Shown: one piece after another, positions 1 through 64,000 of the stretch
How the letters are laid out: every line of letters starts with the position of its first letter
Numbering within the stretch: the first letter of the stretch is position 1
Notes under the pieces: generated by a model
Told to the model about the DNA's origin: nothing
Databases searched by the model: none
The model's input: only the letters and a program-made list of their open reading frames with translations
Source of the DNA: Flavobacteriales bacterium
Lineage (GTDB): Bacteria > Bacteroidota > Bacteroidia > Flavobacteriales > Schleiferiaceae
Direction of reading: 5' to 3'
NCBI GenBank assembly: GCA_012269745.1
Contig: JAAXJR010000041.1
Span: 1-64,000, forward strand
Length of the DNA stretch: 64,000 bases
Made by a program: the position numbers and the translations under genes

Positions 1-702
1 GCAATTGAATATTTGAGAACATTAGATATCATCGATAGTGAACCTTATGTACACCAGGCAATTAAGGACGGTAGAACTATCCTTGCTGAAGGTGCACAAG
101 GAACGCTCTTAGACATTGACTTTGGTACTTATCCATTCGTTACTTCATCAAACACCACATGTGCGGGCGCTTGTACAGGTTTAGGTGTTGCCCCGAATCG
201 TATCAAAAATGTATACGGGATTTTCAAAGCGTATTGTACTCGTGTAGGTTCAGGTCCCTTCCCTACTGAATTGTTTGATAAAACAGGTGAGACTATTCAA
301 GCCCAAGGCCACGAATTTGGCGCAACAACGGGTCGTCCAAGAAGATGTGGGTGGTTAGATTTGCCAGCATTGAAATACGCAATTGATGTAAATGGCGTTA
401 CAGAACTGATGATGATGAAAGCAGATGTTCTTAGCGGTATTGGAAACTTGAAAGTTTGTACTGCCTACCGTTACAAAGGTGAGGTTATTGAGCATTTGCC
501 GTACAAGCTTGAAGAAGATTTGATCGAGCCTATTTTCACTGAAGTGCCAGGCTGGGAAGAAGATTTGACGAAAATGACCTCAGAGGATGAATTCCCCGAG
601 AGCTTTAAATCGTACATCGATTACATCGAGAAAGAAGTAGGTGTACCTATATCTTTAATCAGCGTAGGCCCTGACCGAGCGCAAACTATTATGAGAAAAT
701 AA
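1..702 (+). CDS. purA: Adenylosuccinate synthetase, C-terminal part
   Basis: The reading frame is open from base 1, so the gene begins outside the window; 233 C-terminal residues of an enzyme usually about 425 residues long are present. The enzyme joins IMP and aspartate using GTP, the first step from IMP to AMP. Visible family signatures are GAQGTLLDIDFGTYPFV followed by TSSNTT (the substrate-binding loop), GPFPTEL, TGRPRRCGWLDL and the terminal SLISVGPDRAQT. The stop overlaps the next start by one base (TAATG), suggesting cotranscription with the OstA-like gene. Identification is secure; only the 5' end is missing. Confidence 0.97.
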   Translation, partial: AIEYLRTLDIIDSEPYVHQAIKDGRTILAEGAQGTLLDIDFGTYPFVTSSNTTCAGACTGLGVAPNRIKNVYGIFKAYCTRVGSGPFPTELFDKTGETIQAQGHEFGATTGRPRRCGWLDLPALKYAIDVNGVTELMMMKADVLSGIGNLKVCTAYRYKGEVIEHLPYKLEEDLIEPIFTEVPGWEEDLTKMTSEDEFPESFKSYIDYIEKEVGVPISLISVGPDRAQTIMRK

Positions 703-2204
703 TGATGAGGGCCTTTCTTTTTGGATGGGCCCTTCTTTTTGTCTGTACCTCAGTTAAGGCACAGACCAAGATTCGTATTCTTAGTTCCGACATTACAGAT
801 ATCGTAAAACAGAATGACGGCTCGAGAATCTATTATTTGAGAGGGAACGTTGGCCTGCAACAGGATGTCGCCGTAATGACGTGCGATTCTGCCATACTAA
901 TTCAGCCTCAAAACGAATTCCAGGCATTTAAAAATGTAAAAATCATTCAGGCAGATACTACAATTATTACTGGTAATCAATTGGACTACAATGGTGAGAG
1001 TCGAACCTTCACTATTAGTAAAGATGTGGAGTTAAGGACACCTTCGTCATTGCTTAAAACCAAGCAACTCTTTTATGATAGAAAGTCTGCTACTGCTTAT
1101 TATACTACGCGTAGTACTCTCACTAGAAAGTCATTGGAATTAACTTCAGATAGAGGCTCTTATAATACTGATTATGAGATGGTATGGCTACGAGGAAAGG
1201 TTGAGGCAATCGATAGTGCCTATACGCTTTTTACCGATACTCTCTTGTACTATCCCAACCTGGATCGCTATGAATTTGCAGGTCCTTCTACTCTGCTCAG
1301 AGACAGTACCAGAATCTTGTGTAGCGTGGGAGTATACGAGGCTGAAACTACACAGTTGAACCTTGGAAAAGGAGCCGATATCAGCTCTCCTGGTTCTTAC
1401 ATTTCTTCTGATTCAATTAGTTATAACCTAAAGACTGATGCCGGTCAACTGTTCGGTAATGCTCTAGTTGCCGATACCTCCCAAGGATTAGTACTAGAAT
1501 CGGAGTTTATAGATTACTTAAAGGAACCAAATTTCGTAGATGCCTATTATCCAGTCTACTACCGCCAAAGAATGGATGAGGACACGCTGTATGCCAAAGG
1601 AGATACATTGCACATTCGTACGGATACATCTGGGTATCGTACTGTTCATTTACGCTATAAGACTGTGTTTTACAGCAAAGATTTTCAGGGAAAGAGTAAT
1701 TTCTTTTCCTATGAGGAGGCTTCGGAAAGATTGACACTATACCCTACTCCAAAGATGTGGAGTAGCCAAAGCCAATTCACTTGCGACTCTGCCATTTTAA
1801 CGTTAACAGAGGAGAATCTTGATAGTTTGTTTTTAATTCAAAACACCACTATTACCAGTCTCACCGAGGATTCTGTACATTACGACCAAGCCACTGGAAA
1901 AGAACTTGAGGGGCAATTCAAGGACAATAACATTCACTCCTTATTACTCAAGGGAAACGCGCAAAACATTACGCATAGCATAAGTGAAAATGGTGTTGTT
2001 GAAGGGGTGAATAAATCTGCTTGTGCATTTATATCCATCTCCTTCGAAGAAGGCGAAGCTAAGCGTGTAAACGCGAGTAAAGGCGTTGAGGCCTCCTATG
2101 CACCGTGGGATGTGGCAACAGAAGATATGAAGTCTTTACCCGGTTGTACGCCACTCTTTGAGCAGCGTACTTCTAAGGAGCAAACAAGGCCTATTCTTCA
2201 ATAA
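702..2204 (+). CDS. OstA-like (LptA/LptD N-domain type) periplasmic protein
   Basis: A 500-residue protein with a signal peptide ending near VKAQ (residue 21). The mature part has repeated short beta motifs of the OstA/LptA type (YYLRGNVGLQQ, MTCDSAIL, TGNQLDYNG, LTSDRGSYN), as in the Bacteroidota OstA-like family that is linked to lipopolysaccharide transport across the periplasm. Function is inferred from family membership. ATG codons at 702 and 705 are both possible; the first overlaps the purA stop. The 3' end overlaps the convergent MazG-like gene by 14 bases. It is longer than a classical LptA (about 180 residues) and lacks an obvious LptD barrel. Confidence 0.85.
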   Translation: MMRAFLFGWALLFVCTSVKAQTKIRILSSDITDIVKQNDGSRIYYLRGNVGLQQDVAVMTCDSAILIQPQNEFQAFKNVKIIQADTTIITGNQLDYNGESRTFTISKDVELRTPSSLLKTKQLFYDRKSATAYYTTRSTLTRKSLELTSDRGSYNTDYEMVWLRGKVEAIDSAYTLFTDTLLYYPNLDRYEFAGPSTLLRDSTRILCSVGVYEAETTQLNLGKGADISSPGSYISSDSISYNLKTDAGQLFGNALVADTSQGLVLESEFIDYLKEPNFVDAYYPVYYRQRMDEDTLYAKGDTLHIRTDTSGYRTVHLRYKTVFYSKDFQGKSNFFSYEEASERLTLYPTPKMWSSQSQFTCDSAILTLTEENLDSLFLIQNTTITSLTEDSVHYDQATGKELEGQFKDNNIHSLLLKGNAQNITHSISENGVVEGVNKSACAFISISFEEGEAKRVNASKGVEASYAPWDVATEDMKSLPGCTPLFEQRTSKEQTRPILQ

Positions 2205-2577
2205 TCCTAGCGATATTTGGCTTAAAGTAGTTAGGGCCCTTTAATACTTTTCCATCTTTTCTATAAATAGGCTTTCCGTCTTCACCGAGCTTACTCATAT
2301 TGCTACGTTGAATTTCTTCAAAAACTTCTTCAATTTTATGTTGCATACCGTGGCTCAAAATAGTACCACAAAGGATATACATCATATCGCCTAGCGCATC
2401 TGCAACTTCAACCAAATCGCCGTTTTTAGCGGCTTCTAGGTACTCTTCGTTTTCTTCAGCCATCAATTTGAATCTTAAATCGATCAATTCATTACTGATA
2501 TCTGCCTTAGGCGCATATTCATTTGGAATACCGAATGTGTCGTGGAATTTCTCTACGTGGTCTAATTGCTTTTTCAT
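2191..2577 (-). CDS. MazG-like nucleotide pyrophosphohydrolase
   Basis: A 128-residue all-alpha protein. Residues about 37-70 carry the acidic metal-binding pattern of the MazG/PRA-PH superfamily (EENEE, then EVADALGDMMYI), which hydrolyses a nucleoside triphosphate or phosphoribosyl-ATP to the monophosphate and pyrophosphate. The tail contains a short basic stretch (GKPIYRKDGKVLKGPNYF) typical of this subfamily. It is too short to be full MazG and no his genes are adjacent, so a house-cleaning role is more likely than histidine synthesis. Substrate unknown. Confidence 0.85.
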   Translation of the reverse strand: MKKQLDHVEKFHDTFGIPNEYAPKADISNELIDLRFKLMAEENEEYLEAAKNGDLVEVADALGDMMYILCGTILSHGMQHKIEEVFEEIQRSNMSKLGEDGKPIYRKDGKVLKGPNYFKPNIARIIEE

Positions 2578-2605
2578 TTCGTCATTGTTTCTGCTTCAAA
2601 GAAAG

Positions 2606-2613
2606 TAAATTTG
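2606..2613 (+). promoter_or_regulatory. -7 element TAAATTTG of the small membrane protein gene
   Basis: Exact match to the Bacteroidota -7 consensus TAnnTTTG, with TTG at 2585-2587 18 bases upstream as a -33 element. Only five bases separate the element from the ATG at 2619, so the transcript would be leaderless or nearly so. Confidence 0.65.
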
Positions 2614-2618
2614 CCGGT

Positions 2619-2810
2619 ATGGAAAACATTACTACTGGACACTGGATATTCGCTGGGATATTCGCAATTGGCTTCCTCACTTTCTTGTTTATCAGCTACC
2701 GCAAGGACCTTGCAATGCATAAGATTCACTACCGTAGTGGCGGTATTCAAGTGGCACTTTTAATCGTGATTACCTTGTTCGTTCTCTTTGTTTTCAAGCG
2801 TCTGTTCTAG
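2619..2810 (+). CDS. Small membrane protein, unknown function
   Basis: A 63-residue protein with two predicted membrane helices (residues about 8-24 and 44-61) joined by a basic loop (SYRKDLAMHKIHYRS). I do not recognise the family. The start at 2619 is chosen over an upstream in-frame ATG at 2523 because the longer version would run antisense through the MazG-like gene and because a TAAATTTG promoter element sits just before 2619. It precedes the E1 gene on the same strand by 53 bases, which hold that gene's own promoter. Confidence 0.65.
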   Translation: MENITTGHWIFAGIFAIGFLTFLFISYRKDLAMHKIHYRSGGIQVALLIVITLFVLFVFKRLF

Positions 2811-2823
2811 GTCGATAAACTCT

Positions 2824-2831
2824 TATATTTG
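2824..2831 (+). promoter_or_regulatory. -7 element TATATTTG upstream of the E1 gene
   Basis: Exact TAnnTTTG match 32 bases before the start codon at 2864. No convincing -33 TTTG at the usual spacing was seen. Confidence 0.55.
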
Positions 2832-2863
2832 CGTAGAGTTTAACCCAGCTCCACCCAAATACT

Positions 2864-5257
2864 ATGACAGACAAGCAGAAAGAAATCAGCTACCTAGATT
2901 TCAAGAAAGAAATACACCAAGACTACTATACAGCCGTCCTCTCTCGTGAGTGCTCGTTAATGGGCCGTCGAGAGGTTCTTACTGGAAAGGCCAAATTTGG
3001 AATTTTTGGGGCTGGTAAAGAACTTGCTCAGATTGCCTGGGCGAAAGCCTTTCAAAAAGGCGACTTCCGCAGTGGCTATTACCGTGATCAAACCTTTATG
3101 ATGGCTCTCGGCGAGCTCGATTCTGTTGGATTTTTCACTTCACTCTATGCCGTAACTGATGTTGAGCACGAGCCTATGGCCGGTGGACGTCAAATGAATG
3201 GTCACTTTGCAACACGCAGTTTAGACAAAGATGGAAATTGGGTTGATCTGACCAATCAATACAACAGCTCTTCTGATATCAGCCCTACAGCTGGACAAAT
3301 GCCGCGTCTACTTGGATTGGCACAAGCCTCTAAGGTTTTCAAAGAAGTGAAATTCGAAGGTTCTGAGAAATTCAGCGACGATGGCAATGAGGTCGCATGG
3401 GGCACTATTGGAAACGCATCTACTTCCGAAGGATTGTTCTTTGAAACTATCAATGCTGCGGGTGTCCTCCAGGTACCTATGGTTATCTCCGTTTGGGATG
3501 ATGAGTACGGCATTTCAGTTGGTGCTGAATACCAGACTACCAAAGAAGATATTTCGGAAATTCTAAAAGGATTTCAGCGCGATGAAAAGGGCAATGGATA
3601 CGACATCTTTGTCGTTGAAGCTTGGGACTACCCTGCCCTAATCAATACATTTACAAAAGCAGGTCAGGTTGCCCGAGAAGAGCACGTTCCTGTAATGATC
3701 CATGTGAAAGGGATGACTCAGCCACAAGGTCACAGTACTAGTGGTTCGCACGAACGTTATAAGAGCAAGGAGCGTCTACAGTGGGAAAAAGACCACGATT
3801 GTATCCTTAAGTTCGGTCAGTGGATGGTTGAGCAAGGAATTGCGACCCAAGAAGAATTGGACCAGCTTGTAAAAGAGGCTAAGAAATCTGCTCGCGAAGG
3901 CAAGAAAGCGGCATGGACCATCTACCAAGAGGTACCAAAACGTTTACGCAATGAGGTTTTGCCTATTCTAAAAGCCATGCAACAACAAGGCGAAAAAGGC
4001 ATCTTCATCACCAACACCATCATGGAATTAGAAGCTGTTGAGGATGTAGAAGTCGCACATAGCTTCAAGGCAGCACGCAAAGCTTTACGTATTGTTCGTG
4101 GCGATGACAGAGTGGATACTTCAGCGCTTAAAAATTGGCTCGCAGTGAGCAAGGCTGATCAAGAGCGTCGATACAGCTCACACCTGTACAGTGAGAACCC
4201 TTCTAACGACTTACTATCCTCTACCCCTGCCAATTACGGCGATGCACAAGAAGTGGATGCCAGAATTGTTATCAGAGATAATTTTGACAAGCTGTTTGAA
4301 AAATACCCTCAGACTATGGTCTTCGGAGAAGATAGTGGTAAGATTGGTGATGTAAATCAAGGCCTTGAAGGAATGCAGGCGAAATACGGTGAAACACGTG
4401 TTTCAGATGCAGGAATTCGTGAAGCAACTATTATGGGCCAAGGTATTGGTTTAGCCATGCGTGGCCTCCGACCAATTGCTGAGATTCAGTACTTGGATTA
4501 CTTGCTTTATGCACTTCAAATCATGTCCGATGATTTGGCTACGGTACATTATCGTACTGTTGGTGGTCAAAAAGCGCCTACCATTGTACGTACACGCGGA
4601 CACCGCTTGGAAGGTATTTGGCACTCTGGATCTCCGATGGGAACCATTATCAATAGCATCAAAGGGATGTACGTGTTAGTTCCGCGTAACATGACGAAAG
4701 CAGCCGGTTTCTACAACAAACTACTTCAGCTCGATAACCCTGCCCTTGTGATCGAATGTCTCAATGGCTACCGTCGTAAGGAATTGCTTCCTACAAACCT
4801 GGGTGAATTCACCACCCCTATTGGTGAAGTTGAAGTTTTGAGCGAAGGAACTGACATTACCATGTTGACTTACGGTTCAAACTGTTTCATTGCGGAAGCC
4901 GCAGTCGCCGAACTCGCAGAGTTGGGGGTTAGTGTTGAGCTCATTGATGCACAGAGCCTCATTCCGTTTGATACAAAGCACGATGTGGTAGAATCGCTTA
5001 AGAAGACCAATACGCTCGTGATTGTAGATGAAGATGTACGTGGAGGAGCAAGCGCCTTTTTGTTACAGCAAATTCTTGAAGATCAAGGCGGTTATCAATA
5101 TTTAGACGCAGCGCCAAAAACGGTGAGTTCTAAAGATCATAGACCGGCATTCGCCTCTGACGGCGATTATTTCTCGAAGCCTTCGCTAGACGATATGGTT
5201 GAGGAGATCTATGCCATGATGAATGAAAAGGACCCGAATAAGTTTCCTGCCCTGTAA
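2864..5257 (+). CDS. 2-oxoacid (branched-chain type) dehydrogenase E1, fused alpha and beta subunits
   Basis: A 797-residue fusion of both thiamine-diphosphate-dependent E1 subunits, which are two genes in most bacteria. Residues about 30-380 are the alpha part (FRSGYYRDQTFM; the ThDP-binding segment GNASTSEG...VWDDEYGIS). Residues about 460-790 are the beta part (MVFGEDSG, AGIREATIMGQGIG, AEIQYLDYLLYA, GIWHSGSPMG). Such fusions are common in Bacteroidota. Together with E2 and E3 the enzyme decarboxylates 2-oxoacids to acyl-CoA; branched-chain 2-oxoacids are the usual assignment, but substrate cannot be read from the sequence. No E2 or E3 gene lies in the window. The stop overlaps the next start (TAATG). 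Confidence 0.9.
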   Translation: MTDKQKEISYLDFKKEIHQDYYTAVLSRECSLMGRREVLTGKAKFGIFGAGKELAQIAWAKAFQKGDFRSGYYRDQTFMMALGELDSVGFFTSLYAVTDVEHEPMAGGRQMNGHFATRSLDKDGNWVDLTNQYNSSSDISPTAGQMPRLLGLAQASKVFKEVKFEGSEKFSDDGNEVAWGTIGNASTSEGLFFETINAAGVLQVPMVISVWDDEYGISVGAEYQTTKEDISEILKGFQRDEKGNGYDIFVVEAWDYPALINTFTKAGQVAREEHVPVMIHVKGMTQPQGHSTSGSHERYKSKERLQWEKDHDCILKFGQWMVEQGIATQEELDQLVKEAKKSAREGKKAAWTIYQEVPKRLRNEVLPILKAMQQQGEKGIFITNTIMELEAVEDVEVAHSFKAARKALRIVRGDDRVDTSALKNWLAVSKADQERRYSSHLYSENPSNDLLSSTPANYGDAQEVDARIVIRDNFDKLFEKYPQTMVFGEDSGKIGDVNQGLEGMQAKYGETRVSDAGIREATIMGQGIGLAMRGLRPIAEIQYLDYLLYALQIMSDDLATVHYRTVGGQKAPTIVRTRGHRLEGIWHSGSPMGTIINSIKGMYVLVPRNMTKAAGFYNKLLQLDNPALVIECLNGYRRKELLPTNLGEFTTPIGEVEVLSEGTDITMLTYGSNCFIAEAAVAELAELGVSVELIDAQSLIPFDTKHDVVESLKKTNTLVIVDEDVRGGASAFLLQQILEDQGGYQYLDAAPKTVSSKDHRPAFASDGDYFSKPSLDDMVEEIYAMMNEKDPNKFPAL

Positions 5258-6462
5258 TGAAAGAACCACGTCTATTTCCAAATACAGTAGCCGGTGTCCT
5301 TGAGGCACTTGAAATGAGCTTTGGAAAGGGCATTTATGCAGACCGGGTAGTCGAAAGATTACTCAAGCAAAATAAAAAGTGGGGATCGCGTGATCGAAGT
5401 TTCGTTGCAGAGCACACCTATGAAATGGTGCGTTGGTGGGGCTTGTTATGGGCTCTTTACCAGCGTGAACCTTCCACCAAACGAAAGGACTTGCAAAAGC
5501 TCTTCGGCATCTATTGGCAATGGAGAGGTTATACCCTACCCGATTGGCCAAAGTTTGATGCAGTACGAGATTTTCCGGTAAAAGAGCGCTTAGCGCAATT
5601 AGACCGGATTCAAGATAAGGAGAGCTATTCTGAATGGTTCAATGATCTTGCAATGAGTCAATTGGGTGATAAATGGCCAGAGATTGCTCGGAACATGAAT
5701 GTTCCCAATACAGTGAATATTCGTGTGAATACCCTGAAGGCAAGCCCTGAAGAGGTGTTAGAAGAATTGGAAGCACATCACATAGAAGTGCACCCCCATC
5801 CTGTATTCGAAAATGCTTTTTACCTCGAAGGACGTCCAAGATTAAACAATATACCTGGATTTCAGAATGGAAATTTTGAAGTTCAAGATGCCGGTTCTCA
5901 GCAAATAGGATATTTCTTGAACCCTTCTCCGGGAAGCACAACCATTGATGCGTGTGCAGGTGCAGGTGGTAAGACCCTGCTCCTAGGTGCATTGATGCAA
6001 AATCAGGGTCAGCTCATCGCCATGGATGTTGAGGGTCGAAAGCTAGGAGAACTCAAGAAGAGAACACAGCGGAGCGGTTTAGATATCGTAGATACGAGAG
6101 CTTGGGAAGAACCGAAGATTTTAGACAAACTCACTGAAACCGCCGACTACCTCTTGTTGGATGTCCCTTGTTCTGGAACGGGTGTCATAAAGCGAGAACC
6201 AGATACGAAATGGAAGTTGCAGCCAGAGCATTTAGAGCGACTTGAGGGTGTTCAAGCCGATATTCTCCACCGTTATCCTAGAATGCTCAAATCAGGAGGT
6301 ACGCTTGTTTATGCGACCTGTAGTATTTTACCAATGGAAAATGGTCATCAGGTACGACAGTTTTTGGAAAACAATGATGATTTTGAATTGGTCGAAGAGC
6401 GTACTGTTGACCCTGGAGCCCATAATGACGGCTTCTACATGGCAAAAATGAAGAAGAAATGA
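5257..6462 (+). CDS. RsmB/NOP-family rRNA (cytosine-C5) methyltransferase
   Basis: A 401-residue AdoMet-dependent RNA methyltransferase. The N-terminal part (1-130) is an NusB-like helical domain, followed by the catalytic Rossmann fold: motif I DACAGAGGKT at 231-240, motif IV DVPCSGTG with Cys305 and motif VI ATCS with Cys355. The two cysteines are the release and nucleophile pair of m5C RNA methyltransferases. This architecture fits 16S rRNA C967-type methylation (RsmB), although the exact base is not certain. It overlaps the E1 gene by one base and murQ by four (ATGA), so it is mid-operon. Confidence 0.9.
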   Translation: MKEPRLFPNTVAGVLEALEMSFGKGIYADRVVERLLKQNKKWGSRDRSFVAEHTYEMVRWWGLLWALYQREPSTKRKDLQKLFGIYWQWRGYTLPDWPKFDAVRDFPVKERLAQLDRIQDKESYSEWFNDLAMSQLGDKWPEIARNMNVPNTVNIRVNTLKASPEEVLEELEAHHIEVHPHPVFENAFYLEGRPRLNNIPGFQNGNFEVQDAGSQQIGYFLNPSPGSTTIDACAGAGGKTLLLGALMQNQGQLIAMDVEGRKLGELKKRTQRSGLDIVDTRAWEEPKILDKLTETADYLLLDVPCSGTGVIKREPDTKWKLQPEHLERLEGVQADILHRYPRMLKSGGTLVYATCSILPMENGHQVRQFLENNDDFELVEERTVDPGAHNDGFYMAKMKKK

Positions 6463-7271
6463 GGACCACAGAACAGGATAGCTTGCATGTAAACCTAGAA
6501 CAAAAGAGTGTTTCTGATTTAGTGCATGGAATCAATTCCGAAGATCAAAAGGTGGCACATGCTGTTGGTGAGCAAATCCCTTCCATCACTGCTTTCATTG
6601 AGGCTTTGGTGCCTCGTATGGAGCAAGGTGGACGCCTGTTCTACATTGGTGCAGGAACTTCGGGGCGACTTGGAATTCTAGATGCCAGCGAATGCCCTCC
6701 CACTTTTGGCGTTAGTCATGATCTGGTCATCGGCCTAATAGCCGGTGGTGATAGTGCCATTCGCAAGGCTGTTGAAAATGCTGAAGACAACACCACAGGC
6801 GCTTGGAACGATTTACAAGCGTACGAGATAAATTCATTAGATACCGTTGTTGGGATTGCTGCTAGTGGCACCACGCCGTACGTTATTGGAGGAATTGAGG
6901 CTGCGAACAAACATGGGCTGTTAACCGGTTGTATTACATGTAACGATGGGAGTCCCCTAGGAATGGCGGCTCAGCACGAGATTGCTGTAGTTGTCGGTCC
7001 TGAGTTTCTCACAGGCTCTACACGTATGAAATCTGGAACTGCCCAGAAGATGGTACTGAACATGATTACTACGGCTACCATGATCAAATTAGGGCGTGTG
7101 AAAGGCAACAAAATGGTAGATATGCAACTTTCCAACGATAAGTTGGTAGATCGTGGCACACGCATGGTTGCTGACGAGCTCGGTATCGAGAGTGAATTGG
7201 CGCAGGAATTACTATTAAAACACGGCAGTGTAAGAGCTGCTGTAGATTCGTACAACCATGAGCGGAAATAA
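6459..7271 (+). CDS. murQ: N-acetylmuramic acid 6-phosphate etherase
   Basis: A 270-residue SIS-domain enzyme that removes the lactyl ether from MurNAc-6-phosphate to give GlcNAc-6-phosphate in cell-wall recycling. Diagnostic segments are FYIGAGTSGRLGILDASE, GLIAGGDSA, GIAASGTTPYVIGG and the etherase signature TGSTRMKSGTAQKM. Length is normal for the shorter Bacteroidota form. The ATG lies within the preceding stop (ATGA), and the 3' end overlaps the next small gene by 14 bases. AnmK, the usual kinase partner, is not in the window. Confidence 0.96.
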   Translation: MRTTEQDSLHVNLEQKSVSDLVHGINSEDQKVAHAVGEQIPSITAFIEALVPRMEQGGRLFYIGAGTSGRLGILDASECPPTFGVSHDLVIGLIAGGDSAIRKAVENAEDNTTGAWNDLQAYEINSLDTVVGIAASGTTPYVIGGIEAANKHGLLTGCITCNDGSPLGMAAQHEIAVVVGPEFLTGSTRMKSGTAQKMVLNMITTATMIKLGRVKGNKMVDMQLSNDKLVDRGTRMVADELGIESELAQELLLKHGSVRAAVDSYNHERK

Positions 7272-7479
7272 AAGCAATCAAGATCTCATCGTCGCAGGCC
7301 TATTTCGACTGGCTTGGTCCTTCCCCTTTATATTCGTTGGACCGTCACTTTATATCGGAAAAGGAACCAGTGGTGCATGGTATTGGACTGCTCTGTCTAT
7401 TGCCATCATGCTTGTTGCTGTATTTCTTGCCGTAAGTGGCCTACGCAAGGTTATGAGCGGCTTCTTCGACGGTAAGTAA
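7258..7479 (+). CDS. DUF6095-like small membrane protein
   Basis: A 73-residue protein with two membrane helices (about 10-32 and 41-64) separated by GKGTSGAW. It resembles the small DUF6095 proteins that follow murQ in other Flavobacteriia; that match is from memory and not verified. It overlaps murQ by 14 bases and ends one base before the convergent subtilase gene ends. Function unknown. Confidence 0.7.
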   Translation: MSGNKSNQDLIVAGLFRLAWSFPFIFVGPSLYIGKGTSGAWYWTALSIAIMLVAVFLAVSGLRKVMSGFFDGK

Positions 7480-9045
7480 TTAGATCTTAATGACCTTGGT
7501 GATTTGGGTTTTTGACCCTCTAGTTATTTGTAAAAAGTAGGTGCCAGCGGCAATGTAATCACCGGGTACCCATCGGAATTGGTAACGTCGCCCTGCAATT
7601 AGCTCACTTGCTACTATACGTCCGTACATATCTCTTAATTCCAAAGAAATATCTGTCGTATTGTCGTCTGGTAAGAAGAAAATAAGGTGGTCTGGAAATG
7701 GATTTGGATACACGACGATCTCAGTTCCTGGATTAGAATCCAAGTAATAGCGAGCAAACTTCATATTAGGGATGCCGTATCCAATGCGCTCGTTCTTAGT
7801 GTAATAATGCGAACTACTCACCTCCAAGGCTTTAATAACGTCTTGCGCCGTAGCACTGGGCGATGATTCCCATAGACAGGCAGCAGCTCCTGCAATAATT
7901 GGTGAACTAAAACTGGTTCCATTAGCTGGAGTAATGGTCCCATCAGGTCGATACACATAGGCACCTTCTCCCCTTGCACATACATTGGGTTTAATACGGC
8001 CATCGGTCGTATATCCGCGCGAACTAAAACCGCTGACGATTCCGAATTGGTTTACGGATCCTACAGTAAGAACGCTATCTGCATCCGCAGGCATGGTGAG
8101 TTTATTCCATGCTCCTCCTCCGGCATTACCGGCACTTGTAACAACGAGCATTCCAGTCCTCGCTGCAGCTACCGCGCCCAGTGAGATGATACTCGTACGT
8201 CCGTCGAGGTCATCAACTGTATAATTGTCACTAGGGTCGTCAAATTCACTGTATCCCAGCGAGCTATTGATGATATCCGCACCTATGGAATCTGCATATT
8301 CTGCCCCAGCAATCCAATTGTACATCTCCTCTGGCGTTTCACTGAGCTCCTTCTCTGTCTTCACCAATACGTATTGTGCCATTGGTGCCGTTCCTACAAA
8401 AACACCGTTTTTATCTGCTGCCATAGTACTTAGCACAGAGAAACCGTGCGAAGAACCTTGGTAGACATTGGTACCGCCCTCTACGAAGTTCCGCGTAGCT
8501 ATGATTTGACCGTAATCGTTAAAGTCTACAGTATTTGCTCCAACGAACCCAGCGTCCAATACTGCTATGACCATATCCGCGCCTATATATCCTCGATTAT
8601 GTAAACCTTCTACCAGTGTAATTTGATCGGCTTGGTCGGCGGCTATACCGTGATCATAAACGGGATTAATTGAAGTCGTTGTGTAGGTGTGACCGCTTAC
8701 TGGTACTATTTCTTTGATAAAGCTTAGTTCCGATAACGCAACTACCTCTTCAGCCGTGGCCTCGACATAAACGCTATTGAGCCATTTTGAATGCGGACCT
8801 TGATAAGAAACGATGTCTTCAATAGCTTCTAGTCGATCCAAGGATATGGGTAAATCTGAGCGTTTTACAGCTATATTTTGGTCTTCACGTCGCCGTAATG
8901 CGCGCTCCGACAAGAATTCTTGTGGATGATCTAGTTGATGGACGTTTTCTTTAGCAGTTAGAAAAACGCTGTAAGAATGGGTTTCCTGAGCCTCTGCAGC
9001 GCTCAGAAACAGCAAACATGCTATTACCACTCTTATATACTTCAT
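7480..9045 (-). CDS. Secreted subtilisin-like (S8) serine protease with T9SS C-terminal domain
   Basis: A 521-residue protein with a signal peptide cut after about residue 19 (AAEAQ). The subtilase triad is visible: Asp164 in AVLDAGF, His200 in GSSHGFSV and Ser378 in NGTSFSSP, with the oxyanion Asn307 in TSAGNAGG. The last 75 residues (starting VVYPNPFPD and ending TQITKVIKI) form a type A T9SS sorting domain that would direct secretion across the outer membrane. Residues 20-110 look like an inhibitor_I9-type propeptide. The gene lies one base downstream of mnmA on the same strand, an unlikely functional partner. Confidence 0.94.
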   Translation of the reverse strand: MKYIRVVIACLLFLSAAEAQETHSYSVFLTAKENVHQLDHPQEFLSERALRRREDQNIAVKRSDLPISLDRLEAIEDIVSYQGPHSKWLNSVYVEATAEEVVALSELSFIKEIVPVSGHTYTTTSINPVYDHGIAADQADQITLVEGLHNRGYIGADMVIAVLDAGFVGANTVDFNDYGQIIATRNFVEGGTNVYQGSSHGFSVLSTMAADKNGVFVGTAPMAQYVLVKTEKELSETPEEMYNWIAGAEYADSIGADIINSSLGYSEFDDPSDNYTVDDLDGRTSIISLGAVAAARTGMLVVTSAGNAGGGAWNKLTMPADADSVLTVGSVNQFGIVSGFSSRGYTTDGRIKPNVCARGEGAYVYRPDGTITPANGTSFSSPIIAGAAACLWESSPSATAQDVIKALEVSSSHYYTKNERIGYGIPNMKFARYYLDSNPGTEIVVYPNPFPDHLIFFLPDDNTTDISLELRDMYGRIVASELIAGRRYQFRWVPGDYIAAGTYFLQITRGSKTQITKVIKI

Positions 9046-9046
9046 T

Positions 9047-10234
9047 CTAATGTGCTATGGTTCCACTACCGACTAATTCATCCTCCAAATACCACGCCGC
9101 AAATTGACCCGGCGTAATGGCCTTTTCCGGCACATCAAACTCTATGTAAAGGGCGCCCTCCTTCTGATGCAAGGTGATATCCACCAAAGGTTGACGGTAA
9201 CGTATACGTCCTCTGTAACGAGCAGTTTCGCCCACTTCGAGCCTCAAGTCTTCACGAACCCAGTGTACTTCGTGATTATTTATTTTCAGTGCCGTTCTAT
9301 ACAAACCTGGGTGATCATCGCCTTGCCCTACGTAGATGGCATTGTATTCAGTGTTGACACCAAGAACAAAAAGTGGCTTTGGACTACCTCCAATATTCAG
9401 TCCCTTACGTTGGCCCACAGTGTAATAGTGCGCACCATTGTGACGCCCTCTTTTCTTACCGTGTTTTGGATGAAAATCATACGGAGCCGCCGCCAATTCT
9501 AGTGTACTCCTCTCAGCATCAAATAATTCTGCATCTTCAGGAATCTCCCACACATTGCCGGATTTCGGTTCCAATTTTTGCTGTAGGAAATCAGGCAAAC
9601 GCACCTTTCCAATGAAGCACAACCCTTGGCTGTCTTTCTTCTCAGCCGTTGCCAGTCCTGCTTCAGCGGCAATCTCACGAACCTTAGCCTTTTGTAAATG
9701 TCCTATTGGAAACATCGCCTTACTCAACTGCTCCTGGTTCAACTGACACAAAAAGTAGCTCTGATCCTTATTCCGATCTAACCCACCCAGTAATCGATGG
9801 ACTTGCTCACCCTCTTTTTCAATGGTTTCCTTTCGTACGTAATGACCTGTAGCGACGTAATCCGCACCAATAGACATAGCAGTCTTGAGAAATAAATCAA
9901 ATTTGATTTCACGGTTACATAGCACATCTGGATTAGGAGTCCTGCCCTTCTCGTATTCGCCAAACATATAATCGACGATACGTTTCTGGTAGGGGCCGCT
10001 CATATCAATGACTTGAAATGGAATGCCGAGTTTGTCGGCAACAAGCATTGCATCATTGCTATCCTCCACCCACGGGCACTCGTCGTGTATGGTAACACTT
10101 TCGTCCACCCAATTACGCATGAACAGCCCAATAACATTGTAACCTTGTTCTTTAAGCAGGTAAGCGGTTACAGAAGAATCTACTCCACCACTAAGGCCAA
10201 CAACAACGGTAGTTTGAGCGTTTGATTTATTCAT
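9047..10234 (-). CDS. mnmA: tRNA 2-thiouridine(34) synthase MnmA
   Basis: A 395-residue PP-loop ATPase that adenylates and thiolates U34 in the wobble position of Lys, Glu and Gln tRNAs. The PP-loop SGGVDSS is at residues 15-21. The two redox/catalytic cysteines are Cys106 ([12 protein letters not shown]) and Cys206 (DSQGLCFIG); FLCQL and GHYVRK segments are also typical. Length is normal. It starts 8 bases inside the upstream YwqK-repeat gene, so the two are cotranscribed. Confidence 0.96.
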
Positions 10235-10916
10235 CGTACTTCGTCTCGCTTTCTAGTGTTCCGTATCTATATAACTCCTTTAAGATCACCTTGTTCTCTT
10301 CAAAATAGTACCAAGTGCCGTGCTTTTTACCGTTGTGATAGGAACCTTTCGCTATGAGTTTCCCTTCTTCATCAAAGTATTTACACTCGCCTTCTAATTG
10401 ACCGTCCTCGTAATGTCCTTTGGTACGCATAGTTCCATCGTCCCATTTACGCACCCAATTCCCGTTTTCCTCGCCATCTACAAAATCGATGCGCTGACTC
10501 AACTTACCGTTTTCCCAATAAGTCAATTGAGGACCATTAAGTATCCCCATTTTGTAATCTTCTCTTTGAGTCAATACGCCGGCGCGAGAATAATACGTCC
10601 AAGTACTGTCTTTCAATTGCGCATTGTAAATCCCCTCAGCTTGAAGGACACCAGATCTGTGATAAAGCCTTGCATAACCTACACCTGTTGTCCCTCTGTA
10701 TGAGATTTCAGACATTTTACCGCCCTCTCTCTCAAAGAAGTAAGTAAAGGTTCCTACTGGAATATCATTCTTAAAAGTCCCTGTGTAACGAATCTTGCCA
10801 CTCTCGTATTTCTTTTCCCATTTGCCTTGTTTCTTGCCGGAGGCATCCGTAAAGTTCCCCTGCGCACACATAGACAGACTAACAAGAGCAAAAAGCATTG
10901 TAAGAATCTTTTTCAT
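10227..10916 (-). CDS. Exported YwqK/MORN-repeat protein
   Basis: A 229-residue protein with a signal peptide ([19 protein letters not shown]; a Cys before AQ leaves a lipoprotein possible) followed by about eight repeats of the form GxxxGxWxYYxxxGxL, for example [12 protein letters not shown] and [14 protein letters not shown]. This is the MORN_2/YwqK-like repeat family, widespread in Bacteroidota and usually of unknown role. Databases often label it 'toxin-antitoxin YwqK antitoxin', but no toxin is next to it. Its promoter element lies four bases before the ATG. Confidence 0.85.
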
Positions 10917-10920
10917 AGTG

Positions 10921-10928
10921 CAAATTTA
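10921..10928 (-). promoter_or_regulatory. -7 element TAAATTTG of the YwqK-repeat gene
   Basis: Exact TAnnTTTG match on the minus strand, four bases (CACT) before the ATG at 10916. Implies a leaderless or near-leaderless mRNA. No clear -33 element. Confidence 0.65.
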
Positions 10929-10933
10929 GGTAC

Positions 10934-12373
10934 TTACCACAAGTGAACCGGCAAGGATTGAATTAGTTCCACACCAAAATATACGGGACTGTAGGTGCCG
11001 CTTGGGAAGTATTTTTGTCTGAGGTTCATTTTGAGATTTGATAAGGGGCCAATTTTACTTTCAACTTGAACTCCAGGTGCAATCATCAGGCCAGAACCCA
11101 CCTCTATTCCACCACCACCAGCAATGCCAGAAGTTAAGTCTACACCGTATCTGAAAGTTTCGCTATTTTTCATAAACGCTGCACTAAATAATCCCTCTGC
11201 ATAAGCACCGTAACCGCCACTGGCAGCCCAGAACGTATGACCATAGGCATCCAACGAATAGTTCTCATTGCTCCATGCCTCAATGCCTAGCCCCATGGAT
11301 ATACCTGACATTGGATTGTAAGGAGAACCGTTTCTGTCTATTCCGGGAGAACGCTGTTGTCCCACTCCGGCCAACACTTTTAAGGCTACCTCGCGTGAGT
11401 CTTTATAAGTGCTTTCCGCTCCTCCATAATGAAAACCTAAAGAGCTCTTGAAATCTAGATGTCGGCTGTAGGAAACGAAGGGAATAGAAGCTTCATCGCT
11501 TAGCGCCGTCCATTGTCCTACGCTGAATTGGTGCCCACCAAACTGGGCACCAGCACTTACCATTGTAGATATTCCGCCACCTGTGTATACGCCACCACCA
11601 CCTCCGGAGCCTAGATGGGTGCGAAAGAAAAGGCGTTGTGAAAGTGTATTGAATCGTAACCCCATGGAATAATTCATATACCCGTCAATGTAGCCCAATG
11701 CACCCGCTCCTAGTTGCAGCTCACCCCCAACGGTATGATTGGAGTTTAAGTATTGTCCGACACGTACACCTGCATAAGCACTTTGCACCGGTTCACTATT
11801 GCGAGAAGCATCTTCCGGTCCTAAGAACCAAAGACCAGTGACCAATTCGAAGTAGGTTGGATAATAGCTGTTGTGGCCGCTATATTCTATTCGATAAGGC
11901 AATACATGTGTGTAGCCAACAGATATATGATTCGAGTTAATGGCTCCTGAAGGGAAATTGATGTGATTGTAGACAACATCCACTATCCCGTATTTGCTCT
12001 TAACACTCATTCCCGCATACCCACGGTACATTAATCCATCGCCGTCTGGGGCACCTGCACCGCCTCCAGAGGCTAGCGATCCACCCATATGAGCAAATAT
12101 CCATGGACGTATATATTGATACACACCTCCTGTAAATCCGAAGGCATAGAAACCACCATAATTACCTAAAACAGCACTCTGGGTCTCTAGACCACCAGAA
12201 ATGGAGGTTTTTGTCTTCGTATAATCCTTGACTAATTCGAACCGCTGAGTGACCCACGTCATTGGTGTTGGCCCCTGTAAATTTTCTAACTGGAGAGATG
12301 TCGAAGTCCCTTGAGCTAAAGCAGTAGAAGTAAAAACTACGGCAAGGAAAAAAGAGAATATTGATTTGGACAT
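10934..12373 (-). CDS. Predicted outer-membrane protein, tri-glycine-cluster family (copy A)
   Basis: A 479-residue protein with a signal peptide (cut near LAQG, residue 21) and alternating hydrophobic/polar strands throughout, ending with an aromatic residue (VHLW) as outer-membrane barrels do. I do not recognise the family. It carries three glycine clusters at residues about 102-108, 257-261 and 419-422, spaced by about 155-160 residues and each inside a similar module (LASGGGAG, HLGSGGGGG, IAGGGG followed by a second small Gly-rich turn). The gene at 12970-14328 has the same plan. ATG 12373 is chosen over TTG 12379 because the promoter element covers the latter. Confidence 0.75.
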   Translation of the reverse strand: MSKSIFSFFLAVVFTSTALAQGTSTSLQLENLQGPTPMTWVTQRFELVKDYTKTKTSISGGLETQSAVLGNYGGFYAFGFTGGVYQYIRPWIFAHMGGSLASGGGAGAPDGDGLMYRGYAGMSVKSKYGIVDVVYNHINFPSGAINSNHISVGYTHVLPYRIEYSGHNSYYPTYFELVTGLWFLGPEDASRNSEPVQSAYAGVRVGQYLNSNHTVGGELQLGAGALGYIDGYMNYSMGLRFNTLSQRLFFRTHLGSGGGGGVYTGGGISTMVSAGAQFGGHQFSVGQWTALSDEASIPFVSYSRHLDFKSSLGFHYGGAESTYKDSREVALKVLAGVGQQRSPGIDRNGSPYNPMSGISMGLGIEAWSNENYSLDAYGHTFWAASGGYGAYAEGLFSAAFMKNSETFRYGVDLTSGIAGGGGIEVGSGLMIAPGVQVESKIGPLSNLKMNLRQKYFPSGTYSPVYFGVELIQSLPVHLW

Positions 12374-12376
12374 ATA

Positions 12377-12384
12377 CAAATATA
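12377..12384 (-). promoter_or_regulatory. -7 element TATATTTG fused to the upstream terminator
   Basis: Exact TAnnTTTG match on the minus strand, three bases before the ATG at 12373. Its first T is also the last T of the terminator tract of the upstream gene, so termination of one gene and initiation of the next share DNA. Confidence 0.6.
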
Positions 12385-12411
12385 AAAAGCCCGCTCATTG
12401 CTGAACGGGCC
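12384..12411 (-). terminator. Rho-independent terminator of the 12440-12895 gene
   Basis: On the minus strand GGCCCG, a 12-base loop, CGGGC, then TTTTT. The perfect five-base core stem (12389-12393 with 12406-12410) and T-tract follow the stop codon of the 151-residue barrel gene by about 28 bases. Confidence 0.75.
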
Positions 12412-12439
12412 TTAACTCAAGTTTATGGTAATTGTTTGT

Positions 12440-12895
12440 TTAGTATAGTTTGTAGATCAAACCGATACTTACGTCGCTGTTTTCTGTATAAGGCGCTAGG
12501 AATACCTGTGGGCTTACATAGAGCTTGTCTGTAATTTCGTAGCGCAAAGAAGCACGAGCACCTAAGCGCAACGGGTAGATTGGAAAATTGTAAAATAGAC
12601 CGTTAGTCCAAGCTCCTGCACTAACTGTTCCTTCCCATTTTGGGAAATCATATCCTCTCCAACGGTAACGCGGAGCTAGATAGAAAATGTCCATAGCCGA
12701 TCCAGGGTGAAACAGATCTGTTCGAGCGAATCCTTCCATACCTACTCCCATTTCAAATTCTGCGGCAGCGGTAAGTTGGTGTCCCTGGAATCCGAAGTAG
12801 TAACCTAGTTCATATTCAGTAGGGATGTTTACTGATTGTGCCTTAGAAGCAAAGCCAAAGGCAATGAAAGTTAAAGTAAGTAGTAGCTTTTTCAT
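12440..12895 (-). CDS. Small predicted outer-membrane beta-barrel protein
   Basis: A 151-residue protein with a signal peptide (cut after SKAQ, residue 20) and repeated amphipathic strands ending in IGLIYKLY, consistent with an eight-stranded barrel. The C-terminal segment ITDKLYVSPQVFL resembles the tail ITERISFNPKVIY of the neighbouring 12970-14328 protein, so the three genes of this block may be distantly related. It has its own promoter (12924-12953) and terminator (12384-12411), so it is a single-gene unit. Function unknown. Confidence 0.75.
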   Translation of the reverse strand: MKKLLLTLTFIAFGFASKAQSVNIPTEYELGYYFGFQGHQLTAAAEFEMGVGMEGFARTDLFHPGSAMDIFYLAPRYRWRGYDFPKWEGTVSAGAWTNGLFYNFPIYPLRLGARASLRYEITDKLYVSPQVFLAPYTENSDVSIGLIYKLY

Positions 12896-12923
12896 TTTGT
12901 AGTATTAATAGCTTAATTCTCTA

Positions 12924-12953
12924 CGAATATATAACCATAATCGATATTACAAA
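12924..12953 (-). promoter_or_regulatory. Promoter of the small barrel gene
   Basis: TTTG (12950-12953) - 18 bases - TATATTCG (12924-12931) on the minus strand. The -7 element has one mismatch to TAnnTTTG, while -33 and spacing are good. It lies 28 bases before the ATG at 12895. Confidence 0.6.
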
Positions 12954-12969
12954 GTATCTAATACTCCTG

Positions 12970-14328
12970 TTACGCTTTTGTGAAAGGTATTTTATACCCA
13001 AGTCCTAATTGATATCCCCATTTCGGGAAAGCGGTGGTCGAATAAACATTGTAAATCACCTTCGGATTAAATGAAATTCTCTCTGTTATCGGGACATCTA
13101 CTCCTGCATTAGCAAATACTAATCCTGCTCCATTCCAGAGGTTGATACCTCCGCCTGCACCTGCACCTATCTGAGCTTCAACGTAGGCCCAGCCTGGCTG
13201 TAGACGCAGTCCAAACAATCCTTCGGCATAGGCTCCTCTTCCATCAGTGAAGGCCCAATAACTCTCGCCACGAAGACTCAACCATCCCTCTTTGTACAAT
13301 TGGAATGCAATGCCGAGGTTTGAGAATCCTGATGATCCCAAGTAGGTTCTAACTGAATTTTCAATAAGTAAATCTGCCGGTGAAAATCCACTTCTGTTAC
13401 TATTTTGAGAATCGAATGTTAGTTCTGTACCCAAATGAAGGCCTACGAACGAAAAATAAAATGGTCCGTCAAAACTTTTCAAGATGCCAGCGCTTGTTCC
13501 TAATAAGAACTGGCCCGTATGAAACTGAACCTCTGAACCTGCCCCATATAAAATTCCGCCACCTGCGGGGGCTCTACCTCCACCACCAGTGCCTAAGTTA
13601 AGTTCTCCTAAAAGCCGAACGGAACCGAATTGTGTCCAAGCTCCATATCCGCCGTAGACATCCATATATCCACCAAGATCAGTAACCGCCGCGGTTAAAT
13701 ACACGCTCTGGTAGGTCCAATCCTGAAAAGATCGACCACCAACACCAATAAAACCTATAGAGCTGCCTCGCTCATTAATGTTACTTAGTACAGTATTGGT
13801 AAAGAGTTGTACGTGGGAAGATCGCTCTAAAGGGACATTAAAATCTATCGACTTGTTTAAACTGAAATAGGCACTTGATCCTGTAATGACACCAGTACTC
13901 ACATAGCTGTATTGCGCGCCAACACCTATGGTGTATTCTCCTATGCGCTTATCCACAGTGAAAGCAGGTGAGATGAACCAACCAGAACCGTCATTGCTTT
14001 CAGCACCACCCCCGGAGGTGAACATTAAACGAGGGTGTAAATTTAATTCACCGGTCAAGGGTAAAATAGCACCTGCATGGTAACCGAAAGTATAGTACCC
14101 TGCCCGTATGCCCCATGCAGCATTATTCAACCTTATACCACCGTATACAGGCAATGTTGGATGATGAAGACTCGCTCCAGTACCAAAAAATCCGATAGGC
14201 TCCTTTGGCGCCTCATTAACTGTGAGGTAATCGAAATTTATGGAAGTTAGTTGTCCGAAAGCGCTGGAAGCGCCAATCATTACGAATAGAATAGATAGCT
14301 TTGTGGTAATGAAAGTACTTCTACGCAT
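12970..14328 (-). CDS. Predicted outer-membrane protein, tri-glycine-cluster family (copy B)
   Basis: A 452-residue protein from ATG 14328, with signal peptide MRRSTF...SAFGQ, then strand-rich sequence to a barrel-like end (YQLGLGYKIPF). Three glycine clusters lie at residues about 106-108, 248-251 and 392-394 (TSGGGAE, GTGGGGRAPAGGG, GAGGGINLW), spaced about 143 residues, matching the plan of the 10934-12373 protein; both also contain GAYAEGLF before the third cluster. No known family recognised. An upstream in-frame start (14439) would lack a signal peptide at the N-terminus and run through the divergent gene, so it is rejected. Its first 20 coding bases overlap the divergent gene's start. 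Confidence 0.75.
   Translation of the reverse strand: MRRSTFITTKLSILFVMIGASSAFGQLTSINFDYLTVNEAPKEPIGFFGTGASLHHPTLPVYGGIRLNNAAWGIRAGYYTFGYHAGAILPLTGELNLHPRLMFTSGGGAESNDGSGWFISPAFTVDKRIGEYTIGVGAQYSYVSTGVITGSSAYFSLNKSIDFNVPLERSSHVQLFTNTVLSNINERGSSIGFIGVGGRSFQDWTYQSVYLTAAVTDLGGYMDVYGGYGAWTQFGSVRLLGELNLGTGGGGRAPAGGGILYGAGSEVQFHTGQFLLGTSAGILKSFDGPFYFSFVGLHLGTELTFDSQNSNRSGFSPADLLIENSVRTYLGSSGFSNLGIAFQLYKEGWLSLRGESYWAFTDGRGAYAEGLFGLRLQPGWAYVEAQIGAGAGGGINLWNGAGLVFANAGVDVPITERISFNPKVIYNVYSTTAFPKWGYQLGLGYKIPFTKA
14296..14303 (+). promoter_or_regulatory. -7 element TAGCTTTG of the secreted Cys/His protein gene
   Basis: Exact TAnnTTTG match five bases before ATG 14309, located inside the coding sequence of the divergent gene. 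Implies a leaderless mRNA; no -33 element seen. Confidence 0.6.
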
Positions 14329-14728
14329 CTTCTTGGTTTGGATTTTTACATTGGTTAATGTGCAAGTTAGCGCACAAACCAAAATTGATTCAAATACTGT
14401 TGAAGAAATAGTCGTTTTTACAACCCGCGGAATTAACACCTCTGGTGCTCGTTACCACCTTGATGGATGTAGGTATCTGAAGAATGGTCAAATAAACATT
14501 GATGAACGTAAAGCATTGCAAAGGGGATTACTCCCATGCAGTGTCTGCCTACCAGAGCGAACCTCTGACCTTCCTCAATTGAGAGAAAAGAAAGTGGTTC
14601 AAAAGAAGGTGGTCTTCAGAAAATGTGGGTTTAAAACCGCAAGTGGCGCTAAATGTGAAAGAGAGGCCATCCCGGATAGTCGCTATTGTGAGTTACACAA
14701 GACACGCACTAAGAAAAAGAAACGCTAG
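14309..14728 (+). CDS. Secreted protein with two Cys/His-rich (possible zinc) motifs
   Basis: A 139-residue protein with a signal peptide (cut after VSAQ, about residue 23). Residues about 45-80 carry the pattern YHLDGCRYL...PCSVC, seen at the C-termini of many secreted nucleases and related proteins (YHxxxCxxL...A...G..PCxxC). Residues about 103-130 carry a second pattern, CGFKTASGAKCEREA then YCELH, like the DUF5763-type C-x-TxxGxxCxR...YCxxH motif. The tail is strongly basic (KTRTKKKKR). No enzymatic domain is present, so binding of metal or nucleic acid is the most that can be inferred. Confidence 0.75.
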   Translation: MKVLLRIFLVWIFTLVNVQVSAQTKIDSNTVEEIVVFTTRGINTSGARYHLDGCRYLKNGQINIDERKALQRGLLPCSVCLPERTSDLPQLREKKVVQKKVVFRKCGFKTASGAKCEREAIPDSRYCELHKTRTKKKKR

Positions 14729-14746
14729 AAATAGTAATAAAGAAAA

Positions 14747-14774
14747 AGCCCCCGGATTTCTCCGAGGGCTTTTC
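14747..14774. terminator. Bidirectional terminator between the Cys/His gene and tRNA-Asp
   Basis: Ten-base inverted repeat AGCCCCCGGA / TCCGAGGGCT with one mismatch and a four-base loop, flanked by an A-run on the left and TTTT on the right. It can end the plus-strand gene at 14728 and the minus-strand tRNA. Confidence 0.8.
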
Positions 14775-14781
14775 TAATTGT

Positions 14782-14858
14782 TGGCGATCCGGACGAGACT
14801 CGAACTCGCGACCCCAAGCGTGACAGGCTTGTATTCTAACCAACTGAACTACCGGACC
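14782..14858 (-). tRNA. tRNA-Asp (anticodon GTC), CCA encoded
   Basis: A 77-base cloverleaf on the minus strand. The acceptor stem GGTCCGG pairs with CCGGATC (one G-U). The anticodon stem CAAGC/GCTTG encloses loop CTGTCAC with anticodon GTC (plus-strand positions 14822-14824). The T-loop GTTCGAGTC is normal, the discriminator is G and CCA is genomically encoded. GTC tRNA-Asp is a substrate for queuosine, and queE lies in the same window. Confidence 0.97.
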
Positions 14859-14876
14859 GTGTTTCAATTGCGGTTG

Positions 14877-14906
14877 CAAATGTAACGGCTATTTTCAATT
14901 TTGCAA
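14877..14906 (-). promoter_or_regulatory. Promoter of tRNA-Asp
   Basis: TTG (14904-14906) - 19 bases - TACATTTG (14877-14884) on the minus strand. An exact -7 consensus at ideal spacing, 18 bases before the mature tRNA 5' end at 14858. Confidence 0.75.
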
Positions 14907-14936
14907 GCCTTCGCTGGTAAAAAATTCGAAAAAATT

Positions 14937-15149
14937 TCAGTCTGAAATGCGTGCAGAATTGGACTCTCGAGTGAACTGCTTCCATTTCAATATCTTATGA
15001 CCTAATCCTCGATAAAACTTTAATAGGTGCGCCCTACCCTCATCCTGCTGAACAAGTAATCCCTGAGTGATAATATCGATATCCTTGATCATTTCTTCTT
15101 TCCAAGTAGCCAACTCCTCTTCGAATGCTTGTTGTTGAGAATCTTTCAT
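14937..15149 (-). CDS. Small helical protein, unknown
   Basis: A 70-residue charged protein predicted to be almost entirely alpha-helical (EEELATWKEEMIKDIDII, then DEGRAHLLKFYRGLGHKILKW). There is no signal peptide, membrane helix or family I recognise. It occupies the otherwise gene-free space between tRNA-Asp and the heptose gene, starts with ATG and is divergent from the latter. No clear promoter element was found. Moderately supported as a real gene. Confidence 0.5.
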   Translation of the reverse strand: MKDSQQQAFEEELATWKEEMIKDIDIITQGLLVQQDEGRAHLLKFYRGLGHKILKWKQFTRESNSARISD

Positions 15150-15157
15150 GATTTATG

Positions 15158-15188
15158 TTTCTTACGTGAGTAAAGGTTCTTAGGTTTG
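15158..15188 (+). promoter_or_regulatory. Promoter of the heptose guanylyltransferase/phosphatase gene
   Basis: TTT (15158-15160) - 20 bases - TAGGTTTG (15181-15188); exact -7 consensus 15 bases before ATG 15204. Confidence 0.6.
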
Positions 15189-15203
15189 AGCAAAGTACTA
15201 AAA

Positions 15204-16496
15204 ATGAAGGTAGCTCTAATACTTGCTGGAGGAAAAGGAACCCGTTTAGCACAAGTGCGTAACGACATCCCCAAACCAATGATGCCTGTTTTGGGAAAAC
15301 CCATTTTAGAGTATCAGATCAATCTTCTCAAGGAACACGACTTTACCGATGTTTGGCTTATAGTTAATCATCTGTACCATCACATTGAAGATCACTTCGG
15401 CAATGGCGAGCGGTTTGGTATCAACATTCATTATTATGTGGAACCTTCGCCACTAGGCACTGTCGGCGGTGTTAAAGCCCTTGAAAAGCAATTGACAGAA
15501 CCGTTCATTGTGTTGTATGGCGACGTAATGATGAACATGGATCTAAGTCGATTAATTGCGTTCCATAAATCGAAAAAAGCAGATGCAACACTAGTTGTAC
15601 ACCCGAACGACCACCCTTACGACAGTGATTTATTGGACGTGGATGAAAACGATAAGGTATGTGCCTTTTACGCAAAGCCCCACCCTGAAGGTCTGGTGTA
15701 TAGAAACTTAGTAAATGCGGCTGCCTATGTTTTCAATCCTGTTGTTTTAGATCATTTAGAGGAAGGAGTTAAAGCCGATTTCGGTAAGGATATCTTCCCT
15801 ACCCTTCACGAAAAGCTAAACGTCTACGCATATAATACACCTGAATATCTCAAGGATATGGGCACACCAGATCGATTAGAAAAAGTCGAAAACGCCATTT
15901 CCTCAGGAAAAGTGGCTGCTCGAAATCTGAACAACCCACAAAAATGTGTCTACCTCGATCGCGACGGTGTCATCAACATAGACACAGACCTTATTCACCG
16001 CCCAGAAGACTTCGAGCTCTACCCTTACGCAGCCGATTGCATCAAGAAACTGAATAAAATGGGCTATCTCGTAGTTGTAGTGACCAACCAAAGTGTCATT
16101 GCACGTGGCCTTTGTACCATTGAAGGATTGGGCAATATCCATAAGAAAATGGAAACCCAATTAGGTGAACAAGGCGCCTTTGTAGAGGCTATTTACTTCT
16201 GTCCCCACCACCCGCACGGCGGTTTTGAAGGTGAAGTCCCGGAGTATAAGATTCCTTGTGAATGTCGCAAACCTTCTCCTGGAATGCTCCTTCAAGCCAA
16301 GGAAAGATTCAATATTGACTTAAGCCAAAGCTTCTTAGTGGGAGATTCACCTAGAGATATAGAAGCAGGTCAGAACGCTGGAGTGACCACCATTCGTGTT
16401 AAGACGGGCCACGGTATGAAGCCACACACGGCTGTTCCGGATCATTATGTGGACTCTTTGATAGAAGCCATAGCAATTATTGAAGCACACGCTTAA
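15204..16496 (+). CDS. Fused heptose-1-phosphate nucleotidyltransferase and heptose-bisphosphate phosphatase
   Basis: A 430-residue two-domain protein. Residues 1-235 are a nucleotidyltransferase (LILAGGKGTRLAQ, IPKPMMPVLGKPILEYQ, PLGTVGG, YGDVMMNMD) like HddC. Residues about 243-430 are a HAD-IIIA phosphatase like GmhB (YLDRDGVINID, VVVTNQSVIARG, the CxH zinc loop FCPHHPHGG...PCECRKPSPGM, VGDSPRDIEAG). Together these would dephosphorylate heptose-1,7-bisphosphate and activate heptose-1-phosphate to a nucleotide sugar. The kinase of the same pathway is encoded at 61400-62383. ATG 15204 is preferred to TTG 15186, which lies in the promoter. The stop shares TTAA with the convergent tamB stop. 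Confidence 0.88.
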   Translation: MKVALILAGGKGTRLAQVRNDIPKPMMPVLGKPILEYQINLLKEHDFTDVWLIVNHLYHHIEDHFGNGERFGINIHYYVEPSPLGTVGGVKALEKQLTEPFIVLYGDVMMNMDLSRLIAFHKSKKADATLVVHPNDHPYDSDLLDVDENDKVCAFYAKPHPEGLVYRNLVNAAAYVFNPVVLDHLEEGVKADFGKDIFPTLHEKLNVYAYNTPEYLKDMGTPDRLEKVENAISSGKVAARNLNNPQKCVYLDRDGVINIDTDLIHRPEDFELYPYAADCIKKLNKMGYLVVVVTNQSVIARGLCTIEGLGNIHKKMETQLGEQGAFVEAIYFCPHHPHGGFEGEVPEYKIPCECRKPSPGMLLQAKERFNIDLSQSFLVGDSPRDIEAGQNAGVTTIRVKTGHGMKPHTAVPDHYVDSLIEAIAIIEAHA

Positions 16497-19400
16497 TCGC
16501 CCAGTACTTTCTCAAACTCCTTGTGGTAAAGGATGCCTACTCCTTGGGTGTATGGCCCTGAATTCTGCATCAACGGGTCATTACGGTTACTTCTATTGAA
16601 AGCACGCAATTTGATTTTTCCGTCCTTTGTGACGGAATACACTACTTCGGTGTCCCCCAAAAGCAATGTCGAAGCACCGCTTTGTTCTATTGGGATATCC
16701 AGAGATGAATTGACACTTAATCTTCCGTCTAGGAAATCTTTACCCAGGCCAATATTTAAGTTGTTCTGTGTATTTCCGAGTGTTGCATAAGGATTGGTAC
16801 CACTGGTATAATCGAGCTCTAGATCTACATAGGAACCAATGCCAGCGGCAAGCCAACTACCAAATTCACTGACTAAAAGCTCAGAGGTGTTTCGTCCTAC
16901 GGAACCTCCAATATCAAATCCCTCCTGGACCGCTAAATCTTGCTGATAAAATTCGCCCAGCAAGAGCAAAGAGAAAGCCTGGTAATTCATGGCATCTTCA
17001 TTCAAGAAATGACGTTCTAGCTCTTCTAGATAACTTGCCGGCGCATTAGGAAGGTCCACAGAAAAGGCAATATCCGGGTTCATTAGCGCACCGCTAAGGT
17101 TAATTATGAGGTCTACATCGACGTTTTCATTGTTGTAATTGGCATTAGTCACTAGCCCTTGTAAATCTGTTGACAGAGAATATTTAGCATCGATATTCAC
17201 CTGCGCTTCGTATAGATCTCCACTCCAAAGTATGGTCCCGCCTGGGATGACTTCAAACGGCTTGTTGATGATATTTTGCAGCGTGAACAAATAATCACCA
17301 CTTTTCAGGGTGTACAAACCATATAACTCTAGACTTTCGTCCTCGAGGAGTTTTAATCGTAGGTTTCCACTACCCCGAGCTTTAATCACATCCCCTAAAA
17401 CTTCATCTAAAACTAGTTCCATAGCGGCTTCAGGTGTGGCCTGGATGGCTATGTCGGTGGTGAAGTATTCGAGATCTTGGGCAATCGTCGTATCCGATTT
17501 CGGAAGATTCGCATCTGTAAACCTGATGTACGAAGGCATCTCTACTGCAGTAGGATTATCAAGTGGGATCTTGAAATTTGTTCCATCTTTGGTGGCGACA
17601 GTAAGATCGAGGTGTAGCTGTTCCAATAGCCCTTCTAGAAGCAGGTCCCCCATCACCACTGCTGTTCCATAGAAATACCCGTCAATATTCCGCGCCATAT
17701 CGACAGCTCTTATACTGTCTCCATGAAGCTTTAGGTCAAAATTGATACTATCAAATCTATTATGAGTTATGCCTCCATAAACAGTAGCCAACGTACTGTC
17801 TGCGGGCACGAAGAAAACGGTTGAGTCTAAGGTAATCGCCTTCTCCGTTATTTCTATCTCTAGTGGCTCGGCTGTACTTAATTCCGCCCCTACAATTGGC
17901 ACAGTAAAATGACCCTCAGTGAGCGTAAAGGCACCATTTAAACTGTATTGATTGAGAGGACCATAAAGTTCCAATCCGCCTTGAACATTACCCGTTAATT
18001 CATCTAGAATCCCTCCGAGCATTGGGTTGAAGCTATTTATGGCAAACGCGTCTAAACTAGCACGTAGATCAATTTCCTCTTTCTCAAGATCAAGACCTCC
18101 ATTAAAATAGAAAGAGCTTCGACTGCCTTGTCTTAACTGTCCTCTGAAGGTCAGATCTTGGAGTTTTTTAAGGCGAGCATTGGCTGTAAATTTCCCATAC
18201 TCGTATCCATTAAAACCAAAATCCTTGTACAGGAGCTGAGCACTAATATTCGGTTTGTCAAGCGTATTGGTCAGCGTAATTGTAGAATTCAATTTGCCGG
18301 AGAGCACGGCATCCGGACTGCGCAAAATGTAGTTCAACACCTTCGAATCGAGCGCATCTACGAAGAAGTTTAGCTTTGGTTCTTTACTGGTTAAAAGCTC
18401 CCCAGAAAGCGTAAAGGAACCATCTTCGCCTTCTACAACTAAAGAGTCTACGTCAAGTAAATCGGCCTGCCATTTTAAATGCGCTTGTTCTTTCAGGGCA
18501 AATGAGGATTCGCCAATGTTAAAGGAGAGTTCAGACAGTGAAGCAAAGCCACTATTCAAAGTTCCCGACAAAGAAAGTTTTGAAGGAATGGAATCTTCTA
18601 CGGTGCCTTGAAAACGAATGTTTTTCTGAAGATTCTGCCCGTTAGAACTAAGGTTCAAACCGCTCAATAGCCAGTCATTAACGCTTAATTGATCTGCTTT
18701 GAAAGTACTGTTATGAACCAACCCTGATTGTGAAGAAGCTAACATAACGGAATGCGCCTCTACCCCTTCGAATCGCGCTAAAGGCACGAACATAGTGGTC
18801 GACCAAGTTTTTTGTTCATCATTGTATTTCCCGAAGATGTGCGAGTCCTCACTCAGGTCAAGGTCGAAATGTGCCAGATCTGCGATCCAGCCTACATTCC
18901 CCGCTTGGATGTCAAACTTGAATTGACTCTTTGGCCAAATCGTAGGCTTTTGGACTATGATATCTTGGAAAACATGTGCTCCAACTTTCGCAAAGTCATT
19001 AAAGTTCCAACGACCGTTTATCGAAAAATCGAGGACATCGCTCGAAAGCTCTAGACTACGAGCCTTGTTAGTTAACATATGAGTTAGGGACAACTCTCGC
19101 AGGAACACCACGTCTTGTGGACGTTGCAATACTACATCTTGAAGCATAAGTGCACCTAGTCCTTCATCTGAAAAATTAAGTGTTGCACTGGCCATCAGTG
19201 TTTGCCCAGTATCTAAGGGATCAATGAGTTCAAGGTTGAAACTATTCAGCTTGCCTTTGATTGCATTTAAACTGCCTTTGCGGCTTCCTTGGACCTCTAG
19301 ATCAAAATTTGGATCTAAGGAACTTATCCAAATGGTATCGCCTTGTGGTGTATGCTCATATTTAGCATTAATACCACGAACAATTATATCATTAGCGGTT

Positions 19401-20659
19401 AGCGAAGAGATGGCGGCTAACAGCTGAACATCTTGATTATTGACTATTGCCTCGATATTAGGCAATAGGCTGAATTGCGCCTTCAGTTGCTGCAAGGGAC
19501 CAAGCGCTAAATCATTGCTGTTCAAGGCCCCTCTTACAGGAAGCTCTAGTCCTTCGCTACTGAGCACCAAGTTGTTTTTTTTATCGGCTAATTCTATTTC
19601 CCAAGACGCGTCAGATAAATCCGTTTTTGCGCTTAAATTGATAGATTTCGGCTTAAAAACATCAAAAAACTCCTGAAAATCACCCAAAACCGCCCAATTA
19701 TAGAATTCTTTTTCTAATTCAATCTGCGAAGAAATCAAGTATTTGGCTCCGGCCAATTCTGAAACCTTTCCCGACAAATTATACCACCTATTTCCCCCGA
19801 ATATCCCTAAGGTCAACCCTGTAGAATCTGTGACCCCATTAAATCCTATCTGCGTTCCTTGGACTAATGGCTCGAAGTTAGCTGCCTCAAAATCGCCCAA
19901 AGAAAGGTGTGAGGAGGCCACTAGGTCACCTGTGAACATCAATTTATCCTCACCGCCTTCTAGGTGGCCGACTAACGTAGCTACGCTGTCCTTGACGATG
20001 GAATAATCTAGCGAATAATTCCCGTTTGGGGAAAGGTCTAGCTTACTCACTGCCACGGATGCGGCGTAAGGCGAGGCTCTTATATCGAGGTCAATGCCGG
20101 CTAAAGCCAGATTTTCTCCGACAATTAAGTGGTCTATGGTAAGTCGATTTGAAACAAGAATTGAATCAAAAGAGAATTGGAGCGTATCTATCCTAATGGA
20201 TCCTATATCCAGAGTCAAAGGACTATAATAGTCTGAAGATGAACTGCTTGAATCATTAAACTCATTCAACAGCGCTTCAAACCTCGAAGAGTTTAAATCG
20301 TCGACTATTCGTGCCGATGAAATACTCGTTGAACGGATTCCTAGCTCACCTGACCAAAACACATCGTTAATTGCCCACTCACCCAATTCTGCAAAGGGTT
20401 CATCGTAATAATAAACCGTTGTTGGGCGAAGCGCTATGGATGTAGGAAATGAATAATCCAAACCATTGAAGTCAATTTCTACATTGTATTCGGCGAGCAT
20501 GGGAGAAACAAAACGATCGAAAAGGCCTTGTTGTACGCTTTTAGAATTAAAAACGACGGTAAGTGAAACACTAGCAAATAATAGCAATAGAGAAAGCGTC
20601 ATTACGACGATTCTTAAGGGTCTATTGAACCTATTTTGCTGTACTTTTGACTCGTTCAT
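16493..20659 (-). CDS. tamB: TamB-like translocation/assembly protein
   Basis: A 1388-residue protein with one N-terminal membrane anchor (residues about 15-37, RIVVMTLSLLLLFASVSLT) and a long repetitive beta-rich periplasmic part, ending in the conserved TamB/DUF490 C-terminal domain (about 1000-1388: IKARGSGNLRLKLLEDESL, GDYLFTLQNIINKPFEV, GLGKDFLDGRLSV). TamB bridges inner and outer membranes and is tied to barrel assembly and phospholipid transport. Bacteroidota often pair it with a BamA-like partner; none is adjacent. ATG 20659 shares the palindrome CATG with the divergent tsaD start, and its stop shares TTAA with the gene on the other side. Confidence 0.9.
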   Translation of the reverse strand: MNESKVQQNRFNRPLRIVVMTLSLLLLFASVSLTVVFNSKSVQQGLFDRFVSPMLAEYNVEIDFNGLDYSFPTSIALRPTTVYYYDEPFAELGEWAINDVFWSGELGIRSTSISSARIVDDLNSSRFEALLNEFNDSSSSSSDYYSPLTLDIGSIRIDTLQFSFDSILVSNRLTIDHLIVGENLALAGIDLDIRASPYAASVAVSKLDLSPNGNYSLDYSIVKDSVATLVGHLEGGEDKLMFTGDLVASSHLSLGDFEAANFEPLVQGTQIGFNGVTDSTGLTLGIFGGNRWYNLSGKVSELAGAKYLISSQIELEKEFYNWAVLGDFQEFFDVFKPKSINLSAKTDLSDASWEIELADKKNNLVLSSEGLELPVRGALNSNDLALGPLQQLKAQFSLLPNIEAIVNNQDVQLLAAISSLTANDIIVRGINAKYEHTPQGDTIWISSLDPNFDLEVQGSRKGSLNAIKGKLNSFNLELIDPLDTGQTLMASATLNFSDEGLGALMLQDVVLQRPQDVVFLRELSLTHMLTNKARSLELSSDVLDFSINGRWNFNDFAKVGAHVFQDIIVQKPTIWPKSQFKFDIQAGNVGWIADLAHFDLDLSEDSHIFGKYNDEQKTWSTTMFVPLARFEGVEAHSVMLASSQSGLVHNSTFKADQLSVNDWLLSGLNLSSNGQNLQKNIRFQGTVEDSIPSKLSLSGTLNSGFASLSELSFNIGESSFALKEQAHLKWQADLLDVDSLVVEGEDGSFTLSGELLTSKEPKLNFFVDALDSKVLNYILRSPDAVLSGKLNSTITLTNTLDKPNISAQLLYKDFGFNGYEYGKFTANARLKKLQDLTFRGQLRQGSRSSFYFNGGLDLEKEEIDLRASLDAFAINSFNPMLGGILDELTGNVQGGLELYGPLNQYSLNGAFTLTEGHFTVPIVGAELSTAEPLEIEITEKAITLDSTVFFVPADSTLATVYGGITHNRFDSINFDLKLHGDSIRAVDMARNIDGYFYGTAVVMGDLLLEGLLEQLHLDLTVATKDGTNFKIPLDNPTAVEMPSYIRFTDANLPKSDTTIAQDLEYFTTDIAIQATPEAAMELVLDEVLGDVIKARGSGNLRLKLLEDESLELYGLYTLKSGDYLFTLQNIINKPFEVIPGGTILWSGDLYEAQVNIDAKYSLSTDLQGLVTNANYNNENVDVDLIINLSGALMNPDIAFSVDLPNAPASYLEELERHFLNEDAMNYQAFSLLLLGEFYQQDLAVQEGFDIGGSVGRNTSELLVSEFGSWLAAGIGSYVDLELDYTSGTNPYATLGNTQNNLNIGLGKDFLDGRLSVNSSLDIPIEQSGASTLLLGDTEVVYSVTKDGKIKLRAFNRSNRNDPLMQNSGPYTQGVGILYHKEFEKVLGD
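20642..20649 (+). promoter_or_regulatory. -7 element TACTTTTG of tsaD
   Basis: Exact TAnnTTTG match eight bases before the tsaD ATG at 20658, inside the tamB coding sequence. No clear -33 element at the usual distance. Confidence 0.6.
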
Positions 20660-21677
20660 GGACAACCTACCTTACATATTAGCGATTGAAAGCAGTTGTG
20701 ACGATACCTCCGCAGCAGTAATGCATGGAAACAAAGTGTTGTCGAACGAAGTAGCTTCTCAAGAGGTGCATACGGCTTATGGTGGAGTTGTTCCTGAATT
20801 GGCTTCACGGGCGCACCAACAAAACATTGTGCCTGTGGTCGACCATGCTTTAAAGGTAGCAAATATCGAACCTTCGCAGTTAAATGCTATTGCTTTTACC
20901 AACGGACCTGGATTAATGGGTTCATTGTTGGTAGGAACCTCTTTTGCCAAGAGCATTTCCATGTCCTTGAACATTCCGTTAATTCCTGTGCACCACATGC
21001 ATGCGCACATTTTAGCTCATCTGATCGAAGATGCGCACGACGAACCTATTGACTTTCCATTTTTGTGCCTAACCGTAAGCGGTGGACATACTCAGTTGGT
21101 CAAGGTAGATGGTCCAAAAGATATGCAGATTCTTGGCGAGACCATAGATGATGCGGTGGGTGAAGCTTTTGACAAGGCTGCCAAGATTATAGGCCTGCCC
21201 TACCCCGGAGGTCCTCACGTTGATCGTTTGGCCAAGGTTGGTGATCCAAAATTTATGGAATTTGGCAGACCACAAGTCGACGGGTACAATTTTAGTTTCT
21301 CTGGCATGAAGACGAGTTTCTTGTATGCCTTACAGAAACGTGTAAAAGAGAATCCAGATTTCGTAGAAAACCATAAAGCTGATATTTGTGCCAGCTATCA
21401 GCGTGCCTTGTTGGATGTATTGTTCAAGAAACTGGAAAAGGCCATAAAAGACACCGGGATAAAGCACGTTGCCATTGCTGGTGGTGTTAGTGCAAATTCT
21501 GGGCTACGCGAAAGACTTACCTCTTTAGGTTATCGTAAGAACATTCGCACTTATATCCCTCCTTTTCAATACACAACGGATAATGCAGCAATGATTGGAA
21601 TTGCTGGTTATTATAATTTCCTCGCAGGAGATTCGGCCGATTTAAGCATCTCTGCTTCGGCGAAAGTTAAGTTTTAG
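20658..21677 (+). CDS. tsaD: tRNA N6-threonylcarbamoyladenosine (t6A37) synthase subunit TsaD
   Basis: A 339-residue ASKHA-fold enzyme that transfers threonylcarbamoyl from its adenylate to A37 of ANN-decoding tRNAs. The metal-binding HMHAH motif is at residues 113-117; other signatures are ILAIESSCDDT, GGVVPELASR, GPGLMGSLLVG, VSGGHTQL and AIAGGVSANSGLR. Start 20658 gives the normal N-terminus; an upstream in-frame ATG would run antisense through tamB. The pathway partner sua5 is in this window at 37961-38905. Confidence 0.96.
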   Translation: MDNLPYILAIESSCDDTSAAVMHGNKVLSNEVASQEVHTAYGGVVPELASRAHQQNIVPVVDHALKVANIEPSQLNAIAFTNGPGLMGSLLVGTSFAKSISMSLNIPLIPVHHMHAHILAHLIEDAHDEPIDFPFLCLTVSGGHTQLVKVDGPKDMQILGETIDDAVGEAFDKAAKIIGLPYPGGPHVDRLAKVGDPKFMEFGRPQVDGYNFSFSGMKTSFLYALQKRVKENPDFVENHKADICASYQRALLDVLFKKLEKAIKDTGIKHVAIAGGVSANSGLRERLTSLGYRKNIRTYIPPFQYTTDNAAMIGIAGYYNFLAGDSADLSISASAKVKF

Positions 21678-21717
21678 TAAATTTTACAGAAGACGTTTTT
21701 CAAAAGGTAAAAGAATG

Positions 21718-21725
21718 CACTTTTG
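21718..21725 (+). promoter_or_regulatory. -7-like element CACTTTTG before the rimB-like gene
   Basis: One mismatch to TAnnTTTG (C for T), with TTTT (21697-21700) 17 bases upstream. It sits four bases before ATG 21730, the spacing seen at other leaderless starts here. Confidence 0.45.
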
Positions 21726-21729
21726 CCCC

Positions 21730-22134
21730 ATGAAAGCGTCCATTGTTATCGGTGCCACTGCCCAGGTGCAGCTGCCCGAATTAGCGGTGAATAATCTACA
21801 CGCAAGAGTAGATACTGGTGCGGCCACTTGTGCCCTGCACGCTTCCTCAATTACCATGGATGAGGAAATGAATGAGCTGAGAGTAATTCTCTTTGATCCT
21901 GAAAGCGATTTTTACACAGGAGAAGAGTTGGTATTTTCAGAGTATGTCGTAAGAAATGTTCGAAACTCTTTCGGACGCCGTAAGTCCCGACCGATGGTTG
22001 AGACTGAAGTAGCACTCGCGGGTCATAAGCACCGCGTTTTAGTCGGATTTTCTGACCGTACCCTACTCACCTATGACATGCTCATAGGTCGTAATTTATT
22101 GGAATTAGGATTTTTAGTGGACGTAACCAAATAG
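21730..22134 (+). CDS. RimB-like retropepsin-type aspartic protease (Zn_protease/DUF family of the rim locus)
   Basis: A 134-residue protein with the single aspartic-protease motif DTGAATCALHA (Asp28) near the N-terminus, and a second conserved block LIGRNLLELGFLVDV at the end. This family (pfam 'putative ATP-dependent zinc protease') is a dimeric retropepsin-like peptidase usually encoded beside rimK, where it is reported to trim glutamate tails. Here it is three bases upstream of rimK. ATG 21730 is preferred over ATG 21715 because the family begins just before IVIGATAQVQLPEL and the promoter element covers the longer version. Confidence 0.85.
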   Translation: MKASIVIGATAQVQLPELAVNNLHARVDTGAATCALHASSITMDEEMNELRVILFDPESDFYTGEELVFSEYVVRNVRNSFGRRKSRPMVETEVALAGHKHRVLVGFSDRTLLTYDMLIGRNLLELGFLVDVTK

Positions 22135-22137
22135 CCC

Positions 22138-23049
22138 ATGAAACTTGCCATATTGAGCGCGAACCCAGCACTCTACAGCACTAAAAGATTAGCTGAAGCC
22201 GCCAAGCAGCGCGGCCATGAACCGCACATCATCAACCACAACCATTGCTATGTAGGCATGGAAACTGGAAACAATAATGTGTACTTAGGAGAACAAGTAT
22301 TGACCGATTTTCACGCCATTATTCCAAGAATTGGCGCATCAGTCACCTTTCACGGTGGGTCAATCATCCGCCAATTTGAAGTGAAGAACATCTACACGAC
22401 CCTTAGCTCGCTAGCTTTAGTGCGTTCGAGAGACAAACTCCGTGCTACTCAGGTTTTGGCTAAACACGAGATTGGCATTCCAAAAACTGTATTCGCCAAA
22501 CAACCTCGTGATGTAAACAACTTGATTAAAACAGTAGGTGGTCCTCCCCTTATTGTGAAGCTCCTAGAAGGGACACAAGGACTGGGCGTAGTATTGGCAG
22601 AAACGAAGACTGCTGCTAAAAGTGTTATAGAAGCATTCTATGGACTTAATGCAAACATTTTAGTGCAGGAGTTTATCAAAGAGGCCGGTGGCTCAGATAT
22701 TAGAGCGTTCGTCGTCGGAGGGAAAGTTATTGCCGCCTACAAACGTCAGGGACAAGAAGGTGAGTTTAGATCAAATCTTCACAGAGGAGGTCAGGGAACG
22801 AAAGTGAAGCTAAGTGCGATTGAAAAAAAGACCGCGGTTGCGGCTTGTAAAGCTCTAGGTCTTAATATTGCAGGTGTGGACATGCTTCGAAGTGAACGTG
22901 GACCGTTGGTTTTAGAGGTCAATTCATCTCCAGGATTAGAAGGCGTAGAAAACGTCACTGGAGTGGATGTTGCCGGTAAAATCATCGAATTCATTGAAAA
23001 ACAGATTGAGCGTCCACTCAACAGAACAAAAGATAAAGTAGGCGTTTAA
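22138..23049 (+). CDS. rimK: RimK-type ATP-grasp glutamate ligase
   Basis: A 303-residue ATP-grasp ligase. Visible elements are the N-terminal preATP-grasp domain ([16 protein letters not shown]), [19 protein letters not shown], the ATP-binding [31 protein letters not shown] and the metal site [12 protein letters not shown]. RimK adds glutamates to the C-terminus of ribosomal protein S6 (or related substrates). It is directly followed by rsmE, with the stop adjacent to the next ATG. Which protein is modified in this organism is not visible. Confidence 0.92.
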
Positions 23050-23745
23050 ATGCAGCTCTTTTTAGGACATATTACTGGCAATGAATTTCAGCTCGATGCA
23101 GCAGAAGTTCAGCATTGCGTTAAAGTCCTACGGAAATCTGTAGGTGATAGTATTCACTTTATCACAGGTGATGGAGCGCTTTACAAAGGGTCAATTTCAT
23201 TCACCTCTAAATCAAAGGTATACGGAAGCTACTCTCAAGTAGAATCTAACTTTGGTGCTGTTCCTTATTCCTTAACAATGGCCATAGCCCCTACCAAGAA
23301 TATGGACCGCATAGAGCTGTTTGTAGAGAAGGCTGTGGAGATGGGGATAGACACCATTATACCTATCATTTGCGACCATAGTGAGCGTAAAGTCATTAAA
23401 GCGGAAAGGCTCCGTAAGATTGTCCTAAGTGCCACCAAGCAAAGCTTAAAAGGGAGGATTGCCAAGGTTCTACCAGCAGTATCCTTCAAGGAATTTATCA
23501 CTGAGAAACATTCAAATTTATTGATTGCTCATTGTGAGGATAGAGATAAATTTTCGCTCAAAGAAGTACTGGATGTCAATGTCCAGACTACGATTATGAT
23601 TGGTCCAGAAGGTGATTTTTCTCTCTCAGAGATTCAGATGGCTTTAGATGCAGGTGCTAAGCCAATTCATCTGGGCTCGAGCCGTCTTCGTACCGAAACT
23701 GCGGGCCTTGTGGCCGTGGCGACCGTGTATCAGGAGTTGGGATAA
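23050..23745 (+). CDS. rsmE: 16S rRNA (uracil1498-N3)-methyltransferase
   Basis: A 231-residue SPOUT-fold methyltransferase. Signatures are the N-terminal PUA-like HCVKVLRKSVGD, EKAVEMGIDTIIPI, ATKQSLKGRI, the knot segment MIGPEGDFSLSE and the C-terminal LGSSRLRTETAGLVAVA. Length is normal. The last 89 bases, which encode the conserved C-terminal knot, are overlapped antisense by the end of the convergent rhomboid gene. Confidence 0.95.
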   Translation: MQLFLGHITGNEFQLDAAEVQHCVKVLRKSVGDSIHFITGDGALYKGSISFTSKSKVYGSYSQVESNFGAVPYSLTMAIAPTKNMDRIELFVEKAVEMGIDTIIPIICDHSERKVIKAERLRKIVLSATKQSLKGRIAKVLPAVSFKEFITEKHSNLLIAHCEDRDKFSLKEVLDVNVQTTIMIGPEGDFSLSEIQMALDAGAKPIHLGSSRLRTETAGLVAVATVYQELG

Positions 23746-24406
23746 CCTCCTCGAAATGCAAAGAACGCTCCATGGGGTGCTTCCAATCGTCCCAAGGGAC
23801 TTCTTCATCTAAAATTGGCTTTTGGTCTTTGAGTGGCTGAATTGGCTCCACCTTCCTAAACCATAAAGAGAGTAAAAAGCCCACTACTGCCCCACTCAAA
23901 TGCCCTTCGTAACTTATGGATGGATCGTGAGGTAATACTCCCCATACAAAGCTCCCGTACAAGAAAACCATGAGCATACTTTGGGCAAGCAGACGGATAT
24001 GCAGTCGAAGGACTCCACTAAAGAAGACGAAAGCCACCAAGGCATAAAGCCAAGCACTGGCGCCTATATGCACATTCGGCCTACCGATAAACCATAAAAT
24101 GATTCCTGGAGCTAAAAGACTAATAAACCATACCTTATCGAATACTCTTGGAAAACTGTAACGAATCAAGGCGCCAACAAAAAACAAACTAATAGTATTG
24201 CTCGTAATGTGATTCAAATCTCCATGCAACCAGGGGAAAGTAAGAGGTCCGTACCAACTTCCTAAGTTTCCTGGTATTAATCCATAGGCGCTCAATGAGA
24301 TTCCAGAGGCGTGCTCAAAAGCAAAGATGAGCCATGCCATAAGTACCCATAAACCGGGCCATAAGAACAGACCCTTGTGAATTCCATATTTACTCCAATC
24401 GGACAT
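23657..24406 (-). CDS. Rhomboid-family intramembrane serine protease
   Basis: A 249-residue protein with six predicted membrane helices. The catalytic dyad is Ser117 in HIGASAWLY and His169 in YEGHLSG; HGDLNHITSN (61-70) is the conserved loop/helix-2 motif. After the membrane domain there is a soluble Pro/Glu-rich cytosolic tail of about 65 residues. The last 29 of these are coded antisense to the end of rsmE. ATG 24406 is chosen over an upstream ATG (24571), which would lie inside the divergent rarA gene. Confidence 0.9.
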   Translation of the reverse strand: MSDWSKYGIHKGLFLWPGLWVLMAWLIFAFEHASGISLSAYGLIPGNLGSWYGPLTFPWLHGDLNHITSNTISLFFVGALIRYSFPRVFDKVWFISLLAPGIILWFIGRPNVHIGASAWLYALVAFVFFSGVLRLHIRLLAQSMLMVFLYGSFVWGVLPHDPSISYEGHLSGAVVGFLLSLWFRKVEPIQPLKDQKPILDEEVPWDDWKHPMERSLHFEEVIPTPDTRSPRPQGPQFRYEDGSSPDELA

Positions 24407-24420
24407 AGCGAAAAGATAGT

Positions 24421-24428
24421 TACTTTCG
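24421..24428 (+). promoter_or_regulatory. -7-like element TACTTTCG of rarA
   Basis: One mismatch to TAnnTTTG, four bases before ATG 24433, in the 26-base gap between the divergent rhomboid and rarA genes. Confidence 0.45.
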
Positions 24429-24432
24429 AGGT

Positions 24433-25698
24433 ATGAAACCGCTTGCAGAACAGCTTCGACCACAGACATTGGACCAATATTTAGGCCAAGAACACCTCGT
24501 AGGTCAAAATGGCGCATTGCGCCGAAGCTTAGACATCGGTAGATTGCCCTCCATCGTTCTTTGGGGACCACCCGGGGTTGGAAAAACTACGCTTGCCTTA
24601 TTACTGGCAAAAGAACTAGAAGCGCCTTTGTATCAACTAAGTGCGGTGAGTGCTGGCGTTAAAGATGTACGCGAAGTGCTCGCAACAGCGGAGAAGAAGA
24701 GCCTTTTTGACAGCAAGCGCCCCATCCTCTTTATCGATGAAATCCATCGTTTTAACAAAGGTCAACAAGATAGTCTACTCCATGCCGTAGAAAGAGGTTG
24801 GATCACGCTCATCGGTGCCACTACAGAGAATCCGTCTTTTGAAATTAATGCCGCATTACTTTCAAGGATGCAGGTGTATGTGCTGAATTCGCATTCGAAA
24901 GAGGACCTTACCAAGATGATCGATCTGGCGAATGAAACGGATTTTGCCATACAAAAGAACTTGAAAATCACCGCACACGACTTTTTGATTCGCCAGAGTA
25001 TGGGCGATGCAAGGAAGCTTTATAACCTTGTAGAGCTGTGTTTTCAGCAAGGGCAGTCGGGAATTACTATTGACGAGGAGTTCGCACAAAATGTCCTAAC
25101 TAACGCTCAAATTCGTTACGACAAGGGCGGTGATGAGCATTACAACGTTATTTCAGCCTTTATCAAATCCATTAGAGGCTCCGATCCACAAGCGGCAGTG
25201 TATTACCTCGCTCGAATGATAGAAGGTGGTGAAGATGTCAAGTTTATTGCACGTAGATTGATTATTTCGGCAGCGGAAGATATTGGCCTGGCCAATCCGA
25301 ACGCATTAATGCTTGCCAATGAAACCTTTAGTGCTGTGGAGCGCGTTGGCTGGCCAGAGAGTAGAATTATATTGAGCCAGTGCACTATTTATTTGGCCTC
25401 TTCACCAAAATCTAACAGTGCTTACACCGCCATTGGCAAGGCTCAGAAATTGGTTCAGCAAACGGGAAATCTAGAAGTCCCAGATCATCTTAAAAATGCT
25501 TCAAGCGCACTCGCAAGAGATTTAGGTCACGGCAAAGGATATCTCTATCCACACGACTACCAGGGAGGCTTCGTGTCCCAAGAATACTTACCAAAAGACA
25601 TTCAAGGCAGTGTATTGTGGTCGCCTGCAGCCAACCCCAAGGAACAGCAGATAAGCGCTCAGCAAAAGGCTATGTGGAAAGATAAATACGAAGGCTAG
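24433..25698 (+). CDS. rarA: Replication-associated recombination ATPase RarA/MgsA
   Basis: A 421-residue AAA+ clamp-loader-like ATPase acting at stalled replication forks. Walker A GPPGVGKTT is at 45-53 and Walker B FIDEIHRFNKGQQD near 95-110; sensor 1 GATTENPSFE and the C-terminal tetramerisation domain (IRGSDPQAAVYYLARMIEGG, AAEDIGLANP) follow. Length is normal. Its stop codon shares the palindrome CTAG with the stop of the convergent OmpA gene. Confidence 0.95.
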   Translation: MKPLAEQLRPQTLDQYLGQEHLVGQNGALRRSLDIGRLPSIVLWGPPGVGKTTLALLLAKELEAPLYQLSAVSAGVKDVREVLATAEKKSLFDSKRPILFIDEIHRFNKGQQDSLLHAVERGWITLIGATTENPSFEINAALLSRMQVYVLNSHSKEDLTKMIDLANETDFAIQKNLKITAHDFLIRQSMGDARKLYNLVELCFQQGQSGITIDEEFAQNVLTNAQIRYDKGGDEHYNVISAFIKSIRGSDPQAAVYYLARMIEGGEDVKFIARRLIISAAEDIGLANPNALMLANETFSAVERVGWPESRIILSQCTIYLASSPKSNSAYTAIGKAQKLVQQTGNLEVPDHLKNASSALARDLGHGKGYLYPHDYQGGFVSQEYLPKDIQGSVLWSPAANPKEQQISAQQKAMWKDKYEG

Positions 25699-27614
25699 CG
25701 CAGCTGAACCTCTGTACGCCTGTTCAAGGCTCTGCCCTCATCTGTATCGTTTGAAGCGACAGGTTTATCCATCCCTTTACCCTTAGCTATTAGTCGTTGA
25801 GCATCAATTCCTTCATGAACTAACCACTGTAAAACAGCAATAGCACGGTCCTCACTCAATCTCTGGTTGTAGCTACGTCCACCTTGGCTATCTGTATGAC
25901 CTATTATAGTGGCATTTAGCGTTGGATTGTCTACGAGAAGCTTTTTCAATAGTCTTAATTCTTGCTCACTTTCCGACAGCAATTCACTCTTATCAGTATC
26001 AAACAATAGGTTCCTTAAAACAAATGAATCTGCTGATTTCAGTGGAGTGAGAGGCAATTCATAAATCGCAGTAGCATCCATCAAATCATTCTTGGAGACC
26101 ACTGCTGAATATGGCAAGAACCCTTTTTTGTAGGCACTTATGCGTAAATCATTGGCCCCGTCGTGCATGGCCCTTACTAAGCCTGTGTTTTTTGAACTTG
26201 TTCCCGCATACACCTCTTGTTCATCTAAGCCTTTGAGTTTAACATTAGCAAGTCCTAATGGAATTAAAGTTTCCGCATGGACGACTACAAAATCCTTGAA
26301 CAGTCGCTGCTCAGGTTTCATCCTTTCAGGGAGTGCGAACTCATACAAGTCCATCTCAGCCATGGCATCCTGCTCCGGAACAATGTCTTTGCCCCTATTG
26401 GAGCTTAAATAGCCGTGAGTTCCAGTCGCATTTACCACCAATGAAAATTCATCCCCAAAACTATTCAAGGGAAAACCCAAGTTTTCAGGTTCCGACCACG
26501 TTGAGTCCGAAAGCCTTTTGGCCATGAAGAAATCGGACCCGCCGATAGAGGGACTACGCTCTGAAACGAAATACAATGTTTTGCCATCGAAGTGTATGAA
26601 AGGACTGCGCTCGCGACCCGACGAATTCACCTGAGACGGCAATTTCTCTACCCTCGACCAATTTCCTTCATCATCCTTGTATGCTACCATGATATCTAAA
26701 TCTTCCGCTTGACTGTGGGAACCTCGGACAAAGTAAAGCGTAGTACCATCCGGCCCCAAGGTAGGCTGACTCTCCCACCTCTTGGTATTGATTTTCCCTG
26801 GAAGTAATTCCGGGAATCCCCATCCCCTTACAGGGTCAAAATAGCTGTAGTACAAATCACAACTACCTACGCCATCCGGTCTGTTACACGCTGTGAATAC
26901 CATGTACTCTCCATCAGCACTGATGCTTGAAGCGCCCTCATTTACTCGAGTGTTTATACGTCCAAGTACTGGTTTTGCCCGACTCTCCCATCCTCGACCA
27001 GAGCGTTGTGCCACAAATAAATTCTCGTCTGAAGGTGCTCCGTCTTGCACCATACGTGCGGTAAACAACAATTTTCTATCGTCTCCCGTAGGTGAAGGGA
27101 AATACTCCATTTTATCATCACTAAAGATCAGTTTCACTACCTCTAATGGAGCACCTAGTGCCATGTATTCTTCATACTTCCGTTTAGTGAATTTCAGGTT
27201 TTCTAATGCCAATTCTGATGCCTTGAATCGTTCCTTTGACATCCGAGCATTCTTCATATACAGTTGATATGACTCAATGGCTCGATCAAATTCGCCAACA
27301 TACTTGTAAACAATACTCTTCTTCAAATGGATGCTAGAAAGCTCTTGAATCTGCAGTGCTCTATTATAGTATTCAATGGCTTGTAAGCCATCGCCCTCCT
27401 TGAACTTTCGATCCCCTGCAAAGATTAGCGGTTGGTAATAGGTATCTCCCCCCTTTTTTATGGCCTTCTGTAAGAATCCCCAGCCCTTATCTGCATCATT
27501 TTCTTTAAATGCTTCCTTAGCTTTTTGAAACGTTGCAATGGCCGATTTGCTTTGTCCACTTGTGGAAAAGCTCATTAAAACAACTAAGAGAAATAGATAG
27601 ATGAATCGGCCCAT
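25695..27614 (-). CDS. OmpA-family protein with PD40 propeller repeats
   Basis: A 639-residue exported protein from ATG 27614 (signal peptide ending STSGQ). Residues about 25-145 look like TPR helices (AIEYYNRALQIQE, AIESYQLYMK). Residues about 175-400 contain WD40-like PD40 propeller repeats (SADGEYMVFTA, GPDGTTLYFVRG, HFDGKTLYFVSE, GTHGYLSSNRGKD). A carboxypeptidase-regulatory-like beta domain follows, and the C-terminal 110 residues are an OmpA peptidoglycan-binding domain (LFDTDKSELLSESEQEL, IIGHTDSQGGRSYNQRLSEDRA, NRRTEVQLR). This combination is common in Bacteroidota, often near gliding/T9SS genes, but none is adjacent. Confidence 0.9.
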   Translation of the reverse strand: MGRFIYLFLLVVLMSFSTSGQSKSAIATFQKAKEAFKENDADKGWGFLQKAIKKGGDTYYQPLIFAGDRKFKEGDGLQAIEYYNRALQIQELSSIHLKKSIVYKYVGEFDRAIESYQLYMKNARMSKERFKASELALENLKFTKRKYEEYMALGAPLEVVKLIFSDDKMEYFPSPTGDDRKLLFTARMVQDGAPSDENLFVAQRSGRGWESRAKPVLGRINTRVNEGASSISADGEYMVFTACNRPDGVGSCDLYYSYFDPVRGWGFPELLPGKINTKRWESQPTLGPDGTTLYFVRGSHSQAEDLDIMVAYKDDEGNWSRVEKLPSQVNSSGRERSPFIHFDGKTLYFVSERSPSIGGSDFFMAKRLSDSTWSEPENLGFPLNSFGDEFSLVVNATGTHGYLSSNRGKDIVPEQDAMAEMDLYEFALPERMKPEQRLFKDFVVVHAETLIPLGLANVKLKGLDEQEVYAGTSSKNTGLVRAMHDGANDLRISAYKKGFLPYSAVVSKNDLMDATAIYELPLTPLKSADSFVLRNLLFDTDKSELLSESEQELRLLKKLLVDNPTLNATIIGHTDSQGGRSYNQRLSEDRAIAVLQWLVHEGIDAQRLIAKGKGMDKPVASNDTDEGRALNRRTEVQLR

Positions 27615-27620
27615 TAAAAG

Positions 27621-27628
27621 TATTTTTG
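27621..27628 (+). promoter_or_regulatory. -7 element TATTTTTG of the AAA_28 ATPase gene
   Basis: Exact TAnnTTTG match in the 41-base gap between divergent genes. It shares its first two bases with a minus-strand TACTTTTA that directly abuts the ATG of the OmpA gene. Confidence 0.55.
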
Positions 27629-27655
27629 TGCTTCTACGAAGATATCTCATACCCA

Positions 27656-28183
27656 TTGAAAACGACGAGAATTGTATTAACTGGTGCTCCTGCGACAGGA
27701 AAAACCACTGTAAGCCACGCTTTGGAGGCTCTAGGACACCAAGTTTTCCACGAGCAAGCACGTGAAATCATTAGTGATAGCCTAGAGAAAGGAAGCGATA
27801 TATTGCCTTGGAAGGACCTTATGGGCTTCACCGATGTCGTCTGGAACTTGCGTAACGAGCAATATGACAATGCTTTGTTAGGAAGTAAAAGTTTTTACGA
27901 CCGCACTGTTCTCGATTCGTATGCCTACCTTTTAAAAGGCAACGTTGCTCCGCTTGATCGCTGGGTTGATGATATGAACGAACGCCGCTTCGACAAGGTA
28001 TTCTTGCTACCAGTTTGGCCGGAAATCCATGCTTTAGACAGTGAACGCATGGAAACGCTCGAGGACTGTATCGAAGTAGAAAAGTTCATCATTCAAGCCT
28101 ATGAAGAGCTCGGCTATGAGCTTATTGTAGTACCTAAAGTCTCAGTAGAGCAGCGCATTGCCTTCATATTAGAAAGGCTATGA
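27656..28183 (+). CDS. AAA_28-type P-loop ATPase/kinase-like protein
   Basis: A 175-residue P-loop protein with Walker A LTGAPATGKTT near the N-terminus, then FYDRTVLDSYAYL and VFLLPVWPEI, matching the AAA_28 (NadR/Ttd14-like) family. These are nucleotide-binding proteins of unsettled function, some nucleoside-kinase-like. No ATG is available upstream of the P-loop, so TTG 27656 (MKTTRIVLTG) is my choice. Another TTG at 27626 lies within the promoter element. The stop overlaps the recQ start (ATGA), implying cotranscription. Confidence 0.75.
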   Translation: MKTTRIVLTGAPATGKTTVSHALEALGHQVFHEQAREIISDSLEKGSDILPWKDLMGFTDVVWNLRNEQYDNALLGSKSFYDRTVLDSYAYLLKGNVAPLDRWVDDMNERRFDKVFLLPVWPEIHALDSERMETLEDCIEVEKFIIQAYEELGYELIVVPKVSVEQRIAFILERL

Positions 28184-29973
28184 TAGAAAAAGCGAGGGCG
28201 GTATTAAAAGAATATTGGGGCTACGATGATTTCCGAGGATTACAAGGGGATATCATCACCTCTATTCTTTCTGGAAAAGATACCATAGGACTCTTGCCAA
28301 CTGGTGGTGGAAAATCCATCTGTTACCAAATCCCTGGTCTCATCTACCCCGGCACCACCATCGTCATTTCACCGTTGGTTGCCTTAATGGAAGACCAACA
28401 CAACGGTTTAGTTCGTCGAGGTATAAAGAGCTACCATTTCAAGGGTTCCTACCCGGTACGCAAACTAGATGAAGCTTTTAGAAATCTTAGATTCGGAAAA
28501 TACAAATTCGCCTTCCTTGCTCCTGAAAGATTATCTAATCCTCTCTTTCTTGAATACCTGAGCAATGCTGATATTTCTTTAATCGCCATTGATGAGGCAC
28601 ACTGTATTTCTCAATGGGGGTTCGATTTTAGACCGTCTTATTTGAACATTCACAAAATCAAGGAGATCCTTCCAGATATTCCCACAATCGCCCTTACTGC
28701 CTCTGCCACCCCTCGAGTAAAGAAAGACCTCCATACTGAACTGCGCATCCCAGATGCAATAGTGTTCGAAGGTTCCATACGAAGAGACAATCTTATCCTT
28801 CACAGAAATTTCACTCCAAATAAGGAAAAGCAATTGCTGCGTCTACTACCTAAGCTAGAAGGCACAGGTATTATTTATGCTAAAACTAGAAGAACCTGCG
28901 AAGGTTTAAGCGCACTCCTATCTAATGAAGGCTTCGCCAGTTGTCATTACCATGCGGGAGTCGAAGAGACGGTTAAAGCCAAAAATCAAGCCGCATGGCT
29001 TGCTAACAAGGTGAAGGTCATGGTGGCTACTACCGCCTTTGGTATGGGCATCGACAAAGGTGATGTAAGGTGGGTACTTCATTGGGATGTGCCTGATACA
29101 CTTGAGGGCTACTATCAAGAAATAGGTAGAGCTGGTCGCGATGGTGGTATTGGACATACCTATTTATTTTACAATCAGTATGACTTTGAGCGCTTGAACA
29201 AAAGTCTTGAAGAACTACCTGATATTAAGGCTGTCGAAAGATTCTATAAACGATTCTGTAGCAAACATCAGATCGCCATTGGAGGCGGTATGGAAGAAAA
29301 GATAGAGTTCAGCATTGTAGAATTGGCTCAAAAATTTCAACTGCCTATCCCAAAAATCTTGGAATATATCAAGCTCATCCAAAGCCGTGGTTATTGGCAA
29401 TTCATTGAAAGTGAGCAAAGTGTCCCTAAAATTGAATTCCTATCAACCCCGCAGAACTGGGAGCACCTAAAGCTGGAATGGAAGGAATTATTGACTAGTC
29501 TTTACCGCATGTATCCGAGCGGCAGTGATGCCCCTGTTCGCATAGACAGAAAGCGTTTCGCCGCGATGACACAATTGCGCCCCGTAGAATTTGATTCGCT
29601 ATTGCTTTCACTGCAGAGTAAAGGACTAATCAATTATTTGCCCGAAGGCCAGCGCAGTGCTATTCTTTTGTTAGAACCCCGGCCAGCAGACAAATATGTT
29701 AGCTTCCCAGCGGCTTTTGTTGATGCGTATATTAATTCTAAGAAGGAACGTACTGAGGCAATGATCGCCTTTTTAAAAAACGAAGAGTGCCTAAATACGC
29801 AAATTGCAAACTATTTCGGGCAATCGAAAGGTAAACGTTGTGGGGAGTGCAGTGCTTGCACTTTTAATCATTACCCTGATCAAATGTTAATCGAACAAAT
29901 GCACAAAGAAGGCCATTCTTTTGATGATATTTGGTTCGATCTTAATTGCAATCCAGATGAGCTCAACAGATAA
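28180..29973 (+). CDS. RecQ-family ATP-dependent DNA helicase (short form)
   Basis: A 597-residue SF2 helicase. Walker A TGGGKS at 41-46, DEAH at 138-141 followed by CISQWGFDFRPSY, motif III ALTASATP, motif V TAFGMGIDKGDVRWVLH and motif VI YYQEIGRAGRDG are intact. The C-terminal zinc-like CGECSAC lies near the end and there is no HRDC domain, so it is the shorter Bacteroidota RecQ. It unwinds DNA 3'-5' during recombination and repair. The last 17 bases overlap fmt. Confidence 0.92.
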   Translation: MIEKARAVLKEYWGYDDFRGLQGDIITSILSGKDTIGLLPTGGGKSICYQIPGLIYPGTTIVISPLVALMEDQHNGLVRRGIKSYHFKGSYPVRKLDEAFRNLRFGKYKFAFLAPERLSNPLFLEYLSNADISLIAIDEAHCISQWGFDFRPSYLNIHKIKEILPDIPTIALTASATPRVKKDLHTELRIPDAIVFEGSIRRDNLILHRNFTPNKEKQLLRLLPKLEGTGIIYAKTRRTCEGLSALLSNEGFASCHYHAGVEETVKAKNQAAWLANKVKVMVATTAFGMGIDKGDVRWVLHWDVPDTLEGYYQEIGRAGRDGGIGHTYLFYNQYDFERLNKSLEELPDIKAVERFYKRFCSKHQIAIGGGMEEKIEFSIVELAQKFQLPIPKILEYIKLIQSRGYWQFIESEQSVPKIEFLSTPQNWEHLKLEWKELLTSLYRMYPSGSDAPVRIDRKRFAAMTQLRPVEFDSLLLSLQSKGLINYLPEGQRSAILLLEPRPADKYVSFPAAFVDAYINSKKERTEAMIAFLKNEECLNTQIANYFGQSKGKRCGECSACTFNHYPDQMLIEQMHKEGHSFDDIWFDLNCNPDELNR

Positions 29974-30880
29974 GCCTAGTATCGTTTATATGGGTACACC
30001 AGAATTTGCTGTGCCACCTCTCCAAGCACTCATTGATGCGGGGTATCAAATACCAGCCGTGATTACCGTTGCAGATAAACCGGCTGGACGAGGCCGAAAA
30101 ATTCGTGAGAGTGCCGTAAAAAAATGTGCTGCTGCTCATGGCCTAAAGGTTTTGCAGCCGACCAATCTGAAAGACGAGAGCTTTATTAATGAACTTTCTT
30201 CGTTGAATGCGGATTTGTTCATTGTGGTAGCCTTCAGAATGCTTCCTGAAGTGATTTGGGCAATGCCGCCATTGGGCACATTTAACTTACACGGTTCACT
30301 ACTTCCTAAATATCGGGGTGCTGCCCCTATCCATTGGGCCATTATTAATGGTGACAAAAAATCTGGCCTTACCACCTTCCTTTTAGACAAGAAAATAGAC
30401 ACGGGCGGAACACTTTTACAGGTAGAACACCCTATCGCACCAGGAATGACCACAGGACAGCTTCATGATGAATTAATGGCCTTAGGACCTGATTTAGTAT
30501 TACAAACAGTTGAAGGATTAGTCTCTAAATCTTTAACCCCTGTTGCTCAAGATGATCAACTTGCAACCCATGCCCCAAAGCTGAATAAAGAGAATAGTCG
30601 ATTAGATTTCTCGAAACCACCACTTGCATTAACACAGCAGATACTAGGCCTTAATCCTTTTCCAGGTGCTTATTATGGTGATTTCAAATTTATGGGTGCT
30701 CACGTCTCTGAAAGGCAAAACGCTAGTTCAGCACCTACTCTTGTGGTCATTGGGAAAAAATTATACCTCGATTATGAGCTCGGAAGTGTTGAAATCACTG
30801 AGATTAAGCCCAACGGGAAGAAAAATATGGACGCGAAATCGTTCATTAATGGCCTTAAAGTGGCGGTTTTACCCCTTTAA
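29957..30880 (+). CDS. fmt: Methionyl-tRNA formyltransferase
   Basis: A 307-residue enzyme that formylates initiator Met-tRNA with 10-formyl-THF. Signatures are IVYMGTPEFAVPPL, VADKPAGRGRKI, the catalytic/folate site FNLHGSLLPKYRGAAPIHWAI and GLTTFLLDKKIDTG. ATG 29957 is chosen because it gives the normal N-terminus; the gene begins inside the recQ 3' end. FolD, encoded at 39562-40434, supplies the formyl donor pathway. Confidence 0.95.
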   Translation: MSSTDKPSIVYMGTPEFAVPPLQALIDAGYQIPAVITVADKPAGRGRKIRESAVKKCAAAHGLKVLQPTNLKDESFINELSSLNADLFIVVAFRMLPEVIWAMPPLGTFNLHGSLLPKYRGAAPIHWAIINGDKKSGLTTFLLDKKIDTGGTLLQVEHPIAPGMTTGQLHDELMALGPDLVLQTVEGLVSKSLTPVAQDDQLATHAPKLNKENSRLDFSKPPLALTQQILGLNPFPGAYYGDFKFMGAHVSERQNASSAPTLVVIGKKLYLDYELGSVEITEIKPNGKKNMDAKSFINGLKVAVLPL

Positions 30881-30967
30881 TCGTGGGTTTTTGTACTCAC
30901 TTTTGAGCCAAATCTGAGTTATTAACAATTTTTGTCAAACTTTTTTTCGTGCAACCCGCGTGAACAC

Positions 30968-30997
30968 TTGGATAGAAGCATTTTTCATCTATATTTG
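30968..30997 (+). promoter_or_regulatory. Promoter of the HU gene
   Basis: TTG (30968-30970) - 19 bases - TATATTTG (30990-30997), the best promoter in the window. It predicts a start near 31003 and an A/T-rich leader of about 37 bases with no Shine-Dalgarno motif. Confidence 0.75.
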
Positions 30998-31039
30998 AGA
31001 AGCATTCGTATTAATAACAACTAATAAAAACTAATTGCA

Positions 31040-31309
31040 ATGAACAAAGCACAATTGATCGACGCAATGGCAGCTGACGCTGGCATCTCTAAAGCGCAAG
31101 CTAAAGCAGCTTTGGATTCTTTCACTGGTAACGTAGGTTCTACCCTAGCAGGTGGTGGCCGTGTATCTCTAGTAGGTTTCGGTTCTTTCTCTGTTTCTGA
31201 GCGTGCAGCTCGTGACGGTCGTAACCCACAGACTGGTGCAGTAATCAAAATCGCTGCTAAGAAAGTAGCTAAGTTTAAGGCTGGTGCTGATCTAAACGGT
31301 AAGCTCTAA
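31040..31309 (+). CDS. HU-family nucleoid DNA-binding protein
   Basis: An 89-residue HU/IHF-type protein: helical dimerisation part ([20 protein letters not shown]) and the beta-arm region [27 protein letters not shown] with its conserved RNPQTG tip. It bends DNA and compacts the nucleoid. The isolated gene has its own strong promoter and a terminator, consistent with high independent expression. Confidence 0.95.
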
Positions 31310-31332
31310 TCCTTTACTGGACTTTAAATAAG

Positions 31333-31363
31333 AAAGCCTTCTCTTTACAGGGAAGGCTTTTTT
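31333..31363 (+). terminator. Rho-independent terminator of the HU gene
   Basis: Nine-base stem AAAGCCTTC / GAAGGCTTT with a 10-base loop, followed by a run of T, 24 bases after the HU stop codon. Confidence 0.85.
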
Positions 31364-31381
31364 ATTTACCATTTACTTCAG

Positions 31382-32017
31382 TTAAGGTTGAATGCGACTG
31401 ATAGTCCAGGCATTTTCAACTTTTAAGAAGATTAATCTATCGTGCAGTCGGCCTTCTCTGCCCTGCCAGAACTCATACTTAACAGGTCGGATAATGTAAC
31501 CGCCCCAACTTTCAGGCATTGGGACGGCAGATCCCTCTGGATATTGCTCGGTGAAAGCGTTGAATTTACTCTCTAGCGCCTCTCTTGATTCAATCGGTGC
31601 GCTTTGCTCCGAAGCCGCTGCTCCTATCTGACTTAAATATGGACGCGTTTCAAAGTATTCCTTGCTCTGCTTTGGTGCTAACTTTTCTACTCTTCCCGAT
31701 ATTCTGACCTGTCGCTCTTGCTCCCTCCAAAAGAATAGAGCGCTTATGTTTGGGTTCTCAGCTAATGCCTTTCCCTTCGCACTCGCATAATTCGTGTAGA
31801 ATACGAACCCTTCATCTCTAATTTCCTTCAACAATACAATTCTACTCTCAGGCAGTCCAGCATTGACCGTGGATACTGCCATTGCGTTGTAATCCTTGAT
31901 GCTCAATACTTTGTATTCTTCGAACCAATTCTGAAATTGAACCATCGGATCTTTGTTCACTTTATCTGTATCTAAAGAATCGAAATTGTAGCTTTCTCTG
32001 ATGTTATGTAAATCCAT
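31382..32017 (-). CDS. pdxH: Pyridoxamine 5'-phosphate oxidase
   Basis: A 211-residue FMN-dependent oxidase converting PNP/PMP to pyridoxal phosphate. Visible are the FMN-binding PESRIVLLKEIRDEGFVFYTNY and SAKGKALAENP, FFWREQERQVRISGRVEKL and the C-terminal YEFWQGREGRLHDRL, all hallmark segments. Length is normal. Divergent from yqgE with only 17 bases between starts. Confidence 0.96.
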   Translation of the reverse strand: MDLHNIRESYNFDSLDTDKVNKDPMVQFQNWFEEYKVLSIKDYNAMAVSTVNAGLPESRIVLLKEIRDEGFVFYTNYASAKGKALAENPNISALFFWREQERQVRISGRVEKLAPKQSKEYFETRPYLSQIGAAASEQSAPIESREALESKFNAFTEQYPEGSAVPMPESWGGYIIRPVKYEFWQGREGRLHDRLIFLKVENAWTISRIQP

Positions 32018-32021
32018 AATG

Positions 32022-32030
32022 CTAAATTAG
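32022..32030. promoter_or_regulatory. Overlapping divergent -7-like elements between pdxH and yqgE
   Basis: The nine bases CTAAATTAG read as TAAATTAG on the plus strand (four bases before the yqgE ATG 32035) and TAATTTAG on the minus strand (four bases before the pdxH ATG 32017). Each has one mismatch to TAnnTTTG. The elements are near mirror images. Confidence 0.45.
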
Positions 32031-32034
32031 TATA

Positions 32035-32595
32035 ATGGAGCAGACTAACACCCCTACAAAAGGATGCATCCTCGTATCCAAACCCTTAATAAACGACGGC
32101 TTCTTTGAGCAGAGCGTCGTATACTTAACCGCGCACGATAGTGAAGGTTCTCTTGGCTTTACCTTAAACAAAAGATCTTCCCTAATCGCTCAAGACTTTA
32201 TTGAAGAGTTTCCAGGAAGAGATACCGTATTCTATGGCGGTCCAGTCGAACAAGACGCGCTCTTCTTTTTGCACGGTTATGATAAATTACCCGGTGCAGT
32301 GCACGTTGGGAATGATCTTTATCTAGGAGGGGACTTTGAATTATTCAAAACATTGTATGCCGAGCAAAAAGAGCAAAATATGCCCCTACCACAGCCCAAA
32401 TTTTTTCTAGGCTACAGTGGATGGTCACCAGGTCAATTAGAAGAAGAGTTGAAAAATGACACTTGGATCATTTTGAAATCTTCCGATATAGACGTGATGG
32501 ACTACAGTCAAGAAGTTTGGAGGGAGGTTATGAAAAAAATGGGTGGTAAATATGCCTTGTGGGCAAATGCGCCTAATGACCCTATGCTTAATTAA
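32035..32595 (+). CDS. YqgE/AlgH-family protein
   Basis: A 186-residue protein of the YqgE/AlgH family: KGCILVSKPLINDGFFEQSVV, GSLGFTLNKRS, FYGGPVEQDALFFLH and FLGYSGWSPGQLEEEL are conserved blocks. The family is widespread but its biochemical role is not established. Its stop shares TTAA with the convergent aminotransferase gene. Confidence 0.92.
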   Translation: MEQTNTPTKGCILVSKPLINDGFFEQSVVYLTAHDSEGSLGFTLNKRSSLIAQDFIEEFPGRDTVFYGGPVEQDALFFLHGYDKLPGAVHVGNDLYLGGDFELFKTLYAEQKEQNMPLPQPKFFLGYSGWSPGQLEEELKNDTWIILKSSDIDVMDYSQEVWREVMKKMGGKYALWANAPNDPMLN

Positions 32596-33440
32596 AGCGC
32601 ACCCAGTACATTTAGTTTACGCTGTAATAACTCAACGAGCTCCTTAGCTTTATCACCTTTATAGGTCCGCTTTCGATATTGCTCTACCCATTGCACACCT
32701 GTGATGGTATTGGTAAGCCAAATCTCGTCTGCTTTCTGCAACTCAAATGGGTTTATACTCTCCTCTTTGATTTCCAGGCCAATCTCTTTGGCCCAACCTA
32801 TCAAATTCTTTCTAAAGACACCACGTAGCGGTCCATCTTCCAAAGGTGCAGTTTTCAATACATTGTCCTTTAGAACAAATACGTTCGCTGCATTTGCCTC
32901 AACAAGCATCTTTTTATCGTTCACTAGAAGCATGGCATCTAAGCCATTTTCTTGAGCAAAAATTCCCGCCAAAACATACAAAAGCGAATTTGAAGATTTC
33001 AGTGTTGAAAGTAGGCTTGCCTGAACGTAGTGGTCTTTATACAAATCGACCTTCAATCCATTCGGACTCCACTGATAATCTTGGTTTTCCAATTCCTCAA
33101 GCTCCATCCACCATACACATTCGTTGTTGTCCCTTGGGGTGTACTTACCTTCAGATTTACGAACGACCTGCAAACGTAAGCGTCCATCAGTTACTGCGAC
33201 TTCCTCAGCAAGTTTATTGGCTTCATCAACAAAAAACTCCGGAGTGAACTCCATAGGGATTGGCATTCTCAGTATTCTCATACTTGCCATCAATCTGAAA
33301 TAATGATCCTCCACAAACAGGAGTTTATTATCACGCATTCGAATCGTTTCAAATACAGCATCTCCATACATTGTTGCACGCTTGACATCTCCTAAGGGCA
33401 GATCATTTGTATCGATAATGTTTCCTTGGTAATTGATCAT
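32592..33440 (-). CDS. Class IV aminotransferase (branched-chain aminotransferase or ADC lyase type)
   Basis: A 282-residue fold-type IV PLP enzyme. The family blocks are YGDAVFETIRM near the N-terminus, RLRLQVVR, LLVNDKKMLVEANAANVFVL and PLEDGPLRGVFRKNLI. The family includes IlvE, D-amino-acid aminotransferase and 4-amino-4-deoxychorismate lyase (PabC); sequence alone does not decide. The short length and absence of ilv neighbours lean to PabC-like. It has its own promoter 21 bases upstream. Confidence 0.85.
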   Translation of the reverse strand: MINYQGNIIDTNDLPLGDVKRATMYGDAVFETIRMRDNKLLFVEDHYFRLMASMRILRMPIPMEFTPEFFVDEANKLAEEVAVTDGRLRLQVVRKSEGKYTPRDNNECVWWMELEELENQDYQWSPNGLKVDLYKDHYVQASLLSTLKSSNSLLYVLAGIFAQENGLDAMLLVNDKKMLVEANAANVFVLKDNVLKTAPLEDGPLRGVFRKNLIGWAKEIGLEIKEESINPFELQKADEIWLTNTITGVQWVEQYRKRTYKGDKAKELVELLQRKLNVLGAL

Positions 33441-33461
33441 ATGTTCTTACAGATAGAGCGC

Positions 33462-33469
33462 CAAAATTA
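33462..33469 (-). promoter_or_regulatory. -7 element TAATTTTG of the class IV aminotransferase gene
   Basis: Exact TAnnTTTG match on the minus strand, 21 bases before ATG 33440 and three bases after the T-tract of the upstream terminator. Confidence 0.6.
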
Positions 33470-33473
33470 GGGC

Positions 33474-33504
33474 AAAAAAAAATCCCCGCCTGCAAGGCGG
33501 GGAT
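33474..33504 (-). terminator. Rho-independent terminator of the T9SS hydrolase-fold gene
   Basis: On the minus strand ATCCCCGCC, loop TTGCA, GGCGGGGAT, then a run of T. A perfect nine-base GC-rich stem, 20 bases after the stop codon. Confidence 0.9.
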
Positions 33505-33524
33505 AACTAAAAACTATATCAACA

Positions 33525-35114
33525 TTACTTCACCGTAATTCGGCGAACCGCTGAACCTTGCTCCGTTTCAACCTTGAGGATATATACCCCAGAATTCCAC
33601 GTAGACAGATCAATTTCTGTTGAGTTATCTAGAGCACGCTTCTGAAGCACTACTCGACCTGTAATATCAAAAACAGTCAAAGTCTGAATAGCTACGTTAT
33701 TTGCAGTAACAACGTTCATCAAGCCTGTAGAAGAAGGGTTTGGATATACCTTCATTTCTAGATCAAACTCCTGAATACCAGCTGGAACGCCTTCCGCCTG
33801 AAGCACAGTTGCCATTCGTGGAACAATGAATGACATTACTGTATCAATCCAAGCTTGTGAAGTCGCTTCGTTATTTGGGTTTGCAGGGTTCTGAGAAGCA
33901 TACGGATCCATTGGATCGTACCAGTTCCATGGCGCAGTATTTACAACCCATGGCTGAAGTGCATTCGTTGGCGGAATCTCAACAGTATAAATACATTCCT
34001 CACCTGTTGGGTTTGTGCTTTGCTCATCCACCCATACATCATCGGTGTAGCCAGCATTAATAAAGATGTCATTATTACCGTATCCATTCGCCGCCTTAAT
34101 GGCACCGTAAGAACCTGTAACACTAACTACTGGGAAGAATTGCTGACCAATTGGTACATATACCATACCCGTATCGTAAGGTGCGAAGAAATCGTACTTG
34201 CTATGGATGCTCAGCATTGGCACATCGCCTTGCTCCAACCAAGCGCCATCACCTAGGGCACCACCCATATTAATAACCATCAATACATCGTCTGGCATAC
34301 CTGCGTGGTTCACATAATTACGACCAGGCTGGGTATAATCCATTGTTGGTAGACCTAAAGTGTTTTGACCTGTAACGGTAACTTGACCACCATAACCGTC
34401 AATATCACCTACTACCGCTGTATCGACATAAGGATCCCCTACAGTCACTGTTCCACCGAACATACCAACTGTATCTTGGTACTGGAATTTAGTAGGCGCA
34501 GTCACTTCAGAGTGTTTGTCAATAGTCGCGTAAGCAAAAGTGATATAGCCACCTGAACCTTGTCCCACCATGATGGTATTTGAAGCATTAATTCCGTAAG
34601 GATTACCTGCACCTACTTGAGTGAGGTTTAGGTAACGAACCAATGATTTTGCATCTTGGATTGAGTAGTATACTGCCAATAGGTTTGTACCACGACGTAA
34701 ATCAAGGTTTGTACTATTTGCCAACCAACCTAAACGGTAAGTAGCAGCAATAGCCACGTAACCCATTCTTGCGAATCGAGTACACATTTCTACAACGGCA
34801 CTATCTTCTTTCGTTCCTAGTGGCGAACCATTGAGCCCTTTAGGAATGAAAGATCCTGTATGCCATACAATAACAACCGGACGATCCGTTGCCGTATCAA
34901 CTGCTGGTGAAGGCATGTAGAAATCTGCCATCAATGGTTGAAGATTTGTCCCGCCCAATAAGGCAGAATCGATGTACGGGTTAAAGTTTACACCGTACGC
35001 TACGTTCGTTGACGTTACTACGTCAGCTTCGCTAAATATTGGGGTCGTGTATCGTTGTGCAAATACACTCGACGACACCAAAAGCGCGCAAATAAAAAGT
35101 AAAGTCTTTTTCAT
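33525..35114 (-). CDS. T9SS-secreted alpha/beta-hydrolase-fold protein, nucleophile motif altered
   Basis: A 529-residue protein with signal peptide MKKTLLF...VFAQ and a C-terminal type A T9SS domain (VYPNPSSTGLMNVV ... GVYILKVE). Between them is an alpha/beta-hydrolase-like region: RPVVIVWHTGSF in the HGGGF position, GYVAIAATYRLG, a nucleophile elbow IMVGQGSGGY and MLSIHSKYDFFAPYD in the acid position. In GxSxGG carboxylesterases the third elbow residue is Ser; here it is Gly (about 186) with Ser next to it, so activity is doubtful. ATG 35120 is an equally possible start. It follows the TonB receptor by about 20 bases. Confidence 0.82.
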   Translation of the reverse strand: MKKTLLFICALLVSSSVFAQRYTTPIFSEADVVTSTNVAYGVNFNPYIDSALLGGTNLQPLMADFYMPSPAVDTATDRPVVIVWHTGSFIPKGLNGSPLGTKEDSAVVEMCTRFARMGYVAIAATYRLGWLANSTNLDLRRGTNLLAVYYSIQDAKSLVRYLNLTQVGAGNPYGINASNTIMVGQGSGGYITFAYATIDKHSEVTAPTKFQYQDTVGMFGGTVTVGDPYVDTAVVGDIDGYGGQVTVTGQNTLGLPTMDYTQPGRNYVNHAGMPDDVLMVINMGGALGDGAWLEQGDVPMLSIHSKYDFFAPYDTGMVYVPIGQQFFPVVSVTGSYGAIKAANGYGNNDIFINAGYTDDVWVDEQSTNPTGEECIYTVEIPPTNALQPWVVNTAPWNWYDPMDPYASQNPANPNNEATSQAWIDTVMSFIVPRMATVLQAEGVPAGIQEFDLEMKVYPNPSSTGLMNVVTANNVAIQTLTVFDITGRVVLQKRALDNSTEIDLSTWNSGVYILKVETEQGSAVRRITVK

Positions 35115-35135
35115 AAGCATGGTTTTGCAGGGCGG

Positions 35136-37898
35136 TTAATTAATTTGAATACTTAGATAAGCCAACCTCCCTACTAAAGGCCCTCCAAATACTTGATAAA
35201 CTTTGTTATTTAGCGCATTACTTGCACCTATTTTGTACGTCACTACAGTTTTGCGATCATTGATCATATGATTCCTGGTAAGTGAACACTGTGCATCCAC
35301 CAAACCATAAGAAGGAATGCTCCCAGTGAATTGAGGCGAACCTTCAAACAGAAATCCTTCTACCCATTTGTAATTCACACCAGCCCCCATCAATTTGTCC
35401 TTATCGTTTTTAATAGGATAATTTCTCATGTTCCAACCAATATTGAATTTGTGCTCAGGAGTATTAAAAGCAGGCACAATAGGGTCATTTACAGCAGAAG
35501 TAAGCTTATTCCAACTGTAGTTACCACTAAGGCTATGGTAATCACCAATGAAGGTATTTAGACCAATCGAAAACCCCTGCGTGGTCACCTGTTCGGTTGC
35601 ATTGGCAGCAACGCGATAGACTTGAAGCTCTTTCAATCTATCAATAGCCGTAGTTCCCTCAACAATTTTCGCACCTATGATGTAGCCAATGAAATCATTG
35701 TAGTTGCTGTAGTAATAGTTCGCATCAACGAAAACACGCTCAAACAAGGTAGCTCTCCACCCTACCTCGGCAGTGCGTACTCTTTCCGGGCGAATTGCAT
35801 CTACATCAAAATAACCGAAATCGTGGGTCAAACGCTCATTACCAGGCTTGGCTAGATATTCTACGATATTATCAATGGTTACCAATGAATCGAAACCGTT
35901 GAGGTTACCAAGCAACACAGCACGACCTACATTGTAATTTAGGTATTGATCTGCTAAAGTTGGATTTCGGATCGCACTACTAACGCTGAAACGCAATGTG
36001 TGATTTTCATTTGCCTTGTACACTACAGATGCCGCAGGACTGACTAATGGCTGGAAGTTTTGATTCTTATCTACACGTGCAGTGATGCTCGTCTTGAGCC
36101 TTTCATCACGGTAGAATTGTTCCCAACCGCCGTATAAACCTGCCTCATAATTACGGATGACTACATCACCAGTATCACTAAAGATGGTACCGGCACTGTT
36201 CGGTGTATACAGTCGAACATTTCCCCCCACTCTAAACTGACCAGCATCGGTATCAAACGTTCTTTCGCCTTGACTGTGGTATAGTGCACTTTTGTCGTAG
36301 AATCGGCTCCCACCTTCGGTAAATAGTGTAGAAGTAATATGCCCTTTGAGCTCATCAAATTCTGATGTTCCTGGTTTCAAGTAATTCACCACTGAATAAC
36401 CGTAGATGGCCTCCATAAAACTCATTACGATAGCATTGGTGGTATCGTGAAGTTGATTGAAAAAGTCTCTGTTGTCGGCAATAACATTTTGCATCTCTGC
36501 TTCAAAGTCCGCATTGCTCAAGGTATTCGACGGATAATCTGGCAGCGCTCTTACTTGTGGTCTATTGAATATATACCACATTGTGCGGTATTGATTGCTG
36601 TAGAATTGGTCAGGAACGATGCTGTCCTGCATACGAAGCGCAGTGAAATAAGCATCATAGCTGTTCCCAGCATCCTCATGCGTGGAATAGGCCCGCCAAA
36701 ACCACTTACCAGTTTCTTCACGTAGCTCCACCCTATTCTGCAAGAACAAGATATCCTTCAGACTATACCTGTTATCACCCTGATATACAGTTGTTCCTGC
36801 GCCGAAATTCATCGCGTAGATACCTCGTACATTGTCACTGAATTTGTAATGAAGTGCAGTGGTCAATTTCAAATTCTCAGTGTCGTAATCAACGAGGTGT
36901 TTTTCTTCAATACCCGGACGATAGAATCGGCCCAAACCTGGATAACCTTTCACATCACCTCCGGCATCCCAATAATCTTCATCACCGTAACGGTTCACCG
37001 CATCGTAACCACCTGGGTTCAATTCATCATCGGCACTAACGTCGGTAGGATCGTAGTTCTCAGCTTGCCAATCGTCTGCCCGCAATGCGAAAAGGTTGAT
37101 CTTGTAGGCAAACTTATCATTGACCTTATCAGCCCAACGAACGCTTATCTCGGTGAGATTGCGCTCTCCTACTTTCAGGCTTGAACTTATTCCCGTGAAG
37201 ACAAAAGGATCCTTGGTCGTCATTGAGATGACACCGTTAAAAGCAGAAGGGCCGTAAAATGCTGTGCTAGCACCAGCAATCACATCTACGGACATGATAT
37301 CAAGATCTGGTGCGCCTAGGAAATTGCCTAATGAGAAGTTCAAACCTGGACTTTGATTATCTACCCCATCAATAAGCTGCAATGAACGCACCGGAGAAGT
37401 ACTGTTAAATCCACGTGTGTTAATGATCTTGAAACCAATACTGGCAGAGGTGAGATCCACCCCTTTCAACGTCCCAAGATGATCGTAAAAGCTAACACTT
37501 GGACTTTCTTTAATGGCTAAAGCGTCCATACTTTCAACCGTAAGTGCACTTTTTTCTTGTTGCTCGCTGAGTCTTTGTTGAACAACACTAACTTCTTTCA
37601 GCACATTGCGGTCCGGCTTCATAGTGATACGGACTGGCGAGGCATCTTGAATTACAACGCGCTGCACTGCGAAACCCATAGAATTCACCTCTACCTGAAC
37701 GGGATAGTTATAAATGTCCAATGACCATGCGCCATCAAAATCGGTAACGGTTCCAATGTTACTTAATGCACCATTTAGAACTACCCTAATAGAGGCCCCA
37801 ATAATGGGTTCTTTTTTATCATCTACGACTGTTCCACGTATTTGTCCATGCAGGTGTGACCCTAGGAAAATGAAGAGTGCGAGTAGTGTTTTGTTCAT
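35136..37898 (-). CDS. TonB-dependent outer-membrane receptor
   Basis: A 920-residue receptor with a signal peptide (cut after LHGQ, residue 19), a carboxypeptidase-regulatory-like domain (about 20-105: IRGTVVDDKKEPIIGASIRV), a plug (about 120-240: NTRGFNSTSPVRSLQLIDGV, GPSAFNGVISMTTK) and a 22-strand barrel to the C-terminus. No SusD partner is present, so it is not a typical polysaccharide-utilisation receptor. The next gene downstream encodes a T9SS hydrolase-fold protein, and the two probably act on one unknown ligand. ATG 37898 is chosen for the signal peptide. Confidence 0.92.
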   Translation of the reverse strand: MNKTLLALFIFLGSHLHGQIRGTVVDDKKEPIIGASIRVVLNGALSNIGTVTDFDGAWSLDIYNYPVQVEVNSMGFAVQRVVIQDASPVRITMKPDRNVLKEVSVVQQRLSEQQEKSALTVESMDALAIKESPSVSFYDHLGTLKGVDLTSASIGFKIINTRGFNSTSPVRSLQLIDGVDNQSPGLNFSLGNFLGAPDLDIMSVDVIAGASTAFYGPSAFNGVISMTTKDPFVFTGISSSLKVGERNLTEISVRWADKVNDKFAYKINLFALRADDWQAENYDPTDVSADDELNPGGYDAVNRYGDEDYWDAGGDVKGYPGLGRFYRPGIEEKHLVDYDTENLKLTTALHYKFSDNVRGIYAMNFGAGTTVYQGDNRYSLKDILFLQNRVELREETGKWFWRAYSTHEDAGNSYDAYFTALRMQDSIVPDQFYSNQYRTMWYIFNRPQVRALPDYPSNTLSNADFEAEMQNVIADNRDFFNQLHDTTNAIVMSFMEAIYGYSVVNYLKPGTSEFDELKGHITSTLFTEGGSRFYDKSALYHSQGERTFDTDAGQFRVGGNVRLYTPNSAGTIFSDTGDVVIRNYEAGLYGGWEQFYRDERLKTSITARVDKNQNFQPLVSPAASVVYKANENHTLRFSVSSAIRNPTLADQYLNYNVGRAVLLGNLNGFDSLVTIDNIVEYLAKPGNERLTHDFGYFDVDAIRPERVRTAEVGWRATLFERVFVDANYYYSNYNDFIGYIIGAKIVEGTTAIDRLKELQVYRVAANATEQVTTQGFSIGLNTFIGDYHSLSGNYSWNKLTSAVNDPIVPAFNTPEHKFNIGWNMRNYPIKNDKDKLMGAGVNYKWVEGFLFEGSPQFTGSIPSYGLVDAQCSLTRNHMINDRKTVVTYKIGASNALNNKVYQVFGGPLVGRLAYLSIQIN

Positions 37899-37960
37899 AA
37901 AGAACAAATTAGTAAAAGCAATTGAGAAAAAAGGGTGATTCAACCCCTTAATATAAACAC

Positions 37961-38905
37961 TTAATTAGCAGCTCTTTTTAGTCGATCATTGATAGCTCTA
38001 CCCAAGCCTTCTTCTGGTAAGTAATGCGTCCATATTTCTTTAAAACCACTAGCTCTAAGCTCTCTCAAGCCAATGAATAGGCGGGATGCAGCTTCCACAT
38101 CATTTAGTATAGGACTCAAATTAAAAACGTTGTCGCCAACCATTTCTGAAGACATTACCAAGAGCCCCACATTGGAGTTATCAACATTGTCTATGTTCCT
38201 TCTGAGATCATCGAAATCATCAAACAGTCTGATTTTCGCCCCTGGGTTATAATGAGAGCTAAGCATTCCAGGCGCTTTCGGATTCGAGGAACTCGTTTGA
38301 ACTTCTAGAGCCCCTAGTACAGATTCCAGCTCCTCTAGAGCTAATCCACCCAACCTCAAGACTTTTGGTTTACCACATAGGTCGACAATCGTACTTTCTA
38401 ATCCAACGCCACAAGGACCACCATCTAGCACAGCATCAATATTCTCTCCCAGTTGCTCTTGAACATGAGCTGCGGTGGTTGGTGATGTAAAACCAAAAGG
38501 ATTTGCACTAGGTGCAGCAATACTTAACCCGCTTCTTCGGATGACCTCTAAAGTCATGGGATGATCAGGAATACGAACGGCTACAGTTGGGTGCCCTGAG
38601 GTCACTAAATCAGGGACAACATCCTTTTTCGGTACTACGATAGTCAATGGACCAGGACTGAAGCGCTCCAACAATGCTATTGCAGCATCGTTTAAGTCAG
38701 CTACTTCTCTGGCTTGATCTATTGAAGCTACATGTACAATTAAAGGATCAAAAGAAGGTCGGTTTTTAGCTTTAAAAACTTTGGCTACCGCCTTTGTATC
38801 CAAAGCATTAGCTCCTAGACCATAAACTGTTTCTGTAGGCAAGGCCACTAAAGCTCCTTCTAACAAAAGCTGAACGGCCTTATCAATGTCCGTTATTAGA
38901 GCCAT
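37961..38905 (-). CDS. L-threonylcarbamoyladenylate synthase (Sua5 type)
   Basis: A 314-residue YrdC/Sua5 enzyme making threonylcarbamoyl-AMP from threonine, bicarbonate and ATP for t6A37. The YrdC domain (1-200) shows VALPTETVYGLGANA, KAKNRPSFDPLIVHV, SGHPTVAVRIPDH and APSANPFG. The extra C-terminal domain (from about 225, APGMLSSHYNPGAK) marks Sua5 rather than short TsaC. It is the last gene of an eight-gene run and lies three bases after queE. TsaD is encoded at 20658-21677. Confidence 0.94.
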   Translation of the reverse strand: MALITDIDKAVQLLLEGALVALPTETVYGLGANALDTKAVAKVFKAKNRPSFDPLIVHVASIDQAREVADLNDAAIALLERFSPGPLTIVVPKKDVVPDLVTSGHPTVAVRIPDHPMTLEVIRRSGLSIAAPSANPFGFTSPTTAAHVQEQLGENIDAVLDGGPCGVGLESTIVDLCGKPKVLRLGGLALEELESVLGALEVQTSSSNPKAPGMLSSHYNPGAKIRLFDDFDDLRRNIDNVDNSNVGLLVMSSEMVGDNVFNLSPILNDVEAASRLFIGLRELRASGFKEIWTHYLPEEGLGRAINDRLKRAAN

Positions 38906-38908
38906 GTG

Positions 38909-39556
38909 CTATGGAATATTCAAATATTTGTGAGTCTGAAGGCTTACTTTCCAACGTGGATGATTCATCACGTAATCTACAATATGAGGCATCATTTCAT
39001 CACGCTTACTCCATTCTGGCTGTAAGAACAATGTACAATCCTCTCCAACCCTTTCAGCGTGCTGCTCTGCCCATTTAAAGTCGTTTTGGTTGTATACAAT
39101 CACCTTCAACTCATGTGCTGCTGCATAATATTCTTCTTTAGGTGGCGCGGTCTTCTTAGGACTTAAACAAATCCAATCCCAGTCTCCTGTCAATGGATAA
39201 GCGCCACTGGTCTCCACATGAACTTTCATCCCGACCTCATGGAGCGCATCTACCAAAGGATTCATGTCCCATGTAAGCGGTTCACCACCCGTAACAACAA
39301 TAGTATCGCTATACTTCTTAGCATTGGCGACAATGTTGGAAATAGGAGTAGGTGGATGTGTATCTGGGTTCCAGCTCTCTTTGACATCGCACCAGTGACA
39401 GCCTACATCACAGCCGCCAATGCGAGCAAAATAAGCTGCTTTACCCGTGTGCGCTCCCTCTCCTTGGATCGTATAAAATTCCTCCATCAAAGGCACCACG
39501 AATCCATTACGCACGTCGGCGCTACTGTAAATCTGAGATGTGGTTATGTCCTTCAA
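38909..39556 (-). CDS. queE: 7-carboxy-7-deazaguanine synthase QueE
   Basis: A 215-residue radical-SAM enzyme of queuosine synthesis, converting CPH4 to CDG. The cluster motif is CX3CX2C at Cys49, Cys53, Cys56 (GGCDVGCHWC). EEFYTIQGEGAHTG at the start and TGGEP around residue 91 are further hallmarks. Length is normal. Other que genes are not in the window; the substrate tRNA-Asp(GTC) is encoded at 14782-14858. Confidence 0.95.
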   Translation of the reverse strand: MKDITTSQIYSSADVRNGFVVPLMEEFYTIQGEGAHTGKAAYFARIGGCDVGCHWCDVKESWNPDTHPPTPISNIVANAKKYSDTIVVTGGEPLTWDMNPLVDALHEVGMKVHVETSGAYPLTGDWDWICLSPKKTAPPKEEYYAAAHELKVIVYNQNDFKWAEQHAERVGEDCTLFLQPEWSKRDEMMPHIVDYVMNHPRWKVSLQTHKYLNIP

Positions 39557-39561
39557 ACGAT

Positions 39562-40434
39562 TTAAGACAATTCGGTTACTTTCATCGTATTCATCATGAG
39601 TGCAGCTCTGGTCATTGGACCTACACCACCTGGTACAGGCGTAATGAAGCTACACTTAGGCGCTACGGCGTCATAATCCACATCGCCTAATAATCTGAAA
39701 CCACTTTTCTTCGAAGGGTCATCTACACGAGTAATACCCACATCAATAACACAAGCCCCTTTCTTGACCATATCTTCAGTCACAAATCCTGGACGCCCCA
39801 GAGCTGCAACGATGATATCAGCCTTTTGGCACACCTCTTTTAGATTCTTTGTTCTTGAATGACAAAGCGTGACCGTACAGTTACCGGGGTAATTGTGCTG
39901 GCTTAGCAGGATAGACATCGGAGAACCTACAATATGGCTACGGCCAATAACTACACAGTCCTTACCCTCTGTTGGTACGTTGTATCTACGAAGAATCTCA
40001 ACAATACCCTGCGGCGTAGCAGGGATGTACGTTGGAAGGTTTAGCGTCATTTTACCAACGTTTTCCGGGTGGAATCCGTCTACGTCTTTTTTCGGATCTA
40101 CGGCCAACAGCACCTTAGTTTCATCAATATGCTTTGGTAACGGCAATTGAACGATGTATCCATCGATATCCTCGTCGTTATTGAGTTTATTAATGGCTTT
40201 TAACAGCTCAGCCTCAGTGGTTTCTGCAGGAAGCTTGATCAGTGTTGAACCAAAACCAACCTCTTCACAATCACGAACTTTCGCATTCACATACGTACGA
40301 GAAGCACCGTCTTCTCCTACCAAGATGGCGGCTAAGTGCGGGACTTTCTTCCCTTCTGCTTTGAGTCCTTTTACTTTTTCGGCCAATTCTGCTCGAATCT
40401 GTGCCGATGTTGCTTTTCCGTCTAAAACTACCAT
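39562..40434 (-). CDS. folD: Bifunctional methylenetetrahydrofolate dehydrogenase/cyclohydrolase
   Basis: A 290-residue enzyme interconverting methylene-, methenyl- and 10-formyl-THF. Signatures are the catalytic Lys segment [42 protein letters not shown], the NADP site [13 protein letters not shown] and [12 protein letters not shown]. Five bases upstream of queE and 11 downstream of ffh. Supplies 10-formyl-THF for fmt and purine synthesis. Confidence 0.96.
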
Positions 40435-40445
40435 AGTTTATGTCT

Positions 40446-41777
40446 TTAGCGCATTCCGCGCATCATGTTCATCATTCCACGGCGTCCACCGCCGCTTTGC
40501 ATCATCTTCATCATTTTGCGCATATCGCCAAACTGTTTGAGCAGGTTGTTCACGTCTTGAACTGTGCGCCCAGAACCCATGGCAATGCGCTTTCGACGAG
40601 AACCGTTAATGATATCAGGCTGCTGACGTTCTGCTAAAGTCATGCTGTTGATCATCGCTTCAATGTGCTTGAACGCATCGTCATCAATATCAATGTCCTT
40701 CATGGCTTTCCCCATACCCGGAATCATACCCATGAGGTCCTTCATGTTCCCCATTTTCTTGATTTGCTGGATTTGATTCATAAAGTCGTCGAAACCAAAT
40801 GAGTCGGTAGCGATCTTCTTACTCATCTTACGAGCCTCTTGCTCGTCAAACTGTTCTTGAGCGCGCTCCACAAGGGAAACCACATCACCCATACCGAGAA
40901 TACGGTCTGCCATACGGTCAGGATGGAATACGTCTAAGGCCTCCATTTTTTCTCCTGTACCAATGAATTTGATGGGTTTATTTACAACACTTTTAATAGT
41001 AAGTGCCGCACCACCACGGGTATCACCGTCTAATTTCGTTAAGATAACACCGTCAAAATTCAGCACCTCGTTAAAGGCTTTAGCGGTATTCACGGCATCT
41101 TGACCCGTCATAGAATCCACGACGAACAAGGTCTCTGAAGGAGCAATAGCCTTGTGAATATTGCCAATCTCCGCCATCATCTCCTCGTCCACCGCCAAAC
41201 GACCGGCAGTATCCACGATCACTACATTGTGACCGTTGCTTTTAGCATGGGCCAAGGCATTTGTAGAGATACTCACCGGATCTTGGTTGCCTTCTTCTGA
41301 GAAAACCTCGATGCCCAACTGCTCCCCTAGTACGTGAAGCTGATTGATTGCTGCTGGACGATACACATCACAAGCAACTAATAGCGGCTTTTTCGTTTTC
41401 TTGTTCTTTAGGTAATTGGCCAATTTTGCACTGTGGGTCGTCTTACCCGATCCTTGCAGACCGGCCATAAGGATAACTGCCGGCTTACCTGCCAAATTCA
41501 AGCCTTCAGCTTGCCCACCCATCAGCTCGGCCATCTCATCACGGACGATCTTCACCATAGCTTGACCAGGCTTTACCGCCGTGAGCACGCCAGAACCAAG
41601 CGCTTTCGCTTTTACATCATTGGTAAACTGCTTGGCAATTTTAAAACTAACATCAGCCTCAACGAGCGCGCGACGAATCTGCTTTACGCTGTCCGCAATG
41701 TTGAGTTCGGTAATCTTATGATTCCCTTGTAATACCTTAAACGCGCCCTCTAAACGGTCACTTAAATTGTCAAACAT
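40446..41777 (-). CDS. ffh: Signal recognition particle GTPase Ffh
   Basis: A 443-residue SRP54 protein. N domain (1-90), GTPase G domain with P-loop GLQGSGKTTHSAKLA (about 108-122), DVYRPAAINQL, DTAGRLAVDEE and LTKLDGDTRGGAAL, then a Met-rich M domain ending in a run of Met, Gly and Arg that binds 4.5S RNA and signal peptides. Delivers nascent membrane proteins to FtsY and the translocon. One base after the dipeptidase start region, tightly packed in the operon. Confidence 0.96.
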   Translation of the reverse strand: MFDNLSDRLEGAFKVLQGNHKITELNIADSVKQIRRALVEADVSFKIAKQFTNDVKAKALGSGVLTAVKPGQAMVKIVRDEMAELMGGQAEGLNLAGKPAVILMAGLQGSGKTTHSAKLANYLKNKKTKKPLLVACDVYRPAAINQLHVLGEQLGIEVFSEEGNQDPVSISTNALAHAKSNGHNVVIVDTAGRLAVDEEMMAEIGNIHKAIAPSETLFVVDSMTGQDAVNTAKAFNEVLNFDGVILTKLDGDTRGGAALTIKSVVNKPIKFIGTGEKMEALDVFHPDRMADRILGMGDVVSLVERAQEQFDEQEARKMSKKIATDSFGFDDFMNQIQQIKKMGNMKDLMGMIPGMGKAMKDIDIDDDAFKHIEAMINSMTLAERQQPDIINGSRRKRIAMGSGRTVQDVNNLLKQFGDMRKMMKMMQSGGGRRGMMNMMRGMR

Positions 41778-41778
41778 A

Positions 41779-43236
41779 TCAGTCTACGTTTGGAATGTTT
41801 TCTAATGTTGCTAGGAAAAACTCCCAGCTCTTTTTCACGGATGAAATCTGTGTTTTTTCGTCTGGACTGTGCGCACCACGAATGTTTGGCCCAAAGGAAA
41901 TCAACTCCATTTCAGGGTAATTGGTTCCCAAAATTCCACACTCTAAACCGGCATGGCAAGCATTTACGCGTGGCTCCCCGCTAAAGAGCTTGCGGTACAA
42001 ATCCGTCATCGTTGTTAGAATGGCACTCTTTGGATTAGGTGTCCAACCTGGGTAGGAACCTGTACACTCTACAGCACAACCAATAGCTTCAAAGTTTCGG
42101 GCAATGGCACGTGCTAAGTCCATTTTTTCACTCTCCACCGAACTACGCGTTAAACAAAGGATGGTTAACTCACCGTCCTTCAAAAGAACACGCGCCGTAT
42201 TATTCGAGGTTTGAACGAGCCCTTCGATGTCCGGAGACATGCGGTAAATACCATTCGGGTTGGCGTACAACGCAGTAACTAAAGCACTTTGAAACTCTTC
42301 ACTTACAACCTCTAGTGGATCATCCATTTCTTCCCAAGCCAATTCCAGATTCGGATCCGTCGTACCATGTTCGGCAATGAGCTCAGCACCAACCTCACCC
42401 AAAATGTTCTCAAAAGCACCTATTCCGGCATTTGGAACTACTACAACCGCTACGCTCTCACGAGGTATTGCATTGCGAAGACCACCTCCATCTAAAGAAG
42501 CTAAACGAACAGTCTCTCCAAGTCGGTCAAGCACTCTATTCATCAACTTATTGGCATTCCCTAGACCCTTGTGGATATCCATTCCGCTGTGTCCACCACT
42601 TAAACCACGAACCACTAGTTCGAAGGCAGTAGCATCTTCAGGAGAAGGCTCCATGGCCACCTTGCGGGTCGCATTGATGTCGATACCTCCCGCACAACCG
42701 ATGGTCAATTCATCGTCGTCCTCAGTATCAATGTTCAAGAGAATCTTCCCATTAAGCATACCGCCTTTAAGCTCAAGAGCACCAGTCATACCAGTCTCCT
42801 CGTCAATGGTAAACAAGGCATCAATAGCTGGATGTGGAATATCTGTAGAACTTAACACAGCCATGATATAGGCTACGCCCATACCGTTATCGGCACCTAA
42901 GGTTGTTCCGCGTGCTTTAACCCAATCTCCATCAACATACATATCAATGCCTTGAGTATCGAAGTCAAAGTCTGTGTCGTTGTTTTTTTGGTGCACCATA
43001 TCCAGGTGTGCCTGGAGAACAACAGAGGTTCGGTCCTCCATTCCTGAAGTAGCTGGTTTACGAATGAACACATTACCGATGTGATCTACTTCGGTAGGTA
43101 AGCCCAAGGAATTCCCGAAATCTACCATGAACTGTATAACACGCTCTTCCTTTTTGGAAGGACGCGGTACGGCGTTCAAATCTGCAAAATGGTTCCAAAC
43201 GGATTGTGGCTCAAGGCCTCTTACTTCACTGCTCAT
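41779..43236 (-). CDS. Aminoacyl-histidine dipeptidase (PepD, M20 family)
   Basis: A 485-residue metallopeptidase of the M20C/PepD type, cleaving dipeptides such as carnosine. Metal-site segments visible are VVLQAHLDMVHQK (with Asp after His), GTTLGADNGMGVAYI, TIDEETGMTGALEL and SGGHSGMDIHKG. Length is normal. It lies between argS and ffh, one base from each; no functional link is obvious. Confidence 0.93.
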   Translation of the reverse strand: MSSEVRGLEPQSVWNHFADLNAVPRPSKKEERVIQFMVDFGNSLGLPTEVDHIGNVFIRKPATSGMEDRTSVVLQAHLDMVHQKNNDTDFDFDTQGIDMYVDGDWVKARGTTLGADNGMGVAYIMAVLSSTDIPHPAIDALFTIDEETGMTGALELKGGMLNGKILLNIDTEDDDELTIGCAGGIDINATRKVAMEPSPEDATAFELVVRGLSGGHSGMDIHKGLGNANKLMNRVLDRLGETVRLASLDGGGLRNAIPRESVAVVVVPNAGIGAFENILGEVGAELIAEHGTTDPNLELAWEEMDDPLEVVSEEFQSALVTALYANPNGIYRMSPDIEGLVQTSNNTARVLLKDGELTILCLTRSSVESEKMDLARAIARNFEAIGCAVECTGSYPGWTPNPKSAILTTMTDLYRKLFSGEPRVNACHAGLECGILGTNYPEMELISFGPNIRGAHSPDEKTQISSVKKSWEFFLATLENIPNVD

Positions 43237-43237
43237 A

Positions 43238-44992
43238 TTACATTCTATTCGGTACTTGGATACCCAAGCAATTCATGGATTCTTTAACTACCTCACCTAC
43301 TGCTTTACTTAACGCCAAACGGAAGGTGATGGTTTTATCATTCTCTGCACGTAAGATGCTGTTGTTTTGATAGAAGCCATTGTACTTCTTCACTAACTCG
43401 TACGTGTAATTTGCTAGGACTGCAGGACTCAAATTCGCCGCGGCCTTGTTCACCATATCTGGGAAATCGAGGATAGCCTTAATCAAGGTCACTTCATCTT
43501 CATTCGGAGTAATGTCAGACCAAGCTTCGTTGTATGCACCTTCTGCTTTGCGCTGTAAGCTCTGAATACGAGCATAGGTGTACTGTATAAAAGGACCTGT
43601 ATGTCCATTGAAATCAATGCTATCGGCCGGATTAAACAGCATACGCTTCTTCGGATCAACCTTGAGGATGAAGTATTTCAAAGCACCCAATCCTAACGTA
43701 GTAAACAACTGCATTTGCTCATCCTCACTAAGACCATCTAGTTTGCCCAGTTCCATGGAAATAGATGCTGCATCCGCCACCATACTGTCTATAAGATCGT
43801 CTGCATCGACTACGGTTCCCTCACGAGATTTCATTTTACCTGTTGGTAAATCAACCATCCCGTAGCTCAAGTGATGCAACTTATCTGCCCAGCCATAGCC
43901 CAAACGCTTTAAGATGATGAACAACACCTTGAAGTGGTAATCTTGCTCGTTACCCACAACGTAGGTCATGCCCTCGGCATCGAAGTCTACGAATCGTTGA
44001 ATAGCGGTTCCGATGTCTTGCGTCATGTACACCGAAGTACCGTCGCTTCGAAGAACAAGCTTGTGGTCCAAACCTTCATCTTCGAGGTCAATCCACACCG
44101 AGCCATCTTCTTTTTGATAGAACACCCCTTTTTCAAGGCCTTTTATCACATCATCCTTGCCGAGAACGTAGGTATTGCTTTCGTAGTAATTCTTGTCAAA
44201 GTCTACCCCGAGTTTAGTGTAGGTGGTATTGAACCCGTCGTACACCCAGCCATTCATCGTTTTCCACAGGTCAACTACTTCCTGGTCGCCTTGCTCCCAT
44301 TTGAGCAGCATCTCTTGCGCCTTTAGAAGCGACGGAGCTTGCTTTTTGGCCAATTCTTCAGACATACCACCGGCGACCAATTCCTTGATTTCCGCCTTGT
44401 ACACCTGATCGAACTTCACGTAGTATTTACCCACGAGATGATCGCCTTTGAGTCCACTGCTCTGCGGAGTCTCACCCTCACCGTACTCTTGCCAAGCCAG
44501 CATCGACTTACAGATGTGAATTCCTCTATCATTGATGATCTGAACCTTCACAACGTCCACACCGTTTGCTTTCAAGATCTGGCTTACCGAATACCCCAAG
44601 AGGTTATTTCGGATGTGCCCCAAGTGCAACGGTTTGTTGGTGTTAGGAGAGCTGTACTCAACGATGTATTTACCCTTGCTCGCAGGTGTCGGAAGCCCGA
44701 GTCTATCAGAGCTAACAAACGACTCAAAATCAGAAACATATCCACCTCTGTCTAAACTCATATTCAAGAATCCTTTCACCACATTGAATGCAGTAACAAC
44801 CCCTGATTCTAAGAGCTTTTCTCCAATCTCATTGGCTACCATTTCTGGTGCTTTTTTAGCGGCTCTTACAAACGGGAAAACGACCAATGTGAGGTCGCCT
44901 TCAAATTCCTTTCTGGTTTCTTGTAATTCCACCGAGGCTTCTACCCCATACAGTTCGTGAATTACTGACCCTATGTTTTGTTCTAAGCTCAT
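43238..44992 (-). CDS. argS: Arginyl-tRNA synthetase
   Basis: A 584-residue class I synthetase. The N-terminal Arg-tRNA domain (1-85) precedes the HIGH motif SPNTNKPLHLGHIRNN (HLGH at 123-126). The KMSKS-equivalent is TGKMKSREGTVV, and the DALR anticodon-binding domain ends the protein. Length is normal. Immediately downstream of two guanidino-group hydrolase genes, which makes an arginine-linked cluster. Confidence 0.97.
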   Translation of the reverse strand: MSLEQNIGSVIHELYGVEASVELQETRKEFEGDLTLVVFPFVRAAKKAPEMVANEIGEKLLESGVVTAFNVVKGFLNMSLDRGGYVSDFESFVSSDRLGLPTPASKGKYIVEYSSPNTNKPLHLGHIRNNLLGYSVSQILKANGVDVVKVQIINDRGIHICKSMLAWQEYGEGETPQSSGLKGDHLVGKYYVKFDQVYKAEIKELVAGGMSEELAKKQAPSLLKAQEMLLKWEQGDQEVVDLWKTMNGWVYDGFNTTYTKLGVDFDKNYYESNTYVLGKDDVIKGLEKGVFYQKEDGSVWIDLEDEGLDHKLVLRSDGTSVYMTQDIGTAIQRFVDFDAEGMTYVVGNEQDYHFKVLFIILKRLGYGWADKLHHLSYGMVDLPTGKMKSREGTVVDADDLIDSMVADAASISMELGKLDGLSEDEQMQLFTTLGLGALKYFILKVDPKKRMLFNPADSIDFNGHTGPFIQYTYARIQSLQRKAEGAYNEAWSDITPNEDEVTLIKAILDFPDMVNKAAANLSPAVLANYTYELVKKYNGFYQNNSILRAENDKTITFRLALSKAVGEVVKESMNCLGIQVPNRM

Positions 44993-44995
44993 GAG

Positions 44996-45937
44996 CTACG
45001 GTTGTTTTGGCAAATATATTTCAGCGAGCATGCATCTTGCACTTCCCCCGCCAAGAGTTTCAATAGTTGTTAAATCCGAATGAAGGATGCTGTGGTGCCT
45101 TTCTATCATTTCTTTTTGGTCCGATTCCAAGCAGTTGTAAGCACTCGTGCTCATGACCAAGTATAGTTTGTCATCTGCGCCTTTAACGAGAAGCATGTTT
45201 CCTCCAAATTCGTGCTTTTGTGCTTCAGAAATAACCAAAACCTGTTTCCCACTCCCCTCAATAATGTCAATGACCATCTTGCGTTCATCCAAATTATCGA
45301 TAGTATCAACGCAGAGCACGGCATATTTATCAGTCATACACATGAGCACATTGGTATGATATATGGGCTGGCGTCCTTTGGGAGTATCTTGGAATGCACT
45401 AAAGACGACGGGCTGGTACTCAAATCGACCACAGATTTCTTCAAACAAATGCTCATCAGCACGCTGGCTACGCGCCATGTAGGCGATTTTTTGGTCGTGG
45501 TCAAAAATGATACAACCGGTTCCCTCCAAGAAGGTACCCTGCTCTTCTGCATCTGAAATGTCTAAGACCTCTCCGATTACAAAACCGGCTTTAGTCAGGA
45601 CTTCTTCAATATCAGCGCGGCGCTCCAACCTCCTGTTCTCGGCCTTCATTGGATAGAGTACCACACAGCCGTCTTCGTGCATACTAATCCAGTTGTTTGG
45701 AAAGATGCTATCTGGAGTGTGTGGCTGCTCGTCGTCTTGAACAACCAAAACCTCCACGCCGGCAGCGCGAAGCTTGGCAACAAAGGTGTCAAATTCGACT
45801 TGTGCTTGTGCATTGTCGAGCGCAGCATCAGTAGCAGCGTCCTGCTGCTGGTAGAAATTGTCAACTGCAGTTTGAGCATTCATCCCGAAGCGAATAGGAC
45901 GAACCATGAGAATGGTATTTGTAGCGTTCTTCGTCAT
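44996..45937 (-). CDS. CtlX-like amidinohydrolase (citrulline/guanidino-group hydrolase)
   Basis: A 313-residue amidinotransferase-fold (guanidino-modifying) enzyme. Segments are ILMVRPIRFGMN, PDSIFPNNWISMHEDG, FLEGTGCIIFD, the catalytic His in YHTNVLMC and the catalytic Cys302 in GGGSARCMLAEI. This is the family named CtlX (citrulline utilisation hydrolase). The exact substrate (citrulline, arginine or a derivative) cannot be read off. It overlaps the next amidinohydrolase gene by one base. Confidence 0.85.
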   Translation of the reverse strand: MTKNATNTILMVRPIRFGMNAQTAVDNFYQQQDAATDAALDNAQAQVEFDTFVAKLRAAGVEVLVVQDDEQPHTPDSIFPNNWISMHEDGCVVLYPMKAENRRLERRADIEEVLTKAGFVIGEVLDISDAEEQGTFLEGTGCIIFDHDQKIAYMARSQRADEHLFEEICGRFEYQPVVFSAFQDTPKGRQPIYHTNVLMCMTDKYAVLCVDTIDNLDERKMVIDIIEGSGKQVLVISEAQKHEFGGNMLLVKGADDKLYLVMSTSAYNCLESDQKEMIERHHSILHSDLTTIETLGGGSARCMLAEIYLPKQP

Positions 45938-46854
45938 TAGTCTTCGCGTTCTAATGGCATGGTACTACAACGCAACAATCCGCCCATCTTTACAACTTCA
46001 TCGTAAGTGATTGCATGGACCGTGTAGCCTCTTTCTTCGAGCCACGTCTCCAATCTAACTGCTGAAGCACTAATCAACACTTCCTTCGGACCAATGCTAA
46101 ATACGTTTGTATGAAGGTCATAGGCTTCATCTTCGGTGCAATAGAAAATATTTTCAGTGCCGAATTGGGATTCAATCCAAGTGACATCCGCCGCATTTTT
46201 GAAAAGATGAGGTGCTAGCAATAGTGCATCACCCAAAGGCTGGAAGGCGCAATCTAAATGCAGTGAGCCCTTGCGAGGATCGACATCGCTCTTCAGAAGT
46301 TCAAATCCTTTAAAATCGTAGGCTGGAAATTCATCTTGCAAATACTCAAATCCTGCTTCATTAGTGCGTGCAGTGGTATATCTTTCATAGGTATCATTAT
46401 CACTTACCCCTACAAAGACAAAGGGTTCATGAACGATTACATCCCCGCCCTCTGCAAAACAACCGCTAGGCATCATAATGATGTTTGACGAGGGTATACT
46501 ATCGAGCAAATGGTCTATAGCGTGCAACTCATCTGCGCGATCTTCGATGACATTGGGCAAAATAAATTGGTCATCAATAACAAAACCAATATCTCTTGTA
46601 AATACCTGATTAGTAGACTCCAGCACTTCTGGACGAAGAACTTTAATGTCCAACGACTCTAACTTTTCTACTAATGTTGTCATCTGTCCCATGCAATCTT
46701 CTACATCAGGATACGTTCCTAATTCTACGCTTTCTCTGCTTCTGGCGTCGTAGCAATTTTCAATGGCTGGCTTAGGGCCCATTTTACGGGCAATTCCAAC
46801 CATGACCGATCGTAATTTTCCGTACTCTGATTTAATATTTGGGTGTATTTGCAT
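45937..46854 (-). CDS. Arginine deiminase/dimethylargininase-family amidinohydrolase
   Basis: A 305-residue amidinotransferase-fold protein. Segments are NQVFTRDIGFVIDD, GCFAEGGDVIVHE, the catalytic His in SLHLDCAFQPLG and the catalytic Cys296 in GGLLRCSTMPLE. Family members hydrolyse methylarginines, arginine or related guanidines. It is first of an eight-gene minus-strand run, with a promoter at 46874-46881. The pairing with a CtlX-type enzyme suggests successive or alternative steps on arginine-derived compounds. Confidence 0.85.
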   Translation of the reverse strand: MQIHPNIKSEYGKLRSVMVGIARKMGPKPAIENCYDARSRESVELGTYPDVEDCMGQMTTLVEKLESLDIKVLRPEVLESTNQVFTRDIGFVIDDQFILPNVIEDRADELHAIDHLLDSIPSSNIIMMPSGCFAEGGDVIVHEPFVFVGVSDNDTYERYTTARTNEAGFEYLQDEFPAYDFKGFELLKSDVDPRKGSLHLDCAFQPLGDALLLAPHLFKNAADVTWIESQFGTENIFYCTEDEAYDLHTNVFSIGPKEVLISASAVRLETWLEERGYTVHAITYDEVVKMGGLLRCSTMPLERED

Positions 46855-46873
46855 GTGATGGGTTAATGGACGA

Positions 46874-46881
46874 CAAAAATA
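46874..46881 (-). promoter_or_regulatory. -7 element TATTTTTG of the eight-gene arginine/SRP/tRNA-modification operon
   Basis: Exact TAnnTTTG match on the minus strand, 19 bases before ATG 46854. It would drive genes down to 37961. Confidence 0.6.
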
Positions 46882-46917
46882 GATGAAAAGTGTTGATAAC
46901 GCTATGAAACTACGCGC

Positions 46918-46946
46918 TTTTACTAACGCCTAACCAATTATTTTTG
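46918..46946 (+). promoter_or_regulatory. Promoter of the ftsK operon
   Basis: TTTT (46918-46921) - 17 bases - TATTTTTG (46939-46946), exact -7 consensus, 20 bases before ATG 46967. Back to back with the minus-strand promoter at 46874-46881. Confidence 0.6.
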
Positions 46947-46966
46947 ATAGTACTACAATTGAAACT

Positions 46967-49393
46967 ATGGCCAAGAGAAAAACCGCGTCTAAAAAGAACA
47001 ATCCTCCTAAAATTGTTGGAGCAATCAAGCAGGCAAGTCTTGGAGTAAAAGAAGTATCTGACGACCCTACAACGAAAATCTTCTTAGGGGTAATGCTTGT
47101 TTTTATTGGCGCCTTTCTGTTCTTCTCACAACTGAGTTTTCTTTGGAATTGGTCCGCAGACTATAGCTTGAATACCGCAAATAATGAGGCGTTGCAGGAT
47201 CTAGTAGCCCGAAATCTCTTTGGAACCCTGGGTCACAGCATTGGCTGGATTTTGATGCTTCGTGGTTTCGGTGTAGCCGGATTCTTGATAGCGTTTTACG
47301 TCTTTGCCATGGGATTGCGGTATGCCTTTGAGTTTAAAAGATTTAAACCAATTGGTTTATTAAATCACGTCATCATTACTGGCCTTCTCATCAGTGTATT
47401 TGTTTCTGCACTTGTTTCGAGCCACCCAACCGTATTGGGAGGAATTACAGCATATTACCTTGCACATTTATTAGGCCTAAAGTTAGGCGCAGTGGGCATT
47501 TACCTGTTATTGATTGGTTGTGCCGCACTGTATGTTATTGCCACCTTTAAGGTGAGCCAATTGAAATTTCCATCAAGAGCTGCCGCCCCTGACGCGCTGC
47601 AAGAAGATACTGAAGACAGCGTGATGGCCGAAGATGAAGAATCTATACAAACAGTTTCGTTTGACCAGGTGGAGTCTATTCCCGAGCCTGTCATTAAAAC
47701 TGAGTTGGTTGAGGATGAGCCGGAGGAGGAATTGAAAATTGAATTGGCCCCACAACCCGAAACTAATGAAGTTCTAGTATCTAATGTACCCAAGCAGGAA
47801 CAAGATGAAGGGTTCGATGTCAAAGTCGAGGTGCACAAGGAAGAGGAAGCGACCAAAAAAGAGATCAATCAGAAGGTCAAGGATTTTGGAGAGTATGACC
47901 CTACCTTAGATTTAAGCAGATTTAGACTGCCCGGGATTGATTTACTTCAACAATACGGCGACGGTCAAATCACCTTCGACAAGGAGGAAATTGAGAAGAA
48001 CAAGAACAATATTGTAGACACTCTACGTAACTATAATATTGAGATTAAGGAGATTAAAGCGACTATTGGCCCAACAGTGACACTCTATGAGATCGTCCCA
48101 GCAGCAGGTATTCGTATTTCCAAAATCAAAAATCTTGAGGACGATATTGCTCTGAGTCTAGCGGCTTTGGGTATACGTATCATCGCCCCTATCCCGGGTA
48201 AAGGAACCATTGGTATCGAGGTACCGAACGCCAAACCACAAATGGTGAGCATGAAGCAAGTTATTTCTAGCAAGCGCTTTCAACAGGCCGATATGGAATT
48301 GCCAGTAGCTATGGGACGTACCATTACCAATGAGAATTTTGTCTTTGATCTCGCTAAGATGCCGCACTTATTGATGGCTGGTGCTACGGGTCAAGGCAAG
48401 TCGGTTGGTCTGAATGCCATATTAACGTCACTATTGTACAAGAAACACCCGTCTCAACTCAAGTTCGTGTTGGTGGATCCGAAGAAGGTGGAATTGACAT
48501 TGTATAACAAGATTGAACGTCATTACCTCGCAGTACTTCCAGATTCTGACGAAGCAATCATTACAGACACCACCAAGGTGGTCAATACCTTGAACAGCCT
48601 GTGTATTGAAATGGACAATCGTTACGAACTCTTGAAATCTGCCATGGTTCGTAACATTAAAGAATACAATGCGAAGTTCATTTCGCGCCGATTGAATCCT
48701 GAGGAGGGACACCGTTTCCTGCCTTACATCGTTCTGGTCATTGATGAATTTGCCGATCTTATTATGACTGCCGGTAAGGAGGTTGAGATGCCTATTGCCC
48801 GTCTCGCGCAGCTTGCACGTGCCATTGGAATCCACTTGATTGTTGCTACGCAGCGCCCTTCGGTTAATGTAATTACAGGTATCATCAAGGCAAACTTCCC
48901 GGCCCGTGCTGCCTTCCGTGTTACCTCTAAAATAGATTCTAGAACCATTTTGGATGCAGGAGGTGCGGATCAGCTCATTGGTAAAGGGGACATGCTTTTC
49001 TCTCAGGGGTCCGATTTAATTCGTCTCCAATGTGCCTTTGTGGATACACCGGAAGTTGAGGAAATTTGTGACTTTATTGGTAATCAGCAAGCCTACCCTA
49101 CGGCCTATCAGCTTCCTGAATATGTTGGTGAAGAAGGCGGTGGCGTAGGAGATATAGACCCTTCCGACCGCGATGTACTATTTGAAGATGCTGCTCGTTT
49201 AGTTGTAGCCACACAACAAGGGTCTACCTCTATGATACAGCGCAAGCTTAAATTAGGCTACAATAGAGCAGGACGCATCGTTGACCAATTAGAGGCTGCG
49301 GGTATCCTTGGACCGTTTGAAGGGTCTAAAGCGAGACAAGTTTTAGTCCCAGACGATATGGCATTGGAACAGAAATTGAAAGGAGATGCGTAA
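46967..49393 (+). CDS. ftsK: DNA translocase FtsK/SpoIIIE
   Basis: An 808-residue protein. Four N-terminal membrane helices (about 40-195) precede a charged acidic linker (about 200-315) and the motor: Walker A GATGQGKSVGLN at about 472-483, Walker B YIVLVIDEFADLI, AIGIHLIVATQRPSVNVITG, and the C-terminal gamma winged-helix domain (STSMIQRKLKLGYNRAGRIVDQLE). It pumps chromosome ends through the septum for dimer resolution. First gene of a seven-gene operon. Confidence 0.96.
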   Translation: MAKRKTASKKNNPPKIVGAIKQASLGVKEVSDDPTTKIFLGVMLVFIGAFLFFSQLSFLWNWSADYSLNTANNEALQDLVARNLFGTLGHSIGWILMLRGFGVAGFLIAFYVFAMGLRYAFEFKRFKPIGLLNHVIITGLLISVFVSALVSSHPTVLGGITAYYLAHLLGLKLGAVGIYLLLIGCAALYVIATFKVSQLKFPSRAAAPDALQEDTEDSVMAEDEESIQTVSFDQVESIPEPVIKTELVEDEPEEELKIELAPQPETNEVLVSNVPKQEQDEGFDVKVEVHKEEEATKKEINQKVKDFGEYDPTLDLSRFRLPGIDLLQQYGDGQITFDKEEIEKNKNNIVDTLRNYNIEIKEIKATIGPTVTLYEIVPAAGIRISKIKNLEDDIALSLAALGIRIIAPIPGKGTIGIEVPNAKPQMVSMKQVISSKRFQQADMELPVAMGRTITNENFVFDLAKMPHLLMAGATGQGKSVGLNAILTSLLYKKHPSQLKFVLVDPKKVELTLYNKIERHYLAVLPDSDEAIITDTTKVVNTLNSLCIEMDNRYELLKSAMVRNIKEYNAKFISRRLNPEEGHRFLPYIVLVIDEFADLIMTAGKEVEMPIARLAQLARAIGIHLIVATQRPSVNVITGIIKANFPARAAFRVTSKIDSRTILDAGGADQLIGKGDMLFSQGSDLIRLQCAFVDTPEVEEICDFIGNQQAYPTAYQLPEYVGEEGGGVGDIDPSDRDVLFEDAARLVVATQQGSTSMIQRKLKLGYNRAGRIVDQLEAAGILGPFEGSKARQVLVPDDMALEQKLKGDA

Positions 49394-50024
49394 ATTGCAC
49401 CACATGAGAATTATCGCCTTATTACTTCTACCCTTCTTGACTATTGGACAAAGTCATGAAGAAGCTAAGAAACTCTTGAATCAAGTATACGAGAGCACAT
49501 TGGCTTTAGAAACGCAGCACATCACCTTTACAAATACCATCGAGGTACCAAGTAATGGTGGCATGAAAAAACGCAGTTCAAGCGGTGAATTATACGCTAT
49601 TGGCGAAAAAGTACGCGTAAAAACTGATGCCTTCGAATTCCTTTCAGACGGCTCGAAAGCCTACCTTATTTATCCCGAAGACGAAGAAATAGAGGTTGCT
49701 GCTACGGACGAAGAAACCAGTCTTTCACCAGCAGATATACTTAAGAATTACCAAAGCGGCTACAGCTATAAGATGGCCGGTCGCTCTACCGATGACGGTA
49801 AAACCTTACAATACATCCGTCTAAAACCCGTGGCTAACGAAGAAGTGAAAGAGATTTTAATCGGCATAAATATGACGACTATGCTCTTAGACAACTACAC
49901 TCAATTCGGAACGAACGGGTCTAACAACATATTCTCAGTAGATACCTACAAAGTGAATACCGCTTTAGACGCATCGATGTTTGACATCAATAGTGCAGAA
50001 TTCTCAGGGTACTACCGACTTTAA
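49386..50024 (+). CDS. LolA-like outer-membrane lipoprotein carrier
   Basis: A 212-residue (206 from ATG 49404) exported protein with a signal peptide ending LTIGQ and the LolA fold pattern: AKKLLNQVYESTLALETQHITFTN, an amphipathic sheet with GELYAIGEKVRVKT, SDGSKAYLIYPEDEEIEV and YIRLKPVANEEVKEI. It shuttles lipoproteins across the periplasm. The ftsK-lolA-lptF order is common in Bacteroidota. The first ATG overlaps ftsK by eight bases; ATG 49404 gives a more compact signal peptide and cannot be excluded. Confidence 0.88.
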   Translation: MRKLHHMRIIALLLLPFLTIGQSHEEAKKLLNQVYESTLALETQHITFTNTIEVPSNGGMKKRSSSGELYAIGEKVRVKTDAFEFLSDGSKAYLIYPEDEEIEVAATDEETSLSPADILKNYQSGYSYKMAGRSTDDGKTLQYIRLKPVANEEVKEILIGINMTTMLLDNYTQFGTNGSNNIFSVDTYKVNTALDASMFDINSAEFSGYYRL

Positions 50025-50027
50025 AAA

Positions 50028-51449
50028 ATGAATAAACTAGACCTCTACGTCTTAAGAAGCTTTATAAAACCATTGATTCCAACCATAGGAATCATGGTTT
50101 TTTTCTTTTTGATGCAAATGGTCTGGAAATACATCGACGACCTTGCTGGCAAAGGGATAGAATGGTATACCATCCTTGAACTCATGTTCTATTGGGCAGC
50201 GAGCGTAGTCCCGTTCGCTCTGCCAGTTAGTGTGTTGTTCGCATCACTGCTCACCTTTGGAAACTTTGGAGAGCACTATGAGATGGCTGCAATGAAAAGC
50301 TCCGGAATCTCACTATTTCGAGGTATTCGCTCTCTCATCATTTTAAATGTACTCATTGCTATAGGTGCCTATTTCTTCTACAACAATGTGATCCCCGTGG
50401 CCAATCTGAAAGGGCAAAGTTTATTGGTCAACATCTCAAAAAGTAAACCTGCATTTCATATCACGCCTGGGATATTCTACAATGGATTTGACGGATACAG
50501 CATTAAGATTGGTGAGAAAGAAGGCGATGAAGAGCAACTACTACGCGACATATATATCTACGATCACAAAGAGAACAAAAAAGGCAATCATAAAGTCCTC
50601 ACTGCCTCTTCAGGAATCATGCGAACCGTAGGCGGAAGTAGATTTCTAGAAATAGAGTTGCACGACGGTTCAACCTACGAGGACATTGTTAAAAAAGACA
50701 GAGCAGAGCGTCGCAAAATGCCGTGGGCACGAAGCGCATTCGATACCGCCTACATACGCTTCCCACTTGATGGATTCTCAAACGAGGATTTGTATAAGAC
50801 CAGGAGAAGAGACTTTATGATGCTCAATACGAGCCAGCTTTTGGCTAAAACCGACACTCTTGAGGAGCAAATCAAAGAAAGACAAGCACATTTCGAAAAG
50901 AACCTGCAAGGCAAATACAAATTCGACTACGTAGATATCGCTTCTGGCCAGCCAGAGGTCCTTAAAGAGAATCTGATGAAGAATTTGCTCAGCGGTATGC
51001 GTATAAGAGCGTCACAGAATGCGATTAGGTTAGCTCGAAGTAATTTGGACTATCTACGTCAACAACAACGAGAGATGGAATGGCGTGAAGAGATGTACAT
51101 GCGGCATTGGATAGAATACTACAAGAAATACGCTCTAGGCGTGGCTGTACTTATCATGTTCTTTATCGGTGCCCCACTGGGAAGTATCATCAGAAAAGGC
51201 GGTATTGGTCTTCCTTTGGTCATTAGTACCATAGCCTTTTTGATCTTTCACATTCTCAATACGACCTTCGAAAAAATGGGTCGTGAAATGCTCATGGACG
51301 TGGAACTTGCAAGCTGGCTACCCTCCATGATTCTTGCACCAATTGCACTTTGGCTTACATATAGCGCATCCACGGACAGATCTTTGCTCTCCGGAGAATG
51401 GTTTAATATCATTACATCAAGATTCCGCAAAAACACCCCAGATGCCTAA
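50028..51449 (+). CDS. LptF/LptG-family lipopolysaccharide export permease
   Basis: A 473-residue YjgP/YjgQ protein with three N-terminal membrane helices (about 10-120), a periplasmic beta-jellyroll and coiled region (about 140-370), and three C-terminal helices. Typical blocks are LDLYVLRSFIKPLIPTIGIM, ASVVPFALPVSVLFASLLTFG, GSYE-like HYEMAAMKSSGISLFRG and IGAPLGSIIRKGGIGLP. It is half of the LptBFG extractor. The eight-base overlap with the following glycosyltransferase gene implies cotranslation. Confidence 0.92.
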   Translation: MNKLDLYVLRSFIKPLIPTIGIMVFFFLMQMVWKYIDDLAGKGIEWYTILELMFYWAASVVPFALPVSVLFASLLTFGNFGEHYEMAAMKSSGISLFRGIRSLIILNVLIAIGAYFFYNNVIPVANLKGQSLLVNISKSKPAFHITPGIFYNGFDGYSIKIGEKEGDEEQLLRDIYIYDHKENKKGNHKVLTASSGIMRTVGGSRFLEIELHDGSTYEDIVKKDRAERRKMPWARSAFDTAYIRFPLDGFSNEDLYKTRRRDFMMLNTSQLLAKTDTLEEQIKERQAHFEKNLQGKYKFDYVDIASGQPEVLKENLMKNLLSGMRIRASQNAIRLARSNLDYLRQQQREMEWREEMYMRHWIEYYKKYALGVAVLIMFFIGAPLGSIIRKGGIGLPLVISTIAFLIFHILNTTFEKMGREMLMDVELASWLPSMILAPIALWLTYSASTDRSLLSGEWFNIITSRFRKNTPDA

Positions 51450-52620
51450 AATCCTAATTCTATCTAATAAAGTCCCCTATCCTTCTAAAGACGGCAGCTC
51501 CATAGCAATGGCCCGTCTATTAGAAAACTTATTAGAAATGGGCAATCATGACATCACCTACGGGGCGCTTAATACGGTAAAACATCGCAAGCATCTTGAT
51601 GATTTCCCAAAGGAAATTTTAGATCAAATTGTTCTCAAGACCTTTCAAGAAGATACCAGTCCTACCCCAATGAACGGGCTATACAATCTCTTCCTAACCA
51701 ATAAGCCTTTCAATACCATAAGATTTTATGTTCATTCTATGGTAAATTGGCTCCAAGGGTTTGAAACGGACCAATTCGATGTCGTTATTCTCGAAGGCGC
51801 ATTTATGGGAGACTACCTGCCGCTAGCTAAGATTATTGGCAAGAAAGTAGTCCTTCGCTCTCATAATCTTGAACACGTCATTTGGGAAAGGAGTATTGAA
51901 AATTCCAGTCTAGCCCTTAAAAAGCTCTACTTCACTATTCAAGCCAATCGATTACGACGATTTGAGCAAAGATTGACACAATTAGTAGATAGTGTTTGGA
52001 GCATAAGTCCTGTGGATTCTTTTTGGTTTAAAGCCCTCAACAGCGAGACTCATTTTGTGCCAGTTAGCATCCAATCAAAACCTATTGACTTTGAAATTGC
52101 TCCTAAAAAGTGTTTTTTCCTCGGTGCACTGGATTGGTTGCCTAACCTCGAGGCGATTGAATGGTTCTTAAAAGACGTCTGGCCTAGGGTAAATGATTTA
52201 GACCCTAGTATTGAATTCCATTTGGCAGGAAATAATACACCGAAACACATCCTTAAACTCAAAGCGCACAACCTCTTCGTGCATGGAAGAGTACCTAGTG
52301 CCGAGGCGTTCTCTAAAAACCACGGAATCAGCATTATTCCTTTACTTTCCGGATCGGGAGTACGCATTAAATTATTGGAAAATGGAGCCTACGGTATACC
52401 CACTATATCTACACGTATAGGAGCCGAAGGTGTATACGATACGGTCAATTCCAAAATACCGATTACCGATTTCCCTGCAGAATTGGCCCGTAGAATTGTA
52501 GAATATACCACTGACGCAAATAAAGCAAAGCTCATCTCAGAGCAGCTCCACGAGGATATTAGTCGTAGATTTAGCGCTTCAGAATCTATTGAAGCAATTC
52601 GTAAGGCATGGCCGAAATAA
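51442..52620 (+). CDS. Group 1 (GT4-type) glycosyltransferase
   Basis: A 392-residue GT-B fold protein. N-terminal Rossmann part ILILSNKVPYPSKDGSSIAM; C-terminal donor-binding part CFFLGALDWLPNLEAIEWFL, EFHLAGNNTP, LFVHGRVPSAEAF and the conserved E-containing ISIIPLLSGSGVRIKLLENGAYGIPTIST. A cytosolic sugar transferase; donor and acceptor are unknown. ATG 51442 lies inside lptF. Paired with a membrane GT2, it interrupts the usual lptF-ribB order. Confidence 0.88.
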   Translation: MPKILILSNKVPYPSKDGSSIAMARLLENLLEMGNHDITYGALNTVKHRKHLDDFPKEILDQIVLKTFQEDTSPTPMNGLYNLFLTNKPFNTIRFYVHSMVNWLQGFETDQFDVVILEGAFMGDYLPLAKIIGKKVVLRSHNLEHVIWERSIENSSLALKKLYFTIQANRLRRFEQRLTQLVDSVWSISPVDSFWFKALNSETHFVPVSIQSKPIDFEIAPKKCFFLGALDWLPNLEAIEWFLKDVWPRVNDLDPSIEFHLAGNNTPKHILKLKAHNLFVHGRVPSAEAFSKNHGISIIPLLSGSGVRIKLLENGAYGIPTISTRIGAEGVYDTVNSKIPITDFPAELARRIVEYTTDANKAKLISEQLHEDISRRFSASESIEAIRKAWPK

Positions 52621-53744
52621 TCGGACTTTTTGTAGCATCTCTTTGTATCCTTCTCATTGGGCTAACTTATGTGGTATATCCTGCTATTCGGTTATTGAGA
52701 TTAAAAGATCAACCTACATTCTCCGCTCCAGCTCACAGGCCCAGTGTTTCTATCATTTTCGCGGCATATAACGAAAAGGTCGTTATTGAGGAGAAAATCC
52801 GCAGCATCTATGACAGCAAGTACGATTTGGATAAAATCTCTGTACTCGTTGGTAGCGACATGAGTACCGACGGCACTGATGAAATAATTATCCGTCTCCA
52901 ATCCGAGTTTCCTAATCTCCATTTACATCGAACGGAAAAGCGTACTGGAAAATCTGGTATCATGAATATGCTCGCCGACAAGGCTACAGGAGAAATTCTC
53001 ATCGCAACAGATGCTAATATCATTTTCAAACACGATACCATTAGTCAGCTCGTTCAAAGCTTTGCCTCGGAACAGATTGGAGCCGTTGCCGGTGCTTTGA
53101 CTTATAAAGGAAATTCGGACAATAGCACCGCCAAAAGTGAAGGTATTTACCTAAACCTTGAGAATAAAATCAGGCTCAGTGAAAGCCAATGCTTCGGATT
53201 TTGCCTTGGTATGGAAGGAGGATTGTACGCCATTAGGAAATCCCTTTGGGCCCCTATTCCACCCGCTACCTTTATGGAAGATTTTTTCCAAACCATGCAA
53301 ATTCTTGGACGGAAGAAAAAGATCAAATTCAACCCGTTAGCTATTGGTTATGAAGATGTTAGCACATCTCTATATGAAGAGTTTAAGCGTAAAATAAGAA
53401 TCTCTCTTGGGAACTTTCAGAATTTGAAGAGGTTCAAAAATGTACTTTGGAAATCTACTTATCCCCTAGGTTATGCTTTCCTTTTACACAAAATTTTACG
53501 ATGGTTCACACCACACATCATTATCGTTCTGTTGGCCGCACTTCTCTTTAATCCACTAACGACGATCATAGGTTTAATTTTATTTGGCGTATTGCTGCTT
53601 CAGTTTATCCTCGTCAAATTCAATATGCACGGCCCTATCACTTACTTTTGTGCTATGAATCTAGCCATGCTGCTGGGACATTTGAAGTACCTCAAAGGTG
53701 TCAGTTCAAGTGTTTGGGAGCCCACTAAAAGAATTCAAGAATGA
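52608..53744 (+). CDS. Membrane glycosyltransferase, family 2
   Basis: A 378-residue GT2 of the BcsA/PgaC-like layout: one N-terminal membrane helix (about 4-28), a cytosolic GT-A domain ([55 protein letters not shown] with DxN/Dx[27 protein letters not shown]), and three C-terminal helices (about 290-350). Likely polymerises or transfers a polysaccharide or lipid-linked sugar at the inner membrane. The RxxRW-type motif of full cellulose synthases is not evident. Overlaps GT4 by 13 and ribB by four bases. Confidence 0.88.
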
Positions 53745-54850
53745 GTTTGAATACCATAGAAGAAGCCTTAGAAGATATCGCCGCCGGAAAAGTAGTCATT
53801 GTCGTTGATGATGAAGACAGAGAGAATGAAGGGGATTTTGTGGCCGCGGCCGAATGTGTGTCTCCTGAGATGATCAATTTCATGGCGACTGAAGGTCGAG
53901 GTTTAATTTGTACACCTATTCTACCACAGCGCGCCGAGGAATTGGACCTTCCTCCTATGGTTCAGAACAACACGGACCCTAACAAAACTGCGTTTACTGT
54001 AAGTATTGATCGCATTGGAGAAGGTTGCACTACCGGCATCTCTGCTTACGATCGTTACATGACTGTAAAAGCGCTCGTAGACCCATCAATCAAGCCAGAA
54101 CAATTAGCTCGTCCTGGACACATTTTTCCGCTCATAGCAAAGCCGGGCGGAGTACTTCGCCGTGTAGGGCATACAGAAGCAGCCGTAGATTTAGCACGTC
54201 TTGCCAGTAAAGCTCCTGCCGGGGTGATCGTTGAAATCATGAATGAAGACGGCACCATGGCACGCCTACCGCAGCTTCTGGAGATTGCTAAAAAGCATGA
54301 TCTAAAGGTGATCAGTATTGAAGATCTCGTAGCCTTTAGGATGGAAAAGGAGAGCTTGATTGAATTGGCAGAAAAAACAGAGATTGATACTCCATATGGT
54401 CATTTCACTTTGCATGCCTTTGAGCAAAAAACGAATGACCAAGTTCATATCGCACTGACAAAGGGCAGTTGGAAGAAAGAAGATGTCGTTCCTGTTCGTA
54501 TTCAGAGCGCAGGTATTGCCAACGACATTTTCCACACCTTGACTTCAAACGAAGCCACAAACTTTCAACGTGCACTCTCCACCATTTCTAAGCGCGGGGC
54601 CGGTGCGATCATCTACATGAATCAAGAACGTAATTCGAACAAGATTCTTCAAAGAATTCGTCAATTCAAAAAAGAAGGAGAGTTGAGTTCTATCGGCTCA
54701 ATGAAGGATGCTAGGGACTTTGGGATTGGTGCACAGATTATTCACCAATTGGGAATTAAGAACATTGATCTAGTAACCAACAACCCTATCAAACGTGTTG
54801 GTGTTGCAGGGTACGGATTAGAGATAGTGCAGAATTCAGCCTTAGAATGA
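53741..54850 (+). CDS. ribB: 3,4-dihydroxy-2-butanone-4-phosphate synthase with degenerate GTP cyclohydrolase II-like domain
   Basis: A 369-residue protein. Residues 1-205 are an intact DHBP synthase of riboflavin synthesis ([58 protein letters not shown]). Residues 206-369 follow the GCH II fold ([30 protein letters not shown]) but lack all three zinc-binding cysteines (the RCDCG region is absent), so it cannot make the ribA reaction by the known mechanism. A separate RibA would be needed. Overlaps both neighbours by four bases. Confidence 0.92.
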
Positions 54851-55683
54851 AATCCTCGAATTCCATCCGATTAGCCGTCCAATTTTACAAGCGTCAAAAC
54901 ACTACATTGTCGCTGGTGAATTTGATGCTATTGGTGGCCATTTCTGGTATACTGGAGACCCTGCCAATACTAGCGTCCCTCCCCTTGTTGCGTTCCGTGT
55001 TCCTTGGTAATATCACGGTTGAATTAGGCAGCTTTGAAGTGACAATGGTTATCTACGCCATTGCTTTGGCAGTATTGCTTGCTTTAAGGTTTTTCATAGG
55101 TCGCTATGCACAATTCGCAAATGCCCGTGAGCGCATTAATATTTTAACGGAGTTTAGAATTACTGCTACTGCGGAGGATCGAAAAGTGCAAAAAATCAAC
55201 TTTGGGAAAAGCGTACAGGGCATCAACTTTTTACTCGTAGGTTGGAGCCAATTTGTACCAGGTATTCTTTTTACCATATTGGGTATTGTACTAGCTCCAA
55301 AATTTGGGATAATAACTCTAGGAATTGTTGGACTTTGGGCCATAATTCTTCGATTAGTCAAACGAAACCAAGATAGTTGGCATAAAAAGTCGAGCAATCT
55401 TGCCAATAAAATTGATGAGTTAAATACTACGCAGCTTAAAGAACTACAATCGTATAGAATTGAAGGTGCACGCTGGGATGCCATCAATAAAAACCTGAGA
55501 GAAATAGTGATAATTAGTTCTCTAGTCGGCTCATTGATGATCAATAACCACCTTGGAATGAGCTCTTCGTTTAGTTCTTTATTTGTAATTATCGTTTTTC
55601 TAAGAGGCCTACAGCAACTATACACGTCCTATATCATGGCACAACAACTCGCTGGTTTACAAAATTTTCTAGCAAAAGTGTAG
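54847..55683 (+). CDS. Orphan ABC-exporter transmembrane domain
   Basis: A 278-residue protein with about five to six membrane helices (visible at about 20-52, 65-85, 130-152, 155-170, 225-260). The start resembles ABC type 1 exporter membrane domains (SGILETLPILASLPLLRSVFLGN region), and a cytoplasmic-loop-like helix SNLANKIDELNTTQLKEL sits where coupling helices occur. It stops after the last helix: no Walker A, signature or Walker B, and none is encoded in the following bases. It may work with a separate ATPase, or be a truncated exporter. Overlaps ribB by four bases. Confidence 0.6.
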   Translation: MKSSNSIRLAVQFYKRQNTTLSLVNLMLLVAISGILETLPILASLPLLRSVFLGNITVELGSFEVTMVIYAIALAVLLALRFFIGRYAQFANARERINILTEFRITATAEDRKVQKINFGKSVQGINFLLVGWSQFVPGILFTILGIVLAPKFGIITLGIVGLWAIILRLVKRNQDSWHKKSSNLANKIDELNTTQLKELQSYRIEGARWDAINKNLREIVIISSLVGSLMINNHLGMSSSFSSLFVIIVFLRGLQQLYTSYIMAQQLAGLQNFLAKV

Positions 55684-55746
55684 CTGTTATCACGGCGGTT
55701 TTGGTCTAAGTATTTGTACTTTTACTGAAATAAAAACCGTTAAATC

Positions 55747-57798
55747 ATGAGAAAAACCCTAGCCCTCTTGACAGCCGGCTTATACCTAGCTAGTTGTCAG
55801 ACAGATACGGTGGGTATTGACGATGTTGACATTATTGCGGAACCCGTAATTGCTTTACCTATAGGTGAAATCAACTTGACTCTGGACCACCTACTCGTAC
55901 CGGACGATTCCTTGATCTACGACGATAATATGGATTACAAGCTAGTGGTAGCTCAAGATTCCGTATTCTCGATTGCCGTAGACGACCTTATTTCATTACC
56001 TGCACAAAGTCCTGCTTCGAGCTCCATTTCTATGGGAACTATCGGCGTGAACAATGTAACGATGACCACAGACATCAGCCTTGGGACTGTTGCAACAGAT
56101 GCTGGATTGACCACTATTAATTCTGCGAATGGCTCAAGTGCACCATTCCCTTCCATCAATGAAACCAACGTAGGAACTTACGGCGGTGGTGGCTTTGGAA
56201 CATTCACGAATGCATCTTTTTCAGACGGTTCAATGACACTTACCATGACCAACGATTGGCCAACGGTAGTAAGCATGGGGGTTGAGCTTGTAAATAATAC
56301 GAGCGGCGCGACTATTCTGACTTTTGCTCTTAACAATGCCTCAGCAAACGGAGGTACAGCAACAGATACTGAAAGCCTCATAAACAAGACGCTTCCAAAT
56401 GACATTGGTTTCAAAATCACTTCGCTAAGTTCTCCAGGTACAGGAACCAACTTTGTTGCGATTGATACAACGGATGCACTAACTCTGGACATTTCTACAG
56501 CAGATCTTGAAGTATATAGCGCAGTAACTGCATTAACTACACAAGATATCTCAAGCGATACGCAATACGTAGATTTGAGTACAGGTGGTAGCGAGGAGCT
56601 ACGAGAGCTGATGTTCAACACAGCAAGCTTTGACTACGAATTCACTTCTACCCTTGCCGAGGATCTTGAACTAGGCATTGGTTTCCCAGGTTCTGATCAA
56701 AATGGCGTTGAGGTGGACACCACCATTACTATTCCTTCAGGACAAACGGTAACTGGTTCTATTAGTTTGGACAATACCATTTTAGATTTAACTACTGATC
56801 CTTCACAAAACCACAGCAAACTGCCCATTGCAGTAAGTGCTACTCTTCTAGGTTCAGGAAACCAAGTAACTATAGATAGTTCTGATGCCCTCGATATGAC
56901 CTTCGAAATGACCAACCTACAATTCGGTCACATTAAAGGGTTCTTTGGTACTCAGATGATTTCGATTGATAACGGTTCTGTACCGCTATCCGTTGAATTT
57001 CTCGAAAACTTCGAAGGTTCTATTGCTTTTGCAGAGCCATCAATCTCAATGGATATCACCAACTCGATTGGTCTGCCTATCCAATTGGCCTTGGATTTTG
57101 ATTCCTATTCAAACGGAACAGCATCTTCACTAAATGGTCCGGATTACATACTGCCCTTCCCAACAACTTTGGGTGATACGGAAACAGGCACCCTGACTTA
57201 CGACAATACCAACAGTCAGATTACAGACGTCTTCACACTTCCTAAGGACAGCATCGTCTATGGTGGAGCTGTGAATGTTAACCACGATACGACCACCTTC
57301 GGTACTGACAATTTCGTCACGAATACCGGTGCCATCTCAGGTGACTTATTAATGGAACTTCCATTTACCATTACGGCTACAGGTTTGGCTTTTGGTGATA
57401 CTCTGGCTCAAGATCTTAACTTAAATGAAAGTCTAGACGATAGTACTTCGGTTGAAGATTTGAAACTCTTCTTGAGCACCACTACTACTCTACCTCTCGA
57501 TGCTTCAATCACTCTGAAATTCTACGACGCTACGTGGAATGAAGTGCATATGGAGACGGTTGACCTTCTTGTGAGTGGTGTACCAAATGCCAACGGCATA
57601 GTTACTTCACCAAGTGTGAGTGATGTAGAAATTGATCTAAGTGGTACAGCATTAGAAGCTGTATTAAATGCAAAGGCCGTTATCGCAGAGGCCACTATGG
57701 ATACCTACAATGGTGGTTCTGATCCTGTGAAACTCAGGACTGATGCTTCCATCCGCCTCGGTTTAGGTGTACAACTTCAATTGAATGTAATCCGTTAA
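55747..57798 (+). CDS. Large predicted lipoprotein, beta-rich, unknown
   Basis: A 683-residue protein with a lipobox LASC at residue 17 (AGLYLASCQTD) and a Thr/Ser/Asn/Gly/Asp-rich, strand-rich body. No family is recognised. Several stretches (ISLDNTILDLTT, LGDTETGTLTYDN, TLPLDASITLKFYD) suggest tandem Ig-like or LEA-like beta domains. It shares one base with the following DUF5723 barrel gene, so the lipoprotein and barrel are probably partners at the outer membrane. A possible promoter with TACTTTTA (55717-55724) lies 22 bases upstream. Confidence 0.75.
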   Translation: MRKTLALLTAGLYLASCQTDTVGIDDVDIIAEPVIALPIGEINLTLDHLLVPDDSLIYDDNMDYKLVVAQDSVFSIAVDDLISLPAQSPASSSISMGTIGVNNVTMTTDISLGTVATDAGLTTINSANGSSAPFPSINETNVGTYGGGGFGTFTNASFSDGSMTLTMTNDWPTVVSMGVELVNNTSGATILTFALNNASANGGTATDTESLINKTLPNDIGFKITSLSSPGTGTNFVAIDTTDALTLDISTADLEVYSAVTALTTQDISSDTQYVDLSTGGSEELRELMFNTASFDYEFTSTLAEDLELGIGFPGSDQNGVEVDTTITIPSGQTVTGSISLDNTILDLTTDPSQNHSKLPIAVSATLLGSGNQVTIDSSDALDMTFEMTNLQFGHIKGFFGTQMISIDNGSVPLSVEFLENFEGSIAFAEPSISMDITNSIGLPIQLALDFDSYSNGTASSLNGPDYILPFPTTLGDTETGTLTYDNTNSQITDVFTLPKDSIVYGGAVNVNHDTTTFGTDNFVTNTGAISGDLLMELPFTITATGLAFGDTLAQDLNLNESLDDSTSVEDLKLFLSTTTTLPLDASITLKFYDATWNEVHMETVDLLVSGVPNANGIVTSPSVSDVEIDLSGTALEAVLNAKAVIAEATMDTYNGGSDPVKLRTDASIRLGLGVQLQLNVIR

Positions 57799-59336
57799 TG
57801 ACTATGAAAAAGTTTATCACACTCTTCGCTATTGTCATTACATCGGGTGTAATGGCACAAAATTTAACCACTTGGGGGCTCTCAGGAAATGCTGACAACT
57901 TGGTCCAAAATCCAGGAGCAGATCCAATGACCAGCTTCCAATTAAGATACTTGGGGTTCCAAACGAATGCTGGATTAAATATGACGGCTGGTGAGCTTCT
58001 TAGTTCACCTGATATCCTGGCGAATATTGCTGGATCAGGCCTAGCAACCACTGAATTCTCTCTTGAAAATAATTTGGTTCTTCCTCATTTAGGAATCAAG
58101 TTGGGTAAGAACTACATCTTCGCCGGCGCTAACATTGATGTCACTTTTGGAGCTGTCGTTGATAATGACCTAGTAGGGTTCATCAAATATGGAATGGCTG
58201 ATGCCAATGGAGATTTCGATCCTAATTACTCGGGAGATTTCTCAGACTTAGGGTTTAACCTACAAGTAAACCAAAGCACCTACTTCGGTTACCAGCGTGC
58301 CTTGATGGACAATAAATTACGTGTTGGTGCGACATACACTATGCACAACTACGTGACTGGTTTCAATGTTAACGCTTCTAACTTTAACATTGTCACTACT
58401 GGTTCCGTAGGAGCACCAAACTCATTTGCTGTAGATTATGATGTAGATATTGCTGGTGGGTTCGATTTCAATGCTGTCGACAGTCTATCGTTAATGAGGG
58501 ATGCTATTAAAGACATTGCAACTCTTGAAATTGATCTAATGAATAGCATGACTTCATCAATTGGATTTGGTCTTACATTCAAGCCTATTCAAAGAGTTGA
58601 ACTAGCTTTCGCAATGAACGGGTTGAATGCTGAAGCAGTAAGCTTTAATAGCATTACTTCGAAAGTATGGTCAGGTTCTAGTACTATTGATGGATTTGAA
58701 TACACTTCGCAAGCGGGCGAAGCTGTATCTGAAGAGGTAGGTAATGCTGTAGATCAGTACACTGAAAGTCTAACAAATTCTATTGGTAATGAACTGACCA
58801 ACGGAAATTATCAGCAAACCTTGAATGTTGCTCAGAACACTAATGCAGCATCTAACTTCTACTTCACGAAGCGCAGCTACATAGGTGCTCACTACACTTC
58901 AAGAACCAATTCTTTTAGAGATTTTGAATATGCTGGATTTAATGGACTATTGTGGCTGGGTCGCAACCTCCAACTCAAGGGTGGATACTACCTTTCGTTG
59001 GATGATGTAAACTCTGATATTATCAACGCCGCTGTACAGTTCCGTATTACTCCCCTTCTTCAAGTTTATGTAGGCTCAAACACTGTTGGAGATATTGCAA
59101 CTATTGCTGATTCGTTCATTCAAGATCCTGAGAACATTCAGATTGGCGCTGCTACTAATGCTGTTAATCTAAGTGCAGGAGTAAGCTTCACTGCTTTTGA
59201 TGGCAGATTTAGAGCTGAGAAAAAGGCACGTAAAGAAGCGAAAGCTGCTGAGAAAGCAAAAGATGCGACTGGTCTTACTCCAGCACAACAACAGAAAGTT
59301 GACGATGCTGCAGAAAACAGCAGCACGAAAAAATAA
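57798..59336 (+). CDS. DUF5723-type outer-membrane barrel protein with charged helical tail
   Basis: A 512-residue protein with signal peptide ending GVMAQ, then NQNPGAD-like start (NLVQNPGADPMTSFQLRYL) and barrel strands; this N-terminal pattern matches the Bacteroidota DUF5723 family. The last 45 residues form a Lys/Ala/Glu-rich helix (EKKARKEAKAAEKAKDA) and a flexible end (ENSSTKK), unusual after a barrel. ATG 57804 is an alternative start. Cotranscribed with the upstream lipoprotein gene and ended by a strong terminator. Confidence 0.8.
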   Translation: MTMKKFITLFAIVITSGVMAQNLTTWGLSGNADNLVQNPGADPMTSFQLRYLGFQTNAGLNMTAGELLSSPDILANIAGSGLATTEFSLENNLVLPHLGIKLGKNYIFAGANIDVTFGAVVDNDLVGFIKYGMADANGDFDPNYSGDFSDLGFNLQVNQSTYFGYQRALMDNKLRVGATYTMHNYVTGFNVNASNFNIVTTGSVGAPNSFAVDYDVDIAGGFDFNAVDSLSLMRDAIKDIATLEIDLMNSMTSSIGFGLTFKPIQRVELAFAMNGLNAEAVSFNSITSKVWSGSSTIDGFEYTSQAGEAVSEEVGNAVDQYTESLTNSIGNELTNGNYQQTLNVAQNTNAASNFYFTKRSYIGAHYTSRTNSFRDFEYAGFNGLLWLGRNLQLKGGYYLSLDDVNSDIINAAVQFRITPLLQVYVGSNTVGDIATIADSFIQDPENIQIGAATNAVNLSAGVSFTAFDGRFRAEKKARKEAKAAEKAKDATGLTPAQQQKVDDAAENSSTKK

Positions 59337-59354
59337 TTCAACTTTGACGGTTTT

Positions 59355-59386
59355 AAAAAAGCCCGGCCTAAAGGCCGGGCTTTTTT
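59355..59386. terminator. Strong bidirectional terminator
   Basis: Perfect inverted repeat of AAAAAAGCCCGGCC with GGCCGGGCTTTTTT around loop TAAA. It serves the convergent DUF5723 (plus) and DUF58 (minus) genes. Confidence 0.93.
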
Positions 59387-59400
59387 ATGGTTGAAATTTT

Positions 59401-60261
59401 CTACTCGCCCTTCGGCGCAATGATTTTCCTGAAGTTCAGTAACGGAGCATCCTCGGTGTAAAGTACCTTATATGTATAGCCGTACATTGCAGCATTAGCT
59501 TTCACAATCTCTATTTGTTGCTCTATGAAATGATTCAATGACTTTGCATCCTCTAAGCTGATTAAGGTCTTCTTGCTGGTTTCAGAATCGATAACAAATG
59601 AGCCAGCGTAGTGCTCTGGTGTTAGCTCTTTGTCTTTGGAGATTAGTAGAAGTACTTTAACGAAATGGCCAGCATCAACTAATGCTCCCACTGCTTGAGA
59701 GAGTCCTTCCATATCTTCATGATATGGATCAGTCATGATGATTACTTCGCTCCTCGGAGTAATCTCGGCGAGCAAACGATGAATGCCCTTAAGGAGATCT
59801 CCATTGCCCGCAGGTTGAGAATTTCTTGTTGCTAGAAAGCTTAGAAGCTGCTCCATGGCATCTTCGGTGTTCTTGGCTTCAAAGAATCGCTCCTCTCCTT
59901 CCCTTACATCAAGAAGACCAAGTGCATCTCTTTGCTTGGACAATAAGGCTGCCGAGAGTGCGATTTGTCGCACCGCGCAGTCCCACTTCTCTCCAGCGCT
60001 TCCATACATGGAAGCGCTGGAGTCTAGAAGAAAATAAGCGCGCAGATTACTCTCAGCCTCGTACTGCTTTGTGAGGTATTTATCTTGTCGTGCGAGCACG
60101 GTCCAATCAATGAACTTTGGGGAATCTCCAGGCACATAAGCGCGGTGCTGCGCAAAATCTAAACTGAATCCGAAATCTGGACTCTTGTGCAAACCGGTCA
60201 TAAAGCCACGCACCTTATCGCGTGCCCACCATTGCAGTCCTATGATTTCGTCTTTATTCAT
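59401..60261 (-). CDS. DUF58-domain protein
   Basis: A 286-residue cytosolic protein with the DUF58 hallmark GFSLDFAQHRAYVPGDSPKFIDWTVLAR (positions 31-58) and a VWA-like fold: AYFLLDSSASMYGS as the MIDAS DxSxS motif (residues 80-84) and IIMTDPYHE. DUF58 proteins usually act with a MoxR AAA+ ATPase; none lies in the window. The start is three bases after an upstream four-helix-bundle gene, so an unusual operon is implied. Confidence 0.88.
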   Translation of the reverse strand: MNKDEIIGLQWWARDKVRGFMTGLHKSPDFGFSLDFAQHRAYVPGDSPKFIDWTVLARQDKYLTKQYEAESNLRAYFLLDSSASMYGSAGEKWDCAVRQIALSAALLSKQRDALGLLDVREGEERFFEAKNTEDAMEQLLSFLATRNSQPAGNGDLLKGIHRLLAEITPRSEVIIMTDPYHEDMEGLSQAVGALVDAGHFVKVLLLISKDKELTPEHYAGSFVIDSETSKKTLISLEDAKSLNHFIEQQIEIVKANAAMYGYTYKVLYTEDAPLLNFRKIIAPKGE

Positions 60262-60264
60262 CTT

Positions 60265-60678
60265 TTAATTCATGGACACCTTTTGCCTTGCCCATTGAGA
60301 AATTGTGATATAATCCAAAGCTACTTCCGTTTTGAATAATTCCAATACAAGAATCAACTTCATTTGAAGCAAACGAATACGCTCGATGAGATCTTCAGGG
60401 AATCCCCCTTTAAGCATTCTTGCTGCATTCGCGATACGCACATGTTCCAAGAGTTCATTTGAACTTTGTACCGCCTTAGAATAATAGTCTTCAAACGTAT
60501 GACTATAGCGAGCTGCCACGCCTTGATCTAGTTCATTGCAAATGCTAATGATATCGTCCTTAATCTTGAAGGCTAGATTGAACGTGCCATTGCTGTGATA
60601 GCCTCTGGTCAACTTTTGGATTGCTCGGTTGATAGCCATGGCTTCTTGATAAATTGGTTGGCTGATTACTGTTTTCAT
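60265..60678 (-). CDS. Four-helix-bundle protein (S23/IVS-like)
   Basis: A 137-residue helical protein without signal or membrane segment. The layout IYQEAMAINRAIQKL, FNLAFKIKDDIISICNELDQG, EDYYSKAVQSSNELLEHVRIA resembles the four-helix-bundle family first noted in 23S rRNA intervening sequences (also the fold of DGR Avd proteins). There is no rRNA or reverse transcriptase nearby. Followed at three bases by DUF58 and preceded by a second helical gene of similar size, likely a distant paralogue. Confidence 0.6.
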   Translation of the reverse strand: MKTVISQPIYQEAMAINRAIQKLTRGYHSNGTFNLAFKIKDDIISICNELDQGVAARYSHTFEDYYSKAVQSSNELLEHVRIANAARMLKGGFPEDLIERIRLLQMKLILVLELFKTEVALDYITISQWARQKVSMN

Positions 60679-60699
60679 AATTAAGCGATTTAGTTAGGG

Positions 60700-61074
60700 T
60701 TAATTCAATTTCCTTAAGTTTTCATACTGACCTTGCTTCCGGGCATGTTCCTGCTGCAACACATAGTAAAAACGATGACTCCAATTACTCATTTCATCCA
60801 CACAAGGGAACAAATGGATGTCCTTTGGAATGTGGGGTAACAAGGCCATAATCTTGGCAACATAGAAGGTAAAACGCTCCAAAGATTTAATCTGCTTTAC
60901 AAGCTCATCCTGCTCATGAAACTCGAGCATCTCACTCGCTAAGTTCAATCCGCACTTCCCAATATCATTCAAAATGGAATTATCATATCCGTTGCTTTGA
61001 ACGAGAATGGCATGAACATATTTCTGCAGTTTAAAAGTGTGTTTGCTATGGATCAATTCAAAAGAGTTGTACAT
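60700..61074 (-). CDS. Four-helix-bundle-like protein, second copy
   Basis: A 124-residue helical protein (KLQKYVHAILVQSNGYDN, NDIGKCGLNLASEMLEFHEQDEL, ERFTFYVAKIMALL, MSNWSHRFYYVLQQEH). Helix lengths and spacing match the 60265-60678 protein although sequence identity is low by eye. No family assigned with confidence. It sits 21 bases upstream of that gene on the same strand, in an operon with DUF58. Function unknown. Confidence 0.55.
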   Translation of the reverse strand: MYNSFELIHSKHTFKLQKYVHAILVQSNGYDNSILNDIGKCGLNLASEMLEFHEQDELVKQIKSLERFTFYVAKIMALLPHIPKDIHLFPCVDEMSNWSHRFYYVLQQEHARKQGQYENLRKLN

Positions 61075-61103
61075 GGCTTTAGGTGTTAATGGTTATTGAT
61101 TTA

Positions 61104-61292
61104 TTAATTGTGACTAATCGATTTTTTGATTTCGTTTCTGCCCCAAATTCCGCCCCCTAAAAGAAGCAATGAGATACCGCCATCAATTGGCACATTCGGC
61201 GGTTGTGGTGCCGGAACTATTACAGTTCTTCGTTGTGCTGAGGTGATAAATGGAGCACTAAATAGCACTACTATAATCAGTATTCTTTTCAT
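61104..61292 (-). CDS. Tiny exported PID-CTERM-like protein
   Basis: A 62-residue protein consisting of a signal peptide (MKRILIIVVLFSAPFITSAQ), a short Pro-rich spacer, then PIDGGISLLLLGGGIWG and a basic tail (RNEIKKSISHN). The PIDGG + hydrophobic helix + basic end has the layout of a C-terminal sorting signal; similar tiny proteins in Flavobacteriia are called PID-CTERM (from memory). It has almost no mature domain. First gene of the four-gene minus-strand group with the helical bundles and DUF58. Confidence 0.65.
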   Translation of the reverse strand: MKRILIIVVLFSAPFITSAQRRTVIVPAPQPPNVPIDGGISLLLLGGGIWGRNEIKKSISHN

Positions 61293-61387
61293 AGTGAGAA
61301 TATGTTTTTGGGTTTATATACCTAAAACTACGCAGGAGTTTGAAGAATATTTTACGATTGGAAAACTTAAGGTTTTCAACAATCCAC

Positions 61388-61395
61388 TACATTAG
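61388..61395 (+). promoter_or_regulatory. -7-like element TACATTAG before the heptose kinase gene
   Basis: One mismatch to TAnnTTTG and four bases before ATG 61400, the same spacing as at the other predicted leaderless starts. No clear -33 element. Confidence 0.4.
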
Positions 61396-61399
61396 CGAC

Positions 61400-62383
61400 A
61401 TGATAATCACCAAGACTCCTTTTAGAATCTCCTTTGTAGGCGGTGGAAGCGATTTAGAAAGCTTTTTTAGCAAGAAAAAAGGTGCTGTTTTGAGTACAAC
61501 AATTGATAAGTATATGTACATCAGCACTCATGAGTTTTTCGAAAGAAACAAGATTCGTTGTAAATACTCCCAAACAGAAACCGTTGACAACGTTGATGAA
61601 CTGCAACATCCCATATTAAGAACGGTACTTAAGGATTTCGATGTAAAGGGCATCGAAGTAAGCTCTATTGCGGATATACCAGGTGGCACAGGAATGGGCA
61701 GTAGCTCCAGCTTTACAGTTGGATTATTGCACAATATCAGCGCTTACACGAATAAATTGGTGACCAAAGAAAGCCTAGGTGCAGGTGCTTGCCGAGTGGA
61801 AATTGATCTTTTGGGTGAACCTATTGGTAAACAAGATCAGTACGCAGCAGCCTACGGTGGCTTGAACATTATTGAGTTTAATCCCGACGGAAGTGTCAAT
61901 GTTGAGCCTATCTACATCAGCGCTGAAACGAGGACGGAATTGAACAACAATCTTAAACTCTACTACATCGGAAATCAACGTAGTGCTAGTAAAATCCTGG
62001 CAGAGCAAAAGAAAAACACCTCTCAACAGGACAAATTCAAGGCGCTCGAAAAGATGGTTGACCTAGTCTATGATCTAAAAGAAGTGCTCATCAAAGGGGA
62101 TTTGGCATCTTTTGGTGATCTACTGCATGAAAATTGGCTTTTAAAACAAAGCTTAGCTAAGGGCATTACTACCCCTCGCATCAACGATTTATATGAGGCA
62201 GCGACAAAAGCAGGCGCCCGTGGAGGTAAGCTTTTAGGTGCCGGTGGTGGTGGTTTCATGCTCTTTTATGTAGACGCGGAAAAGCACCTAGCTGTAGATG
62301 AAGCCATGGCGGAATTAGATGCAACACCATTCGATTTCAAAATGGAAACTGATGGATCGAAGATCATTCACATCGAAAGTTGA
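61400..62383 (+). CDS. hddA: D-glycero-alpha-D-manno-heptose-7-phosphate kinase-like GHMP kinase
   Basis: A 327-residue GHMP-superfamily kinase. Start MIITKTPFRISFVGGGSDL (the HddA/fucokinase N-terminal signature), the ATP loop IPGGTGMGSSSSFTVGL and motif 3 GGKLLGAGGGGFMLFY are clear. By family it phosphorylates heptose-7-phosphate at C1. The nucleotidyltransferase/phosphatase fusion at 15204-16496 would act on the product. ATG 61400 gives the canonical N-terminus; an upstream start at 61340 does not. Confidence 0.87.
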   Translation: MIITKTPFRISFVGGGSDLESFFSKKKGAVLSTTIDKYMYISTHEFFERNKIRCKYSQTETVDNVDELQHPILRTVLKDFDVKGIEVSSIADIPGGTGMGSSSSFTVGLLHNISAYTNKLVTKESLGAGACRVEIDLLGEPIGKQDQYAAAYGGLNIIEFNPDGSVNVEPIYISAETRTELNNNLKLYYIGNQRSASKILAEQKKNTSQQDKFKALEKMVDLVYDLKEVLIKGDLASFGDLLHENWLLKQSLAKGITTPRINDLYEAATKAGARGGKLLGAGGGGFMLFYVDAEKHLAVDEAMAELDATPFDFKMETDGSKIIHIES

Positions 62384-62394
62384 TGCTATGCGGC

Positions 62395-62422
62395 TTGTGC
62401 ATTGATTATTTATGTACTTTTG
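62395..62422 (+). promoter_or_regulatory. Promoter of the rpsP-rimM operon
   Basis: TTG (62395-62397) - 17 bases - TACTTTTG (62415-62422), an exact -7 element. Predicts a start near 62428 and a leader of about 50 bases before ATG 62478. Confidence 0.7.
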
Positions 62423-62477
62423 CCGCTCAATTATTCATTAATTAACGGGGTTTCGGACCCTTTTAAAACAATTAATT

Positions 62478-63026
62478 ATGGCAACTAAGATTCGTTTGCA
62501 AAGAGGTGGTCGCAAGTCGCGTCCTATTTACTCAATCGTTGTGGCAGATGCTCGCGCTAAGCGTGATGGTCGTTTCATCGAGAAATTAGGGACATACAAC
62601 CCGAACACTAACCCAGCAACAATCGATCTAAACTTTGATTCAGCTCTATCATGGGTGATGAAAGGTGCACAGCCAACTGATACGGCTCGCGCAATTCTAT
62701 CTTACCGTGGTATCATGATGAAAAAGCACTTGCTTGAAGGTGTACGCAAAGGTGCATTGACTGAAGAGCAAGCAGAAGCTAAATACGAAGCTTGGCTAAG
62801 CGAGAAAGAAGCTAAAATCGGCGCTAACACTAAAGCGATCGCTGATAAGAAGGCTTCAGAGAAATCTGCTCGTCTAGCTGCTGAAAGCGAAGTAAACAAG
62901 GCTCGTGCTGCTGCAATCGCTGCTGCTAACGCTCCTGCTCCAGTAGAAGAAGCGCCAGCAGAAGAAACTGAAGCTGCTGCTGAAGAGGCACCAGCGGAAG
63001 AAGCTGCAGAAGAAAGCGCAGAGTAA
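62478..63026 (+). CDS. rpsP: 30S ribosomal protein S16 with acidic C-terminal extension
   Basis: A 182-residue S16. The conserved core is residues 1-85 ([47 protein letters not shown]). Typical S16 is 80-90 residues. Here a long helical extension follows, then from about 150 a low-complexity Ala/Glu/Pro tail (repeats of the kind EEAPAEE). Such extensions are known in Bacteroidota. Followed two bases later by rimM, its classical neighbour. Confidence 0.96.
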
Positions 63027-63028
63027 TT

Positions 63029-63538
63029 GTGCAAAAGGAGCAGTGCTTTTTACTCGGTAAGATCACTAAACTCCATGGGTATAAGGGAGCTATGGTTCTC
63101 CATATTGACTCTTCTACCCCACAATACTTTAAAACATTGGAATCGGTTTTCTTGGAATTTAACCAAGAGCTGATTCCATTTTTTTTTGCCGAACGTGGCA
63201 AACTCAACGGTAAGAAGCTAATCATTAAACTTGAAGACGTTGCGCCAGAAGAGGCCGCAAGATTCGTTGGTTGCCAAGCTTACTTGCCACAAGAAATGCT
63301 CCCAGCTCCAAAAGAAGGATTTTACGACAAGGCTATTATAGGTTTCCAAGCATTTTCGAATGAACAGCAAATTGGCACCATTACGGAAGTTGTAGAAAAT
63401 GCTGCACAAAACTTATTTGTCATTGAACAAGGTGAAAAGGAGTACTTAGTTCCTGCCGTGGAAGCATTCATTCAAAAAATTGAACATGCTGAGAAAATCG
63501 TTTATCTTGAATTGCCAGAAGGTTTATTGGACCTTTGA
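63029..63538 (+). CDS. rimM: Ribosome maturation factor RimM
   Basis: A 169-residue protein starting at GTG 63029, two bases after the rpsP stop. N-terminal RimM beta-barrel (CFLLGKITKLHGYKGAMVLHID, EDVAPEEAARFVGCQAYLP) and PRC-like C-terminal domain (ALIGFQAF-like GFQAFSNEQQIGTITEV, LVPAVEAFIQKI). Assists 30S head assembly, where S16 and S19 bind. GTG is the only start that retains the domain's first strand. Confidence 0.94.
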   Translation: MQKEQCFLLGKITKLHGYKGAMVLHIDSSTPQYFKTLESVFLEFNQELIPFFFAERGKLNGKKLIIKLEDVAPEEAARFVGCQAYLPQEMLPAPKEGFYDKAIIGFQAFSNEQQIGTITEVVENAAQNLFVIEQGEKEYLVPAVEAFIQKIEHAEKIVYLELPEGLLDL

Positions 63539-63544
63539 TCACAG

Positions 63545-63973
63545 ATGAACGAACACAAACCATACGATCCGAGATACTTGCATTTGATTTTCAGTGCATT
63601 GCTCATGATTCAGTTAGTTTTAACCTCGGTAGTACTTTATGTTGCTAGCGACAGTGCCAGCATATTTCTACTCCCTTTTGCGGGGAATACCTACGCTATT
63701 CCAGGAATCGCCTTTGTCCTTCTACTTTTAGGCAGGTACGTATGGAACAATGGTATGCGTGAAATTTCCACCAAAGACAATCTTTTCGATAAACTTGAAA
63801 TACTTACCAAAATTCATATTTGGAGATGGGTATTGGTCCAATTAGGCACACTCATACTATTGACCTACACCTTGGTAGAAGGCAATTTCTATTATTTCAT
63901 TTTTGCCTTGGTTAATATTGTCTATTTCTTCACCTTGCGACCAAAGATATTCGGACTCGCAGGAGAATTATGA
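63545..63973 (+). CDS. Four-helix integral membrane protein, unknown
   Basis: A 142-residue protein with four predicted membrane helices (about 13-33, 40-62, 92-110, 113-131) and a short charged N-terminus. No family recognised. It starts six bases after rimM and ends overlapping the next ATG (ATGA), so it belongs to the rpsP-rimM transcription unit. Confidence 0.7.
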   Translation: MNEHKPYDPRYLHLIFSALLMIQLVLTSVVLYVASDSASIFLLPFAGNTYAIPGIAFVLLLLGRYVWNNGMREISTKDNLFDKLEILTKIHIWRWVLVQLGTLILLTYTLVEGNFYYFIFALVNIVYFFTLRPKIFGLAGEL

Positions 63974-64000
63974 AACTCGTAGGGCCTTTTCAAATGAAAC
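63970..64000 (+). CDS. Start of a truncated gene at the window edge
   Basis: ATG 63970 overlaps the preceding stop (ATGA) and the frame stays open to the end of the window, giving MKLVGPFQMK. The start is reminiscent of Bacteroidota imidazolonepropionases (MKLIGPF...), but ten residues are not enough to assign it. Confidence 0.35.
   Translation, partial: MKLVGPFQMK

Follow-up and report, generated by a model that had tools for sequence, protein, structure and literature searches.

Solved outer-membrane barrels usually comprise one barrel per chain, with oligomers assembled from separate chains. OmpW, OmpA, OprF-N, and NspA, like the members of PF13505 (OMP_b-brl), have one barrel per chain and lack glycine clusters comparable to those described below. 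In homotrimeric porins of the OmpF type, three adjacent 16-stranded barrels are contributed by three separate chains. Outer-membrane proteins whose single secreted chain forms several complete barrels have been described since 2021 (Solan et al., as summarized in PMC8592465 and PMC11494523). GfcD/YjbH, encoded in the group 4 capsule and yjb operons of E. coli, is such a single-chain multi-barrel protein, in which a periplasmic domain separates two unlike barrels, one of 12 and one of 13 strands. The fused OMPPs of TCDB 1.B.4 (MnoP; a 1115-aa three-domain protein) of alpha-proteobacteria possess two or three complete barrels per chain, which originate from different families (PMC4827864).

Here, we describe two proteins, A and B, encoded in a 64,000-nucleotide stretch of a Flavobacteriales contig (JAAXJR010000041.1), referred to as the window. 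They probably represent an unnamed family in which, according to the structural models, a chain of ~450 to 520 residues forms three homologous eight-stranded barrels side by side in a trimer-like arrangement, originating from one ancient triplication. The initial annotation knew of no described family with this plan; no relative of A or B was matched in Pfam, NCBIfam, or the PDB, but the multi-barrel plan itself had already been described, as the summaries of the 2021 survey in the citing papers indicate (PMC8592465, PMC11494523). Judged by these summaries, the A/B family is so far unnamed and falls within the known multi-barrel kind, sharing with the 2021 proteins the presence of more than one complete barrel per secreted chain, whereas exactly three homologous eight-stranded barrels, a single ancient triplication, occurrence in several phyla, and a glycine rim on each barrel would be its own. 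Unlike GfcD/YjbH, its three barrels are alike and joined by short linkers, and unlike the fused OMPPs, they stem from triplication of one unit. The likeness to OmpF-type porins is by analogy only, homology to A/B not being shown.

Genes A and B and the protein encoded between them

Gene A (positions 10934..12373 of the window) encodes a predicted 479-aa triple-barrel outer-membrane protein with a signal-like N-terminal segment and a C-terminal aromatic residue (...PVHLW), and gene B (12970..14328; protein P0002) encodes its predicted 452-aa triple-barrel paralogue. The coordinates of both had been given correctly in the initial annotation, which did not state their location on the minus strand, shared by all features listed below. 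A and B are paralogues (BLASTP E value of 3e-4, about 26% identity). Both carry signal-like N termini, and the outer faces of most strands are hydrophobic as read from sequences and models; A and B are presumably inserted into the outer membrane.

The view of A and B as an unrecognized outer-membrane family was upheld. A, B, and the small protein P0003 matched nothing in Pfam or NCBIfam even at an E value of 10, so that neither A nor B reached the curated cutoff of PF13505. Queried against PDB sequences, A and the family profile yielded no relative. Weak similarity to PF13505 was seen for 8 of 39 family units (best E value, 3.9e-6), but not for whole A or B. A Pfam match to a polysaccharide-export barrel of the GfcD/YjbH type was found for none of 12 full-length members and 39 units; the plasmids searched gave no match and the viral contigs no relative.

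P0003 (12440..12895) is a real open reading frame between A and B and encodes a predicted secreted, barrel-like protein of 151 residues. It had been regarded as a single-unit-like barrel, which the profile comparisons did not support: hhalign E values against the unit profiles were 0.007 to 0.04, values also covered by the reversed controls, and a glycine cluster is absent, so that relatedness to a family unit is not detectable. Of 25 genomes examined from the genus, 4 encode P0003, which was found only in these.

Glycine clusters and internal triplication

In A, the GGG runs start at residues 103, 257, and 419 (spacings of 154 and 162 residues), and in B (P0002 numbering) at residues 107, 249, and 393 (spacings of 142 and 144 residues). 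The clusters of A, residues 103 to 105 (12059..12067), 257 to 261 (11591..11605), and 419 to 422 (11108..11119), each cover the last part of strand 5 and the first part of loop 5-6 in units 1, 2, and 3, respectively; those of B comprise residues 107 to 109 (14005..14013), 249 to 252 (13576..13587), and 393 to 395 (13147..13155). The motif GAYAEGLF precedes the third cluster in both proteins, as had been noticed at the outset, at residues 389 to 396 of A (11186..11209; loop 3-4 and the beginning of strand 4 in unit 3) and 366 to 373 of B (13213..13236). Its counterparts in A are GGFYAFGF in unit 1 and DGYMNYSM in unit 2. Every barrel features the same glycine-rich rim motif, composed of an Ala/Gly-Gly-aromatic turn (loop 3-4 and strand 4), a GGGGG run where strand 5 ends, and GxG where strand 6 begins. 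Taken singly in either protein, the glycine pattern is only suggestive: among shuffled sequences of the same composition, about 15% contained at least three clusters and about 0.8% contained three that were nearly equally spaced. Among 72 homologues, residues 103 to 105 of A are glycine in 72/72, the core of cluster 2 in 69 to 71, and that of cluster 3 in 71. The regularly spaced clusters were accepted as real because of this near-invariance and because the thirds of the protein are homologous over their full length.

The triplication was tested by cutting the 72-sequence family profile into thirds (U1, U2, and U3), which were compared by profile-profile alignment. U1 and U2 aligned over 119 columns (E value of 1.4e-16), U1 and U3 over 118 columns (7e-17), and U2 and U3 over 121 columns (2.6e-26). 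With the glycine runs masked, the corresponding E values were 8e-11, 4e-13, and 2.5e-22, whereas reversed controls of the thirds gave 1.7e-4 to 0.04. A and B are each a genuine internal triplication, as the initial annotation had proposed. That β-hairpin likeness and glycine richness imitate repeats here is extremely improbable: outer-membrane barrels are indeed hairpin-repeat proteins (PMC6340704), and clusters arise by chance at the rate seen in the shuffles, but such likeness is countered by co-linear homology over the full length that survives glycine masking and is lost on reversal, and by the units corresponding to one another in every one of the eight strands and in all three rim motifs.

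AlphaFold2 models of A and B

AlphaFold2 models were obtained for A (pLDDT of 88.9, pTM of 0.82) and B (pLDDT of 85.1, pTM of 0.74) from input alignments whose members themselves share the triplication. Both models display 24 strands, arranged as 8 + 8 + 8 as determined by DSSP. Unit 1 of A (residues 21 to 158; 11900..12313) superposes on the designed eight-stranded barrel 6x9z (Z of 15.9, 2.1 Å, 116/120 residues); unit 2 (residues 170 to 310; 11444..11866) is related to units 1 and 3 by profile homology; and unit 3 (residues 327 to 478; 10940..11395) matches OmpW (Z of 17.0, 2.6 Å, 140 residues) and OprF-N (Z of 16.9, 1.9 Å), with superpositions in A at Z 16 to 17 and 1.9 to 2.6 Å covering 123 to 140 residues. 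In B, the eight-stranded units 1 (residues 28 to 163; 13843..14250), 2 (residues 172 to 306; 13414..13818), and 3 (residues 317 to 452; 12976..13383) were assigned in P0002 numbering; unit 2 superposes on NspA (Z of 16.5, 2.2 Å, 133 residues) and 6x9z (Z of 16.1, 1.8 Å, 114/120 residues), and unit 3 on CarO (Z of 11.9 over residues 317 to 448). Each unit shares its modeled fold with barrels of the OmpW/OmpA/OprF-N/NspA kind (Z of 12 to 17). For the modeled units 1 and 3 of A and unit 2 of B, a closed-barrel fold is shown computationally by their superposition on known closed eight-stranded barrels (Z of about 16 to 17, root mean square deviation of 1.8 to 2.7 Å). In the models, A and B each contain at least two complete barrels per chain, as multi-barrel proteins do.

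The initial annotation had envisaged one large barrel with threefold internal repeats. The structure prediction did return superposable repeats and closed barrels, but closure occurs per unit: as modeled, every third closes on itself as a separate eight-stranded barrel, and one continuous, usher-like 24-strand sheet was not seen in the models. A single 24-stranded barrel would agree with the strand total of both models, with the high whole-chain pTM, and with the internal repeats known inside single barrels (PMC6340704); it nevertheless appears most unlikely, since eight strands cut out of a 24-strand wall would not fit complete closed barrels along all eight strands at 1.8 to 2.7 Å, as these units do, and whole-chain Foldseek matches to large barrels were poor (TM of 0.13 to 0.31; query TM of 0.13 to 0.28).

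The outward strand faces are mostly hydrophobic, and the inward ones are polar and, in strands 3 to 5, glycine rich; R, K, H, E, and Y are among the residues that point inward, which resembles closed OmpA-like cores. The predicted loops of both models are short (about 5 to 10 residues). The pTM values suggest that the three barrels are compactly packed. The glycine clusters were considered as a barrel-barrel interface and disfavored, the outer faces of strands 3 to 6 being hydrophobic and the glycine residues pointing chiefly inward. As less hydrophobic outer faces occur in strands 1 and 2 and in strand 8 of U2, the modeled interface more likely lies away from the clusters. Given the usual topology, which places the termini in the periplasm, the glycine rim would be located at the extracellular end.

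Distribution and evolution of the family

Homologues were found in Flavobacteriales, Pedobacter, Chlorobiaceae, Prochlorococcus, Mariprofundus, and one Verrucomicrobiota metagenome-assembled genome. A unit scan of 395 Bacteroidota genomes showed that apparently complete members have three units, or six distributed over two genes. In the unit tree, U1 and U3 each form a clade (21/21 in both cases) spanning Flavobacteriales, Pedobacter, Chlorobiaceae, Prochlorococcus, and Mariprofundus. The triplication is older than the spread of the family. A single ancient triplication of an ancestor with one barrel of the OmpA/OmpW/OMP_b-brl kind would account for this pattern, the three barrels having been kept since. 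The family would be a clean natural example, and a widespread one, of three like barrels sharing a chain, with their count fixed over long evolutionary distances. Through it, a surface protein that lacked annotation can be identified in abundant marine bacteria (Prochlorococcus and Polaribacter) and in green sulfur bacteria. The family also raises the questions of how BAM folds and releases three barrels when only the final strand terminates the protein, why the number is three, and what role the repeated glycine rim plays.

Gene neighborhoods and possible functions

Comparison of genomes of the genus points to allelic exchange. Between G000 and G007, MnmA (96%), the small protein (99%), and B (92%) are highly similar and A only 42%, whereas between G000 and G023, A reaches 91% with flanks of 60 to 79%. 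Judged from these sequences, A and B alleles are swapped between species separately from their flanks; the variable parts would be exchanged among strains, probably owing to recognition of the protein by phages or grazers. Gene neighborhoods vary between clades, and none is conserved across them. Nramp and Usp genes lie directly upstream of the family gene in two Chlorobiaceae genomes, and of 24 Polaribacter loci, 22 have FdhD and molybdopterin oxidoreductase genes upstream; these neighbors hint at a link to metals or oxyanions.

The likeliest function, proposed only tentatively, would be that of a surface channel for small solutes or ions made up of three narrow hydrophilic barrels. Its context is weak because the neighborhoods differ between clades, and this variation speaks against it, as do the inward residues noted above and the fact that eight-stranded barrels are often closed. 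A function that is chiefly structural or in surface recognition (coat, adhesin, or phage receptor) without transport is conceivable but less likely than not: the allelic exchange of A and B, the presence of two paralogues in neighboring positions, and the frequent non-channel nature of OmpA- and OmpX-type barrels are in its favor, but the short predicted loops are unlike those of usual adhesin barrels, and the positions that are conserved belong to the barrel rims, not to variable loops. With the dual-barrel GfcD/YjbH or the Wzp porins as analogues, export of polysaccharides or glycolipids could be envisaged, GfcD being the multi-barrel protein of a capsule operon (PMC8592465, PMC11494523). 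Consistently, the Verrucomicrobiota member adjoins SLBB/Poly_export, Wzz, and GT4 genes, the Mariprofundus member adjoins GT4, DUF218, and other glycan genes, and some Chlorobiaceae members adjoin GDP-sugar, DUF218, and NusG-like genes. Such neighbors are, however, absent for most members (Polaribacter, Tenacibaculum, Prochlorococcus, other Chlorobiaceae, and this genus), eight-stranded barrels are far narrower than the 12- to 18-stranded polysaccharide porins, and the Pfam searches mentioned above (A, B, 12 full-length members, and 39 units) gave no polysaccharide-export barrel. This reading is therefore unlikely, and polysaccharide export as the shared function of the family, suggested by three settings, is not borne out by the remaining ones.

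As a speculative extension of the models, the protein could be an obligate one-chain trimer with its barrels arranged about a pseudo-threefold axis and the three glycine rims forming one functional site at the surface, the family having spread between phyla horizontally. If so, transport or recognition would be served by a new architecture, never met with another number of units. In this genus, the neighboring genes encode MnmA, MORN, and subtilase proteins.

Internal triplication of the A and B proteins

The two ORFs proposed in the initial annotation were confirmed at positions 12970 to 14328 (B, 452 residues) and 10934 to 12373 (A, 479 residues). Both are located on the minus strand, and between B and A lies a small minus-strand ORF of 151 aa (12440 to 12895). 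Closely downstream of A, on the same strand, come genes for a MORN-type protein, for MnmA, and for a subtilase. A and B match with a BLASTP E value of 3e-4 at about 26% identity and were aligned end to end within the family alignment; judged by these sequence comparisons, they are paralogues.

GGG runs start at residues 103, 257, and 419 of A and at residues 107, 249, and 393 of B, three glycine clusters per protein as initially described, and a GAYAEGLF motif is common to both. As three clusters arose in about 15% of shuffled sequences and their near-equal spacing had a p value of about 0.008 per protein, the pattern required independent support. Homologues gathered from whole genomes and named genome contigs yielded an alignment of 72 sequences, in which residues 103 to 105 of A are glycine in every sequence and the core positions of the second and third clusters in 69 to 71. 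Profile-profile alignment of the successive thirds (units 1 to 3) gave E values of 1.4e-16, 7e-17, and 2.6e-26 over 118 to 121 columns, and of 8e-11, 4e-13, and 2.5e-22 with the glycine runs masked; with one partner of the profile pair reversed, values were 1.7e-4 or worse. Since the thirds align with and without the glycine runs and this is lost upon reversal, the proposed internal triplication is real and independent of the glycines.

Predicted structure

The AlphaFold2 model of A, based on the 72-row alignment (pLDDT 88.9, pTM 0.82), features 24 strands, arranged as 8 (residues 21 to 158), 8 (170 to 310), and 8 (327 to 478); that of B (pLDDT 85.1, pTM 0.74) again shows 8+8+8. In structural superpositions, unit 3 of A matched OmpW (Z 17.0, 2.6 Å, 140 residues) and OprF-N (Z 16.9, 1.9 Å), as well as NspA and OmpA. 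Unit 1 of A matched a designed eight-stranded barrel (Z 15.9, 2.1 Å, 116 of the barrel's 120 residues), which was also matched by unit 2 of B (Z 16.1, 1.8 Å), the latter being likewise similar to NspA (Z 16.5, 2.2 Å, 133 residues). All three unit positions are thus represented by closed-barrel matches, 1 and 3 from A and 2 from B; the barrel nature of A unit 2 and of B units 1 and 3 rests on homology, with a weaker match of B unit 3 to CarO (Z 11.9). Because the units superpose on complete, closed eight-stranded barrels, the models contradict the single large barrel that had been supposed initially. The high pTM suggests that the three predicted barrels are packed in a fixed arrangement.

In the models, the glycine run of each unit extends from the end of strand 5 into the beginning of loop 5-6. 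GAYAEGLF forms the loop 3-4/strand 4 segment of unit 3, its equivalents in A being GGFYAFGF (unit 1) and DGYMNYSM (unit 2). The outer face is hydrophobic in most strands, and the inner face of strands 3 to 5 is polar and glycine-rich. Eight-stranded barrels usually have both termini in the periplasm; with this orientation, the rims carrying the glycine run and the GAYAEGLF-type segment would be extracellular.

Outer-membrane proteins with several barrels on one chain have already been described and were surveyed by Solan et al. (2021), as summarised in PMC8592465 and PMC11494523; GfcD/YjbH is cited as a dual-barrel example (PMC8592465, PMC11494523, PMC9603273), and fused porins have been noted (PMC4827864). 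No description of the A/B family was found in the literature searched, where the survey is represented by citing papers, and neither Pfam nor NCBIfam holds an entry matching A or B. The family was therefore rightly termed unrecognised, although its multi-barrel plan is known, and we class it as a new family within a known kind, marked out by a homologous, strictly threefold, cross-phylum architecture.

Distribution and history

Scanning with a unit profile detected members in 24 of 395 Bacteroidota genomes, with unit counts of 3 or 6 (six, i.e., two genes of three, in the present genome); the exceptions were a fragment at a contig edge (G516), a second copy that is truncated (G648), and a marginal match (G525, E 9e-5). 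In a tree of 63 units covering Flavobacteriales, Pedobacter, Chlorobiaceae, Prochlorococcus, and Mariprofundus, units 1 formed a perfect 21-member clade, as did units 3, with units 2 in between. Both clades span all of these groups; the triplication was a single event older than the family's spread. A member from a Verrucomicrobiota MAG (L143), found in the same contig scan as the Prochlorococcus loci, was left out of the trees. In the full-length tree, A and B of this genus are separate from other Bacteroidota members, and Mariprofundus adjoins Chlorobiaceae. Only 6 of 171 Bacteroidota genera carry the family, a patchy distribution consistent with loss and horizontal transfer.

Contamination as the source of the Prochlorococcus members was ruled out by the ordinary cyanobacterial genes adjoining them in 20 loci. 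Ahead of the first barrel, these members (L140 to L160 except L143) have about 80 additional N-terminal residues.

Variation within the genus

In this genus, B and A lie next to each other. The small ORF occurs in four of its genomes, always between B and A, and encodes a secreted, barrel-like protein of 151 aa with 50 to 99% identity among them; no relatives were found elsewhere in 60 genomes searched. Alleles were compared between positions 10934 to 14328 and loci L175 to L187. Relative to the sister genome G007, identity was 96% for MnmA, 99% for the small protein, and 92% for B, but 42% for A; relative to G021, it was 96% for MnmA, 91% for A, and 69% for B; and relative to G023, 60 to 79% for the flanking genes and 91% for A. 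Because these identities disagree between genomes, A and B alleles have, on the sequence evidence, been exchanged between species, each separately from the other and from the flanking genes, as would often be the case for surface proteins under recognition.

Genomic neighborhoods and possible function

No conserved neighborhood pointing to a function was found across the loci compared. In 22 of 24 Polaribacter loci, a single-copy member lies directly downstream of genes for FdhD and a molybdopterin oxidoreductase; in L104 (2886 to 7518), 12 bp separate it from the upstream genes. All 24 Tenacibaculum loci have a SPOR-like protein ahead of the member, and 20 of them also have FdhD upstream. Two Chlorobiaceae members (L163, 5678 to 8897, and L167) are preceded by Nramp and Usp (universal stress protein) genes, and three other settings are polysaccharide loci. 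A narrow channel or a surface protein is a tentative assignment; the strict number of three, the rim motif common to the units, and the shortness of the loops point to a defined site, not to generic filler.

Two copies are present in the Flavobacteriaceae genome G066; next to one of these (L172) lie FdhD and a large molybdopterin enzyme different from that in Polaribacter. In L163, genes downstream of the member resemble, by eye, a sulfide/thiosulfate oxidation cluster (flavocytochrome c, Sox), and several Prochlorococcus loci have a seemingly iron-related solute-binding protein 2 to 4 kb upstream of the member.

In the window, B overlaps head to head with a plus-strand ORF of 162 aa (14240 to 14728) by about 20 bases at the start codons (14309 to 14328), the natural start of the latter being the MKVLLRIF signal peptide at 14309; aligned positions suggest that this overlap is kept in relatives. 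Further along, a plus-strand gene (15186 to 16496), read by eye as a fusion of a sugar nucleotidyltransferase with a GmhB-like heptose phosphatase, adjoins one for a TamB-like protein (16493 to 20665, likewise read by eye), suggesting that envelope-glycan genes lie nearby.
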